Assembly: GCA_945871815.1 (NCBI GenBank)
Contig: CAMBXM010000006.1
Location: 1-51,513, forward strand
Direction: 5' to 3'
Source: Singulisphaera sp. GP187
GTDB taxonomy: Bacteria; Planctomycetota; UBA1135; UBA2386
Length of the DNA: 51,513 nt
Shown here: one piece after another, positions 1 to 51,513 of the stretch
Layout: the number at the start of each line of letters is the position of its first letter
How positions within the stretch are numbered: the first letter of the stretch is position 1
The notes under the pieces: model-generated
The model's input: only the letters and a program-made list of their open reading frames with translations
What the model was told of the DNA's origin: nothing
Databases searched by the model: none
Made by a program: the position numbers and the translations under genes

Positions 1-966
1 GAGAAGCAGGGACTCTCCGTGCTCCGACGACTGCCGCGCGCGGTGTTCACGCACAGCTCCCTCCTCGAACACGAGTACCGCGCTCGCGTCGGCGGTACGG
101 CCTACTGCCTGCCGAACGGCGTCGACTCGACGTTCTTCATGCCAGGCGAACACGCGCGCAGCGCCGGTCTGCCTCTACGTGTCGGCTGGGCTGGCAGCAT
201 CGCCAACTTTGGCGGCGAGATGCGCGGCCTGCCCAACGTCATCGAACCAGCGATTGCGCGCCTCGATGGCGTCGAGCTGCGCATCGCCGCACGCGAGGAG
301 CGCTTGCGGACGCAGGACGAAATGCGCGCCTTCTATCGCGAACTCGATGTCTACGTCTGCGCCAGCCGTGTCGAGGGCACGCCAAATCCCTGCCTCGAAG
401 CAGCCGCCTGCGGCGTGCCCGTGGTCACGACCGCGGTCGGCAACATGCCGGAGCTGATCCGCGACGGCGAGAATGGCTACCTACTGCCGCGCGATGCAGC
501 AGCCTTTGCGTGCGCCTTCGCCAAGCTACGCGACGATCCAGAGCTACGTCTCCGCATGAGCCAAGCCATCCGCGCCACGATCGAACGCGACTGGGACTGG
601 GGCCCGCGAGCCGATGGCTTTGCCCGGATGTTCGATGCTGCGCTCGCAGCGGCGCGCGGCCCGCTCGTCGCCTTGGACCATGTGACCCGCGGCGAACGGA
701 GCCTTGAAACTGCCGATTGGGCCACCGCGAAGGGCGCTTTCTACGACGCCCTCGACGCCGATTCGGGCTGCAGCATCGCGCACGCGCACCTCGCTGTGCT
801 TTGGTGGGACGAAGGCACACCCGATGCAGCGCTGACGGCACTCGGTCATCAGACGGCCGCTGTGCAAATGGCGCGCGATTGCGCGCGCACGCGTGCGCTC
901 GTTGCCGATCTACTGCGCCGCCAGGGCAAACTCGACGCCGCCAACGCACTCGCCGCCGCGCGCTGA
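1..966 (+). CDS. Glycosyltransferase (GT4-like) with C-terminal TPR-like tail, 5' partial
   Basis: The frame is open from the first base, so the N-terminus lies outside the window; a GTG at 19 is in frame but is unlikely to be the true start. The visible part is the C-terminal nucleotide-sugar-binding half of a GT-B glycosyltransferase. It has the segment VGWAGS, then a conserved ASRVEGTPNPCLEAAACG stretch (the E-x7-E-type donor-binding region) and a PVVTTAVGNMPELI loop near bases 361-460. After about base 690 the protein turns into Ala-rich helical repeats (ERSLETADWATAKGAFYDAL, then AHAHLAVLWWDEGTPDAALTAL) that look like TPRs. The same GT-plus-TPR design occurs at 40850 and 42472. The family implies transfer of a sugar from an activated donor, probably in cell-surface glycan synthesis; donor and acceptor cannot be read. 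Confidence 0.88.
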   Translation, partial: EKQGLSVLRRLPRAVFTHSSLLEHEYRARVGGTAYCLPNGVDSTFFMPGEHARSAGLPLRVGWAGSIANFGGEMRGLPNVIEPAIARLDGVELRIAAREERLRTQDEMRAFYRELDVYVCASRVEGTPNPCLEAAACGVPVVTTAVGNMPELIRDGENGYLLPRDAAAFACAFAKLRDDPELRLRMSQAIRATIERDWDWGPRADGFARMFDAALAAARGPLVALDHVTRGERSLETADWATAKGAFYDALDADSGCSIAHAHLAVLWWDEGTPDAALTALGHQTAAVQMARDCARTRALVADLLRRQGKLDAANALAAAR

Positions 967-1052
967 TATCGCGCCACAGCCGGCCAGCAACATCGCGGCG
1001 CAGCAAGCGCAATACTCGGCGCCCGCCATCCCCCGCCCAGCGTCCTCGCGGC

Positions 1053-2885
1053 ATGAGAAGCCCACGCTGCCTCGCGCCTACGCTCAGAGCGACTCTGCTG
1101 CTCGTAGCCCTGTTGCTGTCGCTTCCGGGAAGCGCGCAATCGTTGGCGTGGCAGTTGCCACCACTCGGGTCTGTCGAGTACCGCCGCAACTGCAAGTCAC
1201 ACAGCGGCGTCGCTGAGTCAGCTGCCGCGGCGCACAAGCTCGTGCCGACCGAGGCCGTGCCAGAAAAGTACTTGCCCGACCTCTGGCCAGCGCCATGGCT
1301 TTGCGACGGGGAGCTCGACGCGGATCGCCGCGCGCCGGTCACTCCGGTCCGCGACCTACGCGATGTGCTTCGACGAATCGCACTCGATCTCTCCGTCCAG
1401 AGCAGCGGAACGTGGCAGTTTCCGCGACTCGTGCCCTTTGGCGACGTGATCGTACGCGGACGCATCGGGCCTCGCGGCGACGACGGCATCCAGGACTTCG
1501 AGCTCACGATCGATCGACGTCCAGCAACGCCACTGCCAAGCGACCCGCGCAGTGGTCCGTATGCGCTGACCCAGATGTTCGCCTTCGACGTGAACGGGAC
1601 GATCGCGATTCGTCGCGTTGTCGATGTCGAGCACGGGCTGGTGCGCTCGTTCGAGGCACAGGCGAGTCTTGTGGTGCAAGAGGACAAGAAGCGCTTTCGC
1701 CACATCGTGCTGCAGGACCACTGGGAGCTGATTGCCGTGCGCGACAACCAGGACGCCGACTTTCGCGCACGCGTCGCGGCCGCCGTTCGCAGCGGCTCCC
1801 AATGGGTGCACGAATCGCTGAAAGGAGTCAGCGCCACATGGTTGCGCGATACCGCCGACGACGACTACACGTTTGGCAGCGGCCGACTCGCACTCGCGGT
1901 GTTGACGCTGCTGCACGCCGAAGTGGCGCCCGATGACCCCGTTCTCGCTGCGGCGATGACCGCACTGCAGCGCCGCAAGATCGTCGACACCTACTCGTTG
2001 GCGACGGCGCTGATGGCCTTGTCGCAACGCTATGCCCCAGCCCGCGAGGCCGAGATGGTGCGCTCTGGTGCGGTGGTCCTCCGAGCGGCACGAGACCTAC
2101 CGCCGCGCGAACGCGAACTCGCCCAGAAGTGGCTCGATCGTTTGCTCGACAACCGCGACACCCGCGTCGACCCGGACAAGACCCTGCGCTTTGACTACGA
2201 CGGCGGCAAGCGCTTCGACAACTCGGTGTCGCAGTACGGCCTACTCGGCCTCGACGCTGCTGCGCTGTGCGGATTGCCGATCTCGGACGCCACCTGGAAT
2301 GCGGCAGCTGACCATTTCCTCTCGGTTCAGTGCCCTGCGCGCGGATCGCCCGTAGCGCTGTCGTTGTTGACGCACCGCGAACTGATGCTCGCTGCCGGCG
2401 CCGAACCCGCGTCACGTACTCTGCGTGCAGCACCCCGCGGCTTCTCGTACCAGGCCCCCGACGAGCCGCCGTACGGCAGCCTGACTGCCGCGAGCCTCGC
2501 CGGCATGGTCGTCGCGCGCGCCGGCATGCTGCGCAACGAGCGCGCGCCGCGGCAGCGCTTGCGCGACATGGACGCAGCGATCGAGTCGGCGTTCGCATGG
2601 CTCGGCGCCGAGTTCACGCCACGGGCCAACCCGGGGTTTGTCGGCAAGGCCGACAAGCACTGGTACTACTGGCTCTACAGCCTCGAACGCGCCTGCGAAC
2701 TCGCCGGTATCGCCCGCCTCTGCGGGCGCGATTGGTACTACGAAGGCGCCGTGCAGATCCTGTCGCAACAACAGAAGACCGGCGCGTTCAAGACCGGCGG
2801 CGGCGAGACCATGGGGATCGAGGCCACGTGCCTTGCGATCTTGTTCCTGAAGAAGTCGACGCTGCCCGCGATCACCGGACGCTGA
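1053..2885 (+). CDS. Secreted terpenoid-cyclase-fold (prenyltransferase/squalene-oxidase repeat) protein
   Basis: A 610-residue protein. The ATG at 1053 was chosen because a clear Sec signal follows (charged start, LLLVALLLSLPGSAQS, cleavage near residue 30). The open frame further upstream has no signal and overlaps the previous gene. Residues about 60-190 are a beta-rich region. From about 200 to the end it is all-helical, with recurring stretches such as SQYGLLGLDAAALCG, AWNAAADHFL-type helices and a last WYYEGAVQILSQQQ-GAF motif, typical of the alpha/alpha-toroid of squalene cyclase and prenyltransferase repeats. The DxDDTA catalytic motif of hopene cyclases is not present, so a structural or binding role outside the cytoplasm is more likely than terpene cyclisation. 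It lies 86 bp after the glycosyltransferase and 31 bp before the next gene. Function is inferred from the fold only. Confidence 0.82.
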   Translation: MRSPRCLAPTLRATLLLVALLLSLPGSAQSLAWQLPPLGSVEYRRNCKSHSGVAESAAAAHKLVPTEAVPEKYLPDLWPAPWLCDGELDADRRAPVTPVRDLRDVLRRIALDLSVQSSGTWQFPRLVPFGDVIVRGRIGPRGDDGIQDFELTIDRRPATPLPSDPRSGPYALTQMFAFDVNGTIAIRRVVDVEHGLVRSFEAQASLVVQEDKKRFRHIVLQDHWELIAVRDNQDADFRARVAAAVRSGSQWVHESLKGVSATWLRDTADDDYTFGSGRLALAVLTLLHAEVAPDDPVLAAAMTALQRRKIVDTYSLATALMALSQRYAPAREAEMVRSGAVVLRAARDLPPRERELAQKWLDRLLDNRDTRVDPDKTLRFDYDGGKRFDNSVSQYGLLGLDAAALCGLPISDATWNAAADHFLSVQCPARGSPVALSLLTHRELMLAAGAEPASRTLRAAPRGFSYQAPDEPPYGSLTAASLAGMVVARAGMLRNERAPRQRLRDMDAAIESAFAWLGAEFTPRANPGFVGKADKHWYYWLYSLERACELAGIARLCGRDWYYEGAVQILSQQQKTGAFKTGGGETMGIEATCLAILFLKKSTLPAITGR

Positions 2886-2916
2886 TTTCGCCAGTGGCGC
2901 GAGCGATGATGTCGTC

Positions 2917-3807
2917 ATGAGCCACTTCCTTGATCGTCGCTCCATGCTGGGTGTTTGCGCCGGCGCGCTGTCCCTCACTTCCTTGCCGGCTGCGGTACGC
3001 CCGGTGACCGAATCACCAGCACCGCCGCGTGGCCGCACGCTGAAGCAGTCCGTTGCACGCTGGACCTACGGCAGCACGCCGCTCGACGAACTCTGTGCCC
3101 ACGCCAAGGCCATCGGCCTCGTCGGCATCGACCTGCTGCATCCAGAGGAATGGGCCGTGCCAGCGAAGCACGGGATCATCTGCACGATGTCGTTTTGCCC
3201 CAAGAGCATGCAAATCGGTCGCGGCATGAATCGGCTGGAGAACCACGATCCGTTCGTGAAGGACTGTGCAGACCTGCTGCCGCGCATCGCCGACGCCGGC
3301 ATCGCCAACATGGTCGTTTTCAGCGGCAACCGCGACGGCCAGGATGAAGCGACCGGGATCGCCAACTGCGTTGCGGGCTTTCGGCGCCTCGCGCCGCTCG
3401 CCGAGAAGGCGGGCGTCACGCTGTGCATGGAGTACCTCAACAGCAAGGTCGACCACGCCGACTACGCGTTCGATCGGATGAACTACGGCCTCGAGGTCTG
3501 CAAACAGGTCGGCTCACCGCGCGTGAAGATCCTCTACGATATCTACCACGCTCAGATCATGGAAGGCGATGTCATCCGCACGCTGCGCGACCACATCGAG
3601 CACATCGGTCACTTTCACACGGGCGGAGTGCCCGGCCGAAACGACATCGACGACACCCAAGAGCTTTACTACCCAGCCATCTGCAGAGCGATCCTCGACA
3701 CTGGCTTCGATGGCTTCCTGGCCCACGAGTTCTTGCCGAAGAAGGACGGACTCGCAACGCTGAAACGCTGCGCCGACATCTGCCGCGTCGAGGCGACCGC
3801 GAAGTGA
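2917..3807 (+). CDS. Hydroxypyruvate isomerase-like TIM-barrel protein with twin-arginine signal
   Basis: A 296-residue sugar-phosphate isomerase/epimerase-type barrel. It resembles hydroxypyruvate isomerase (Hyi), which interconverts hydroxypyruvate and tartronate semialdehyde. Metal-ligand candidates are in the expected order: Glu172 in CMEYLNSK, Asp208 in LYDIYH with His211, His234 in GHFHTGG, and Glu271 in AHEFLP. The N-terminus has a twin-arginine stretch, DRRSML, followed by a hydrophobic Ala/Leu run ending near residue 27. This suggests Tat export with a metal already bound; cytoplasmic Hyi enzymes lack it. Many exported barrel proteins of this type in Planctomycetota are annotated as Hyi without proof of substrate, so the specificity is uncertain. 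The gene sits 31 bp after the previous gene and ends 97 bp before a convergent gene, with a terminator hairpin between them. Confidence 0.85.
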   Translation: MSHFLDRRSMLGVCAGALSLTSLPAAVRPVTESPAPPRGRTLKQSVARWTYGSTPLDELCAHAKAIGLVGIDLLHPEEWAVPAKHGIICTMSFCPKSMQIGRGMNRLENHDPFVKDCADLLPRIADAGIANMVVFSGNRDGQDEATGIANCVAGFRRLAPLAEKAGVTLCMEYLNSKVDHADYAFDRMNYGLEVCKQVGSPRVKILYDIYHAQIMEGDVIRTLRDHIEHIGHFHTGGVPGRNDIDDTQELYYPAICRAILDTGFDGFLAHEFLPKKDGLATLKRCADICRVEATAK

Positions 3808-3834
3808 GGGCGAACCGAGCGCCAGAATGCGATA

Positions 3835-3866
3835 GACCCCGATCCGCGCGATCGCGGACCGGGGTC
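3835..3866. terminator. Hairpin terminator between convergent genes
   Basis: A 14-bp stem with one A-C mismatch and a CGAT loop (left arm 3835-3848, right arm 3853-3866), outermost pairs GACCCCG/CGGGGTC. It lies between the stops at 3807 (+) and 3905 (-), so it could serve both genes. There is no clear T tract on either side. Confidence 0.65.
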
Positions 3867-3904
3867 ATGGGCCAAGGCGGTCGTCGCCGACCGCGCCGCC
3901 GGGG

Positions 3905-5836
3905 TCACTGCAAGCGGAACGCGATCGAGCCAGGCGTGCCGCCGAGCGCGGACTCAACCCACACGGTCGTGTCGCCCGCCACCGGCCGGAACGGCGCAGT
4001 GTTGTTCGCTTGCTGCATCGAGAAGACACCGGTCGGATCGACCACGGCCGAGCCAAGACGGCGAGTGCGATCGCCGATGCGACCAAGATACATCGTCACT
4101 GTCTGACCAAGGATCAGGCTCGTAGTACCGGATACGCGCCACGCGACATTCCGTTGGTTGTAGCGAGCGTCGCGCACTGTCACGACGTCTGGCGACGGCA
4201 CCACGATCGGTGGGCCTTGGACATGCACAATGACCGAGTCCGACGAGATCGCGCCGGCGGCGCTGCGCACCGTGAGCGTGAACGACAGGTCGATCTGCGC
4301 ACCGGCCGCAACCGTAGGGGCAAGGAACCCGGGCGCGGAAGTATCTGCACCGAGCAGCGCGACGGCGGCGCCGAGATCCTGGACCCACGCGTAGGTCGCA
4401 ATCGGACCGGTGCTCGCTGCACCGCTCAGACCGACTGCCGTTCCGCTCGGTGCAATGGCGTCCGGCCCCGCATCGGCGACGACCGGCTGAACCACGCCAC
4501 CTGGAACACCGACGCCCTGCACCAGCACCGGAGCCTGATCGACACCACCGTTGCTCGAGCGAACGATCACACTGGTCGGTGGGATCGCGCCAAACGGCAG
4601 ACCGCAGCCACCGCTTGCTACACCTGCACCTCTAGCCACGAGAACCGCCGGCGCGCGACCGGGAATCTCGACGCTGAGAACCGGGCTGGCGACTGCGTCG
4701 CTCGACGAAGCCGTCACGACCAGATCGCCGTTCACCGTGAAGATGGCGGTCTGCACGTTGACCGCGTCGGTGATGGGCCCCTTGGTCCACACGGTCTCAG
4801 GGAAGTCCGTGACATTGGTCACGGAGACCTGCGTCGGGATAGCGGCACCCGCGCCGAGTTCGAGGCGGGTAAAGAAGCTGCCGTTCGCACCCGAGATCAT
4901 GGCCCGAGAGACGCCGCCGGCGGAGGCGACCAGTGCCTGACCTACGGCACTAGAAGCCCAGACGTCGATCACCGTCGCCTGCGCTGAACGCTCGGCGTAG
5001 ACGTGCTCGACCGCAGCACCGAGCCGAGTTGCGACCTGGCCCTGGAGCACAAACGAGTTGAGTTGAGCTCGGCTCGCGCCATTGGCGTTGGCCGGGAACA
5101 GAGTGTTGGCGCCGGGACCCTCGATGCGCACGAAGTTGGTGCCGAACGGGCTACCTTGAACCGCCGTCAGAGTTCCGCCATCGCCGATGAAGGAGCCAGG
5201 GAGGTTGGCGCCGGCGAACCCGGAAGTGGCCAGGAACGAGCCGACGTTGCCCTTCAATGCCAGTGTGAAATCACCCGGCGAACCAATGCCGACATCCCGC
5301 GTGACATTGATCGTGCCCGGCAGCGGACCATCGACGCCAGCAACGAAGCTCTCGACACCGTAGGGATGCGTGATCGTGTAGCTGGCTCCGTCAACGAGTC
5401 CACTGGCTCGGATGCGGATACGGGTGAAGACGATCTGATCGCCCGCAAGCACCGACCCTCCGCCGAATGCCGCCTCGAGCGCACTGAGATAGCTGAAGCT
5501 CGCACCGGCTCCGGTCATCGTGGCCTGGGCGGCGAAGTAGAAGCTCTCGTCCGGCCAGTTGGTCGGAAACGACGGGGGCAGCGCCGGGTCTGGCAGGACC
5601 CAGAAGCAAAGGCCCGGATCCGTGCACAGACCGAGTCGCAGCCCGTTCGCGTCCTCGTAGTACACTGGGTAGCCGCTGGCTGGATCGACCGGACCGACGC
5701 GAGTCAGTCCGACCTGCGGAACTTGGGCGGACGCATGTTCGGCGGGCACAAACACGCTGGTCAGTACGACGGCAGACGTGAAGAGAGCATGGACTAGGCG
5801 CAGGGGACTGCGCGTGTCCGTTCGACGAGTGGACAT
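3905..5836 (-). CDS. Large secreted beta-rich protein with PKD-like domain
   Basis: A 643-residue protein with a Sec signal (LRLVHALFTSAVVLTSVFV, cleavage after ASAQ near residue 38). The mature protein opens with a conserved-looking block, VGPVDPASGYPVYYEDANG, followed by LCTDPGLCFW with a Cys pair that could form a disulfide outside the cell. Residues about 460-545 look like a PKD/Ig-type domain: ADAGPDAIAPSGTAVGLSGA, then TYAWVQDLG, then a strand ending in DSVIVHVQGPP. The last 90 residues form another small beta domain ending in SIAFRLQ. No catalytic motif was found, so an extracellular structural or adhesive role is the simplest guess. The ATG at 5836 has no obvious Shine-Dalgarno sequence; a start at this position is supported by the signal peptide right behind it. 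Confidence 0.8.
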   Translation of the reverse strand: MSTRRTDTRSPLRLVHALFTSAVVLTSVFVPAEHASAQVPQVGLTRVGPVDPASGYPVYYEDANGLRLGLCTDPGLCFWVLPDPALPPSFPTNWPDESFYFAAQATMTGAGASFSYLSALEAAFGGGSVLAGDQIVFTRIRIRASGLVDGASYTITHPYGVESFVAGVDGPLPGTINVTRDVGIGSPGDFTLALKGNVGSFLATSGFAGANLPGSFIGDGGTLTAVQGSPFGTNFVRIEGPGANTLFPANANGASRAQLNSFVLQGQVATRLGAAVEHVYAERSAQATVIDVWASSAVGQALVASAGGVSRAMISGANGSFFTRLELGAGAAIPTQVSVTNVTDFPETVWTKGPITDAVNVQTAIFTVNGDLVVTASSSDAVASPVLSVEIPGRAPAVLVARGAGVASGGCGLPFGAIPPTSVIVRSSNGGVDQAPVLVQGVGVPGGVVQPVVADAGPDAIAPSGTAVGLSGAASTGPIATYAWVQDLGAAVALLGADTSAPGFLAPTVAAGAQIDLSFTLTVRSAAGAISSDSVIVHVQGPPIVVPSPDVVTVRDARYNQRNVAWRVSGTTSLILGQTVTMYLGRIGDRTRRLGSAVVDPTGVFSMQQANNTAPFRPVAGDTTVWVESALGGTPGSIAFRLQ

Positions 5837-6499
5837 GAGAGGAGAGCTAGATGGAGATGCACTCCGCCGGAATAACTGCGGGCCTCGTCAGCTGCACGAC
5901 AGGGCAACTGAGAGATGGCGGTGGCGAGACGACGCGATGGCGAAGTGCGTATCGCATGCTCATTGTCTTGGCCCGCCGCACGGGAACGCGAAAGGCATTG
6001 CCGATATCGCTGTTTGGCGGGCCGTCGATTCTGGTCGAGCCTTCTGCAATGACGCAGGCGCATCGAGGGCCCTGGTCTGATTGCCCATCAATGCACCGGG
6101 GCGCAACCGGCGATGCGACTCACAATGCGCGCGGCACTGCAGTGGTGATGCCGCGCACAGAGAGCGACGGGGATGGTCTTCTTGCTGTCAGAGACCGGCT
6201 CTATGGATCGGGGCGGGTCGAGCGCGATTCGATGAGGCTCGCAGAAGCACCCTCGCTACGGGCAGCCTAGACCACCGATTGCCTCGGCGCGGACTTGGGT
6301 TTCCTCTTCGCGGACTCGGGTTTCCTCTTCGCGGACTTGGGGCAAACGCTCTTGAACAGCCCATGAGTCGAGGATCGTTCTCGAGGATCACACAGCTACC
6401 CGTCGACCCGACACGCCACCGCGCCGCGCCGGCGAGACACGGGAGTTGCGATCCGACGCGCGATCGAGAGTTGTCAGATCGCCCTTCTTGAACCGACCG
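5837..6499. other. 663-bp region without a supportable gene
   Basis: It lies between the divergent-facing start at 5836 (-) and the 3' end of the lipoprotein operon at 6500 (-). Several short frames cross it, but none has a signal, domain or ribosome site that I can defend. It must hold the promoter of the PKD-like gene and the end of the upstream operon. The only distinct structure is the 21-bp tandem repeat at 6288. Confidence 0.6.
6288..6342. repeat. 21-bp direct tandem repeat, about 2.6 copies
   Basis: Units start at 6288, 6309 and 6330. The consensus is cgcggacttgggtttcctct plus a final t. Unit 2 differs by one base (act-c-ggg) and unit 3 is cut short after 13 bases. If read on the minus strand it would encode a PSPRRGN heptad, but no gene is otherwise supported there. 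Confidence 0.9.
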
Positions 6500-7159
6500 C
6501 TACCAGCTCGCGAAGTCGAGCAGGAGGCCAATCCCTGCGCCCACGGCAATGTCGCGACCTTGGTGCCTGCTACCACTGCCGACGATCGCGCCGATACCAG
6601 CGCCCACCACGGTGTTGACCGGGAAGTTGGTTTGCCGACACGACGAACCGTAGCCGTAGATCGGGTTGCCGTAGCCGTCGTAGCCGTAGCCGTAGCCGTA
6701 GCCGTAGCCGTAAGGGGCCACGTAAGGATCGCTGTAGACGGGGCGATCGACATAGACCGTCTGCTGCAGCGGCAGCGGCGCGTTGGTGGTGTCGGCGGCG
6801 CGACGCTCATCTGCGGTCTGCTGCAGCCAAGCCTTGGTCGCCTCTTCGTCAGTCGTCGTCCGCAGGCCGCGCTGCCGCAGCAGGTCGCTAGGCTGCAGCG
6901 ACGAATCGGAACTCGGGGCCAAGTTGCCGCGGGTCTCGGCGGCGCGCCGCTCCGCCACCTCGCCGGCGAGCCACGCCTGCGTCTTCGGGTTGTCGGCGGT
7001 CGGCTGCACTTCGGCGGTCTCGATCGCGCGCGTTGGTAGCTGCCCTTGCGGCAACTGCAAACTGACGCCCGAGGGCGGCGGCACCGCGACGCGCGTGGAG
7101 GTCGATGTGGCAGAGCAGGCGGCTAGAGTCGTCGCGGCGATGAGAAGGATGCGTTGCAT
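6500..7159 (-). CDS. Lipoprotein with internal repeat, Gly-Tyr tract and glycine zipper
   Basis: A 219-residue lipoprotein with lipobox TLAAC (Cys15). Three parts can be seen. First, an internal duplication with a 48-residue offset: AWLAGEVAERRAAET near 62-76 and AWLQQTADERRAADT near 110-124. Second, a Gly-Tyr tract (150-160) coded by five perfect GTAGCC hexamers on the plus strand. Third, a C-terminal glycine zipper with VGAGIG at 185-190 and again at 206-211, of the type found in SlyB/OmpA-linker outer-membrane proteins. It is last in the lpoB operon, 22 bp after the ycfL-like stop, so it probably works with those lipoproteins at the outer membrane or periplasm. I do not know a named family with this combination. 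Confidence 0.83.
   Translation of the reverse strand: MQRILLIAATTLAACSATSTSTRVAVPPPSGVSLQLPQGQLPTRAIETAEVQPTADNPKTQAWLAGEVAERRAAETRGNLAPSSDSSLQPSDLLRQRGLRTTTDEEATKAWLQQTADERRAADTTNAPLPLQQTVYVDRPVYSDPYVAPYGYGYGYGYGYDGYGNPIYGYGSSCRQTNFPVNTVVGAGIGAIVGSGSRHQGRDIAVGAGIGLLLDFASW
6680..6712. repeat. GTAGCC hexamer microsatellite (5 copies) inside the lipoprotein gene
   Basis: Five perfect consecutive copies at 6680-6709 plus a partial GTA, with an earlier single copy at 6671-6676 after a GTC interruption. Read on the minus strand it gives alternating Gly-Tyr. Gain or loss of units keeps the frame, so the tract length could vary between cells without breaking the protein. Confidence 0.92.
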
Positions 7160-7181
7160 GTGCGAGCCTCGCGGGAGCGGG

Positions 7182-7583
7182 TTACTTGTTCCAGCTCAAG
7201 CGCAAGACGAAATCGGCTGCTCGAGGCTGCCGCGAGAGTGCCTCGAAGTTGGACGTCCCACCCGGAGGCAGCAGCAGCACCTGACGATTGGTCTCGTCCG
7301 GCAGCGTTTGCCTCTGGCCATCGAGGAATGCGGCTTGGGCCAGGATCTGAATCGGCTCGTCATCGATGTTCCGGATCGGGACAACAATGCGCAGGAAATC
7401 ACCGGGCTGGATGCGCTCAACCAGCGGGCGGCCAGCGCGAACTACCGCTTGCAGCGAAGCATCGGCGACGACGACCTGGGCGATGGCCTCGGCATCGTCT
7501 TCGATCGCGTAGGCGGCATAAGGCGGAGCGCTGCAAGCGGTGGCGAACAGCGACACGGCAAACGGGAGCAGAAGGGACTTCAT
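7182..7583 (-). CDS. YcfL-like (DUF1425/COG5633-type) lipoprotein
   Basis: A 133-residue lipoprotein with lipobox FATAC (Cys17). The body is a single beta domain: RPLVERIQPGDFLRIVVPIRN, then IQILAQAAFLDGQ, then LLLPPGGTSNFEALS and a final FVLRLSWNK. This matches the layout of the YcfL family, whose gene sits next to lpoB in E. coli. The ATG at 7583 overlaps the previous stop as ATGA, which fixes this start against longer upstream frames and implies translational coupling. Its biochemical role is not established even in E. coli. Placement with LpoB suggests a helper in the same envelope complex. The family call rests on pattern and context. Confidence 0.75.
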   Translation of the reverse strand: MKSLLLPFAVSLFATACSAPPYAAYAIEDDAEAIAQVVVADASLQAVVRAGRPLVERIQPGDFLRIVVPIRNIDDEPIQILAQAAFLDGQRQTLPDETNRQVLLLPPGGTSNFEALSRQPRAADFVLRLSWNK

Positions 7584-8791
7584 GACGGCGACCTCGGGAT
7601 GCGATCCATACGTGGCAGGGACCGGAACAGGTAAAAGCTCTCGCCATCTGCAGGCACAGTGACCGTCCACGTCTGCGTGAGATCGGTCAGGATCTGGCCT
7701 CCAGAAGACAGGAAATCGACGCGAACAACGTGCTCGCCGGGTTCGACCTCGAAGGCGGCGCCTTGGACCGTGGACGGCAACGTCGGCCAGTGCCGAACAT
7801 CTGCGCTCGACGACGTCAACACGGACAGCAACAGTAGCCCGGCTCCGACCAGCGCTTTGTCGCGCGAGCCAGCGCGACTTTCGTCACCCGCCGCGAGAAT
7901 CAGTGCTCCGACGCCAGCCGCGCGCGTGACCGACTTCAACACGGCCTTGCCCTTGCGGATGCCCTCCATCTCGGTGCCGCCGCGAGTGCGCGCTTGGTAG
8001 TCGACGTCCACCAGAGTCCATGTCGGACCACGCAGCTCGTCGTCGATCCAGATCTGGGCGCGCTGGGCGGCATGCAAGCGGGGCCGAAAGCGCGCGAGTT
8101 CTTCTTCGTCACCGGCGGCGAACTTCTCGGGACCCATGCCGATCTCGGCGAGGATCACGAGGTTGCCGGCGTTGGGCGAAGTCAGGAGCGGGTTCCCGAC
8201 TTCTCCGCGCGACCCGTGCGTGCGCGCGAACTCGTCGGCCGTGACGGCCTCCTTGAAGAAGTCCTCGGCGTCAGCCGGCAAACCCATTGCGCGGCTCATG
8301 CGTCCGGCCATCCAGAACAGCAGTGTGAAGTCGGCTTGGTACTTCTCGTCCCCTGACTCGCCATCGGCCAGGATGCCCTTCTTGAATGCCGCGCGCGCGT
8401 TGTCCGGCTCGCCCTTCAGCAGATAGCACATGCCGAGATAGAAGGCGTTCATCGCCTTCTCATAGGGATCGCCGGTGTAGCCCTTGCTGCTCTCACTTCC
8501 GACGACGGCAGAAAACGTCTCGCCACCGCTCGTCTGCCAGTTGCCCATGATCCGGGCAGCGGCACCGAAGTGCTGCCAAGCGGCATCGACGTCGCCCTGG
8601 AGCAACTCGCACTGAGCGAGCACGTTGAACAGCAGGGCTTGGTTCTCGACGGCGCCCTCCGTCGCCTCCTTGCGGGCGAAGTCCGCAACGACCCCGAGAT
8701 CGCCGGCGGCGAATCGGTCGATCGGAATCTTTGGCTGCGACACGCCGCAAGCAAGCAGCGCGAACAGCGGCAACAGCGAGAGTATGCGCAC
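7580..8791 (-). CDS. COG3014-like TPR lipoprotein of the lpoB operon
   Basis: A 403-residue lipoprotein with lipobox LFALLAC (Cys15). The first half is TPR-like helices (NQALLFNVLAQCELLQGDVD, then YEKAMNAFYLGMCYLLKGEP and DNARAAFKKGILAD). A Gly-rich hydrophobic stretch at about 285-325 (AAGVGALILAAGDES, LVGAGLLLLSVLTS) may touch the membrane. The C-terminal beta domain reads VEPGEHVVRVDFLSSGGQ. This order fits the COG3014 family often found beside LpoB/CsgG-like and YcfL genes. It starts 13 bp after the lpoB stop and its own stop overlaps the ycfL-like start. Probable role: periplasmic scaffold of the LpoB set; no enzyme motif is seen. Confidence 0.8.
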   Translation of the reverse strand: MRILSLLPLFALLACGVSQPKIPIDRFAAGDLGVVADFARKEATEGAVENQALLFNVLAQCELLQGDVDAAWQHFGAAARIMGNWQTSGGETFSAVVGSESSKGYTGDPYEKAMNAFYLGMCYLLKGEPDNARAAFKKGILADGESGDEKYQADFTLLFWMAGRMSRAMGLPADAEDFFKEAVTADEFARTHGSRGEVGNPLLTSPNAGNLVILAEIGMGPEKFAAGDEEELARFRPRLHAAQRAQIWIDDELRGPTWTLVDVDYQARTRGGTEMEGIRKGKAVLKSVTRAAGVGALILAAGDESRAGSRDKALVGAGLLLLSVLTSSSADVRHWPTLPSTVQGAAFEVEPGEHVVRVDFLSSGGQILTDLTQTWTVTVPADGESFYLFRSLPRMDRIPRSPS

Positions 8792-8804
8792 CTTGATCGC
8801 TGAC

Positions 8805-9410
8805 TCAGCGGGTGATGACAGACTTCTCCGACTCGAACTTGGTCTCGTAGTCGTTGGTCCAAACGAGGCGCGAGGTCTCGAGGTCGGTCAGTTCGAAGGT
8901 CACGAGGTAGTAGGCGCTCTTGAGCTTGCCGGACTGCTGCACTCGGTCCTGGATGATGCCCTTCAGGACGTAGTCCGAACCAAGCACGTTGCCCTTCATC
9001 CCCTCGTTCTGCGACACCGCGCCGTTGCGCTTGGCTTCGCGTTCCTTGCGGACCGCATCGAGGCCCTCGGCGCTGCGGTCGAGGACCGTGATCTTGGCTC
9101 CGAGCGACTTGAACAACTCGGTGCGGAGCTTGTTCAGCACGATCGTGCGGTTGATGACATCCGACGATTCGTTCTTCAGCTCGGTGATGTGGAAGGTGAC
9201 CGTCTGGCCATCCGCCTGCGACGTCAGCACCCCCGAGGCACGGATGTCATCCGCCATCTTCTTGGCCATCGTCCGGATGTCCTGGCTCTGGAGGACGGCA
9301 CCGCCGACCGCATCAGGGCTATCCGGGTCGACGCGACGGTCGATCGTGCTGGAGCAGGCTGGGAGAAGGAACAGGCCGAGCAGGCCACAGCAGAGTGCAG
9401 TCGTGCGCAT
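8805..9410 (-). CDS. lpoB: LpoB-like penicillin-binding protein activator lipoprotein
   Basis: A 201-residue lipoprotein with lipobox LLPAC (Cys19). A short linker leads into an alpha/beta domain with LpoB/CsgG-family features: DIRTMAKKMADDIRASGVL, VTFHITELKNESSDVINRT, GSDYVLKGIIQDRV, and the C-terminal FELTDLETSRLVWTNDYETK. In E. coli, LpoB is an outer-membrane lipoprotein that reaches through the peptidoglycan to stimulate PBP1b. The start at 9410 is chosen for the signal peptide; the upstream open frame has none. It is first in a four-gene minus-strand operon (lpoB, COG3014-like, ycfL-like, glycine-zipper lipoprotein). GNA1162-type or other CsgG relatives are the alternative, but the C-terminal motif favours LpoB. 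Confidence 0.86.
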   Translation of the reverse strand: MRTTALCCGLLGLFLLPACSSTIDRRVDPDSPDAVGGAVLQSQDIRTMAKKMADDIRASGVLTSQADGQTVTFHITELKNESSDVINRTIVLNKLRTELFKSLGAKITVLDRSAEGLDAVRKEREAKRNGAVSQNEGMKGNVLGSDYVLKGIIQDRVQQSGKLKSAYYLVTFELTDLETSRLVWTNDYETKFESEKSVITR

Positions 9411-9822
9411 GAACGGAATCGTGAATGCAGGTCGTTGAGCCGGGTCCGAGGTCCTCGCACGCGACCGCGCCGCACAGAGGGCGGCGCGGAGCGCGATCGG
9501 AGGCCGAATGTTGTAACCGCGGCAGCGCCACTGACGCCATTGCTGCGAGGCACCGACTTCTCGTTTGCACGGCCCGATGCCATCAGCCCAGCGTTGCCGT
9601 CGTCGACTGTGCAACCGGGAACATGGGTCAGCGGTCGCCACGCTGTCCCCCCAACACGGGCCTCCCAATCGGCCAGCGCGCGAAGCGGATCCAGGGCGAG
9701 AGAGGGCCAAGAGCGGACTCGCAGTGGACGCTGGTGCCGGTGCGGAGCGTCCCCGATGCAGCCAGCGGTCGTCGGGGTCGACCGCAGCCGCTGGCGCTTT
9801 GGGCAACCACTTCTAGGATGCG
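9411..9822. other. 412-bp divergent intergenic region (lpoB operon / moxR operon)
   Basis: It separates two divergent operons and should hold both promoters. A 9-bp perfect inverted repeat (9465-9473 with 9481-9489, 7-nt loop) would lie in the lpoB leader about 55 nt ahead of its start. I see no convincing coding frame. Confidence 0.5.
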
Positions 9823-10776
9823 GTGACCCTTCTGACCGCACCCCCTTCACGCGGACTGCACCGGATGTCCGAACTCGCCCGCAAAATCTCATCGGCTGTA
9901 GGTCAAGTTCTGCGCGGCAAAGACGACGCCGTCGACCTAGCCATGATCGCCCTGTTCGCCGGCGGCCACCTGCTGATCGAAGACAATCCCGGCGTCGGCA
10001 AGACACTTCTGGCTCGGTCCCTCGCGCGCGCTCTCGACCTACCGTTTCAACGCGTGCAGTGCACCGCCGACCTGCTGCCCTCCGACATCGTTGGCGGCCA
10101 GGTCTACAACCCGCGCACGGGCGAGTTGCATTTCCGGCCAGGCCCAGTGTTCACCTCGGTGCTGCTCGCCGACGAGCTCAACCGCACGCCACCGCGCACG
10201 CAGTCGGCCCTCCTAGAATGCATGGCCGAACGCAGCGTCACCGTGGATCGGCAGACGCACGTTCTGCCGGAGCCATTCTTCGTCATCGCGACCCAGAACC
10301 CGCGCAACGCCGCCGGCACCTACCCGTTGCCCGAGAACCAACTGGATCGGTTCCTGCTTCGGCTGCAACTCGGGTATCCGGACGCGGAACACGAGATCGA
10401 TGCCGTTGCCGCCGAGGACGGTCACCGCCTCGCAAACGACGTTCGCCCAGTCGCGTCGAGCCAGGATCTGCTCGCGGCGCGGGCCAAGGTCGATGCGGTG
10501 CGTTTCGACCGCGAGCTAACCGCCTTCGTCGTGGAACTCGCACACCGCACCCGCAGCCACGGCGAACTGTCGCTCGGCGTCAGCACGCGCGGCGCCCAGG
10601 CACTGCATCGCGCCTGCCGGGCGCGCGCGTACGTGAACGGTCGCGACTTCGTCGTGCCCGACGACATCCGTGCGCTCCTTGGCCCCGCGTGGTCTCACCG
10701 CCTCCAAGCCCATGGCGGCGGCGATCCCGACGCCGCGCTGCACCAGATCCTCGCTTCGACTCCGCTGCCCGACTGA
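9823..10776 (+). CDS. MoxR-family AAA+ ATPase
   Basis: A 317-residue MoxR ATPase. Walker A is EDNPGVGKT with Lys60, Walker B is VLLADELNR, sensor 1 is FFVIATQNPRN, followed by the YPLPENQLDRFLLR motif that is characteristic of MoxR. The small C-terminal lid includes SLGVSTRGAQALHRACRARA. MoxR proteins are chaperone-like ATPases that commonly act with the VWA, DUF58 and transglutaminase genes next to them; here DUF58 and transglutaminase follow directly (5 bp to the next start). The GTG at 9823 has an AGGA four bases upstream. An in-frame ATG at 9865 would give a start closer to the usual family N-terminus but lacks a ribosome site, so either could be true. Confidence 0.93.
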   Translation: MTLLTAPPSRGLHRMSELARKISSAVGQVLRGKDDAVDLAMIALFAGGHLLIEDNPGVGKTLLARSLARALDLPFQRVQCTADLLPSDIVGGQVYNPRTGELHFRPGPVFTSVLLADELNRTPPRTQSALLECMAERSVTVDRQTHVLPEPFFVIATQNPRNAAGTYPLPENQLDRFLLRLQLGYPDAEHEIDAVAAEDGHRLANDVRPVASSQDLLAARAKVDAVRFDRELTAFVVELAHRTRSHGELSLGVSTRGAQALHRACRARAYVNGRDFVVPDDIRALLGPAWSHRLQAHGGGDPDAALHQILASTPLPD

Positions 10777-10781
10777 TTGCC

Positions 10782-11849
10782 ATGGCGACGCCGGGCCAGA
10801 CCACCGAGATGACCGCGCGCGGCCGGGCCGTGGCCGGACTGGCGGCTCTGGCCTTGCTGGGCTCATGGCTCAGCGGTGATCCAAGCGTTCGCCTCGCTGC
10901 GGCCCTGCTCAGTGCACCGTTACTGGTCGACTTCGCCTGTCAGCAGCGTTCGCTCGGATCCATGCGCATCCACGTCGGCCCGCGCCGGACGATCGTGGGC
11001 GCGGCCTTCCGTGAGTCGCTGCGAGTCGAGAATGTCGGCAGCACGCCACTGCGTGAGATCGTGCTGGTCGAGCGCCGAACGCGCAGCTCGCCCACGCTAC
11101 TCACGCACGCAGCCGCCGGCACAGCAGTACAGACCTCGATGTCCTGCCACAGCCCGGAACGCAGCCATCTGCTCGAGCGCGTGTTCAACCTAGCGTCCGA
11201 CTGGCCGCTTGGGTTCTTCCGCACGCACGCGACCGCCGTGGTCCACACCGCATTGGTCACCGAACCACGCCGGGTCCCGCAGCACACGCTTCCACAACCA
11301 AACGTCGACGACCATCGCACCGAATCGAGGGAACACCCGCAGCGGCCGGGCGACGAGTTTCACGCCTTGCGCGAACACCACGAGGGCGAGGATGGCCGCG
11401 GCGTACACGCGCGTCGGTCCGCGGCACTCGGTCAATTGGTACGCACGGTCCAACGCGGTCGGGCACCAAGTGTCACTGGGATCGTGCTCGACTTGCGCCG
11501 GCCACCCGGGCGCCCGCTCAATCAGGGTCGCCTCAGGCTCGAATGGAGCCTCGGCGTCGCGGCGACTCTGGTCGAGGTCTTCCGTGACCGTGAGTGCCGC
11601 ATTCGCGTCTGGGTACTCGGCACGCGCACTGTGCGCACGACGATCATCGACGCCGCGAGCAAGCTCGACTGGCTCACGTTCTTGGCTGAGGCCACCACCG
11701 GACCTCACCGCGAGCTCGAACTCGGCGCCCTCGACGGCATCGACGAGCTCGAGGATTGCTACTGGTTGCCAGCGGGTGGTTACCGCGCACCCGAAGACCG
11801 CGAGCTGCGGCGCGGTCCGCTGCATGTGCTCGACGGGGGGCAGTCTTGA
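10782..11849 (+). CDS. DUF58 domain protein
   Basis: A 355-residue protein with a hydrophobic N-terminal hairpin (AVAGLAALALLGSWL, then LAAALLSAPLLVDFA) that should anchor it in the cytoplasmic membrane. The DUF58 signature follows near residues 190-225: PGDEFHALREHHEGEDGR, then VHARRSAALGQLVRT, a version of the REYxxGDxxRxIxWxxSA motif. The rest has the VWA-like alpha/beta pattern (VTGIVLDLRRPPG, then FRDRECRIRVWVLG). The ATG at 10782 follows the moxR stop by 5 bp, and the 3' end overlaps the next start (TTGA). Known context: MoxR-DUF58-transglutaminase operons are widespread and linked to envelope processes. The molecular role of DUF58 is unknown. Confidence 0.88.
   Translation: MATPGQTTEMTARGRAVAGLAALALLGSWLSGDPSVRLAAALLSAPLLVDFACQQRSLGSMRIHVGPRRTIVGAAFRESLRVENVGSTPLREIVLVERRTRSSPTLLTHAAAGTAVQTSMSCHSPERSHLLERVFNLASDWPLGFFRTHATAVVHTALVTEPRRVPQHTLPQPNVDDHRTESREHPQRPGDEFHALREHHEGEDGRGVHARRSAALGQLVRTVQRGRAPSVTGIVLDLRRPPGRPLNQGRLRLEWSLGVAATLVEVFRDRECRIRVWVLGTRTVRTTIIDAASKLDWLTFLAEATTGPHRELELGALDGIDELEDCYWLPAGGYRAPEDRELRRGPLHVLDGGQS
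11835..11840 (+). promoter_or_regulatory. Ribosome binding site (GGGGGG) deciding the TTG start at 11846
   Basis: A purine run of six G lies 5 bases before a TTG at 11846, and that TTG overlaps the DUF58 stop as TTGA. No ATG or GTG nearby gives a membrane segment directly after the start, so this site supports the TTG. Confidence 0.6.
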
Positions 11850-13837
11850 ACCACGTTGCGCGCGATCCCGTACTCGCCTCGCGACGCGTCTGCCGCTTGC
11901 TGTTGCTGGCGTGCGCGGCCATCGCGATCGCGGCTGTGCCGATCGAGTCGATGACGTGGCAGTGGCTGACCGCACTCTTGGCGCCGGCAGCGCTCATCGC
12001 CGCGCTTTCGGTCACCGAGTCGTGGCCGTTCCGGCGGGCGCTCGCACTCACGCTACTGCAGCTGTCTTCGTGCTTACTAGCGCTGCAGACTGCCGGTCCG
12101 CTGCCGCGCCCAGTCGCGCTCGCGGCGATGCTGTTGCCACCGCTCGCCTTCGTCGTCGTGCGTCGCCACGAGACCGATCGTTCGCTCGGACTCTTCTTGA
12201 GCCTATGTGTGTTGCTCGTCGGCACGATCCTGCAACCGGCCGAGCCAGCATTGGTGCTCGCCTATGTGTTGGTAGCTACGGCTCAACTCCGCTGCGATTC
12301 CCGTCTGCGCGCACTCGAGCTCTGCGCCGCGCCGACACCGAACGCCCACGCACCTCGACCCAGCATCTGGTTGCTCAGCAGCCTGCTCGGGGTGCTCTCC
12401 ACTGCCGTGGCGTTCGCGGTCGACGCCGCCCTCGACCGCCTACCGGCACTCGAATCCCTGCGGGCCGCCCCCGCGCAACAGCCCGCGACCAGCAAGAAGC
12501 GCAGTACCGGCTTGTCGGATCAGTTCGAACTCGGCGGCGACGGTGTGCTCTCGAACCTCAGGGGTGAACACCTGCTCACCGCGCGCAGCACCGACAGCAG
12601 CGCCATCTCGCCGCGGCTCTACCTGCGATCGGGGTTTTTCCAGGCACCCGGCCTCGACACTTGGCAGGTCGGCACGTTGCAGCCGGATCAGCGCGACAGC
12701 AGCGCGACCGCATGTCGTCTGCATCAGGCGGTCGCTGGCGTACCGACGCGGGTCATGCTGATTTCGCGAACTCAGTCTGCGCGCAACCTCGTGTTCGTGC
12801 CGCCAGCGACGCACACGCTCTTGGGCATCCCCGATCTGTTGTGCGACCCCGCGACGGAGTGGTTCCGGCAACTTCGGGACGGTCACCTCGACGATTACGA
12901 AGTGCACTTCCAGGACTTGGCGCTCGACAGCCGCGACGCACGGATTGACGAGGCGTGGGCACGTCGCGGCCTGCTCGCACTACCACAGGACCTCGATCGC
13001 CGTCGTTTCGAGCCACTGCTCGCGGGCATCCATGTTGGCGATGACCCGCTGCAGAAGGCGGCGGCGATTGGCGCGATGCTACAAGAGCGTTGCCGCTACG
13101 AACGGCGCGAGCCAGGCGGGCCATACCAGAGTGCCTTGCTCAATTTCCTCTACGGGGAGCGCATCGGCTTCTGCATGCACTTCGCCTCAGCAGCGGCAAT
13201 CCTGCTGCGCATGTCCTCGGTGCCCTGCCGGATCGGTGTTGGGCTCTACGGCGGTGTCGAGAGCGATCGCGGCGAACGTCGCTACGGCTCGCAACACGCC
13301 CACGCGTGGGTCGAGATCCCGATCGTCGGCCGCGGCTTCTTGGTCTTCGACCCGACTCCCCCAGCGTTGCGCGGCGCACTGCCAGAACAACCAGCCTTGG
13401 CCAGCAGCGCCGGTGACACGGCGCCCGCGACCACTGACGCCGGCAGCGATTCGGCGTTCTGGCGTGCACTCGAGGGCGCGTGGCCCTTCGTCCTGATCCT
13501 CACTGTCTTGACGCTCCCGTTCGTCCGTCGCCGCCGTCGTGCCCACGTCGCGTCACCGACCGTCGCTCGGGCGGTGTGGCCGGCGCGCAGACTGCTGCTG
13601 ACGCTGCTGCAGACGCTCGCCGAGCGCGGCTATCCGCGAAGCGGAGGAGCCACGTTGGAGCAGTTCGCGCACGAGCTCGCGCGCGAAGGCGCCATTGCCG
13701 CAGACCTTCAAGCCGCACTGGTCGCGTACCAAGAGGTCCGATTCGGCGGCCGTGTCTTCACCCGCGATCACGCACTGCGGCTGCAAAAAGGTATCGCAGC
13801 CGCCGAGGTGTTGCAGCAGCGCCAAGTCGCCAACTGA
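11846..13837 (+). CDS. TgpA-like membrane transglutaminase
   Basis: A 663-residue protein when read from the TTG at 11846. The N-terminal 200 residues hold several membrane helices (LLLLACAAIAIAAVPIE, WLTALLAPAALIAALSV, LFLSLCVLLVGTILQP). A periplasmic transglutaminase-like domain follows, with the catalytic triad visible: Cys443 in RIGFCMHFASAAAILLR, His486 in QHAHAWVEI and Asp502 in FLVFDPTPP. Another helix (WPFVLILTVLTLPFV) precedes a C-terminal DUF4129-like cytosolic tail ending near LQKGIAAAEVLQQ. This is the standard TgpA arrangement. It closes the MoxR operon with a 4-base overlap. Substrate is unknown; family members act on proteins or peptides at the cytoplasmic membrane. The next gene is convergent and starts only 7 bp away. 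Confidence 0.9.
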   Translation: MNHVARDPVLASRRVCRLLLLACAAIAIAAVPIESMTWQWLTALLAPAALIAALSVTESWPFRRALALTLLQLSSCLLALQTAGPLPRPVALAAMLLPPLAFVVVRRHETDRSLGLFLSLCVLLVGTILQPAEPALVLAYVLVATAQLRCDSRLRALELCAAPTPNAHAPRPSIWLLSSLLGVLSTAVAFAVDAALDRLPALESLRAAPAQQPATSKKRSTGLSDQFELGGDGVLSNLRGEHLLTARSTDSSAISPRLYLRSGFFQAPGLDTWQVGTLQPDQRDSSATACRLHQAVAGVPTRVMLISRTQSARNLVFVPPATHTLLGIPDLLCDPATEWFRQLRDGHLDDYEVHFQDLALDSRDARIDEAWARRGLLALPQDLDRRRFEPLLAGIHVGDDPLQKAAAIGAMLQERCRYERREPGGPYQSALLNFLYGERIGFCMHFASAAAILLRMSSVPCRIGVGLYGGVESDRGERRYGSQHAHAWVEIPIVGRGFLVFDPTPPALRGALPEQPALASSAGDTAPATTDAGSDSAFWRALEGAWPFVLILTVLTLPFVRRRRRAHVASPTVARAVWPARRLLLTLLQTLAERGYPRSGGATLEQFAHELAREGAIAADLQAALVAYQEVRFGGRVFTRDHALRLQKGIAAAEVLQQRQVAN

Positions 13838-13844
13838 CTCCGAG

Positions 13845-14114
13845 TCAGCGACGCACCAGAAACCCAGAATCGCCGGTGCACGCACGGGGCTCCAGTTCCA
13901 CCTCGTCCACGCGCGCGAACGCTGGCCCGCGCCGCAGTCCGTCGACGAACTCCTCGATCGCGGCGTCGTGGCCCTCGGCCTCGCCTGTGACGGTGCCGTC
14001 CGCCTCGTTGCGCACGAAACCCGCGATCGCAAACGCCTGTGCCTGCCGCTCGACGAAGCGACGGTAGCCCACACCCTGCACGCGACCGGTGACGTGGAAG
14101 GCGAGGCGCTTCAT
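13845..14114 (-). CDS. acyP: Acylphosphatase
   Basis: An 89-residue protein of the usual acylphosphatase length. It hydrolyses carboxyl-phosphate bonds (for example in acetyl- or 1,3-bisphosphoglyceroyl-type phosphates). The signature GRVQGVGYR supplies the phosphate-binding Arg18, and the catalytic Asn36 is in VRNEADG. The GEAEGHDAAIEEFVDGLRRGP helix and the C-terminal strand are as expected. The ATG at 14114 overlaps the previous stop as ATGA, so the gene is translationally coupled as the last member of the six-gene minus-strand operon headed by the cyclodeaminase and GpmI. The substrate class makes a link with the glycolytic GpmI possible, but this is inference. Confidence 0.93.
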   Translation of the reverse strand: MKRLAFHVTGRVQGVGYRRFVERQAQAFAIAGFVRNEADGTVTGEAEGHDAAIEEFVDGLRRGPAFARVDEVELEPRACTGDSGFLVRR

Positions 14115-15376
14115 CGACTCGGCTCCATGCGTACGCGACCGTCGTCGATGACCATGCGGCACTGGCGCAGAAGGTCGATACCGAGCACTCCGTGCATCGG
14201 GAACACTCCGCCGATCTCGCGTGTGATCACCGGCAAGTCGACGCCGGAGAATCGAGTCTGCGACACACGCAGCACCAAGTTCTTCACTTCGCGCACGGAC
14301 AGCCCGCCACCTGCCGCCGTGCGCACGCGGCGAAAGCCTGGCGTCGCGCGCGCCTCGCCCAGAGGGAGCTTGGCGAGACCCGCTGGCGACAGACTGCTGT
14401 GACTCGCACCCGTGTCGAGCACGAACCAGAGTCGCTCGCCTTCGATCGCAACCGGCACGAGGCAGCGCCCCTGACTGCGCAGACACTGCACCGACGTCGC
14501 TTCTGGCAATCGTCGCGGCAACTCCAGCACGAGACTCCTGCGCACCGGATCGAGCGTCATGCGAAACAGGCTCAATAGGTCGAGACCGAGTACACCGACC
14601 GGTGCGCGATCGGGCCCGCCGAAGAGATCGCGCATCGCGAGCCGTTCGTCGTCGACGACCAACACCGGCACCGAACCGAACCAGATCTCGCCAACCGCGA
14701 AGCCGTCGAGCACCCCGATCGAGGCTTTGACCATCTTGCCGGTGCCGTCCGGGATCGAACCCATGTCGGTCAGTGCGCGCACTCCCGCCGCCTCGGCCAG
14801 CGATAGTGAAATCGTGGTCATGGACGAGCCGGTATCGACCGCAAACGGGCGTCGCAGTTCGCCGATCGAGCACACGAACTCAGGCAACGCGCCATCGAGA
14901 AGTGGCTGTTCGGTGACAAGTGGGCCGATCTGCTTGCGCCGGAATGGGAGTTCGCGCGCAACCGAGACCAACGCGTGGCGTCGAACCGCTTCGTCCTCGA
15001 CCACGCCCGCCAGCAACGGCGCCAGCGACTCGCCGTAGCGACCGGCAACGAACAACTGGTCACCGAGGCGACCGCGGGCCACCGCTACTGACCAGCCAGC
15101 GCGGTCCTTGCTGGCGACCACTTCGCGCCAGGATGCGATCGCAAGCTCGTCGCGCCACATCAAATCGTGCACCGTGGCGCGACATGCGGCAACGCCACCG
15201 TCACCGGGGTAGCGCCGGATCGCAGCCTCGGACGACTGGTCGGCGCCGTCGATCTCACCGGCTGCGAGCTGAACGAGAATCTCGTCGATCAGTTGAGCCG
15301 GCGTCCGCGGTGGCCGTCGGTCGGCACAGCCGGTGAGCAGCGCAAGAGCAATCGCAAGTACGACGGACTTCGCCAT
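14111..15376 (-). CDS. Two-lobed aspartic protease lipoprotein
   Basis: A 421-residue lipoprotein with lipobox ALLTGC (Cys17). Residues 25-150 are TPR-like helices. Two retropepsin-like lobes follow: the first has Asp181 in FAVDTGSSMTT and a downstream VGVLGLDLLSLFRM loop; the second has Asp321 in WFVLDTGASHSS and a downstream HGVLGIDLLRQCRM loop. Each lobe therefore carries a DTG plus a hydrophobic LGxDLL element, so one chain can form a full pepsin-like active site. The ATG at 15376 is 8 bp after the stop of the previous lipoprotein. Likely place: periplasm or outer membrane. Substrate unknown. Proteolytic activity follows from family knowledge only. Confidence 0.86.
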   Translation of the reverse strand: MAKSVVLAIALALLTGCADRRPPRTPAQLIDEILVQLAAGEIDGADQSSEAAIRRYPGDGGVAACRATVHDLMWRDELAIASWREVVASKDRAGWSVAVARGRLGDQLFVAGRYGESLAPLLAGVVEDEAVRRHALVSVARELPFRRKQIGPLVTEQPLLDGALPEFVCSIGELRRPFAVDTGSSMTTISLSLAEAAGVRALTDMGSIPDGTGKMVKASIGVLDGFAVGEIWFGSVPVLVVDDERLAMRDLFGGPDRAPVGVLGLDLLSLFRMTLDPVRRSLVLELPRRLPEATSVQCLRSQGRCLVPVAIEGERLWFVLDTGASHSSLSPAGLAKLPLGEARATPGFRRVRTAAGGGLSVREVKNLVLRVSQTRFSGVDLPVITREIGGVFPMHGVLGIDLLRQCRMVIDDGRVRMEPSR

Positions 15377-15384
15377 CGGTGGCG

Positions 15385-18057
15385 TCAGTTGGCGGTGATC
15401 GTGATCGTGCGCGACGACGCAGCGCGAACACCGCGCTCCGCCGCACCGATCGTCACCCAGTAGGTCACCAGGTCGCGGTAGGTCTCGGTGCGGCCCAAGA
15501 GGAACCCGGTGTCGGCGCGGTACGAAGTGAGCGTCAGCGTGTACGTGCGGCCTGCGACCAGTGGGGACTGAGCCTGCGTCGGCAACGCCACATACTGAAA
15601 CTGCGTCGCGGTAGGCGGCACTACGGCAGTCCACAACCGCGCCTCCGTGCCATCGCTGCGCAAGTCGATCGTTGCGTACATCGATCCCGCTGGCAGCGTG
15701 AAGTCGACCGCGAAGCCCAAAGCCGGCACTGTCGCGCCATCGAGTGGCGCCGTGAGTGTGGGCAGCGGCAACTGCGGCACGACGAGTTGGTCGCTGGGCG
15801 CCAGTCGCAGCAGCGTTCGCTGTGCGGTCGCCGTCGTCGCCGTGCTGACCTGCGCCCGCAGCGCGACGAGCCAGGCGTGGCCGGCCAGGGCACCGGTCAA
15901 GGCCGGCAGTGTGAAGGTGACGTTGGCCCCGCTGACCGTCATGTTGCCACCGACGGCGCGCGCCACATCCGCGATGCGACCAGAAGGCTGCTGCAGCGCG
16001 AGATCGAAGCGCAGATCGGCCGCCGTGAACGCACCGTCGAAGTCCGTGAGCGCACCTGGCGCAACAAACGCGGTGGTCGCTGGTCGGTCGATCGGCACGT
16101 TGCGCGCGACCAAGGTTCCTTGCGGCACGACTTGGTCGAGCAGCACGCCCACACCCGTCAGCGTGAACACGCCACTGTTGACCGCACCCTCGGCGACAGC
16201 CACGTGTCCTTGGGGCAGGGCGATGCCGGCACGGAAGGTGCCGGCGGGCTGCGCGCCGCCGAGTCGGGCAGGCACGACATTGCGCGGCGCGACGTCAAAG
16301 AAGCGCTGGTCGAACCACTCGTCGATCTCCAACGGCCGCGACGCATACAGCTGCTGCGTTCGCGCCGGGTTGAAGCCGGTCAGATCGCCGGCGATCGTGC
16401 CATGGCGATCGAAGGCGCCGGCGACGACCAGTTGCTGGCGCACCAGCGGCAGTTCGAGATGGTCGCCGTTGGGCTGCTCCAGCGTGAACGCGCTGACTGT
16501 TGCCAGGCCAGCGTGCTCGGTGCGGATCGTCGCGGTTGCACGCCCTGAGAAATCGCGACCGACGAAGAGGACACCGCTCTCGCGCGTGACCCCGACGAAA
16601 CCTTCGCTGGCAGTGCGCCCGCGCACGATTGCCGCGTTCTGCACCGGCCCGGTGCCGATCGAATCGACCGCGATCGTCCGCGTCGAACGGCCCCCGACAA
16701 ACCAACCGCGATCGTCGTAGAACGCGAACGTGTCCTGCCAGCGCCGCCCCGGTGGTACCAGCGTCAGGTTTTCGCTGATGAAGACGCGGCTCACATCAAA
16801 GGGGAACCCGGCCATGAAGCCGATGTAGCCAGAGCCAATGTCCTCGAGCAGGCACTGACCGTTGATGTCGGTGTAGCCGGTGGCGGCAACGGCGGCCAAG
16901 GCGGTGTTGCTGGCGATGCGGCGCCCGACTTCGCCGCGCCCACGGCGAATGCTCTGCACTCGAATGTTGGTGACGGGCACTGTCTCGAGTTGGAGATCCC
17001 CGACACCTACGTCGGCACCGCTGCCGAGCAACGGACTGGTGACCGACAGCGAGGTGCCGAGCCACTGCGCGCCGCCAAGCAGCTCGATCTCGATCGTGCG
17101 CGCCGCACCCGAACCGTCCGAGCCTGCAACCAGCACCGAGAAGGTTCCATCCGAGACGGTCAGCGTCGGCGCACTGTCGGCCCGCACGTAGGTGCCGAAC
17201 ACCGGCCGCGCCAAGGTGTCGACCACGCGCCCGCGCACGATCGCGATCGGCCGGTCGACTGCGTAGACGTACAGGCCGCCGCCGGTGATGGCACCCGCGA
17301 GTTGCAGCGTGCCGCCGCTGCTCGAGGCGCTGCCAGAAACCTGGCCCCATTCACCCGTGCTTGGATCGAGCCGGAACAGCACGCCGTTGCCCCCCCCGAG
17401 CGCGAGCTCATCGGGGACTTGTAGCGTGCCCGCAGGCGCGAAGGTCGCGGTTGGCGGGTCGATCCAGAAGCCGCGGGTCGTGAGCCAAGCTCCGGCCGGA
17501 GCCGACGGCAACGCCGATGGCAGATGCTCGCGCGCGAGTTCGCCCAGGCGCAGCGTGACGCTGGCGGCACCACCGTCGTTGACGATCGTGCCGTTGCCCA
17601 GTTGCAGGATCGCGCCGGTTCGAGCCGAGTCGTCGATCGTGGTCGGTGGCTGGCCGGAGCCGGTCGGAATCGTGGCCTCGGCGCTCGACGCCGTGTCCGG
17701 CAAGTAAAGCACCGACGGCAGGTCGGCGTTGACGATGGTCAGTGCGGCGCCGAGGGACGCCAGCCGGTCGCTGGCGGACGCGGTCGCGGCGCGCGCATCG
17801 ACGCGGACGATCGTCGACCCAAGTGGGTTGACGAACAGTTCCCCGCGGCCTTGACGCCCGGTCACCGCCGTTGCGCCCGCAACCGCGACACGAGCGGCGC
17901 TGACGGCGCGATTGCCATCGTCGCGCACCAACACCTTGCAACTCGCGGTCGGCAAGTCGACGAGCGACGGGCCGACATCGCTGCCCTCGCCCGAGCACGC
18001 GACCAGCGCCAGCGCAACGATCGGCCAGAACGAACGGGACGATACGGCGTGGCTCAT
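15385..18057 (-). CDS. Large secreted lipoprotein, beta-rich with carboxypeptidase-regulatory-like segments
   Basis: An 890-residue lipoprotein with lipobox ALVAC (Cys21). Near the N-terminus CKVLVRDDGNRAVSAARVAV, and again IAIVRGRVVDTLARPVFG at mid-protein, look like carboxypeptidase-regulatory (CarboxypepD_reg) beta domains. TGYTDINGQCLLEDI also fits that fold. The rest is long runs of alternating beta strands with low Cys content, ending in an Ig-like domain (LTLTSYRADTGFLLGR). No catalytic site was seen. It sits between the M28 peptidase (ATGA overlap) and the aspartic protease (8 bp), so it may be a surface carrier or substrate-binding partner of those secreted enzymes; that is inference from position. 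Confidence 0.78.
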   Translation of the reverse strand: MSHAVSSRSFWPIVALALVACSGEGSDVGPSLVDLPTASCKVLVRDDGNRAVSAARVAVAGATAVTGRQGRGELFVNPLGSTIVRVDARAATASASDRLASLGAALTIVNADLPSVLYLPDTASSAEATIPTGSGQPPTTIDDSARTGAILQLGNGTIVNDGGAASVTLRLGELAREHLPSALPSAPAGAWLTTRGFWIDPPTATFAPAGTLQVPDELALGGGNGVLFRLDPSTGEWGQVSGSASSSGGTLQLAGAITGGGLYVYAVDRPIAIVRGRVVDTLARPVFGTYVRADSAPTLTVSDGTFSVLVAGSDGSGAARTIEIELLGGAQWLGTSLSVTSPLLGSGADVGVGDLQLETVPVTNIRVQSIRRGRGEVGRRIASNTALAAVAATGYTDINGQCLLEDIGSGYIGFMAGFPFDVSRVFISENLTLVPPGRRWQDTFAFYDDRGWFVGGRSTRTIAVDSIGTGPVQNAAIVRGRTASEGFVGVTRESGVLFVGRDFSGRATATIRTEHAGLATVSAFTLEQPNGDHLELPLVRQQLVVAGAFDRHGTIAGDLTGFNPARTQQLYASRPLEIDEWFDQRFFDVAPRNVVPARLGGAQPAGTFRAGIALPQGHVAVAEGAVNSGVFTLTGVGVLLDQVVPQGTLVARNVPIDRPATTAFVAPGALTDFDGAFTAADLRFDLALQQPSGRIADVARAVGGNMTVSGANVTFTLPALTGALAGHAWLVALRAQVSTATTATAQRTLLRLAPSDQLVVPQLPLPTLTAPLDGATVPALGFAVDFTLPAGSMYATIDLRSDGTEARLWTAVVPPTATQFQYVALPTQAQSPLVAGRTYTLTLTSYRADTGFLLGRTETYRDLVTYWVTIGAAERGVRAASSRTITITAN

Positions 18058-19448
18058 CGAGCGCGTCCTCGCTGCATGCGGTCTGGGTCGGGTGGCGTGG
18101 CGGCACGACTGCGAGCACCATCGCCGCCGATGCTGCGCAGTCCGATCACGAGATCATCGAGCACTGCACCCTTCAACAAGGCCCGGCGGCGGCCGTTCGC
18201 GGTGGCAGCGACCTTGGTTTCGACCGTGGCCTCGACGTTGGCAGCGGCGATGACGCCTTCCCAATCGGGCGACGTCGTCAATCGCTGCACGAACTCGAAA
18301 CTCGCGGCCGCGGCGGGCACCTCGAACTCGACTTCCGTGTCGTATGCCGTGCGCGATGCGCGGATCGAACGAATGCGGGGCGGCGGCGGCGCCGACGCCA
18401 GTTCGGCAATGGTCGCCGCAACCACACGCGCCACCGCGGCCGTGTAGTCGAAGTCGACGTACTCGGGCAAGTCACCGTACGACTTGCCCTCGCGCTCGCT
18501 CAGATCCTGATGCTGGCGCGAGTAGTCCTCGCGAGGCTCGGTCAGCCGCACCGCTGGGTATCCGGCCTCGAAGAACGAGCGATGGTCACCGCCGCGGCCG
18601 TAGCGATCGCCACGGAACACCAACTGCACCGACGGTCGGATTCCGTGCTCCCTCGTCGCGTAGGTGAGTGCCCGAGCCATGCTGCGACCGAGGCTGTCGT
18701 TCCCGTCCAAGGCGTAGCTGAAGCAGCGCACGACATCAGCGCGCCGCACGCCATCCATTCCGATCGTGTTGCCGACGATGTCGCAACCGATCATGCCGTC
18801 GATCTCGAGACTTTGGTCGCTCATGCTCTGCGCACAAAACTTGCTGCCGATGAGCCCCTGCTCTTCGCCGTCGAACGCGCAGAACACGATCGTCGCAGCA
18901 AACGTCTCGGCACACAGCAGTCGGCACACTTCGAGCGCCACCGCGGTGCCGGAGCCATCATCGTTGGCGCCGGGTGCGACGCGCGTCCCGTTGGCCCCAT
19001 CGCTGTTGCGCGAATCGTAGTGCCCGCCGACGACATAGACGCGCTCCCCATCCGTTGCACCCGGCAGCGTCGCGATCACGTTGACGACCGCGACTTCGCT
19101 CGGCATCCCGTCGCGCGCCACTGCGACCACGCCGGACTGCAACTCGACCGTGAGGCGACTGCCACTCCGCGCGGCGAGGTCCTTGAAGCGCGCCGTGAGA
19201 TAGCGCCGCGCCGCACCGGTGCCTTCGACCTCGCTGTCCGTGCGCGACAACACGTGCCGCGTGCCAAAGGCGCACAGCTCGCGAATCGTGCGTTCGATCT
19301 CGGTCGCCGAGACACCGGCGACGAGGCGAGCGATGCGCGCCGCGATCGGCTCGACCGCAGCGGCGGGCGGTGCCACGGATCCCTGGGCCGCGAGCGAACT
19401 CGCGAGCAGCAGGGACAGCGCGGACTCGACGGCGCGAACTCGCATCAT
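18054..19448 (-). CDS. Secreted M28-family aminopeptidase
   Basis: A 464-residue protein with a signal peptide (SALSLLLASSLAAQG). The M28 zinc-peptidase core is clear: His143 and Asp145 in VGGHYDSRNSD, the bridging Asp in APGANDDGSGTAVALE (163/164), Glu195/Glu196 in FDGEEQGLIGSKF, an Asp in GMIGCDIVGN (223), and a late His in YSRQHQDLSE. The last 100 residues form a small beta domain (IRSIRASRTAYDTEVEFEV) that may bind substrate or the cell surface. Known role of the family: removal of N-terminal residues from peptides outside the cytoplasm. The ATG at 19448 overlaps the gpmI stop as ATGA; a second ATG follows at once. Confidence 0.92.
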   Translation of the reverse strand: MMRVRAVESALSLLLASSLAAQGSVAPPAAAVEPIAARIARLVAGVSATEIERTIRELCAFGTRHVLSRTDSEVEGTGAARRYLTARFKDLAARSGSRLTVELQSGVVAVARDGMPSEVAVVNVIATLPGATDGERVYVVGGHYDSRNSDGANGTRVAPGANDDGSGTAVALEVCRLLCAETFAATIVFCAFDGEEQGLIGSKFCAQSMSDQSLEIDGMIGCDIVGNTIGMDGVRRADVVRCFSYALDGNDSLGRSMARALTYATREHGIRPSVQLVFRGDRYGRGGDHRSFFEAGYPAVRLTEPREDYSRQHQDLSEREGKSYGDLPEYVDFDYTAAVARVVAATIAELASAPPPPRIRSIRASRTAYDTEVEFEVPAAAASFEFVQRLTTSPDWEGVIAAANVEATVETKVAATANGRRRALLKGAVLDDLVIGLRSIGGDGARSRAATPPDPDRMQRGRAR

Positions 19449-20983
19449 GCGAACAGGTCCAGGCCTTCCATGCCTTGCGCCGGTTTGAGGCCAGCGATCG
19501 GCAGCAGCGTCGTCGCAATGTCGCAGAGTCGACCGCCAGCCCGCAGCCGACGCCCTTGGCCACCGGCCCCAGCAATCAAGAACGGCACCGGGTTCAGAGT
19601 GTGGGCCGTGTGCGGCTCCCCGGTCACCGGATCGATCATCATCTCGACGTTGCCGTGGTCGGCCGTGATCGCGACGGTGCCGCCCTTGGCCAACACCGCC
19701 GGCACGATGCGCGCGAGGCATTCGTCGATCGCTCTCACCGCCTGCATCGACGCCGGGATGAGGCCGGTGTGGCCGACCATGTCGGCATTGGCGAAATTGA
19801 GAATGGTCACGTCGGGTGAACTCTTGCCGGCGAACTCTGCCAGCAGCTTGTCCGTGACCATCGGCGCCGACATCTCGGGCTGCAGGTCGTAGGTCGCGAC
19901 CTTGGGGCTCGGCACCAGGATGCGCCGCTCGCCCGGATACTCGTTCTCGTCGCCACCGGAGAAGAAGAACGTGACGTGCGCGTACTTCTCGGTCTCGGCG
20001 ATGCGCAACTGCGACCAACCTGCCTTCGAGATCACTTCCGGGAAGATGCCGACCAGGTTCTGCGGCTGGTAGGCCACTGCACACGGCAAGTCCTCGCGGT
20101 AGCGCGTCAGCGTGGCGAAGTGAACCAGCGGAACCGACGCGCGCGGGAAGCCGGTGAACTCGCGCGCTGTGAATGCCTCGGTCAGTTGGCGCGCGCGGTC
20201 CGCACGGAAGTTGAAGTAGAACACCGCATCGCCAGCTCGGACGCGCCCCTTGTCGGGCGACCCGATCATGGTCGGCAGCACGAACTCGTCACCCTCGTTG
20301 CGGGCGTAGGCCGCAGCAACGGCGGCCGTTGCACTCTCAGCCGAGAACCCGGCGCCGATCGTCAATGCGTCGTAGGCCTTCTGCACGCGTTCCCAGCGCT
20401 TGTCGCGGTCCATCGCGTAGTAGCGACCGATGACCGTGGCGATGCGGCCGGCGCCGGACTCACGCATCCAACCCTCGACGGTCTCGATGTACTTGCGCGC
20501 CGATCGCGGCGGCGTGTCGCGACCATCGAGGAAGGCGTGCAACAGCACGCGCTCGCCGGCTAGCCCTCGTTGCGCGCACATCTGCAGCAGCGCCTTCAGG
20601 TGCTGGTCGCTGCTGTGCACGCCGCCGTCCGAGACGAGACCGAACAGATGCAGCTGCCCGCCCTTCTGCACGGCGTGGTCGATTGCGCCGGTGATCGCCG
20701 CGTTCTGCTGGAACGCACCGTCGCGGATCGCCTTGTCGATGCGCGTGATCTCCTGGTAGACGATGCGGCCGGCACCGATGTTGAGGTGGCCGACTTCGGA
20801 GTTGCCCATCAAACCGCACGGCAGACCGACTTCTGTGCCGCTCGCCTGCAGGGTGGTCCACGGCCACTTCTCTTTCAGCGAGAACCAGAAGCGCGGCTCG
20901 GCCATCGAGATCGCGTTCCCCGGACCGGCAGGCGCCTCGCCAAAACCGTCGAGCACGACGAGCAGCAGCGGCGGCCGACTCAT
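19445..20983 (-). CDS. gpmI: 2,3-bisphosphoglycerate-independent phosphoglycerate mutase
   Basis: A 512-residue enzyme of the normal length. It interconverts 3- and 2-phosphoglycerate in glycolysis and gluconeogenesis, using two Mn ions. The alkaline-phosphatase-like core starts with LLLVVLDGFG. The catalytic serine is Ser62 in LMGNSEVGHLNIGAGR. Other family motifs are HLFGLVSDGGVHSS, HAFLDGRDTPP, GRYYAMDRDKRW, FFFSGGDENEYPGE, NFANADMVGHTG and ITADHGNVEMM. The start at 20983 overlaps the cyclodeaminase stop as ATGA, and its own stop overlaps the M28 peptidase start. It is thus a cytosolic glycolytic enzyme inside an operon of secreted proteins. Confidence 0.97.
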   Translation of the reverse strand: MSRPPLLLVVLDGFGEAPAGPGNAISMAEPRFWFSLKEKWPWTTLQASGTEVGLPCGLMGNSEVGHLNIGAGRIVYQEITRIDKAIRDGAFQQNAAITGAIDHAVQKGGQLHLFGLVSDGGVHSSDQHLKALLQMCAQRGLAGERVLLHAFLDGRDTPPRSARKYIETVEGWMRESGAGRIATVIGRYYAMDRDKRWERVQKAYDALTIGAGFSAESATAAVAAAYARNEGDEFVLPTMIGSPDKGRVRAGDAVFYFNFRADRARQLTEAFTAREFTGFPRASVPLVHFATLTRYREDLPCAVAYQPQNLVGIFPEVISKAGWSQLRIAETEKYAHVTFFFSGGDENEYPGERRILVPSPKVATYDLQPEMSAPMVTDKLLAEFAGKSSPDVTILNFANADMVGHTGLIPASMQAVRAIDECLARIVPAVLAKGGTVAITADHGNVEMMIDPVTGEPHTAHTLNPVPFLIAGAGGQGRRLRAGGRLCDIATTLLPIAGLKPAQGMEGLDLFA

Positions 20984-21603
20984 CCGAGCGATCCTTCCAC
21001 CTTGACGGCGATCGCTTGGTGGTTGTGACGAATCTCGGCCAGCAGAGTCTTGGCCCGCACGACGGCGCCGTCGGCGAGTTCGCGGTTGTCGAGGTACGCG
21101 GCGTTGATGCGCACGTTGAGTTGCGCGCCCTCGCCGGCCGCAACCAGCAGCGAACTACCCGAGGCGAGGTCGCTGAGGATGTTCTTGCCGACGCAGTCGA
21201 TGACCTGGGCCATCGCCTGGCTGACGTCGCGGACCATGCACAGGGTCTCCTCGGGCACCACCATCGCGCCGACCATCGCCTCCTGGATCGCGCGGTTGCG
21301 GATCTGGGTCTCGCCGTCGTTCGACTTCCCCATCGCGTAGGCCTTCGACACCAGGTCGAACGAGTTGCAGTCGCGCTCCGCCATCGGCAGGAGCCGCAGT
21401 AGGTGCGACTCGAGCAGCCCTTCGACGCGCGCGAGATCGGCATCGCGATCGACGTTGGCCTTCTTGCCGCGCGAGAACCGCACCACCATCAGCAGCAGGG
21501 CCGTGCCCATACTGGCCGCCAGCGCGGCCGCGGCGCCGCCGCCCGGGGTCGGAGTCCGTTGAGCGAGGGCATCGATGATCTTGGCAAAACTCTGGTCGAT
21601 CAT
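20980..21603 (-). CDS. Cyclodeaminase/cyclohydrolase family (FTCD_C) protein
   Basis: A 207-residue all-helical protein matching the free-standing C-terminal domain of formiminotransferase-cyclodeaminase. The Gly-rich motif TPTPGGGAAAALAASMG near residues 17-33 and the later QIRNRAIQEAMVGAMVVPEE and RINAAYLDNRELA stretches are typical. Family members convert formimino- or methenyl-tetrahydrofolate in one-carbon metabolism. Which reaction is catalysed here is not decided by sequence. It is first in a six-gene minus-strand operon, and its ATG at 21603 faces the divergent lipoprotein gene across 83 bp, which must hold both promoters. Confidence 0.9.
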   Translation of the reverse strand: MIDQSFAKIIDALAQRTPTPGGGAAAALAASMGTALLLMVVRFSRGKKANVDRDADLARVEGLLESHLLRLLPMAERDCNSFDLVSKAYAMGKSNDGETQIRNRAIQEAMVGAMVVPEETLCMVRDVSQAMAQVIDCVGKNILSDLASGSSLLVAAGEGAQLNVRINAAYLDNRELADGAVVRAKTLLAEIRHNHQAIAVKVEGSLG

Positions 21604-21686
21604 GGGGCCGAACAGTCTCGGCGGAGCACCGCCGCGCTGCCAGTGCGACGTTGCAGCAACACGTCGCGGCACCCACAATCGACCGC

Positions 21687-22325
21687 ATGCCTTCGCCGCA
21701 ACACGGAACCCGACCCCGTCCTCTTGCGAATCGCGCCCCGTTCCTGCTCGGCCTAGGCCTTGCCGCACTGTCGCTCGGAGCGTGCGCCAACACCGGCTTG
21801 CCGGGAGCCTTCGCCGACGCCTTAGCAACGGCGCCCGAGGACCTACCCGCCCGGCTTCACATCGACGGGGACCGCATCGTGTCGGCCGCCGCGGCAGTGG
21901 GGCCGGGCGGCATCCCGACGGCCGTGCGCGCGACCGCCGACGGGATCGCGCCGGGCGGCGAAGTGGTCTTCGAGGGTCGCGAATGGGGTCCTTACGGCGC
22001 CTGCTTTCGCATCGAAAAACGCTACGTCGACGGGCCGCTGCACTCGTTCCGCAGCGTCTTGATTGCCGCCAGCGGCGACGTGCTCGAACGGTCGCACACG
22101 GTTCCGATCCAGCAGGTTCCGCCCGCCGTGCTCGGCGCAGCGCTGACGCTGGGCCGCGATGTGCAGCGCTGCGAGATCGTCTCGGACAGCTCCGCCGAAC
22201 GGCTGTGGCGCGCCACGATCGTCGATGGCGGCGGACGCACGATGCTCGCGTCCATCGGCCTCGACGGCCGCTTGCTCGACGCCCACCGACTCGTGCACGC
22301 GGTGATCACGACGCCGCGGCGTTGA
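21687..22325 (+). CDS. Lipoprotein of unknown function
   Basis: A 212-residue lipoprotein with a signal FLLGLGLAALSLGAC (lipid Cys near residue 32). The mature part begins with an Ala/Gly-rich stretch, then a compact beta domain (GGEVVFEGREWGPYG, CFRIEKRYVDGPLHSFRSVL, RTMLASIGLDGRLLD). I do not recognise a family. The ATG at 21687 is preferred over a TTG at 21651, because the signal peptide then has normal length. It is divergent from the cyclodeaminase operon and followed by 650 bp without a supportable gene, so it is probably monocistronic. Confidence 0.75.
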   Translation: MPSPQHGTRPRPLANRAPFLLGLGLAALSLGACANTGLPGAFADALATAPEDLPARLHIDGDRIVSAAAAVGPGGIPTAVRATADGIAPGGEVVFEGREWGPYGACFRIEKRYVDGPLHSFRSVLIAASGDVLERSHTVPIQQVPPAVLGAALTLGRDVQRCEIVSDSSAERLWRATIVDGGGRTMLASIGLDGRLLDAHRLVHAVITTPRR

Positions 22326-22973
22326 GGTCTCGCTGGCGTCAACCAGGAGTCGGTCATGCGTCTGAGCCCCTCCAGTGCCATTGAGAAAACCAAGCTGACG
22401 TCAGCGGCTCTGTTCGACTGGCGCGACCACCAGCACCGGCACTGTAGCTCCCAAGTGCGCGAGCCCGGCGACGTGCACCATGGCAGCATTGCCCTACGAC
22501 TTCCCGTGCGCAACAGTGACTGATCATTCGACTTCGCCGTTTACCCCCCAGCGCTTCCTGCAACACTCGCGCACTGGCCACCTGACTCGGCATGGATCCC
22601 CACCCACCCACGTGCAAAGCCAGCACCATCGTCCAACAGGCGCCGCAACTGGTCGCAGCTCAAGGTTCTTCGCTTCCAGGTGCGTCATTCACGTTGAGAA
22701 GCACCGCTCCGGAGTGAAGTTGCTTGAGGGAGCAGAAGAACTGCGCCTCGAGCACGCAGCAATCGCGAACATTGATGTGCCGGAAGACATGAAGCCCCCG
22801 GCGGGGTAGAAGCGAACGGAGCTGCCGGTCCAGGCCTAGGACTTGTCCGTTAGAAGGGCACTCCTGCTCGCCATCGGCGATCGCTGCCCGGCACATCGAA
22901 CCCGCACTCCTGGATTACAAGGTAGGCTGACAGCTGCACTCTTCGAGAAAGCTCCGGAACGAGGACGACGAGA
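22326..22973. other. 648-bp region without a supportable gene, left edge of the lower-GC segment
   Basis: Short frames exist on both strands (the longest about 109 codons), but none has a convincing start, domain or codon pattern. GC content falls here and stays lower through the next two genes. The promoter for the 22974-25354 pair should lie in the last part. No IS end, att-like repeat or tRNA was recognised. Confidence 0.55.
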
Positions 22974-23837
22974 ATGCCCATGAAGTTTGCCATTGCAGCA
23001 CTCACTTTGACTACGGTAGCGCTATGCCAAACCGATCCCGAACCACTCACAGGTGAGCTCAAGCCCGAGTTGCATGCGCCGTTGGTGGTTGACATCGATC
23101 ATGCCTCGGTCCATCAGCTGAGTCAAATGTCAGAGGCATTCCTCTGCCTCAAGTTCCTTCTCCTTCACATGGAGAACAACCCTGCTCCTGCGTGGGTATC
23201 CCCCGCGGAGTTTGCAGAACTCAAGGAGAGCATCAGGGCGATCTGCTCCTCGTTCATTCGGGGCAACCACTACTTGGGCACATTCCCACCTGCGGAGTGG
23301 CCTGCCGATTCGAATCCAGCGCCCCTTGCATCCACAGACACCGAGTACTCTGATGGGCGCAATACCGCAGAGCCAAACAACAACGTCATCTGGGACCGCG
23401 GAGAATTCATGGACCCCAACGCGGCCGGTTTCAGTCCAAAGCGAAGCCCGCACGTTCCCACGCAGGACGACCTCCTTCGCAAGTTCGAACTGGGTTGCAC
23501 TCTCTTTGTAGAACTACATCGGTGCATTCAGGTTGACCCCGGGAGCGCCGGGCCAGCGCCCGGACCCGGCCCCGCCCCGCCTGGCCCTCCAGGAGCGGAT
23601 AACCAGAAGTGGTCCCGGGCCGTCAACACCGTGCGCGCGTATCTAAACTCAGCACGCCTCGCTCGATACGTATATGAAAATCGAGTCTCTCTAGGCGTGA
23701 CGGATGGCCCAGCCGCGGCCGCCCAGTTGGCGGACCGCACAGAAATTACATTACAGGCATGGGTTCGCCTAAACAAGGTCAGAAAGGCTAGTCCAGCGTG
23801 CACAGGCTTCGAAGACAACCCCACAGGGAACTGGTGA
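22974..23837 (+). CDS. Secreted protein of unknown function with Pro/Gly linker
   Basis: A 287-residue protein with a short signal (FAIAALTLTTVALCQ); the second ATG, at 22980, is an equally good start. A helical N-terminal domain (HASVHQLSQMSEAFLCLKF, then EFAELKESIRAICSSFIRG) contains Cys residues that could pair after export. A Pro/Gly-rich linker follows at about 183-205. A helical C-terminal domain (VNTVRAYLNSARLARYVYE, TEITLQAWVRLNKVRKA) ends with ACTGFEDNPTGNW. No family is recognised. Base composition is lower than that of its neighbours (28 G+C of 60 in 23641-23700, by count), and codons ending in A or T are common, a sign of different origin. The stop overlaps the next ATG as TGATG, so both products are made together. 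Confidence 0.78.
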   Translation: MPMKFAIAALTLTTVALCQTDPEPLTGELKPELHAPLVVDIDHASVHQLSQMSEAFLCLKFLLLHMENNPAPAWVSPAEFAELKESIRAICSSFIRGNHYLGTFPPAEWPADSNPAPLASTDTEYSDGRNTAEPNNNVIWDRGEFMDPNAAGFSPKRSPHVPTQDDLLRKFELGCTLFVELHRCIQVDPGSAGPAPGPGPAPPGPPGADNQKWSRAVNTVRAYLNSARLARYVYENRVSLGVTDGPAAAAQLADRTEITLQAWVRLNKVRKASPACTGFEDNPTGNW

Positions 23838-25354
23838 TGAACATGCTGAGGAACATCTTTGCCGTGGCCATGCTGGCCCTGGCTTGCCTTCCCGCTCAAG
23901 ATCACGGTCGTGTGGGGGCGCGACTGACCTTCTCTGGCATCGACTACCAACTGAGGCAAATCAGCCGAGGCGCGCCGACCGCGACGGACAACCTGCTTGG
24001 CCTGTGGCCGATGTCCGTGGATGTGCTGACCGCACCCCCTGCGGTTACCTTGACGATGCCGTTTGATGTGCCGACCGCGCTCCTCGTAGTTGGCAACGAT
24101 AATTTCCTTGTGTGTGGGCGCAACCGTGCGACGAACACGGGATTCCTCTGCCGAGTCACGCTCACGGCGGGACCACTGCTGTCGCTTGCCGATGTCGTGG
24201 CGCTGACGCCCGGGGTCACATACTCCCAACTCGCACAGAACACCACCGAAGGGATGCTCTACGGTCTCCGCTACGAAGACCCCGTCGTGGACGCTGGCAC
24301 TTGGAGCCTGGCAAGCCCGCTTCCGGTGATGACCGCCACGACGTCGATCGCAACCGCAATCACTACGACGGGAATCGTTGACGTGGGCGAAGTGGTTCCA
24401 GCACGATTCCAAGGCCTCTCTTCAACAGGAGTTGTCTTGGCTTCGAGCTACCCTAACAGCCCCGCGGAAAGCCGGCTTTGGCTACGTCAGGAATCAACGG
24501 GGTGGGCCGTGACAACGTTCACGCCTACCAATGCTCTAACGACCATCAATACGTGCGCCACCGAGTATCCAGGGTTTCAAGACAACGATGGGCCCGTGCT
24601 GTTCCGTGGACGCGCGGGATTCGCGCAGCTCATGGATACCGAGAGTGGCGTCATCGTTGGATCAGCTTCCGTCACGCAGGACTGGCAAATCACGCCGTAC
24701 TCCTTGCTCCAGCCATTGGCCGTAGGGCGTTCATACCGTCCCCTTGGGGTGAACTGCACTGGCGCCGACTTCTGGCCGACTTTCCGCGCCGGAGGCAACA
24801 CCGAACTCTCCGGCCACAAAATGGGCCTGGGGGAATTTGCACAGCGCGACTTCTTCGCCGGCAACCCAGATTTCGCATTGTGGGCACGAGTGCGCCACGC
24901 ACCCAACGTCGTGGACATGCCGGGGCACTCCTTGTCATTCATGTGGGTGAAACTCGGCGAGCCGACGCCCGCTAACTTGGTCGTAATGCCTGGCGGCGAA
25001 GTACTCATTGCGGATCCGGATGCGACTCTCGGGCCTAGCCCCTACGATGCACCCATGGTCGAAGGGCAGAATTTCGTTCATTTCCCGCTTTCACTGGTAG
25101 GCACAGAGCAGTTTGTCGGCCAAGCCGTGATATTCCAGTTCTTCTATTTCCTGCCGAACGGCCAAATCATCATCAGCGATGTGTTTGGCGGCAGGCTCAT
25201 GGCCCCGCTAGCGACCGCCGCTTGGGCAGGATCTGCCGCCTCGAGAGGGAGTGCTTGGCCCTCTCGACGCGATTGGTTGATGCAGGATGCTTGTCATCCT
25301 AGCGTGGCAGCGATGCTCCGAAGGCACGCCGTTGCCACGCTCCTGCGGCAGTAG
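23837..25354 (+). CDS. Secreted beta-rich protein of unknown function, possible altered 3' end
   Basis: A 505-residue protein. The start at 23837 overlaps the previous stop (TGATG), has AGGGA upstream and gives a signal MNMLRNIFAVAMLALACLPAQ directly. The mature part is beta-rich with short repeats of strand pairs (LLVVGNDNFLVCGRNR, FLCRVTLTAGPLLSLADV, MLYGLRYEDPVVDAGTW), possibly a propeller. Near its end, FQFFYFLPNGQIIISDVFGG resembles the C-terminal module of other secreted proteins of this window. After that comes an Arg/Ala-rich tail of about 48 residues unlike the rest, and its coding DNA contains a perfect 9-bp hairpin. The tail may be a product of a lost stop or a frameshift. Function unknown. 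Confidence 0.75.
   Translation: MNMLRNIFAVAMLALACLPAQDHGRVGARLTFSGIDYQLRQISRGAPTATDNLLGLWPMSVDVLTAPPAVTLTMPFDVPTALLVVGNDNFLVCGRNRATNTGFLCRVTLTAGPLLSLADVVALTPGVTYSQLAQNTTEGMLYGLRYEDPVVDAGTWSLASPLPVMTATTSIATAITTTGIVDVGEVVPARFQGLSSTGVVLASSYPNSPAESRLWLRQESTGWAVTTFTPTNALTTINTCATEYPGFQDNDGPVLFRGRAGFAQLMDTESGVIVGSASVTQDWQITPYSLLQPLAVGRSYRPLGVNCTGADFWPTFRAGGNTELSGHKMGLGEFAQRDFFAGNPDFALWARVRHAPNVVDMPGHSLSFMWVKLGEPTPANLVVMPGGEVLIADPDATLGPSPYDAPMVEGQNFVHFPLSLVGTEQFVGQAVIFQFFYFLPNGQIIISDVFGGRLMAPLATAAWAGSAASRGSAWPSRRDWLMQDACHPSVAAMLRRHAVATLLRQ
25241..25267. terminator. Terminator-like hairpin inside the 3' end of the preceding gene
   Basis: Perfect 9-bp arms tcgagaggg (25241-25249) and ccctctcga (25259-25267) with a 9-nt loop. 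It lies about 90 bp before the annotated stop at 25354. Its position would suit a gene that originally ended near 25205. Confidence 0.5.
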
Positions 25355-25568
25355 AAGAGTTGTCGACTCACAGCCGCGACCGCCGGCACCCTGCGTGCTC
25401 GGCGCGGCCGCCCGGCCGGATGCATCCCACGCCAGGTCGACTACCAACCATAGTGCCGAGTAGACAGACCGAACCGCGCGGCGCCGCAGCGAAAAGGTGT
25501 TGGCCTGCCGCCGTCACAGACCCTAGGCTCCCGCACCCGCGTGTGACTCGTCGCACGCGATCACCCCC

Positions 25569-25573
25569 AAGGA
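25569..25573 (+). promoter_or_regulatory. Ribosome binding site AAGGA for the small lipoprotein
   Basis: AAGGA, six bases before the ATG at 25580. It is one of the few clear Shine-Dalgarno sites in the window and fixes the start. Confidence 0.7.
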
Positions 25574-25579
25574 AAAACA

Positions 25580-25924
25580 ATGCGCAAGTTCCTTACTACT
25601 CTGGCGCTCAGCGCCGTCACGGCTCTCAGCCTCACCTCGTGCGCGGCCGGTCCGCACCAGCTCCGTCGCACGGTCGACGACTGGGATCACAAGATGTACG
25701 TCAACAACCCGTGGATCGACGGCGTCCTGTGGGTCGTGCCGGTGATGATGCCCGCAACCATGTTGGCCTGGTTCGGCGATGTCTTGGTGACCGACGCCTA
25801 CGCGTTCTGGTTCAACGATGCCTGGGATGGCAAGGGCACGGGCTTCGAGCACCTCAAGGTCGAAGCGACCGACGGCAAGTTCAGCAGCCTGCTGATCGAA
25901 GGCTCGGGCTGGCTGAAGAAGTGA
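25580..25924 (+). CDS. Small lipoprotein, DUF3332-like
   Basis: A 114-residue lipoprotein with signal FLTTLALSAVTALSLTSC (lipid Cys near 21). The mature part has Trp-rich hydrophobic segments (NPWIDGVLWVVPVMMPATML, then LVTDAYAFWFNDAWDG) that may lie on or in the membrane, and ends with VEATDGKFSSLLIEG. The pattern recalls DUF3332-type lipoproteins, but the match is by eye. A good ribosome site, AAGGA, lies 6 bases before the ATG. A hairpin terminator follows at 25965. Probably a single-gene unit. Confidence 0.8.
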   Translation: MRKFLTTLALSAVTALSLTSCAAGPHQLRRTVDDWDHKMYVNNPWIDGVLWVVPVMMPATMLAWFGDVLVTDAYAFWFNDAWDGKGTGFEHLKVEATDGKFSSLLIEGSGWLKK

Positions 25925-25964
25925 CCCAGTGCTGCAGCCGCCTGTGGGCTGCGTGTGCGAGCTG

Positions 25965-25995
25965 ACCGCCGGAAGCGCCCTGCGCTGCCGGCGGT
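25965..25995. terminator. Hairpin terminator between convergent lipoprotein genes
   Basis: A 14-position stem made of ACCGCCGG/CCGGCGGT, one A-G mismatch, then AGCGC/GCGCT around a CCT loop. It is followed by a short TT on the plus strand. A smaller hairpin (25934-25939 with 25947-25952) lies just before it. It sits between stops at 25924 (+) and 26009 (-). Confidence 0.7.
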
Positions 25996-26008
25996 TTGCA
26001 TGTACGGG

Positions 26009-26731
26009 CTACTGCTTGGTCGCCGCCGCTGGCGGCAGGACCTCTGCGGCCTTGGCTTCGCTCGCACTTGGCCGGACCCACTCGAGCAGCTCGACGGATG
26101 TGTCGCCAAGAATCTGCCGCACCTCGAGACCGAGGTCGGGCGCATACCAGACCACCGACACGCGATCGAGAAAGCCGCCACCTTCGAGCTTGAGTCGGGA
26201 GGTACGCACGATCCGCAAGGCGGAGAAGGTGCCACCTGGCGTGACCACCGTGTCGAGGTCCTCGACCTCGTAGCCGGTCTCGATCGGCAGTGCTGCACCG
26301 CCAGCCGTGCGATCGCTGTACTGGCAGCGCCAGCGCTTGCCAATCCACACCGGCCAATGGAAGCGCACATCCGCCGGCGTCAGCTCGTGCAGCGCCTGAT
26401 CGCCTTCCCGACCCCATTCCCCGAGATTGGAGAGGTCGTGGCCGCGACGCATGCGGTTGCCGCTGGCATCGGTCAGGGTGTAGCTACCGTTCTCGCTGGC
26501 GGTGACCGTCAGGTCGATGCGTTGCTGGCCGCCGCGCAGCAGGGCAAAGCGATCGCCGACTTGCCATGACGGTGGGCCCCAGGTCTTCGCCCCTTCTGGC
26601 GGTACCGGATCGAACGCGACGATCCCGGGGCCGCCGCCATCGGGCAGTGGCGGCACGGACGAGCAACCGCATAGGAGTGCGAACGGGAGCGAACGTAGGA
26701 GCAGCGAAAGGAGCAGGTGCTGGCGAGCCAT
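26009..26731 (-). CDS. Lipoprotein of unknown function
   Basis: A 240-residue lipoprotein with signal LLLSLLLRSLPFALLCGC (lipid Cys near 22). The mature part is a beta-rich domain: SWQVGDRFALLRGG, LTVTASENGSYTLTDASG, RWRCQYSDRT, TPGGTFSALRIVRTSRL, VVWYAPDLGLEVRQIL. The last two elements resemble the lipoprotein fold of LolA/LppX-like or DUF3108-type proteins, in which a strand pair reads 'ALRI...WYAPDLG'. I would not assign a transport role from that. The ATG at 26731 is chosen over an in-frame TTG at 26740. It diverges from threonine synthase across 77 bp. Confidence 0.75.
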   Translation of the reverse strand: MARQHLLLSLLLRSLPFALLCGCSSVPPLPDGGGPGIVAFDPVPPEGAKTWGPPSWQVGDRFALLRGGQQRIDLTVTASENGSYTLTDASGNRMRRGHDLSNLGEWGREGDQALHELTPADVRFHWPVWIGKRWRCQYSDRTAGGAALPIETGYEVEDLDTVVTPGGTFSALRIVRTSRLKLEGGGFLDRVSVVWYAPDLGLEVRQILGDTSVELLEWVRPSASEAKAAEVLPPAAATKQ

Positions 26732-26808
26732 CGCGGGCAAGAATGCCGCAACGACAACGCTGGCGGAAGCCTCTCGACCGCAGACCTCGCGCGGGCTGAG
26801 ATCGGTGC

Positions 26809-28032
26809 ATGCCTTGCTTCGCCACCCACCTCGAATCGACGTTTGACCAGTCGCGCCTGCCGCTCCATCAGACGCAGACGACCCACGGCGATCGGCCGAT
26901 CGTGGTGCGCTACGACCTAGCTGCGCTGCGCCGACTGGTGTCGCGCGACCAACTCGCAGCGAGGCCGCCCGGCTTCTGGAAGTGGCGCGAGTTGCTGCCG
27001 CACGCCAAGGACGAGGATGCGGTGTCGCTCGGTGAAAATGCGACGCCGCTACTGGACTGCCCGCGACTCGCCGCTCGGATCGGCCTGCGCCGACTGCGCA
27101 TCAAGGACGAGTCCCTGCTGCCGACCGGGTCGTTCAAGGCGCGCGGCATGGCGATGGCAGTGACGATGGCGAAAGCGCTGGGAATCACCCACCTAGCCGC
27201 CCCGACCGCGGGCAACGCCGGCGGCGCGCTCGCGGCCTACGCCGCGCGCGCCGGCATCCGGTGCACGGTGCTGATGCCGCAGGACACGCCGATCGTCAAC
27301 CAGATCGAGACTGCAGCCTACGGCGCGCACACGTTTCTCGTCGACGGCCTGATTCACCAATGCGGTGCGATCGTCAAAGAAGGCGCCGCGCGCGGCCTCT
27401 GGTTCGACATGTCGACGATGAAGGAGCCGTACCGCCTGGAGGGCAAGAAGACGATGGGCCTCGAACTCTGCGAGCAGATGGGCTGGCGGCTGCCCGACGC
27501 GATCTTCTATCCCACCGGCGGCGGCACTGGCCTGCTCGGCATGTGGAAGGCCTTCTCGGAACTACAGCAACTCGGATGGCTCGACGAGGAACGACGGCCC
27601 CGCATGTTTGCGTGCCAAGCCGAAGGTTGCGCCCCGGTCGTGCGCGCGTTTGCCGCCGGCAGCGACGTTGCCGAACTGGTCGAGAACGCGCACACCAGCG
27701 CCTCCGGGCTGCGAGTACCGAAGCCCTTCGCCGATCGCATGATCCTGGCATGCCTGCGCGAGTCGAATGGCCGCGCGATTGCCGCCAAAGAAGGCGAACT
27801 GCGCAGTTGGGCCGAAACTGCGATGGCGCTCGAGGGCATTGCCGTCTGCCCCGAGACTGGGGCGTGCTTGGCCGCGCTGCAGCAGTGCGTGCGCAACGGC
27901 ACGACGCCACGAGACAGCGACGTCGTCGTGTTCAACACCGGCGCTGCGCAGAAGTACGTCGAGGCCTTCGCGGTCGAACTGCCGCGACTGCAGCGCGCCG
28001 CGCTCGACTGGGACCTGCTCGCTCGCGGCTGA
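26809..28032 (+). CDS. thrC: Threonine synthase
   Basis: A 407-residue PLP enzyme that turns O-phosphohomoserine into threonine. The PLP lysine is Lys110 in LLPTGSFKARGMA, the phosphate-binding loop is YPTGGGTGLLGMWKAF, and APTAGNAGGALAAYAARAG is the substrate-binding segment. The N-terminus (CFATHLES, later GDRPIVVRYDLAAL) is laid out like the zinc-ribbon start of long threonine synthases, but most of the expected Cys residues are missing. Threonine synthase is more likely than threonine dehydratase because of this N-terminus and length. The gene stands alone, divergent from a lipoprotein, and no hom or thrB lies nearby. Confidence 0.92.
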   Translation: MPCFATHLESTFDQSRLPLHQTQTTHGDRPIVVRYDLAALRRLVSRDQLAARPPGFWKWRELLPHAKDEDAVSLGENATPLLDCPRLAARIGLRRLRIKDESLLPTGSFKARGMAMAVTMAKALGITHLAAPTAGNAGGALAAYAARAGIRCTVLMPQDTPIVNQIETAAYGAHTFLVDGLIHQCGAIVKEGAARGLWFDMSTMKEPYRLEGKKTMGLELCEQMGWRLPDAIFYPTGGGTGLLGMWKAFSELQQLGWLDEERRPRMFACQAEGCAPVVRAFAAGSDVAELVENAHTSASGLRVPKPFADRMILACLRESNGRAIAAKEGELRSWAETAMALEGIAVCPETGACLAALQQCVRNGTTPRDSDVVVFNTGAAQKYVEAFAVELPRLQRAALDWDLLARG

Positions 28033-28052
28033 CGCATTCACCGACGCCGCGC

Positions 28053-28463
28053 TCACCTGCGCCCGCGCAACTGCTCGATCTCGGCGCGGAGCCTGTGGGT
28101 CTCGGCGAGCAACCGCTCGTTTTCGGCCAGAACCGCGGTCACGTCGACCTTGGGGGCGAGCGGGTTCGCGGTCGTCGATGGCCTCACGATGCGGTCGTCG
28201 GAGAGATAGACGCCAGCCAACAGGCTCGTCTTGGCCAAGGCCTCACGCACCGCGCCATCACGGTCCTCGTATTGGATCTCGTAGATGCGTTCATGCGTCG
28301 AGCCAAACCAACCGCGACCAAAAGGCTGCCACTTCTGCGACTGCAGCTTGCACCCGCGACCGCGCAAGTAGGCCTCGATGCGATCTGCGTCCATGGAACG
28401 CGCGAACCACCAAGTCGCAGCCATCACCAGCAGGACAATGCAGCAGACGACGGCAGGATGCAT
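28053..28463 (-). CDS. Small membrane protein with C-terminal coiled coil
   Basis: A 136-residue protein. A single N-terminal membrane helix (AVVCCIVLLVMAATWWFA) is followed by a small soluble domain with RGCKLQSQKWQPFGRGWFG and a strand YEIQYEDRDGAVREA. The last 30 residues are a coiled coil (VLAENERLLAETHRLRAEI). It resembles no family I know. It starts 9 bp after the stop of the upstream phosphoesterase gene on the same strand, so both are probably translated from one mRNA. The previous plus-strand gene ends 20 bp away in convergent orientation. Confidence 0.7.
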   Translation of the reverse strand: MHPAVVCCIVLLVMAATWWFARSMDADRIEAYLRGRGCKLQSQKWQPFGRGWFGSTHERIYEIQYEDRDGAVREALAKTSLLAGVYLSDDRIVRPSTTANPLAPKVDVTAVLAENERLLAETHRLRAEIEQLRGRR

Positions 28464-28472
28464 GGTGAGTGC

Positions 28473-29186
28473 TCAGCTCAACTCGATCGGGATCGGCTTG
28501 AAGTCGATCGCATCGACGGAAGCCAAAACGTACCGCACGCCGTCCGCAACACCTTGGAAGCCGTGTTTGTGGTCGCGCCCATGCAAGTGGCCGTAGACGC
28601 ACCACTGCGCCTGCGCCTCCTTGATCAACGCCACCGCTGGCGTCTCGCGACCATCGCTGTACTTGGGCGGATAGTGCACGAGCGCGATCGTGCGCTTGCC
28701 GCCAGGCTGACAGCCGCCGAGCTTGCGGCCGGCTTCGATCGAGAGCTTCAGTCGCTCGATCTCGCGATGGAAGACCGACGCAGCCTGCGCATCCGCCCAC
28801 GGAGCGCCCGGTGGATCCCACAACCGCGTGCCCACGACGACTGTGCCGTCTGGCATCTCGACCGCGTCGTTCTGCAGCAAGCGGATCGATGGGTGCAAGA
28901 TGGCTTCGACTTTCTTGCGCGACGTCCACCAGGTGCAGTGGTTGCCCTTGATCAGGATCTTGCGTCCGGGACGCTCGCCGAGCCAATCGAGGTCCGGCTT
29001 GGCCTCAGGGAGATCGAGGCCCCACGAAGTATCCCCGCCGACGAGAACCCAATCTTCAGGGCCAACCATCGCATCCCAGGCGATGCGCATCTTGTCGGCA
29101 TGCCCGAACCAGTGGTCGCCGAAGATGTCCATCGGCTTGTTGACGCCGAAGCTCAGGTGCAGGTCGCTGATGGCGAAGAGTCGCAA
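28473..29186 (-). CDS. COG1768-type metallophosphoesterase
   Basis: A 237-residue calcineurin-like phosphoesterase. Metal-site motifs are present in order: Asp8 and His10 in ISDLHLSFG, Asp52 in LVGGDTSWGL, Asn82 and His83 in IKGNHCTWW, a His in IALVHYPP, and the final GHLHGRDH. The long NKPMDIFGDHWFGHADKM stretch is typical of the COG1768 group. One point is unusual: the group normally reads GNHD, and here the fourth residue is Cys84. The TTG at 29186 is taken as the start because the family N-terminus begins exactly there, with GGAG 11 bases upstream; the longer open frame would run antisense through the next gene. It diverges from the M19 dipeptidase across 57 bp. Substrate unknown. Confidence 0.88.
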   Translation of the reverse strand: MRLFAISDLHLSFGVNKPMDIFGDHWFGHADKMRIAWDAMVGPEDWVLVGGDTSWGLDLPEAKPDLDWLGERPGRKILIKGNHCTWWTSRKKVEAILHPSIRLLQNDAVEMPDGTVVVGTRLWDPPGAPWADAQAASVFHREIERLKLSIEAGRKLGGCQPGGKRTIALVHYPPKYSDGRETPAVALIKEAQAQWCVYGHLHGRDHKHGFQGVADGVRYVLASVDAIDFKPIPIELS

Positions 29187-29243
29187 TGTGGGCAGGGCTC
29201 CAGGCGTGCTTGCAAAGAAGGATGCATAGAGGACGATCCACCA

Positions 29244-30605
29244 ATGCTCAAGCGCGCTGCCGCGACGTCGCTCGTGCCCCTTGCCCTTCTCGTCGCTTGC
29301 GCGTCGGCGCCAAAGCCATCGGAAACCCCCTCCGGCTGCGATCCAGCGCTGTGGAGAAGGGCGTCGCAACTGCACCACGCTGCCACCGTGGTCGACACGC
29401 ACACCGACACGACGAGTCGCATTCTCGACGAGGGCTTCGACATGGGGCCGCGAGCGCCGGACGGACACATGGATCTGCCGCGCATCCGCGAAGGCGGCCT
29501 CGACGTCGCCTTCTACTCGATCTACGTGGCGTCGCGGTTCTACGGCGACGAGGCCCCGCTGTTCGCGAAGAAGCCCGGCGACGACGACTGGCCGCGACCG
29601 ACGGACGCAGGCACGGCCAACGGCAGCGCGCGGCGCGCCATGGCGATGATCGACGGACTGGTCCGCACCGCTGACCGCTACCCGGATCAAATGACGGTGT
29701 GCGCCTCGCTCGAGGAGATCCGCGCGACGGTCGCAGCCGGAAGGCACGCCGCGTGCATGGGCATCGAAGGTGGCCACGCGATCGAAGGCCAACTCGCGCT
29801 GCTGCGCCTGTTCCACCAGCTCGGCGTGCGCTACATGACGCTGACGCACACGAACCACAACGAGTACGCCGACTCCTGCGCCGACGCAGTGCCGCGTTGG
29901 GGAGGACTCAACACTCTTGGTCAGAAGGTGGTCAAGGAGATGAACCGCCTGGGCATGATGGTCGACGTCAGCCACGTCTCCGACAACGCGTTCCGCGACG
30001 TTCTCGCCGTCACGCGGGCGCCGGTGATCTGCTCGCACAGCTCGATGCGTGCGCTCTGTGACCATCCCCGCAATGTGACCGATGACATGCTTCGCCTGCT
30101 CGCACAGAACGATGGCGTCGTCATGGTCAACTACAACTGCGGCTTCGTCGACGCGGAGTACCAGAAGCGCAGTTCGCAGAGTTCACAAACGCGCAAGATC
30201 CAAGAACGCGAAGCCCGCCGACGCCTCGCCGAAGGCAGCCCTGAGCTCGAAGAGGCGCTGAAGAACCTCGACGCGCGCTTTCCCACGCCCGAGCGACCGG
30301 AGCTCTCCGTTCTCGTCGCCCACGTGCTGCACGCGATCGAGGTCGCGGGCGCAGACCACGTCGGTCTCGGCAGCGATTTCGACGGCGTGCCGTGCGTGCC
30401 CAAGGGCATCGACGATGTCAGCTACCTGCCACGTCTCTCCTACGAGTTGCTCGCTGCTGGCCAGAGCGAGGAGACGGTGCGCAAGGTGCTCGGCGGCAAC
30501 TTGCTCCGCGTGCTCGAGAGAGTCGAGGCTGTAGCAGCGAGCCTGGCTGGTGAGCCGCCCTACTGCAACGACCTGGCAACCGACACGACTCCGATCACCC
30601 GCTGA
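29244..30605 (+). CDS. M19-family membrane dipeptidase lipoprotein
   Basis: A 453-residue lipoprotein with lipobox ALLVAC (Cys19). The renal-dipeptidase fold is evident from DTHTDTT (His53, Asp55; the usual form is DGHND), the bridging Glu175 in GIEGGHAIEG, the two His-containing strands MMVDVSHVSD and PVICSHSSMRALCDH, and GLGSDFDG. Family members cleave dipeptides at a binuclear zinc site. A helical insertion between about 310 and 355 (KRSSQSSQTRKIQEREARRR) is rich in charge. The ATG at 29244 opens the signal peptide; the frame upstream is long but antisense to the phosphoesterase. Likely place: periplasm or outer membrane. Confidence 0.91.
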   Translation: MLKRAAATSLVPLALLVACASAPKPSETPSGCDPALWRRASQLHHAATVVDTHTDTTSRILDEGFDMGPRAPDGHMDLPRIREGGLDVAFYSIYVASRFYGDEAPLFAKKPGDDDWPRPTDAGTANGSARRAMAMIDGLVRTADRYPDQMTVCASLEEIRATVAAGRHAACMGIEGGHAIEGQLALLRLFHQLGVRYMTLTHTNHNEYADSCADAVPRWGGLNTLGQKVVKEMNRLGMMVDVSHVSDNAFRDVLAVTRAPVICSHSSMRALCDHPRNVTDDMLRLLAQNDGVVMVNYNCGFVDAEYQKRSSQSSQTRKIQEREARRRLAEGSPELEEALKNLDARFPTPERPELSVLVAHVLHAIEVAGADHVGLGSDFDGVPCVPKGIDDVSYLPRLSYELLAAGQSEETVRKVLGGNLLRVLERVEAVAASLAGEPPYCNDLATDTTPITR

Positions 30606-30626
30606 ACGCGCCGAAGCCGCCCGGCC

Positions 30627-30836
30627 TCACGATTCGAGCGCGGCGCAGCCGAGCATGCGCAGGACGACACCCACGAAGGTGCTGTTCGAATGGTACGTCT
30701 CCGGCGTCACGACCAGCGGCATGTGCAGTTGCAGCGCCGGACGAAGCAACCGCTGCGCCGCGAAGACGTAGCTCAGCGTCGCCCGATCACGCGACGAGCA
30801 CCGCTCACCGAGCAGCTTCGCCGCCACGTCGGTCAT
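30627..30836 (-). CDS. Possible small protein downstream of the unknown helical protein
   Basis: A 69-residue frame starting 18 bp after the stop of the gene at 30855. Third codon positions are strongly G/C, as in real genes of this window. It reads ATLSYVFAAQRLLRPALQLH, then MPLVVTPETYHSNSTFVGVV, and ends in LGCAALES. No family and no signal peptide are recognised. Because it fits exactly between two flanking genes and keeps the strand of its upstream neighbour, I list it, but it may be noise. Confidence 0.4.
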   Translation of the reverse strand: MTDVAAKLLGERCSSRDRATLSYVFAAQRLLRPALQLHMPLVVTPETYHSNSTFVGVVLRMLGCAALES

Positions 30837-30854
30837 GTCCCAGGCGTCAGGGCG

Positions 30855-31694
30855 TCACGCAAGCCCCAGTTCTGCAGACCGTGCGAGCGCGCAGTCGATC
30901 ACAGCCGCTTCGAGCAGCGACGCCAAGTGCGCCGACGCGAACCGGTAGTCACCAGCAGCCTCGGCCCGCGCCAAGGCCCGATAGTCCATCGTCGCCAGCG
31001 TGCGCAGTTGTTGGTCTTTCAGCCGCGGCGGAGCGACCAGCGCCTGAACCGCAGGAGGAGCCGCGTCCTCATCCGAACTCGCAGCGACAAGCGGCGATTG
31101 GCTGTCAGCGCCACCAGTAACCGCGATCATCTGAAACGACGGCTTCGGCACGTCGGCTCCCGCGAGCTGACTCGGACGAGTGAGCCCATCAGGAGATGCC
31201 GGGCTCGCTGGCGCCGTCCCTGGTGCGCCGCCGGCAAACTTCTGGCGCAACCGCGCCCGCAGGCCACGCATCACCGCAGTCCCCAGCGGCGTGATTCCTG
31301 GGAGCGGCAGGGCGGGCAAGGGACCGGTGGCCAACATCACCGCATGGTCCGCAAGGATGTCACGCTGGCGGCGCGCCCACTCTTGCTCGCGCGGGTCCGC
31401 CGAGTCCTCGGCCCGGGTTTCCGCCAACTCCGCGCCACGGGCGCAGCACGATGCGAGCAATGGCATCTCCGTGCTGTCGAGTTCCAACGTCGTTTGATCT
31501 CGCTGTGCGAGAACTCCACGCTGCAGCTGGCTCTTGACCCGACGCAGCGCACCGTACATCGAGGCAATCAGCCCCTGCTCTGAGGCGCTCCGCCCCGACT
31601 GCTCGAGGCGTCGCTCACCAAGCTGATGGAGAACCTCTTGCGTTGCCTCGATGATCGCCGCTAGTGCGGCCTTGTCGGTTGCGTACACAGCCAT
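30855..31694 (-). CDS. Helical protein of unknown function
   Basis: A 279-residue protein, mostly helical and without signal peptide. The N-terminal half has long amphipathic helices (AALAAIIEATQEVLHQLGER, LIASMYGALRRVKSQLQRG, EWARRQRDILADHAVML). A Pro/Ala-rich linker at about 160-205 is followed by a C-terminal helical part (LRTLATMDYRALARAEAAGD, then LLEAAVIDCALARSAELG). It could be a cytosolic scaffold. The ATG at 31694 is the choice here, but an in-frame GTG about 33 bases upstream follows a GGAGGGGAG run and would add 11 residues. It is divergent from glcD across about 110 bp. Confidence 0.65.
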   Translation of the reverse strand: MAVYATDKAALAAIIEATQEVLHQLGERRLEQSGRSASEQGLIASMYGALRRVKSQLQRGVLAQRDQTTLELDSTEMPLLASCCARGAELAETRAEDSADPREQEWARRQRDILADHAVMLATGPLPALPLPGITPLGTAVMRGLRARLRQKFAGGAPGTAPASPASPDGLTRPSQLAGADVPKPSFQMIAVTGGADSQSPLVAASSDEDAAPPAVQALVAPPRLKDQQLRTLATMDYRALARAEAAGDYRFASAHLASLLEAAVIDCALARSAELGLA

Positions 31695-31805
31695 GCCAGG
31701 ACTGGATCGGAGCACCTCCCCTCCGGCCTTTACGAACAACGCGGAACGCCTGCCCACGGACTCCGATTCGTGAGCGGCAACAGCGCCGACTATGCTCTGC
31801 CGCCC

Positions 31806-33260
31806 ATGACATCGGTCGTTCGCGAACTCGAAGCTCTGCTTGGCAAGAACCGGACGATCTCGTCCCGCGACGCCCTGCTCGCTTGGGAGTGCGACGGCTA
31901 TACGATCCATCGACAGTTGCCCCTCTGCGTCGTGCTGCCAGAATCGACCGCCGAGGTGCAAAGCGTGCTTCGATTGCTGCACCGCCGTGCCGTGCCGTTC
32001 GTCCCGCGAGGAGCTGGAACCTGCCTCTCTGGTGGACCGACGCCGGTGGAGCCGGCCGTGGTCGTCGAGCTCGCGCGCATGGACAACGTGCTGTCGATCG
32101 ACGTCGACGACCTGTTCGCGGTGGTGCAACCAGGCGTCGTCAATCTCGACCTCACGACCGCTGTCAAACACCTGGCACTGCACTACGCACCCGACCCGTC
32201 GAGCCAGTCGGTCTGTACGATTGGCGGCAACGTCGCCGAGAACAGCGGTGGCCCGCACTGCTTCAAGTACGGCATGACGGTCGACCACGTGCTCGGCCTG
32301 ACCGTCGTGTTGCCGGACGGCCAGATCGCCCAACTGGGCTCCAGCGCGGGACCACGACCGCCACAGGGGTTCGATCTCTCTGGCCTGTTCTGCGGCTCCG
32401 AAGGAACGTTCGGTATCGCTACGGAAATCACGGTCCGCTTGTCCACCGACCAGCCGTGCGTCCGCACGTTGCTGGCGTCCTTCGCTGACATGACGACCGC
32501 GTGTCTCGCGGTCTCGGACATCGTCGGCATGGGGCTCGTTCCAGCCGCTCTGGAGATCCTGGATCAGGCGACGATCCGGGCCGTGGAGGCCTCGGTCTAT
32601 CGAGCCGGCTACCCGGAGGATGCTGCCGCCGTGCTACTTGTCGAACTCGACGGCACCGCCGAGGTGCTGCACGAAGAGGCGCAAGAGGTCCGCGAGGTCT
32701 TCGCCCGGCGGGGTGCCTTGCGCATCGAGGAGGCGACGGATCCCAAAGACCGCCCGCGCCTGTGGAAGGGCCGCAAGGGCGCGTTCGGCGCAATGGGCCG
32801 CCTCAACACCGACCTCTATGTGCTCGATGGCGTCGTGCCACGAACCCGCCTCGTCGAAGCGTTGTCCGGCATTGCTGAGATCGGCAAGAAGCACGGGGTC
32901 GTCCTGACCAACGTGTTTCACGCTGGCGACGGCAACCTGCACCCGAACATCAGCTACGACGGCCGCGACGCCGCCGAGACTGCGCGCGTCGTCGCCGCCG
33001 GCCACGACATCCTGCAGTTGTGCGTCGACCTCGGTGGCAGCATCAGCGGCGAACATGGCATCGGCACCGAGAAACTCGACCACATGCCGCTGATGTACCG
33101 CCCGCAGGACCTCGAGGTGATGGCTCGCGTGCGCCGGGTCTTTGATCGCGACGGACGCTGCAATCCCGGCAAGGTGTTGCCCAATCGCAGCGCCTGTGCG
33201 GAGTCGCAGAAGTGGCCGCAGATGGTCGCGCGCGTCCTCGGCGAAGAAGGTCGCCGATGA
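31806..33260 (+). CDS. glcD: Glycolate oxidase FAD subunit
   Basis: A 484-residue FAD-linked oxidase. The FAD-binding PP-loop VPRGAGTCLSGG, TIGGNVAENSGG, and the C-terminal FHAGDGNLHPNI and SGEHGIGTEK motifs are those of GlcD, which oxidises glycolate to glyoxylate. CNPGKVLPN closes the family region. Together with the two genes behind it, it forms the three-subunit glycolate oxidase; D-lactate oxidation is a possible alternative. The ATG at 31806 is preferred over a GTG at 31770 because the family N-terminus starts at MTSVVRELEALLG. The stop overlaps the next start as ATGA. Confidence 0.93.
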   Translation: MTSVVRELEALLGKNRTISSRDALLAWECDGYTIHRQLPLCVVLPESTAEVQSVLRLLHRRAVPFVPRGAGTCLSGGPTPVEPAVVVELARMDNVLSIDVDDLFAVVQPGVVNLDLTTAVKHLALHYAPDPSSQSVCTIGGNVAENSGGPHCFKYGMTVDHVLGLTVVLPDGQIAQLGSSAGPRPPQGFDLSGLFCGSEGTFGIATEITVRLSTDQPCVRTLLASFADMTTACLAVSDIVGMGLVPAALEILDQATIRAVEASVYRAGYPEDAAAVLLVELDGTAEVLHEEAQEVREVFARRGALRIEEATDPKDRPRLWKGRKGAFGAMGRLNTDLYVLDGVVPRTRLVEALSGIAEIGKKHGVVLTNVFHAGDGNLHPNISYDGRDAAETARVVAAGHDILQLCVDLGGSISGEHGIGTEKLDHMPLMYRPQDLEVMARVRRVFDRDGRCNPGKVLPNRSACAESQKWPQMVARVLGEEGRR

Positions 33261-34312
33261 ACGTGTACGCGGTCACGAACAGCAGCGAAGTCGCGGCCGC
33301 ACTGCGCGAGTGTGTCGCGGCGTCACGCCGCGTTCATTTGTTCGGCCGTGGCACGCGCAACCGCTGGCAGGCGGCGCCTCCCGCTGCTGCCGTGACGCTG
33401 TCGCTGCGTGGACTCTCATCCATTCTTCGCCTGGAGCCAGACGACCTCACGTGCTCCGTGGAACCTGGCGTTCCGTGCCAAGAACTGGCGATGGCACTGC
33501 GGCAGAAGGGCCTCGAACTGGGCTGCCTCGACGCGGACGACTCGGGTTCCATCGGCGGGCTCTACGCCAGCGATCCACTCGGTGCGCCCAACCCAGGTGC
33601 CAGCTCTCCTCGTTCGACGTTGCTCGGAATCGAAGGCGTTCTCGCCGAGGGCCTCGAGTTCCGTTCGGGCGCGCGCGTCGTCAAGAGCGTCGCGGGCTTC
33701 GACGTGCACCGACTGTTCGTCGGCAGTCACGGTCTGCTCTACGCCGCGACGCTACTGCACCTGAAGCTACGACCGGCGCCTCGCGTGCGCGCTGCCTTCA
33801 CGACCGACACACTCGACGTCGCAGGCGCAGTGGACAAGTTCATCGAGATGCGCCGCAACCCAACGATGCCGCGTCGGCTCGTGCTGGTTCGGGAAGCATC
33901 TGGCTGTCGCGTTGCCGGAGTCTTCGCCGGCCGTGCGCGACAAGTCGCCTCGCTCCTTCAGCAGCACTCGCTTCGAGAAGTCGACAAGGCGCCGCAGGAC
34001 CATCTGCAGCAGCCGCCAGCCGATCGCGAACTCGTCGTCGGCATCGTGCGAGCCTCGAAGATCGCGGCGCTCGCAGACATCCTCCCCGCTGCCGCGCCGT
34101 TGCTGGTCCACGGCGGCGGCCAGTTCGAGGCGATTCTCACGCCAGCAGAAGTCGACGTTCTGTTCACGGCGCTGCCTGCACTAGAAGCGCACGCCGCAAT
34201 CGCGATCGGAGCGCCTTCACGCGTCCGTCGCACCACGCCGCTGGACCAGGGCGCAGCCCGGTTGCAGCGCGACCTTCGCAGCGCCCTCGATCCACACTCC
34301 GTGCTCGCATGA
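33257..34312 (+). CDS. glcE: Glycolate oxidase FAD-binding subunit
   Basis: A 351-residue FAD-binding protein, shorter than GlcD and typical for GlcE. Visible motifs are HLFGRGTRNRW, VEPGVPCQELAMAL, DDSGSIGGLYASDPLG and ARVVKSVAGFDVHRLFVGSHG. It works as an accessory FAD subunit of the glycolate oxidase complex. The ATG at 33257 overlaps the glcD stop (ATGA) and its own stop overlaps glcF the same way, so the three subunits should be made in fixed proportion. Confidence 0.91.
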   Translation: MNVYAVTNSSEVAAALRECVAASRRVHLFGRGTRNRWQAAPPAAAVTLSLRGLSSILRLEPDDLTCSVEPGVPCQELAMALRQKGLELGCLDADDSGSIGGLYASDPLGAPNPGASSPRSTLLGIEGVLAEGLEFRSGARVVKSVAGFDVHRLFVGSHGLLYAATLLHLKLRPAPRVRAAFTTDTLDVAGAVDKFIEMRRNPTMPRRLVLVREASGCRVAGVFAGRARQVASLLQQHSLREVDKAPQDHLQQPPADRELVVGIVRASKIAALADILPAAAPLLVHGGGQFEAILTPAEVDVLFTALPALEAHAAIAIGAPSRVRRTTPLDQGAARLQRDLRSALDPHSVLA

Positions 34313-35583
34313 ACGACGCCCAGAGAACGACGGAGAGTCCCTCGTCGCCGCTCCACGGACACACTTACGAACAGACACTCGGCTGCGTGCACTGCGGCCT
34401 GTGCCTACCAGCGTGTCCCACCTACCGCAGCACCGGTGTTGAGGCCGACTCCCCGCGCGGTCGCATCTATCTCGTGCGCGCGCTCGCCGAGGGTCGCATC
34501 GAAGACCCAGAGGTCGTGCGCCATCATCTCGACCGCTGCCTCGACTGCCGCGCCTGCGAGACTGCATGCCCGTCGGGCGTGGAGTACGGCGCCATCCTGG
34601 AAACCTCGCGCGCTGCACTGGAGAGCCGGAAGCCGGCGAGCGGACTGCGCCCTCGCATTGCGAAGTGGATGCTGCGTCACGTCGTGGTCCACCAAGGACG
34701 ACTGCGCGCGATGTTCGCAGTCCTGCGCCTCGCCGAAGTGCTCGGTTTGCGACGGCTCGCCCGCATGCTGCGGTTGCTACCGGCCTCAGTCGATGCGATT
34801 GCACCGCACGTACCGCCCGCCGCTGAGCGCCGGCCACTGCCGACGGGATGGCACCGGCCGAGGGGACCGTCGCGCGGCAAGATCGGCCTGTTCACCGGTT
34901 GCGTGATGGAGCCGATCTTCGGTCGCATCAACCGCGCCACGTTGCAGCTGTTGCTCGCGAACGGCTTCGAGGTCTTAGTACCACAGGCGCAGCGCTGCTG
35001 CGGCGCGCTGCTCGTGCACGCGGGGTTGCCCAAAGACGCCGCCAAGGTCGCCAGGGCGAACACCACCGCGTTTGCCGAGGTGGATGTCGTCATCAACAAC
35101 TCCGCGGGTTGCGGCTGCGCGATGCGCGAGTATGGCGAATTGCTCGGTGACGAAACCGGCCGTGCCTTCGCTGGCAAGTGCCGCGATATCTGCGAGTTTC
35201 TCGCCGAGCAGGGCCTCTCGGCGACGCCCAAGCCGTGCACTGATCGCGTCGCCTATGACGACCCGTGCCATCTGTGCCATGGCCAGAAGGTCCGCACAGA
35301 ACCGCGCAAGTTGCTGCAGCAGGTGCCTGGCATCCAGATGATCGAGCACGCAAGACCAGAGGACTGCTGCGGCTCAGCCGGGATCTACAACATGCTGCAA
35401 CCTGAACTCGCGAGCGACGTCGGGCAGCGCAAGGCAAAGGCACTGTGCGATGCAAAACCCGATCTGGTCGCCACCGGCAATCCCGGCTGCATGATGCAGA
35501 TCGCAGCGCACCTCAAGGCGGCCGGAAGTTCGGCGCGCGTCGTGCACCCAGTCGAGTTGTTGCTGCCAGATGCGCCGCGTTGA
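34309..35583 (+). CDS. glcF: Glycolate oxidase iron-sulfur subunit
   Basis: A 424-residue protein with two [4Fe-4S] motifs: Cys26/29/32/36 in CVHCGLCLPACPTY and Cys77/80/83/87 in CLDCRACETACPSG. Two Cys-rich CCG domains follow, with QRCCGALLVHAG and later PEDCCGSAGIYNM, plus DPCHLCHGQK. This is the electron-transfer subunit that passes electrons from the FAD subunits to the respiratory chain. It is the last gene of glcDEF, starting by ATGA overlap. No transcription regulator (GlcC) lies next to the operon. Confidence 0.94.
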   Translation: MNDAQRTTESPSSPLHGHTYEQTLGCVHCGLCLPACPTYRSTGVEADSPRGRIYLVRALAEGRIEDPEVVRHHLDRCLDCRACETACPSGVEYGAILETSRAALESRKPASGLRPRIAKWMLRHVVVHQGRLRAMFAVLRLAEVLGLRRLARMLRLLPASVDAIAPHVPPAAERRPLPTGWHRPRGPSRGKIGLFTGCVMEPIFGRINRATLQLLLANGFEVLVPQAQRCCGALLVHAGLPKDAAKVARANTTAFAEVDVVINNSAGCGCAMREYGELLGDETGRAFAGKCRDICEFLAEQGLSATPKPCTDRVAYDDPCHLCHGQKVRTEPRKLLQQVPGIQMIEHARPEDCCGSAGIYNMLQPELASDVGQRKAKALCDAKPDLVATGNPGCMMQIAAHLKAAGSSARVVHPVELLLPDAPR

Positions 35584-35617
35584 GCGAATGCTACGTGCCG
35601 CGCGCCTTCAGCCGTGA

Positions 35618-36670
35618 TCAGCCGCCGATGGGCGTCACGATCGACCACAGACCATCGGTCGCCGACAACACGCCGTTGACTGCCGCCGGATCGAACACGA
35701 CCCACTGCGAGAACAGCGACAGGCCGACAAACGCCGACAGCGGCGGGATCTGCAGCGCCAGCGTCGCCGATGCCGTTCCCGGGCCACCGACCGTTGTCGG
35801 GAACAGCGTGATCTCGGGCTCGACGAGCAAGAAGCACCCCGGCGCATTGAGCACGTTGGTCAGATCAAGCGGCAACGGGATCGGCGTGCCCTCCGAGTCC
35901 CACAACGTGCGACTCGTGCCGATCGCGAGACCAGCCAACGTCTGCGCCGCCGCATTCTGCAGTTGATGCGTCCAGATGTTGCCGGGCGTCGCCAACTGCA
36001 GCGTGTCCGCCGTCGGGGTGATGAAGTTGATCCCGCGGCAGCCATTGCCGAAGTGCGTCTTGGCACCCGGACGAAGCGAAAACCGCATGAACAGACCCTG
36101 CGCGGCCGTCAACTGGCCCGATGTGGCGCTCGCATTTCCGCCGGCATAGACGCGGGAAATGGAGTTGAAGCCCGAGTCAGTCGATCGCTGATCGGCGTTG
36201 AACGGCGCGTTGCTGCGGCCGTTGCCAAAGATGCGCACGTCGACGAGGAAGGGACGCTGACCATCCCAGGTGAACAGCTCGGTGAACGGTACGGTGAGTA
36301 CCGGCTGGCCCGCCGCGGCAGTCAACAGCGTCAGCGTAGTCCGCGGCCGTACGATGACTCGCGGACCGACGAGATTCGAATCGAACGTGCTGTTGAGCCC
36401 GAATACCGGCGCGTGGCACATCGAGATTTCGCAATCGAGGGTCGTCGAGATCGTCGCGCTGGTGCCGGCTAGGATCGTAAGGCTCTGCAGCCGGATCGGC
36501 TCGGTGCCGAAGTTCTGCGCCTGCGCCAGCGAGAACCACTCCTGGTAGCGACCAACGCCGGCGGCAAACGGCAGCTGCGTGTTGGACACAAGCGGAGCCG
36601 GGAACGGCAGAGTCACGGTCTGGGCGCTCACAGCGGCGGCCAGGACGAACAGGATGAAAAAGGCACGCAT
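35618..36670 (-). CDS. Secreted beta-rich protein of unknown function
   Basis: A 350-residue protein with signal MRAFFILFVLAAAVSAQ. The start at 36670 puts the signal first; the in-frame upstream extension to 36748 is unlikely. The mature part is almost entirely beta strands (QNFGTEPIRLQSLTILAG, LVGPRVIVRPRTTLTLLTA, GLFMRFSLRPGAKTHFG). The C-terminal part, about residues 225-350, has the LPLDLTNVLNAPGCFLLVEP and SLFSQWVVFDPAAVNG pattern shared with other secreted proteins here and with many secreted Planctomycetota proteins. No catalytic residues are seen. It is probably an extracellular or surface protein. Confidence 0.78.
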   Translation of the reverse strand: MRAFFILFVLAAAVSAQTVTLPFPAPLVSNTQLPFAAGVGRYQEWFSLAQAQNFGTEPIRLQSLTILAGTSATISTTLDCEISMCHAPVFGLNSTFDSNLVGPRVIVRPRTTLTLLTAAAGQPVLTVPFTELFTWDGQRPFLVDVRIFGNGRSNAPFNADQRSTDSGFNSISRVYAGGNASATSGQLTAAQGLFMRFSLRPGAKTHFGNGCRGINFITPTADTLQLATPGNIWTHQLQNAAAQTLAGLAIGTSRTLWDSEGTPIPLPLDLTNVLNAPGCFLLVEPEITLFPTTVGGPGTASATLALQIPPLSAFVGLSLFSQWVVFDPAAVNGVLSATDGLWSIVTPIGG

Positions 36671-36838
36671 CAGCACAAACTCACGAAACGGGCGAAGGGA
36701 AACCTGAGACAGTCTACCCGGGTGCGAGCGCCGCGGCGGCGATGCCACCGCACATGCGCTCGTTTACGGCTCGCGGTCGATGCTAGTTCGCGCGCAGCGG
36801 ACGGCAACAGGGGCCGAATGCTGATGTGGCACGGTGGC

Positions 36839-38377
36839 TCAGAAATAGTACCACTCGCACACGCGAGCGATCGAACCGCTGGTCGTTCCGCCGCCGATCA
36901 CTTGGACCTGGCCCTGCGGTGTGGCGTAGGCGGCGGCACCGGCGCGAGCGACGTTCAGCGAAGGGCCGGTGGTAAAGGTGTTGGTTGAACTGTTGTAGAT
37001 CTCGCCTGAGGCCAAGGGCGTTGGCGTGAGGATCGCACCGTTGGCACCGCCGACCAGCAATACGCTCCCGTTTGGCAGCACGATGGCGCGCTGGTTGGCT
37101 CGCGCAGTCGCCATCGCGCCAGCACTCGACCACGTATTGGCCACCGCATCGTAGACCTCTGCCGCCGCCGTCGGCGTACCTTGGTTGGCGATCGTCATGC
37201 TGGCGATGCCGCCGGCAAGCAACCATCGGTTGTTGGGCAACGGCACCGCATCGATCAGCGATCGCGCACTCGCCATTGACGGCCCAGCGGTGATCGCATT
37301 CGTCGCCGGCGAGAACAGATCCGTTGTCGCCCGCACGGTCGGCACCTTGATGATGATCAAGTTGTCGAAGCTGACCCCGCCGGCGAGCAGCACCGTGCCG
37401 TTCGGACGGACGATGGGGACGTGACCGACGCGGGGAGTGCGCAGGTTTGGACCGGGCGACCAAGCGTTGGTGGCCGGGTTGTAGAACTCGGTCGTGTTCA
37501 ACGTGTGGTCAATCGTGTCGATGCCGGTTGTCACGGTGTCGAGACCGCCGCTGATGAATACGCGCCCGTCGGCAAGCAGCACCGCCGCGTGACCCGCACG
37601 AGCGGTGCCCATCGAAGTCACCGGTGTGAAGGCGTCCGCGACCGGATCGTAGATCTCGCACAACGCCTGCGGGTCGTTGGTCAGATTGACGCCACCCGCG
37701 AGCAACCACCGGCCATCGGCGAGCCGCGTCGCTGAATGCAGCGACCGGTACGCGTTCATCTGCGGTCCGAAGACGAACGCGTCGGTGACGTCGTCGTAGA
37801 TCTCGCTCGTGCGCACCGCGACCTGCGCCAGCAAGGCACCGCGACCGCCGCCCGCAATCATCCAGCGACCGTCGGCGCGAGGGATCATGGTGCCGAAAGC
37901 GCGGTCGTCCGTCATGTAGACCTGCCGGTCGCGAAACACGCCGGCCGGCGCAAACCGAATCGCCTCGGGCGGGGACACTTCGTCGAACACCGTCGTCGCG
38001 CCACCGAATGACAAGCCTTGGAAGAACAGCGGCACATCGAGGAAAGCTGGCACGTTGGGCACGGTCCACCCGGGTAGCGCGTAGCGTTGGTCGAAGCCGA
38101 ACTGGCCGAAGTAGAGATCGAGTTGCTGCAAGCCGACGCTGAGCACGCGCGTGTCCGCGGGATCAACCACAGCGATCGGCAGCGGGCCAGCATCGATGCC
38201 CATGGCAATGATGCAGAACTGGAAGAGCGGCCCCGGTCCGAGTGAGACACTCAGCGTACCTGGGAACGACCCTCCAAGAGCGTCGAGTCGCATCGGGCCT
38301 TGCGCCGCGATAGGCGCAGCAAGTGCGATGGATAGCGCAGCGATCGCGAACGGTTCTGCATTATGGCGGCAGTGCAT
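36839..38377 (-). CDS. Secreted kelch-repeat protein, probable seven-bladed propeller
   Basis: A 512-residue protein with signal FAIAALSIALAAPIAAQG. After about 165 residues of a beta domain, seven repeats of roughly 45-50 residues follow, each with a hydrophobic strand ending in Gly-Gly (RWMIAGGG, RWLLAGGV, RVFISGGL, TVLLAGGV, RWLLAGGI, SVLLVGGA, VQVIGGG). A xEIYDxxTNxFxxG strand precedes six of them, which is a kelch/galactose-oxidase-like blade. Such propellers usually bind ligands, and no copper-site residues of galactose oxidase were seen. The ATG at 38377 has a strong GGAGGT site 4 bases upstream. It diverges from the cobalamin gene. Confidence 0.88.
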   Translation of the reverse strand: MHCRHNAEPFAIAALSIALAAPIAAQGPMRLDALGGSFPGTLSVSLGPGPLFQFCIIAMGIDAGPLPIAVVDPADTRVLSVGLQQLDLYFGQFGFDQRYALPGWTVPNVPAFLDVPLFFQGLSFGGATTVFDEVSPPEAIRFAPAGVFRDRQVYMTDDRAFGTMIPRADGRWMIAGGGRGALLAQVAVRTSEIYDDVTDAFVFGPQMNAYRSLHSATRLADGRWLLAGGVNLTNDPQALCEIYDPVADAFTPVTSMGTARAGHAAVLLADGRVFISGGLDTVTTGIDTIDHTLNTTEFYNPATNAWSPGPNLRTPRVGHVPIVRPNGTVLLAGGVSFDNLIIIKVPTVRATTDLFSPATNAITAGPSMASARSLIDAVPLPNNRWLLAGGIASMTIANQGTPTAAAEVYDAVANTWSSAGAMATARANQRAIVLPNGSVLLVGGANGAILTPTPLASGEIYNSSTNTFTTGPSLNVARAGAAAYATPQGQVQVIGGGTTSGSIARVCEWYYF

Positions 38378-38380
38378 GGG

Positions 38381-38386
38381 ACCTCC
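38381..38386 (-). promoter_or_regulatory. Strong ribosome binding site GGAGGT for the kelch protein
   Basis: GGAGGT on the minus strand, ending 3 bases before the ATG at 38377. It decides this start over the longer frame to 38437. Confidence 0.75.
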
Positions 38387-38569
38387 GAGGCCGGAGATCA
38401 TCGCGCCCCGGAGCGAGCAGACCAAGCCCCACACCAAGGCCGCAACCGGACCCGAGCCTGCCGCGAAAAGCCGTTGCGCCCCAAGGTCCGATTCCGATAC
38501 TCACGCCCCCCGCTGGCCGCAGGAAGCGCCCGGCATCCTCCAATCACGCTCGCGCCGAACCAAATCGCC

Positions 38570-39118
38570 ATGTCGCTCTACACCAAGACCGGAGACGAGG
38601 GCGAGACTGGCCTGTTCGGCAACCGTCGCGTACCCAAGGACGACCTGCGCATCGAGGCCTACGGTGCCATCGACGAACTGAACAGCTGCCTTGGACTGTT
38701 GCGCTGCGAGAGGTTTGAGCCTGAAACCGACGGTCGCCTGGAGACGATGCAGAACCTGCTGTTCGAGATCGGCGCCGATCTCGCAACCGATGGCGGCAAT
38801 GCATCGGTGTCGGCCGTAACGCACGCCATCGCACTGATGGAGCAGTGGATCGACGGGAGCGAGCAGGAGCTACCGCAACTGCGCAACTTCGTACTGCCAG
38901 GCGGCAGCCGCGCCTCGGGCTTGCTACACGTGGCGCGCACCGTGGCGCGGCGCGCCGAACGACGGTTTTGGACCCTGGCCAAGGTCGCGCATGATGTGCC
39001 ACGCCCGATTGGCGTGCTGCTCAATCGCATGTCGGACCTGTTCTTCTCCTGGGCCCGCCGCGCCAACGTCCGCGCCGGCGTCGCCGATGTGCCGTGGCAG
39101 CGCCAGCAGGGGTCGTGA
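38570..39118 (+). CDS. PduO-type cob(I)alamin adenosyltransferase
   Basis: A 182-residue ATP:cob(I)alamin adenosyltransferase of the PduO family, the last step in making adenosylcobalamin. The N-terminal ATP motif is LYTKTGDEGETGLFGNRRV, followed by AYGAIDELNSCLG, FVLPGGSRASGLLHVARTV with the conserved RTVARRAER helix, and LLNRMSDLFFSWAR. Length and motif order are normal. No propanediol, cobalamin-biosynthesis or methylmalonyl-CoA mutase genes are adjacent, so it probably serves a cellwide B12 need. It diverges from the kelch gene across 192 bp. Confidence 0.94.
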   Translation: MSLYTKTGDEGETGLFGNRRVPKDDLRIEAYGAIDELNSCLGLLRCERFEPETDGRLETMQNLLFEIGADLATDGGNASVSAVTHAIALMEQWIDGSEQELPQLRNFVLPGGSRASGLLHVARTVARRAERRFWTLAKVAHDVPRPIGVLLNRMSDLFFSWARRANVRAGVADVPWQRQQGS

Positions 39119-39174
39119 GCAACCGCTGCGCCGATGGCTCAGGCGCGCCAAGCTCCACTGGCAGGCGGCGACTG

Positions 39175-39210
39175 GACTCCGTCTGGTTGCACGACTCCGC
39201 CTAGTTGCAC
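39175..39210. repeat. 18-bp tandem repeat, two copies
   Basis: Copies at 39175-39192 and 39193-39210 read gactccgtctggttgcac and gactccgcctagttgcac, 16 of 18 bases alike. They lie in the 240-bp gap between the convergent cobalamin and YjbR/TfoX-like genes. The rest of that gap holds low-complexity ccag-rich sequence and no gene. Confidence 0.85.
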
Positions 39211-39360
39211 CAGTGCGGGTCCACCCACTCGGAAGCGGCGGAGAATCTGGATGCCAGTGTGCCTTCTGACGAACAACTCCGGCACCGAGCACCCTGCAGA
39301 CGGGTGGAGATCCAGCCCAACTGAATCAACCAGCCGAATCAGCCAGCCAGCGCAGCCAGA

Positions 39361-39684
39361 TCAAACCGGGCCAGCAGCCGTGCGGCCCAGTCGGCACGCG
39401 CGGCGCAGCCACATCATGGCGCGCTCGACTTCGCGAGGCGTCGTGACCGGGATCTCGACGAACTCGCGCGAATGCGGGTCGCCATCGTCCGGCATGCGCT
39501 TGGCGCCGATGATCTTCAAGGCTTCGGTGACCTGAGGCGGGGCGAGCTTGACCACCACGCCCTTCTTGCCGAGGTAAGCGAACACTTGGCCGCGGACCAG
39601 GAACGAGTCTTTTCCGTCCCGCTTCTCACGGGCCACGTCTTTCCAGGCACAGAGGCGCTCGACGATCGTCGCGAGTGGATCCAT
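39361..39684 (-). CDS. YjbR/TfoX-N-like small protein
   Basis: A 107-residue cytosolic protein. KDSFLVRGQVFAYLGKKGVV and KLAPPQVTEALKI, then a C-terminal EIPVTTPREVERAMMWLRRA helix, fit the YjbR/MmcQ and TfoX-N fold, a small alpha/beta domain. In other bacteria this fold is seen in DNA-binding-like and competence-related proteins, but the role of stand-alone members is not established. The ATG at 39684 begins the conserved part. It is preceded by a 112-bp gap from proline dehydrogenase on the same strand. Confidence 0.75.
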   Translation of the reverse strand: MDPLATIVERLCAWKDVAREKRDGKDSFLVRGQVFAYLGKKGVVVKLAPPQVTEALKIIGAKRMPDDGDPHSREFVEIPVTTPREVERAMMWLRRACRLGRTAAGPV

Positions 39685-39796
39685 AGGGGCGAAGGACTAT
39701 AGCCGCTCAGCCCTCCGCAACCTAGCGCTGCGACCGAAAAGCCCGAACAAGACCCTTCCAGGTCGTCGCAAACCAGCCCGCCGAGGGCACCTGGAG

Positions 39797-40723
39797 TCAA
39801 CCGATTCGCAACAGGTTCTTGGTCACAAGCCACATCATCGCCGGGTACTCGTCGAGGCGACGACGAAGATACTGCACCGCCATACCCCAGCCGTTTGCGA
39901 ACGGCACGTAAAGGCGGCAACGGACCCCCCGCTGACGCAACTCGGCGAGCAGGCGTTCGCGCGGAACCCCATAGAGCATCTGAACCTCGAACCGATCGGG
40001 TGCCGCGCCTGCAGCCGGCACGACCTCATCGACGAAGCGCCGGACGACGGCCTCGTCGTGACTCGCAAACTCGACGTAGTGGCCGGCCTTCAACAGCCGC
40101 GCGGCGTAGTCGAGCATGCGTTGCTTCATCGCCGGCTTCTGCATCAACGCGACATCCTCGGGCTCGCGATAAATGCCGATGACCAGTCGCACGCGCATTC
40201 CCTTGGGTAGCGCCTCGATGTCCCGCTCAGTGCGGTGGAGGCGGGTCTGCAGCACGCAGCCCACGTGACGGTGACCCGCCTCGTAGAGTTGCCGCAGGGC
40301 GTCGAGGGTGAAGTCGGTCCAGTGCCGGCTCTCCATGTCGATGCTCAGGCTGACGTTCTTCCGGGCCGCAGCCTCGACAATCGTAGTGATCGCCTGGAGC
40401 GAACCCTTCGCCGCACCACCCTCCTGTAGCGGGTCTGTCGTGTAGGAAGACGGCTTCAGCGAGAGGGTGGGACGGCCCTCCGGACCGATGTCCGAGCAGG
40501 CGGCCACGGCATCGACCATGCGCAGGTAGGTCTTCAGATTGTCATCTGCTTGCTGCGGCTGGTGGATGTCCTCGGCCAGCAAGTCGAGCGTCGCCATCAA
40601 GCCACGTTGCTTCCACAGGCTGCGCGCAGCACCCATGGCGAGATCGAGAGAGTCACCGGCGACATAGGGTCGCGCGAAGAATCGCACGAGGAACGGCGGA
40701 ATCAGACGGATCAGCGGGTTCAC
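39797..40723 (-). CDS. Proline dehydrogenase (monofunctional)
   Basis: A 308-residue FAD-dependent proline dehydrogenase, which oxidises proline to pyrroline-5-carboxylate as the first step of proline breakdown. The TIM-barrel motifs are visible: PTLSLKPSSYTTD, LSIDMESRHWTDF, GCVLQTRLHRTERD, RVRLVIGIYREPEDVA, HYVEFASHDE, FEVQMLYGVPRERL and RLYVPFANGWGMAVQYLRRRLDE. The final YLRRRLxE helix holds the proline-binding arginines. It is the short single-function form; the P5C dehydrogenase partner is not in the window. The start is GTG at 40723. Confidence 0.94.
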   Translation of the reverse strand: MNPLIRLIPPFLVRFFARPYVAGDSLDLAMGAARSLWKQRGLMATLDLLAEDIHQPQQADDNLKTYLRMVDAVAACSDIGPEGRPTLSLKPSSYTTDPLQEGGAAKGSLQAITTIVEAAARKNVSLSIDMESRHWTDFTLDALRQLYEAGHRHVGCVLQTRLHRTERDIEALPKGMRVRLVIGIYREPEDVALMQKPAMKQRMLDYAARLLKAGHYVEFASHDEAVVRRFVDEVVPAAGAAPDRFEVQMLYGVPRERLLAELRQRGVRCRLYVPFANGWGMAVQYLRRRLDEYPAMMWLVTKNLLRIG

Positions 40724-40838
40724 GGGGAGCGCGGATCATGGCGACGCATCGCCGCGATTACCAACTGCGGCCGCACCGGGCCGAAGTCGGCCAGAGGACT
40801 CAATCCGGAGACCCGGAAACGCCGATGACACGGCACGA

Positions 40839-40844
40839 AAGAGG
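40839..40844 (+). promoter_or_regulatory. Ribosome binding site AAGAGG
   Basis: AAGAGG, 5 bases before the ATG at 40850; it supports that start. Confidence 0.6.
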
Positions 40845-40849
40845 CCAAC

Positions 40850-42460
40850 ATGCGGATCGTCTGGGTGTTCGAGCGCACTGACCAGTTGTGGGGCGGTGTG
40901 AAGGTCGCGTTGACCGATGCCAACTGGCTGCAGGCAGCTGGGCACGACGTCACAGTCGTGAGCCGCACGGCACGACCGTCGTGGATGGAGATCCAATGCC
41001 GCTTCCTCCAGCTGGAGCCGCTGGATGCGCGGGCGCTGCCACCAGCGGACATCTACATCGGGACGTTCTGGACCACCCTGCCCGCGGCTGCCGCGGCCGC
41101 CGCGCTGCGTGGCACGATCAGTGTTCACTACTGCCAGGGCTATGAGGGCGACAACCCCGAGTTCCGCGCGCACCGCGAACGCATCGAACAGGTCTACCGA
41201 CTGCCCGGAGTCCGACACCTGACGATCGCACCGCACCTGACGGCTCTGCTGCGCGATCGCTTCGGCATTCGCGCCGTCGAAGTGCCGTACGTGATCGACC
41301 ATGACGTCCACTTCGCCGACACACCAAAGCCGCCGCGGGCGCGACTTCGCATCGGCCTCGTTGGACCCTATGAAGTGCCGTGGAAGGACATCCAGACCGG
41401 CCTCGACGCCTGCCGTCTCGCCGCTGCGGCGGGCCAGGACCTCGAGCTCGTGCGCGTAACCAACACCGCACCCAACCCATCCGAACTCGAGCTGCCATTC
41501 GCCGTCGAATGGCACCAGCAGGTCAAGCCAGCCGACATGGGCGCGATCTACCGCTCCATGGACGTGTTCCTCGGCACCTCGAGCGGCCCGGAAGAAGGCT
41601 TCTTCCTGCCAGCCGTCGAAGCGATGGCCTGTGGCGTGCCGTGCGTGCTCACCGACATTCCTTGTTTCCGTGCCCACGGCGACGGTCATTACGCGTTGTT
41701 CGTGCCAGCTCGTGACGCAGCGGCAATGGCAGAAGCTCTCGTCGTGGCGGCGCGCGTTGACGACGTACGCAGCGTTCTGCGACATGGCGGACTCGCCGCC
41801 GCCGCGCGCTACACCCAGTCGGCGCACGGAGAGGCCCTGCTCAAGGCACTGGAGAGCGTGGTGGCGCGATCACCCGTCATGGCGCCACCAGCCGCAGCTT
41901 CGCCCACACCTGCAGCACGACACAACGTCGTTTCCGGTCCGGGCCACAAGACCCAGGTGAACACGCACCAAGAGCCCGCCGCCGCAGGCACCGCGCCAGT
42001 CAATCGTCTGGTCAGAGACCTCACCGCCGCCGCGGAACACGCCGCAGGTCGCGATCAGCACTTCGAGGCCTCGCGCCTGTTCGCCGCTGCATTCGCACTC
42101 GCACCAGAAACTGGCGACCATGCAGCTCACGCCGCATGGTGCCGCCACCTCGCTGGCGACACTCTCGGTGCGCTGCGCATGATCGACCGCTTTGCCGAGG
42201 ATGGCCTCGACCACGCCCTCGTGCACGAGCATCGCGCCGAGCTGCAAAATGGCGTCGGCAACCCCGCTGCCGCGGCACAGTCCCTGCGAGCCGCGATCGC
42301 CGCCGGCGCCCGCAGCGCCTGTATCTACAATCGCCTCGGCGTGGCGCTTTACAGCGCCGGCGACTTCGCAGCTGCGCGCTCGAGCTTCGAACGCGCGCTG
42401 CTGCTCGAGCCAGGTCATCGCGACGCGGTGCAGAACATCGCGGATCTACCGGCCGCCTGA
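40850..42460 (+). CDS. Glycosyltransferase (GT4-like) with C-terminal TPR-like repeats
   Basis: A 536-residue protein. Residues 1-345 are a GT-B glycosyltransferase: the N-terminal GGVKVALTDANWLQAAGHDV, then a second domain opening with RIGLVGPYEVPWKDI and closing with FLGTSSGPEEGFFLPAVEAM and PCVLTDIPCF, where the paired Glu residues bind the nucleotide sugar. A Pro/Ala/Thr linker (about 345-385) leads into TPR-like helices (HFEASRLFAAAFALAPETGD, ALVHEHRAELQNGVGNPA, IYNRLGVALYSAGDFAAARS). The TPRs may bind a protein acceptor or partner. Eleven bases after its stop a second glycosyltransferase begins, so the two should work in one surface-glycan pathway. No lipid-linked-sugar flippase is visible nearby. 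Confidence 0.9.
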   Translation: MRIVWVFERTDQLWGGVKVALTDANWLQAAGHDVTVVSRTARPSWMEIQCRFLQLEPLDARALPPADIYIGTFWTTLPAAAAAAALRGTISVHYCQGYEGDNPEFRAHRERIEQVYRLPGVRHLTIAPHLTALLRDRFGIRAVEVPYVIDHDVHFADTPKPPRARLRIGLVGPYEVPWKDIQTGLDACRLAAAAGQDLELVRVTNTAPNPSELELPFAVEWHQQVKPADMGAIYRSMDVFLGTSSGPEEGFFLPAVEAMACGVPCVLTDIPCFRAHGDGHYALFVPARDAAAMAEALVVAARVDDVRSVLRHGGLAAAARYTQSAHGEALLKALESVVARSPVMAPPAAASPTPAARHNVVSGPGHKTQVNTHQEPAAAGTAPVNRLVRDLTAAAEHAAGRDQHFEASRLFAAAFALAPETGDHAAHAAWCRHLAGDTLGALRMIDRFAEDGLDHALVHEHRAELQNGVGNPAAAAQSLRAAIAAGARSACIYNRLGVALYSAGDFAAARSSFERALLLEPGHRDAVQNIADLPAA

Positions 42461-42471
42461 CCCGGGGAATC

Positions 42472-43899
42472 ATGCGCATCCTCTGCAACCTACCGCTCGA
42501 GTGCTTCGACGATCGCAAGAACCTCCGCGGTGTCGAGCTGTGCACGTTCGGGCCTACAGACCGCATGTTGGTCGATGGCGTGCACTTCCCGTTCGACGTC
42601 GCCTTCGATCCGTCGCGCGGAACGATCGACGAGTTGCTGGCAGCACTGCCCAACGGCTTCGAACCGGACCTCGTCATGCTGTGGTGGCCTGACCAGGAAC
42701 CACTTCCCGCGGGCCTCCAGCATTGTCCTGTGCCCGTGGTCGGTGTCGTCTCCGACTACAACCTCACACTACCGACGACGACGAGGCTGCACCCGTTCTT
42801 CGACGTCTTGCTGTGCGACCGTGCCGGCGTCGACCTGTTCGAAAAGCTCGGCTTCCCGGACGTCCGTTACTTCTGCCAATACACGTGGAAGCGTCCATTC
42901 CACCTGCGCCACCCTGAACTGCTGCGCCCGATCGATGTGGCGTTTGCTGGCAATCTGAATCCCGCAGTCCAACGCGACCGCGCGCCGTGGATCGCGCGCA
43001 TCTGCGGTCTAGAGTCCCACGGCGTTCGGACCGCTATTCACCAAGGTGTACAGGGAAGGGCCTACGGCGACCTGCTGGGCCGCGCTCGCATCGGCTTCAA
43101 CCTGGCAATCCGCGGCGAGATGAACCTGCGCGCGTTCGAGGTGCCGGCAGCTGGCGCGCTCTTGCTGATGGAGGACTCCAATCTCGAGGTTCGCGAGTTC
43201 TTCGAACCCGACGAAGAATGCGTGCTCTACGGCGACGACGACTTTGAGGCAATCGTGCTGGCGCTGCTGCGCGACGAACCGCGACGCCGCCGCATCGCCG
43301 CCGCGGGCCATCGCCGAGTGCAGAGCCACTCGCTCGGCAACCGCATGCCGTCGCTCCTGGAGTTGCTGGCAAAGCCGGGACCGGGACGCACTCGAGGCGA
43401 CGAAGTCACAGCTCTCATCGGCCGCGCCGAAGCGATCCTCACCACCTGGGCGGCGCCCGAGGCGTGCGCGGCAGCCGCGATGGCCGCCGTTCGCCGCGCG
43501 CCAAACGACGCCCGCGCGCTCAACGTGCTCGCGGTCGCCACCTTGCGCTGGCGCCAACACGCCGGCGGGCAAGACGCCCTTGCTCTGCTGCAACGCGCAA
43601 GCGCCGCCGACCCGACGTTTCTGCCGCCGGTCTGGAACCTCGCCCAACTCCTTCAGGGGTCCGACCGCGCCGACCTCCATCTCGCCGCCGCCGACGAGGC
43701 CCTGCGCCGGGCGCACAGCGCCCAGAATCAGGAAGCACTGACCGGCCCGATGCTGCCCTTCGGGTTCTCGGTTGCGGCGGTCGATTGGTCGCGTGGCCTG
43801 CAGCACGCCGTTCGTCTGCAGCAGCCGCGACTCGCGGCAAATGCGCTTCGCCTCGAACGCCTCCCGCTCCGCCCACCCGTCGCGGCGACGTCGCGGTAG
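42472..43899 (+). CDS. CgeB-like glycosyltransferase family protein with TPR-like tail
   Basis: A 475-residue protein. It starts at 42472 after a GGGGAA run. The first 150 residues form a Rossmann-like domain (DLVMLWWPDQEPLPAG, VVGVVSDYNLTLP, FDVLLCDRAGVDLFEKLGF). The second domain has IDVAFAGNLNPAVQRDRA and YGDLLGRARIGFNLAIRG, then MNLRAFEVPAAGALLLMED, the pattern of CgeB/DUF3880-type glycosyltransferases. From about 310 it is helical with Ala-rich TPR-like repeats (RRAPNDARALNVLAVATLRW). The C-terminus is Arg-rich. Sugar and acceptor unknown. It probably shares an operon with the glycosyltransferase before it. Confidence 0.85.
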   Translation: MRILCNLPLECFDDRKNLRGVELCTFGPTDRMLVDGVHFPFDVAFDPSRGTIDELLAALPNGFEPDLVMLWWPDQEPLPAGLQHCPVPVVGVVSDYNLTLPTTTRLHPFFDVLLCDRAGVDLFEKLGFPDVRYFCQYTWKRPFHLRHPELLRPIDVAFAGNLNPAVQRDRAPWIARICGLESHGVRTAIHQGVQGRAYGDLLGRARIGFNLAIRGEMNLRAFEVPAAGALLLMEDSNLEVREFFEPDEECVLYGDDDFEAIVLALLRDEPRRRRIAAAGHRRVQSHSLGNRMPSLLELLAKPGPGRTRGDEVTALIGRAEAILTTWAAPEACAAAAMAAVRRAPNDARALNVLAVATLRWRQHAGGQDALALLQRASAADPTFLPPVWNLAQLLQGSDRADLHLAAADEALRRAHSAQNQEALTGPMLPFGFSVAAVDWSRGLQHAVRLQQPRLAANALRLERLPLRPPVAATSR

Positions 43900-43993
43900 C
43901 GGGACCCCGACTGGCCGACTGCGGCAAGGAAAGTCAGCCCCGGCTTGCACGCAATCGCCTCCTCGTCACACTGGCTGGCCACCCATTCGGGAT

Positions 43994-46396
43994 ATGTCCA
44001 TGCCTACGCACAAGTGGTCCTTCTATCGAGCTGGCGGCGTCGACCAAGTTCGACTCGACACCGGCGCCGACGTTCTTCACCTTGACGAACTCGATCTGAA
44101 GCTCTGGGTTGCCCTCAGCTGTCCGGTCAAGGGCCTCGAGATCGAGGAACGCACTCTACAACTGCTCGATTCCGACAACGACGCCCACGTGCGCCCGCCG
44201 GAGATCCTCGCCGCTGTGAAGTGGCTGCGCGACGTGCTGAAGAACGGCGACGCGCTGGCCAAGGGCGAGGACGGCGTGGAGCTTGCGAACCTGCGCACCG
44301 ACACCGTCGAGGGCAAGACGTTGCTCGCGTCGGCCCAGCACATCCTGAAGAGCCTGGGCAAGCCGCTGACGGTCATCACGGTCGGCGACACCGCCAAGAC
44401 GGCCGACGTCTTCGCCATGGCGAAGCGGAACGGCGACGGCATCGTCCCGCCGGAGACGGTCGAGGACGCGACCGCACGCGCCGTTGCCACCGACATCGTC
44501 GCTGCGTTCGCAGGCAAGGTCGATCGATCCGGCAAGCCTGGCTTCGACCAATCGACCCTTGACGCGTTCTACGGCGCATGCGCCGAGTTCGACGGCTGGC
44601 ACAAGATCGCCGAAGCGGACCCGAAGGCAGTGATGCCATTCGGCGACGCGACGCACGTGGCCTACGAGGCCTTCGCCGCGGTGCGCGCGAAGATCGACGA
44701 TTACTTTGGCCGTTGCCGCCTCGCTGCCTTCGATCCGCGCGCGTTAGCCGCCGTCAATCGCGAGCAAGAAACCTACATGGCAGCAGCCGCCAAGGACTTG
44801 TCCATCACCGCGAGTGAAGTGGCGCATTTCCCGGTAGCGATCGTCGACGCCGAGAAGCCGCTGCCGTTGGTCAAGGGAGTCAATCCAGCCTGGGCCGCCC
44901 AGATCGCGACTTTCCGCGGAATCTGCTGCAAGGACCGCAACGAGCTGTTGGAAGCCGAGTGGACCACGCTGTGCGCGAGACTCGACGCCCACGCCGCCTG
45001 GTACGCCAAGAAGGGCGGAGCTGCGGTCGAGCCACTGGGCCTGCCACGCGTCCGCGAGATCTTGAAAGGCGCGAGCAAACCGAATCTGCAACAGGCCATC
45101 GCCGACGACCTCGCGGTCGTCGGCGAGGTCGAAGCGATGGCCCGCGTCGAGAAGCTCACACGCCTGCATCGCGACTTCGCATTGCTGCTGCACAACTACG
45201 TCAGCTTCTCAGACTTCTATTCGCGCAAGGGCGCCATCTTCCAAGCCGGCACGCTCTACCTCGACGGCCGAGCGCTCGACCTGTGCTTCCATGTCAACGA
45301 CGCGGCCAAGCACGGGTCGTTGGCGGCCATGGCGAAGACCTACCTCGCTTACGTCGATTGCACACGGCCCGGCATCCCCAAGATGCAGGTCGCCTGCGCC
45401 TTCACCGCGGGTGACAGCGACAACTTGTTCGTCGGCCGCAACGGCATCTTCTACGACCGCAAAGGTCGCGATTGGAACGCGACGATCGTCAAGCTCGTCG
45501 ACAACCCGATCAGCATCGGTCAGGCGTTCTGGTCCCCGTACAAGAAGCTGCTCCGCTGGATCGAAGACACCGTCGCAAAGCGCGCCGCCGAAGCCGACAC
45601 GGCCTCGACGGCCAAGTTGCAGGAGGCGGCCGCGCAGACCGGCGAAGCGGCAGCATCCGGCAAGCCGCAGGCCGCACCGGCGGCCAAGAAGATGGACATC
45701 GGCGTGCTGGCCGCGATCAGCGTCGCCATCAGCAGCTTCACTGTGATCCTGGGCACGGTGCTCGAGAAGTTCTTCGGGCTCGGCTATCTGATGCCGCTCG
45801 GCCTCTTGGGCCTACTGCTGCTGATCTCGGGCCCGGCGATGCTGATCGCCTGGATGAAACTGCGGCAGCGCAATCTCGGTCCGATCCTCGATGCGAACGG
45901 TTGGGCGGTGAACACCCTGACCAAGGTCAACATCCCCTTGGGCACGTCGTTGACGGAGTTGCCGAAACTGCCCGCGGGCGCCTCGCGCTCCTTGGTCGAC
46001 CCCTACGCCGAGAAGCCAAGCCCTTGGCCCAAGGTCCTGCTCTGGCTCGTCGTGGTGGCGGTCACCCTGTGGGGCCTCTACCGCACGAACCTGCTGCACA
46101 AGTGGCTTCCGGACTACGTGCCTGCTCACCACAAGGAAGTATCGCTGCTCGCCGACAAGTCGTCTGGCTTCGCTGGCCAAGTGATCGTCCTGACGGTCCG
46201 CTCGACCGACGACGAACTCGAGGTCTACGACGCCGTCGAAGGCGGCAAGCTGATCGCCAAGGCCAAAGTCAACGGCGGCATCGCAACGCTGACGATCCCA
46301 GACGGGATGAAGGCAGGCGTTCTGGTCGTGCGCGACAGCGCCAGTCCAAGCGAAGTGACGATCACGGTTACGGACAAGCCAGCGGACCCCAAGTAG
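43994..46396 (+). CDS. Large EF-hand membrane protein of unknown function
   Basis: An 800-residue protein. Near the N-terminus, residues 59-70 (DSDNDAHVRPPE) fit a calcium-binding EF-hand loop with Asp at positions 1, 3 and 5 and Glu at 12. A second, weaker loop lies in KRNGDGIVPPETVED. The middle 500 residues are soluble alpha/beta. An Ala-rich helical linker (560-595) leads into two or three membrane helices (IGVLAAISVAISSFTVILG, LMPLGLLGLLLLISGPAML, LLWLVVVAVTLWGLY), and a C-terminal beta domain of about 85 residues probably lies across the membrane. The motif order resembles a conserved family in which 'LDxDxDGRI' is followed by 'xEIxAAVKWL'. Its function is not known to me. The first of two close ATGs (43994, 44000) is taken as start. 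A terminator follows. Confidence 0.78.
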   Translation: MSMPTHKWSFYRAGGVDQVRLDTGADVLHLDELDLKLWVALSCPVKGLEIEERTLQLLDSDNDAHVRPPEILAAVKWLRDVLKNGDALAKGEDGVELANLRTDTVEGKTLLASAQHILKSLGKPLTVITVGDTAKTADVFAMAKRNGDGIVPPETVEDATARAVATDIVAAFAGKVDRSGKPGFDQSTLDAFYGACAEFDGWHKIAEADPKAVMPFGDATHVAYEAFAAVRAKIDDYFGRCRLAAFDPRALAAVNREQETYMAAAAKDLSITASEVAHFPVAIVDAEKPLPLVKGVNPAWAAQIATFRGICCKDRNELLEAEWTTLCARLDAHAAWYAKKGGAAVEPLGLPRVREILKGASKPNLQQAIADDLAVVGEVEAMARVEKLTRLHRDFALLLHNYVSFSDFYSRKGAIFQAGTLYLDGRALDLCFHVNDAAKHGSLAAMAKTYLAYVDCTRPGIPKMQVACAFTAGDSDNLFVGRNGIFYDRKGRDWNATIVKLVDNPISIGQAFWSPYKKLLRWIEDTVAKRAAEADTASTAKLQEAAAQTGEAAASGKPQAAPAAKKMDIGVLAAISVAISSFTVILGTVLEKFFGLGYLMPLGLLGLLLLISGPAMLIAWMKLRQRNLGPILDANGWAVNTLTKVNIPLGTSLTELPKLPAGASRSLVDPYAEKPSPWPKVLLWLVVVAVTLWGLYRTNLLHKWLPDYVPAHHKEVSLLADKSSGFAGQVIVLTVRSTDDELEVYDAVEGGKLIAKAKVNGGIATLTIPDGMKAGVLVVRDSASPSEVTITVTDKPADPK

Positions 46397-46434
46397 CACA
46401 CGCTGGGCCCCCGGATGCGGGGGCCCTTGCTACT
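46392..46434. terminator. Two-tier hairpin terminator between convergent genes
   Basis: Inner perfect 9-bp stem GGGCCCCCG/CGGGGGCCC (46405-46413 with 46418-46426) around a GATG loop. An outer 7-bp stem AGTAGCA/TGCTACT (46392-46398 with 46428-46434) embraces it and includes the stop codon of the EF-hand gene. It can serve the gene ending at 46396 (+) and msrB (-). Confidence 0.85.
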
Positions 46435-46459
46435 GAGACGGCGACTGCGGTGCCGAACG

Positions 46460-47032
46460 CTACTTCTTCGGCAGAACGATCTTCGTCGGCAGCGGTTTGC
46501 CTTCAGGCACGAACCGCATCGAGATCGAGTTGACGCAGTGGCGGGTGTCCTTTGCCGTCATGCGCTCGCCGAAGAACACGTGTCCTAGATGCCCATCGCA
46601 GTTGGCGCACACGATCTCCGTGCGCATGCCGTCCGCGTCGGTGTGCCGAGTCACGGCGCCCGCGATCTCGTCGTCAAAGCTCGGCCAGCCACAGCCGCTG
46701 TGGAACTTCGACTTCGACTCGTAGAGCGGCGCGTTGCACTGGCGACACACGTAGGTGCCCGAGCTTTCGTTGTCGGTGTACTCACCGGTGAACCCTCGCT
46801 CCGTGCCCTTCTGGAGCAGCACGCGCGCTTCCTGCGCGGTGAGTGCGTTGTAGCCCTTTGGCATTTCGGGACTCGGAATGTGTTCGGCCATGGTGGGTGC
46901 AGCAGAGTTGGTGATCTGGCTCGGGTCAGCGGTTCCGGACGACTGCGCCGAGCGCGTATCCGATTCGCTCGCGTTGCATCCAGCGAACAGCAGAACGGAT
47001 AGGGACAGGATAGTCGCGAAAGCGTGGTTCAT
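46460..47032 (-). CDS. msrB: Peptide-methionine (R)-S-oxide reductase, lipoprotein form
   Basis: A 190-residue MsrB that reduces methionine-R-sulfoxide in proteins. Catalytic Cys166 is in TRHCVNSISMRF, and the likely resolving Cys114 is in FHSGCGWPSF. The structural zinc is held by two CxxC pairs, Cys96/99 in CRQC and Cys142/145 in CANC. Unlike cytosolic MsrB, the protein begins with a lipoprotein signal (ILSLSVLLFAGC, lipid Cys19) and a 30-residue Ser/Thr linker, so it repairs envelope proteins. It is the last of three minus-strand genes (dihydrouridine synthase, cupin, msrB), 89 bp after the cupin start. Reducing power in the periplasm would have to come from a DsbD-like carrier not seen here. 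Confidence 0.95.
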   Translation of the reverse strand: MNHAFATILSLSVLLFAGCNASESDTRSAQSSGTADPSQITNSAAPTMAEHIPSPEMPKGYNALTAQEARVLLQKGTERGFTGEYTDNESSGTYVCRQCNAPLYESKSKFHSGCGWPSFDDEIAGAVTRHTDADGMRTEIVCANCDGHLGHVFFGERMTAKDTRHCVNSISMRFVPEGKPLPTKIVLPKK

Positions 47033-47121
47033 GGGTCTTGGTTCATCGCGACAGGTTCCGCCGCGCAGAGCCGCATTCTACGTGGCACCTCGCGCGAAGT
47101 GCCGCGCCCTTCGTCGCCTTG

Positions 47122-47445
47122 CTACCCGCCGAGCAACGCGATGCCTTCGTGCGCCACCGCGAACAAGATGCACTCCTCGCCATCCTCCAGTGCTACTGGC
47201 GCATGCGTCGTGCCGTCCTCGTAGCGGACGAACTGACCTTGGCGGTGTTCGCCCATCGCATCGCGGTAGCCGCCCTGGATCACCAGCACTTCTTCTGGCC
47301 CCTTGTGCCGATGCGCTGGATAGCCACAACCTGGCTGCATGCCGATGAGCGCCACGACACGGCCGGTCGCCTTGTCGCTGCTATAAAAGTGCACGCGAAC
47401 GCCTTCGTACCGTGTCGCCCGCCAGGGGATCGCCGAGACATCCAT
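47122..47445 (-). CDS. Cupin (ChrR-like) protein
   Basis: A 107-residue single-domain cupin. The two cupin motifs are visible: GCGYPAHRHKGPEEVLVIQGG, with His-x-His and Glu as metal ligands, and a second half with GQFVRYEDGTTHAPVALEDG, in which the last His would be a ligand. The layout suits ChrR-like cupins that act as small metal-binding sensors or enzymes. No sigma factor lies beside it, so a ChrR anti-sigma role is not supported. It starts 24 bp after the dihydrouridine synthase stop, so the two probably share an mRNA. Confidence 0.83.
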   Translation of the reverse strand: MDVSAIPWRATRYEGVRVHFYSSDKATGRVVALIGMQPGCGYPAHRHKGPEEVLVIQGGYRDAMGEHRQGQFVRYEDGTTHAPVALEDGEECILFAVAHEGIALLGG

Positions 47446-47469
47446 CGCCCTAGGCCAACCTGAGCCCGC

Positions 47470-48579
47470 TCAGCCGTGCGCGACCGCGACTTCGCCAGCT
47501 TCGCCGGATTGCGGTGGATCGGTCTCGAAGATCTGCATGCAACTCGCGATCGCGTCTTCGTCGCTGGCCGACGCCCAGAACGAGGCCGCGAGTTTGGCGT
47601 GCACCGTCTCACGCGGGTCGCGCAAGACCGCCTCGAGCGGCGACACCTCGCCGAGATCCGGCATGCGCGTCTGCATCAACGGGTGCTGCTTGCTCTGGTC
47701 GCGATACTGGGCAGCCGGCAACGGGCGGTAGCGGCAGAAGAATCCGAAGTGCCACGGCAAGAAGAACATCGCGCGTTTGCGGCCCTTCTCGTCATCGCGG
47801 AAGTGCTCCTTCATGTAGTGGAGGAACTGGCGATAGATCGTGACCCGCTGCTCGGCGGTCGGCTCGAACTCCTTCTGCTCTTTGATCTCTCGGAACAGCC
47901 AGGGCTTCATCAAGGCACCGCGACCGACCATGATCGATGCGCAGCCCGAACGAGCCTGCATGTCGGCGGCCTCGTACCAAGTCAGAATGTCGCCGTTGCC
48001 GATCACCGGGATCGTTCGCTCGCTGACAATCGTCGCGATCGCGTCCCAGTCGGCGGCGCGCGTGTAGCGCTGCTCGCGCGTGCGGCCATGAACGGTCAAG
48101 GCCGCTGCACCAGAGTCCTCGACGATCTTCGCGATCTCACTCGCGTTCTTGTCGCTCTCGCTCCAACCAAGGCGAATCTTGACCGTCACCGGGACCGGCA
48201 AGCCCTTGACCATCGCCTGAACGAGGCGGCCGAGATGCGCTGGGCGCTGCAGCAAGGTGGCTCCCATCCCGCGTCGCACGACGTCGTGGATCGGGCAGCC
48301 GCAGTTGAGGTCGACGAACGCAGCCCCGCGCTCGACCGCGGCGAGACCGGCGGCCACTGCCGGCTCGGCCTTGCTCGCCGCGATCTGGACGCCGAAACAA
48401 GCCTCGTCCGCGTGCTTCCGCAGCAAGGCAAGTTCAGTCGGCTTGTTGCGCAAGACTTGCCCCGCGTAGGCCATCTCTGACGTGGTCGTCGCGCAGTCGT
48501 AGGCGACGCAGAGTCGCCGGAAGGGCAAGTTGCCACCCTTGGTAAGGGGGGCGAGGATGACGCGACCACGGAAGTCCAT
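47470..48579 (-). CDS. tRNA-dihydrouridine synthase, Dus3-like
   Basis: A 369-residue FMN enzyme that reduces uridine to dihydrouridine in tRNA. It has the catalytic Cys95 in DLNCGCPIHDVV, Lys134 in VTVKIRLGWS, His164 in LTVHGRTREQRYT and the FMN phosphate site PVIGNGDILT. The sequence reads like eukaryotic Dus3 rather than bacterial DusA/B/C: APLTKGGNLPFRRLC, TSEMAYAG, GRGALMKPWLFREIKEQ and REQRYTRAADWDAI each have a near copy in Dus3 as I recall it. Eukaryotic Dus3 adds D at position 47 of tRNA. The zinc-finger N-terminus of Dus3 is absent. The ATG at 48579 begins the conserved part. It heads the dus-cupin-msrB unit and faces the 48704 gene across 124 bp. Confidence 0.86.
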   Translation of the reverse strand: MDFRGRVILAPLTKGGNLPFRRLCVAYDCATTTSEMAYAGQVLRNKPTELALLRKHADEACFGVQIAASKAEPAVAAGLAAVERGAAFVDLNCGCPIHDVVRRGMGATLLQRPAHLGRLVQAMVKGLPVPVTVKIRLGWSESDKNASEIAKIVEDSGAAALTVHGRTREQRYTRAADWDAIATIVSERTIPVIGNGDILTWYEAADMQARSGCASIMVGRGALMKPWLFREIKEQKEFEPTAEQRVTIYRQFLHYMKEHFRDDEKGRKRAMFFLPWHFGFFCRYRPLPAAQYRDQSKQHPLMQTRMPDLGEVSPLEAVLRDPRETVHAKLAASFWASASDEDAIASCMQIFETDPPQSGEAGEVAVAHG

Positions 48580-48703
48580 GCGCAAGGCATACGACCTGGA
48601 CGCCGCAGTTGCACCGACCGAGTCGAGTGCGACCCAGCGCATGAGCCTGCAAACACCATCGGCCTGCGACCGGGAGGGGCACTGACGAACAGCAGTCGCC
48701 GCT

Positions 48704-49195
48704 ATGCTGGCCGACATGGTCGTCTCGTCTCCCCGTTACGCCACGGCACTCCTGTGCCTTTGCACCCTCGCCCTCCTCGCCGCCGTCCAACCCGTCGCCG
48801 CACCAGCCGGCCCCGGCAAGGAACAAGGCCACCTGGTCCTGGTCGTCGAAGGCGATGTCACGTCGCTGCGCATCGTGCGCGCCGTCGCCAAAGCCGACGA
48901 CTGGGGCGGTACGCAGAAAGGCCTGCAGTCCGAGTTCGCCTTGCGCGCACTCGACGCCGACGGCAAGGACCTAATCAGCGTTCCGATGGACTTGTCGCGG
49001 TTCGACACCGACCCGGCCCACATCGGCAAGCAAGACCAAGTGAACGGCTGCGAGGTCCGAAGTGCACGCGTCGGCCTGTTGCTCAACATTCCGCGCGTCG
49101 ACGGCGTCGCCAGCTACCAGTTCGTGCGCGGCAAGACCGCCATCGGCGAAGCGACTGCAGACGCCGTGGCACAACTCCTATCGGAGAGCCGCTGA
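48704..49195 (+). CDS. Small secreted protein of unknown function, coupled to the M64-type peptidase
   Basis: A 163-residue protein with a signal (YATALLCLCTLALLAAVQP). The mature domain reads HLVLVVEGDVTSLRIVRAVA, then GLQSEFALRALDADGKDL, SVPMDLSRFD and ARVGLLLNIPRVDGVASYQF, mostly beta. No family recognised. An in-frame ATG at 48716 is an alternative start. Its stop overlaps the peptidase ATG as TGATG. M64 peptidases often carry an N-terminal beta domain before the catalytic part; this small protein might be a separate version of such a domain, an inhibitor, or a partner. That is inference from position. Confidence 0.72.
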   Translation: MLADMVVSSPRYATALLCLCTLALLAAVQPVAAPAGPGKEQGHLVLVVEGDVTSLRIVRAVAKADDWGGTQKGLQSEFALRALDADGKDLISVPMDLSRFDTDPAHIGKQDQVNGCEVRSARVGLLLNIPRVDGVASYQFVRGKTAIGEATADAVAQLLSESR

Positions 49196-51075
49196 TGTTG
49201 CGGCGCACACTCGCGGTGTTGGGCATCGCCACCGCCGTGGCGTTCGCCCAGGCACCCATCGTCACGACGGTGCTCAACAGCGGCTCGACGTCGACGCGCT
49301 ACGACATGGTGATCCTCGGCGACGGCTATCAGGCCCTGGAACAGGCGCGCTTCAACAGCGACGTCAACGCCTTCCTCGCCGGGCTCTTCGCCAAGACGCC
49401 CTACTCCGGCTTCACCCCGTGGTTCAACGTACACACGGTGTTCCGCGCCAGCGCTGACTCCGGGGCATCGCAACCGGACGTCACGCCACCGATCGTCAAG
49501 AACACTGCCTACAGTGCCTCCTACAACACTGGCGGCACGGCGCGTTGCCTCTACATCCAGAACACGTCGCAGGCGCTGGCCGACGCGGCACTCGCGCCCG
49601 CCAACGAAGGCCGCGTGCTGGTGATGGTCAATGACAGTCGCTACGGCGGCTGCGCCGGCCAATTCGCGGTCAGCTACAATGGCGCCTCGATGGTCGAAGT
49701 GCAGAGTCACGAACTCGGCCACTCTCTCGCCGGCCTCGCCGACGAGTACGACTACCCCAACAACCTCTACACCGGCAACGAGCCGACCCAGGTCAACATC
49801 ACAGCCAACAGCGTTGGCCAGAAGTGGTCACACTGGTGGGGCACGGAGAGCGTTTCGGCGTTCCAAGGCGGCGGCTACTACTTGCAAGGCCTGTGGCGGC
49901 CGCGCAACGACTGCCTGATGCGCAGCCTCGGCGTCACGCTTTGCCCGGTGTGCCGCGAACAGATCACCAAATCGGCCAGTTCGATCGTGAACACCATCGA
50001 CGCGCCGCAGCCTTCCGCAACGACGGTGACGGTGTCGCAGCCTGCCGTCCAGGCGTTTTCGTTCACGAACCTCGTGCCGGTGGCAAACAACCCGCTGATC
50101 ACCTGGAAGCTCGACGGTGTCGTCGTCGTCGGCCAGAACACGTCGGGGTTCTTCTTGCCGACCGCCGGCCTCTCACTCGGCAACCACACACTTGCCGTGG
50201 AAGTGCTCGACCGGTCCACACAGGTCCGCAACGACCCTGGCAACCTGATGCGTGACAGTCGCACCTGGACGGTGACCGTTACCGACCCGAGCGCGGCCAA
50301 CCTGCGCATCGGATCCATGCTGGTCGCGCAGCAGGTACTGCCAGGGAACGCCGAGACCGACGTGACGATCACGGTCGTCAACGACGGCCCGGCCCCGGCG
50401 AACAACATCTCGCTCGAGTGCTTCCTGTCAGTCGACACGACGGTTCAGACGAGCGATTTCTACCTCGGTCGCAGCGTGATCCCGACGCTTCTAGCTGGGC
50501 AGCAAACGACGATCGTGCGCCGCGTCCGCCTGCCGGCCGCAGCCAGCCCTCGCCTCTACAGCCTGCTGGCGACCCTCGATCGCGAAGGCGCGATCATGGA
50601 ATCGAGCGAAGCCGACAACACGCAACTTCGCTCGGTCCTGGTGCAGACCGGCCCCTGTGGACCGTTCCTGGAGTACCGCGATGATCTCGTCTACCCGCGC
50701 GACCAAAACTCCGTTTCGCTGACGAGCGGCGGCACCGTGCTGCCGACGATCGTGGCGCGCTGCGCCGCGCCCGGAACCCTCTATCTCATCGCTTGGGGCA
50801 CCAGCGGCACGTCGCCTGGCCTGCAGCTCGGCCCGGGCCTGCTCCTGCCGCTCAACTTCGACGCGAGCACGAGCACGAGCCTCGAGCTGCTGAACGGGCC
50901 GGTGTTCCAGTCGTGCTTCGGCGCGCTCGACGGCAACGGCTTTGCCAACGCGACGATCGCGTGGCCCGCAGCGCTGCCCCTGATCGCGACCCCTGGACAC
51001 TTCGCCGCCGTGCTCCTCGATCCGAGCTTGGCCATCATCGGGGTCACCAACGCGGTCGCGTTCGATCTGCAGTAG
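49195..51075 (+). CDS. Secreted M64-type (IgA peptidase-like) zinc metallopeptidase
   Basis: A 626-residue protein with signal TLAVLGIATAVAFAQ. The zinc motif HELGHSLAGLADEYDY lies near residues 180-195, with both His and the distal Asp-Glu typical of the M64 group, and RYDMVILGDGYQ at the start of the mature protein is also typical. NDCLMRSLGVTLCPVCREQI contains Cys residues of the family. After residue 270 come two beta domains, the second CARDB-like (LRIGSMLVAQQVLPGNAETD), then a C-terminal module ending in SLAIIGVTNAVAFDL, as in other secreted proteins of this organism. GGAG lies 8 bases before the ATG at 49195. It should cleave extracellular proteins; the substrate is unknown. Confidence 0.91.
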   Translation: MLRRTLAVLGIATAVAFAQAPIVTTVLNSGSTSTRYDMVILGDGYQALEQARFNSDVNAFLAGLFAKTPYSGFTPWFNVHTVFRASADSGASQPDVTPPIVKNTAYSASYNTGGTARCLYIQNTSQALADAALAPANEGRVLVMVNDSRYGGCAGQFAVSYNGASMVEVQSHELGHSLAGLADEYDYPNNLYTGNEPTQVNITANSVGQKWSHWWGTESVSAFQGGGYYLQGLWRPRNDCLMRSLGVTLCPVCREQITKSASSIVNTIDAPQPSATTVTVSQPAVQAFSFTNLVPVANNPLITWKLDGVVVVGQNTSGFFLPTAGLSLGNHTLAVEVLDRSTQVRNDPGNLMRDSRTWTVTVTDPSAANLRIGSMLVAQQVLPGNAETDVTITVVNDGPAPANNISLECFLSVDTTVQTSDFYLGRSVIPTLLAGQQTTIVRRVRLPAAASPRLYSLLATLDREGAIMESSEADNTQLRSVLVQTGPCGPFLEYRDDLVYPRDQNSVSLTSGGTVLPTIVARCAAPGTLYLIAWGTSGTSPGLQLGPGLLLPLNFDASTSTSLELLNGPVFQSCFGALDGNGFANATIAWPAALPLIATPGHFAAVLLDPSLAIIGVTNAVAFDLQ

Positions 51076-51114
51076 GGATGGCGCGCCACCGCGGGCTCGG
51101 CGCCGGCGCCACTC

Positions 51115-51513
51115 TCAGCCGACCTTGACGAAGCCGATCGGATCGCCAACGACCGCCGTCGGCAACGTGGCGTCCTCGGGCGCAAAGGACACACCGGCGC
51201 GACCGGCCTGCTCGGCGAACCACGCGACCTCCTCGACCGTCGTGGTGATCCAGCCTGGTCGTTTCAAGCCGGCAAACAGCGCTGCTGCCAACGTGCGCGC
51301 TCGTTCCCGTTCGACGGTGAACGCCTCGATGTCCAGCGCCGGTGGCGGGATGCGCCCATAGGTCACGCCACTGAGCTGGGGCCAAGTCAGTGGATCGGTG
51401 AACACACTGACGCAACCAATGTGGTCGAAACCGCCGTTCTTCGCGACCTCAGCAGCATCGCCGTGCCGCAGGGTAAGTTCGCCAGTCAGACCGACGCGCT
51501 TGATCCCCTCGGC
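51115..51513 (-). CDS. Partial gene, unknown, possibly methyltransferase-related
   Basis: The frame is open to the right edge of the window (132 codons plus stop), so the start is missing. It reads GLTGELTLRHGDAAEVAKNG, then FDHIGCVSVFTDPLTWPQL and YGRIPPPALDIEAFTVERE, and ends in VVGDPIGFVKVG. The LRHGDAAE-GFDHIG order looks like motifs of a Rossmann-type methyltransferase, but this is weak. It faces the M64 gene in convergent orientation, with 39 bp between stops. Confidence 0.6.
   Translation of the reverse strand, partial: AEGIKRVGLTGELTLRHGDAAEVAKNGGFDHIGCVSVFTDPLTWPQLSGVTYGRIPPPALDIEAFTVERERARTLAAALFAGLKRPGWITTTVEEVAWFAEQAGRAGVSFAPEDATLPTAVVGDPIGFVKVG

What the first reader, a model, noticed from the sequence alone, without database searches (positions are those of the whole stretch)
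47470..48579. A bacterial tRNA-dihydrouridine synthase that looks like eukaryotic Dus3
Several stretches match eukaryotic Dus3 as I know it better than DusA, DusB or DusC: APLTKGGNLPFRRLC, NCGCPIHDVV, HGRTREQRYTRAADW and GRGALMKPWLFREIKEQ. The catalytic Cys, Lys and His are all there. Dus3 modifies U47 in eukaryotes, so this enzyme may target the same site. It could be a bacterial ancestor of Dus3 or a transferred gene.
Basis: partly seen in the sequence, partly recalled or inferred. Interest (0 to 1): 0.72.

Follow-up and report, generated by a model that had tools for sequence, protein, structure and literature searches.

The report
Bacterial relatives of eukaryotic Dus3
The gene encodes an intact tRNA-modifying enzyme of the kind that in yeast and humans (Dus3) makes dihydrouridine at tRNA position 47; this kind was thought to be eukaryotic only, but it turns up in several bacterial phyla.

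Summary
Window 48579..47470 (minus strand) is an intact 369-aa dihydrouridine synthase with all quoted motifs and the catalytic residues. It scores below NCBI's DusB cut-off (252 of 293 bits), while the same genome has a separate, called DusB. Full-length orthologues occur in 33 of 34 genomes of its Planctomycetota family and in none of 27 genomes from other families of the order. A scan of about 85,000 prokaryote species found 31 further relatives in records titled Acidobacteria, Bdellovibrionota, UBP9, Krumholzibacteriota, other Planctomycetota and others. Together they form a clade apart from DusA/B/C (100/100 with no eukaryotic sequence in the tree). Eukaryotic Dus3 joins that clade (96/99; 100/100 on the barrel alone), and yeast Dus1, 2 and 4 do not. 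The yeast and human sequences were recalled from memory, so this step needs repeating with database sequences. Eukaryotic Dus3 falls inside the bacterial group, but that nesting is not significant (AU p 0.48 and 0.32). The family shares the published Dus3 motif and an enlarged C-terminal helical region but lacks the zinc-finger N-terminus. Action on U47 is inferred: every scorable standard tRNA has U47, but none was assayed. Recent transfer from a eukaryote is unlikely.

The parts
47470..48579 (-). Dus3-type tRNA-dihydrouridine synthase, 369 aa, ATG start at 48579, stop included
48508..48555 (-). N-terminal signature LAPLTKGGNLPFRRLC (residues 9-24), the subfamily motif; published Dus3 motif LTTVGNPPFRR
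48292..48306 (-). NCGCP (residues 92-96) with catalytic Cys95
   Evidence: Asn92, Gly94, Cys95 and Pro96 invariant in alignment A3 of 31 members
48178..48180 (-). Lys134 of VKIRLGW, invariant active-site lysine
   Evidence: role from the known Dus mechanism
48064..48090 (-). HGRTREQRY (residues 164-172), with invariant His164 and Arg166 and the subfamily-typical REQRY
   Evidence: REQRY in 45/61 members, 0/29 other Dus
47893..47925 (-). GRGALMKPWLF (residues 219-229), end of the barrel; KPW[LI]F in 60/61 members
47521..47856 (-). enlarged C-terminal helical region (residues 242-353: helices 242-260, 264-281, 289-298, 314-319, 324-336, 340-353), conserved in the subfamily and alignable with Dus3

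Best explanation
The gene encodes a flavin- and NADPH-dependent tRNA-dihydrouridine synthase of the Dus3 type, in a compact bacterial form without the N-terminal zinc fingers of eukaryotic Dus3 (so 'Dus3-type', not Dus3 in the strict sense). Shown here: it is an intact Dus; it is one of three full-length Dus proteins in its genome and a different one from the resident DusB; it belongs to a bacterial subfamily spread over several phyla and separate from DusA/B/C. Shown with recalled eukaryotic sequences: eukaryotic Dus3 belongs with this subfamily and Dus1, 2 and 4 do not. Inferred: FMN sits in the barrel; NADPH reduces it; the reduced flavin passes hydride to the uridine with Cys95 as proton donor; and the target is U47 in the variable loop of tRNAs with a five-base variable loop, while the other Dus proteins serve the D-loop. 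The subfamily is most likely bacterial and old, and eukaryotic Dus3 is probably derived from it or from a shared ancestor.
For: Pfam Dus 242 bits. DusB model below its cut-off, 252 of 293 bits, while the genome's own C12 protein passes it with 328 bits. Three full-length Dus in the genome. Orthologue in 33/34 family members and 0/27 other-family genomes of the order. 31 further relatives in other lineages, most aligned over residues ~3-320 or beyond; all of those genomes carry further Dus matches. Bacterial clade 100/100 with no recalled sequence in the tree. With eukaryotic Dus3 included, the joint clade is 96/99 on the full length with Dus1/2/4 outside and 100/100 on the barrel alone. Dus3 motif and bit-score separation. 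C-terminal region aligns with Dus3. Fold is a Dus barrel with a helical domain and extra helices. All 23 tRNAs with a scorable five-base variable loop carry U47.
Against: The yeast and human Dus3 sequences were written from memory (the yeast one is 642 letters, shorter than the 668 residues implied by the paper), and no database copy could be reached. U47 is also the rule in bacteria that lack this enzyme, so its presence does not discriminate. B. subtilis makes D47 with DusB1 (PMC11162810), so D47 does not require a Dus3-type enzyme, and sequence class does not prove position. The zinc fingers that form part of eukaryotic Dus3 are missing. A single clade of eukaryotic Dus1-4 is disfavoured but not rejected (AU p 0.083).
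Confidence: 0.68

Rival explanations
1. It shares ancestry with Dus3 but modifies the D-loop (16, 17, 20 or 20a), as bacterial DusB/DusC enzymes do; the U47 specificity arose in the eukaryotic line, perhaps with the zinc fingers.
For: No zinc fingers; the solved Dus structures closest in fold include DusB and DusC; Dus position specificity is known to vary within a subfamily (E. coli DusB D17, B. subtilis DusB1 D17/20/20a/47, PMC11162810).
Against: The genome already has a DusB (328 bits) and a third Dus that could serve the D-loop; the barrel and C-terminal helical region, which shape tRNA binding, are the parts shared with Dus3.
Confidence: 0.24
2. It is simply a divergent DusB with convergent motif changes.
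For: DusB is the best NCBIfam model (252 bits) and E. coli DusB the best PDB sequence match.
Against: Below the DusB cut-off; a separate 100/100 clade against 29 other Dus proteins; shared C-terminal region and motif; co-occurs with a called DusB.
Confidence: 0.05
3. It is a recent gene transfer from a eukaryote.
For: High motif similarity to eukaryotic Dus3.
Against: Carried by 33/34 family genomes at 55-83% identity; relatives in several bacterial lineages; the two eukaryotic sequences lie on a long separate branch away from the Planctomycetota family clade; no zinc fingers.
Confidence: 0.02

Closest known systems
Eukaryotic Dus3 / DUS3L, tRNA-dihydrouridine(47) synthase
   Same: Barrel and C-terminal helical region align over most of the bacterial protein (37% identity); LT..GN.PFRR, REQRY and KPW[LI]F motifs; one clade in the trees that include Dus3.
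   Different: No N-terminal CCCH zinc fingers or disordered tail; bacterial; position specificity unmeasured. Comparison sequences were recalled from memory.
Bacterial DusB (TIGR00737)
   Same: Same Pfam family, catalytic residues and overall fold; best NCBIfam and PDB sequence match.
   Different: Below the DusB cut-off; different N-terminal motif (APMAGITDRPFR in E. coli); longer C-terminal region; separate clade; a true DusB coexists in the genome.
B. subtilis DusB1 (makes D17, D20, D20a and D47; PMC11162810)
   Same: The only bacterial enzyme that I found shown to make D47.
   Different: Described as a multisite DusB; its sequence was not included in the trees here.
E. coli DusC (D16)
   Same: Shares the NCGCP and HGRTKEQ-like stretches; 127 bits in the PDB sequence search.
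   Different: Lacks the N-terminal signature; long separate branch in the tree.

Membership tests
Dihydrouridine synthase family (Pfam PF01207, COG0042) | Dus barrel with catalytic Cys, Lys, His and Arg | tested here: met
   242 bits against a cut-off of 20.4; residues present and invariant in 31 members; fold
DusB (TIGR00737 equivalog) | score above the curated cut-off of 293.3 bits | tested here: not met
   252.3 bits; the genome's C12 protein meets it with 328.4
DusA / DusB / DusC | falls inside their clade | tested here: not met
   separate clade 100/100
Dus3 | subfamily motif LTTVGNPPFRR (Kasprzak 2012, PMC3674756) | tested here: met
   LTKGGNLPFRR: fits LT..GN.PFRR, not the published motif letter for letter
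Dus3 | falls in one clade with eukaryotic Dus3 | tested here: met
   96/99 and 100/100, with eukaryotic sequences recalled from memory
Dus3 | N-terminal CCCH zinc fingers | tested here: not met
   protein starts at the barrel; the upstream extension is not conserved
Dus3 | makes D at tRNA position 47 | not testable with these tools
   U47 present in 23/23 scorable five-base variable loops; activity not measured
Dus3 | eukaryotic distribution, as published | tested here: not met
   bacterial genomes of several phyla

The most novel reading that the evidence does not exclude
Eukaryotic Dus3 descends from a bacterial gene of this subfamily (nearest in the trees to Acidobacteriota-titled sequences), and D47 is a regular modification in several bacterial phyla. 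In the window's own family the enzyme may act together with a DTW-domain aminocarboxypropyltransferase to make acp3D47, a base so far reported only from trypanosome tRNA.
Probability: 0.12. Interest if true: 0.75.

Novelty: new variant of a known kind. Interest (0 to 1): 0.5.

Why it matters
The published phylogenies checked here place Dus3 in eukaryotes only and treat it as the ancestral eukaryotic Dus (PMC3674756, PMC9775027), and a 2022 review calls D47 in bacteria a single known case (PMC9176250). A bacterial Dus3-type subfamily would give Dus3 an outgroup, make its origin testable, predict D47 in many bacteria, and offer a compact enzyme without zinc fingers for the first Dus3-type structure (none was found in the PDB copy).

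Tried and rejected
Viral copies as a source of real Dus3-type sequence: none found in two scans of viral contigs. An exact DNA pattern for the signature across 392 genomes of the phylum hit only two, both in the same family; it is too strict to count absences, since other carriers in that family were missed. Partnership with a DTW-domain enzyme: present in 28/34 family genomes against 3/27 in other families of the order, and within about 3-7 kb of the Dus gene on the same contig in 11 genomes; but several conserved genes lie between (by sequence appearance a peptidase, a methyltransferase and a MobA-like protein) and the two are not in one operon, the pair co-occurs in only 7 of 31 carriers elsewhere, and the own DTW protein is only 25% identical to E. 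coli TapT and much longer. Kept as a lead, not as evidence. Looking for the recalled Dus3 peptides in papers found nothing.

Full report
Observation. Pfam assigns only the Dus family (242 bits). NCBIfam's best model is DusB, but at 252 bits against a cut-off of 293. The PDB sequence search gives E. coli DusB, DusC and human Dus2 as relatives. A search with recalled yeast Dus3 returned no chain named Dus3.

The genome. The window is contig C6 of an 87.6%-complete assembly. It holds three full-length Dus genes: this one, a DusB on C12 that passes the DusB cut-off (328 bits), and a divergent one on C226 (226 bits to DusB, below cut-off). Thirty-three of 34 genomes of the same family carry a full-length orthologue at 55-83% identity. 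The 27 other-family genomes of the order show only a generic 36-42% similarity, mostly over the barrel.

Distribution. A scan of one genome per species for about 85,000 prokaryote species kept 80 loci. Sixty-two of them are of this type: 31 of the window's family and 31 from elsewhere. The latter have record titles naming Acidobacteria/Vicinamibacteria, Bacteriovoracaceae and other Bdellovibrionota, UBP9, Dadabacteria, Deltaproteobacteria, Krumholzibacteriota, rumen bacteria and other Planctomycetota; the remaining loci are ordinary DusB types, after a drop in score. Some titles are doubtful. None of the 62 is titled archaeal. All 31 outside carriers have further Dus matches. The pattern-based scan will have missed divergent members.

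Trees. With 62 proteins and no recalled sequence, the 33 bacterial Dus3-type proteins form one side of a branch at 100/100 against 29 other Dus proteins including E. coli DusA, B and C. Adding recalled yeast Dus1-4 and human DUS3L, eukaryotic Dus3 joins the bacterial group (96/99) and Dus1/2/4 form their own group elsewhere. Using only the barrel columns and leaving out long branches, the joint clade is 100/100. Eukaryotic Dus3 sits inside the bacterial group, but a tree with the bacteria as one clade is not rejected (AU p 0.48; 0.32), so the direction of descent is open. A single eukaryotic Dus1-4 clade is 20.6 log units worse but not rejected (p 0.083). The recalled sequences are the weak point. 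The yeast one is incomplete (642 letters). It does carry the published Dus3 motif apart from one residue (LTTVGNLPFRR against LTTVGNPPFRR).

Anatomy. The motif form LT..GN.PFRR is in 41/61 members and 0/29 others; a looser form is in 60/61 and 0/29; REQRY in 45/61 and 0/29; KPW[LI]F in 60/61 and 2/29. Recalled yeast Dus3 scores 209-271 bits against all members and at most 157 against the others. The predicted structure is confident (pLDDT 93.4) and shows the Dus barrel followed by a helical region that runs to residue 353; the nearest solved folds are 1vhn, DusB and DusC. The C-terminal region aligns with that of Dus3. The zinc fingers of eukaryotic Dus3 are absent, so I call the protein Dus3-type and not Dus3.

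Function. Chemistry follows from the family: FMN, NADPH, Cys95 (established mechanism, not tested here). Position 47 is inferred from kinship with Dus3. Of 38 tRNA genes found, 30 distinct ones were read; all 23 with a scorable five-base variable loop carry U47. A review states that U47 is present in almost 90% of known bacterial tRNAs (PMC9176250), so this is a necessary condition only. B. subtilis shows that bacteria can carry D47, made by DusB1 (PMC11162810).

A lead. A DTW-domain gene (the family of TapT, which makes acp3U47 in E. coli, PMC6895100) is present in 28/34 family genomes against 3/27 neighbours and lies 3-7 kb from the Dus gene in 11 of them. Trypanosomes carry acp3D47 and have both enzyme types (PMC13210174). 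But the genes are not in one operon, the co-occurrence elsewhere is 7/31, and the window genome's DTW protein is only 25% identical to TapT. The family's genomes are related to each other, so the 28/34 may reflect a single event. It is a hypothesis to test, nothing more.

Verdict. The enzyme belongs to a bacterial Dus3-type subfamily that the Dus phylogenies read here do not describe (PMC3674756, PMC9775027; literature searches showed none that does, within an open-access library only). I recall from memory that at least one protein-family database groups some bacterial DusB proteins with Dus3, so the similarity may have been noticed before without being published. It is not a recent transfer. 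The U47 target is the best guess at roughly two in three.

Noticed in passing
G000:C106:781-1326; loci L190-L200: DTW-domain (TapT-like) gene in 28/34 family genomes, in 11 of them 3-7 kb from the Dus3-type gene; the own protein is about 400 aa, with a long C-terminal extension that E. coli TapT lacks.
   Followed up: partly
window 46460-47032 (-): By sequence appearance a methionine sulfoxide reductase B with a lipoprotein signal (LFAGC), with a small cupin-like ORF at 47122-47445 between it and the Dus gene, all on the same strand.
   Followed up: no
window 48754-51075 (+): ORF of a large secreted protein with an HELGHS motif that looks like an M64-type metallopeptidase, divergently oriented to the Dus gene; the neighbourhood is conserved in many family members.
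   Followed up: no
G000:C226:4668-5516 (L003): Third full-length Dus of the genome, on a very long branch and below every NCBIfam cut-off; its tRNA position is unclear.
   Followed up: partly
L052, L072, L092: Record titles look doubtful: L052 'Candidatus Kuenenia' carries a gene of the window's family, L072 'Burkholderiales' is nearly identical to UBP9 sequences, and L092 is titled 'Singulisphaera'.
   Followed up: no
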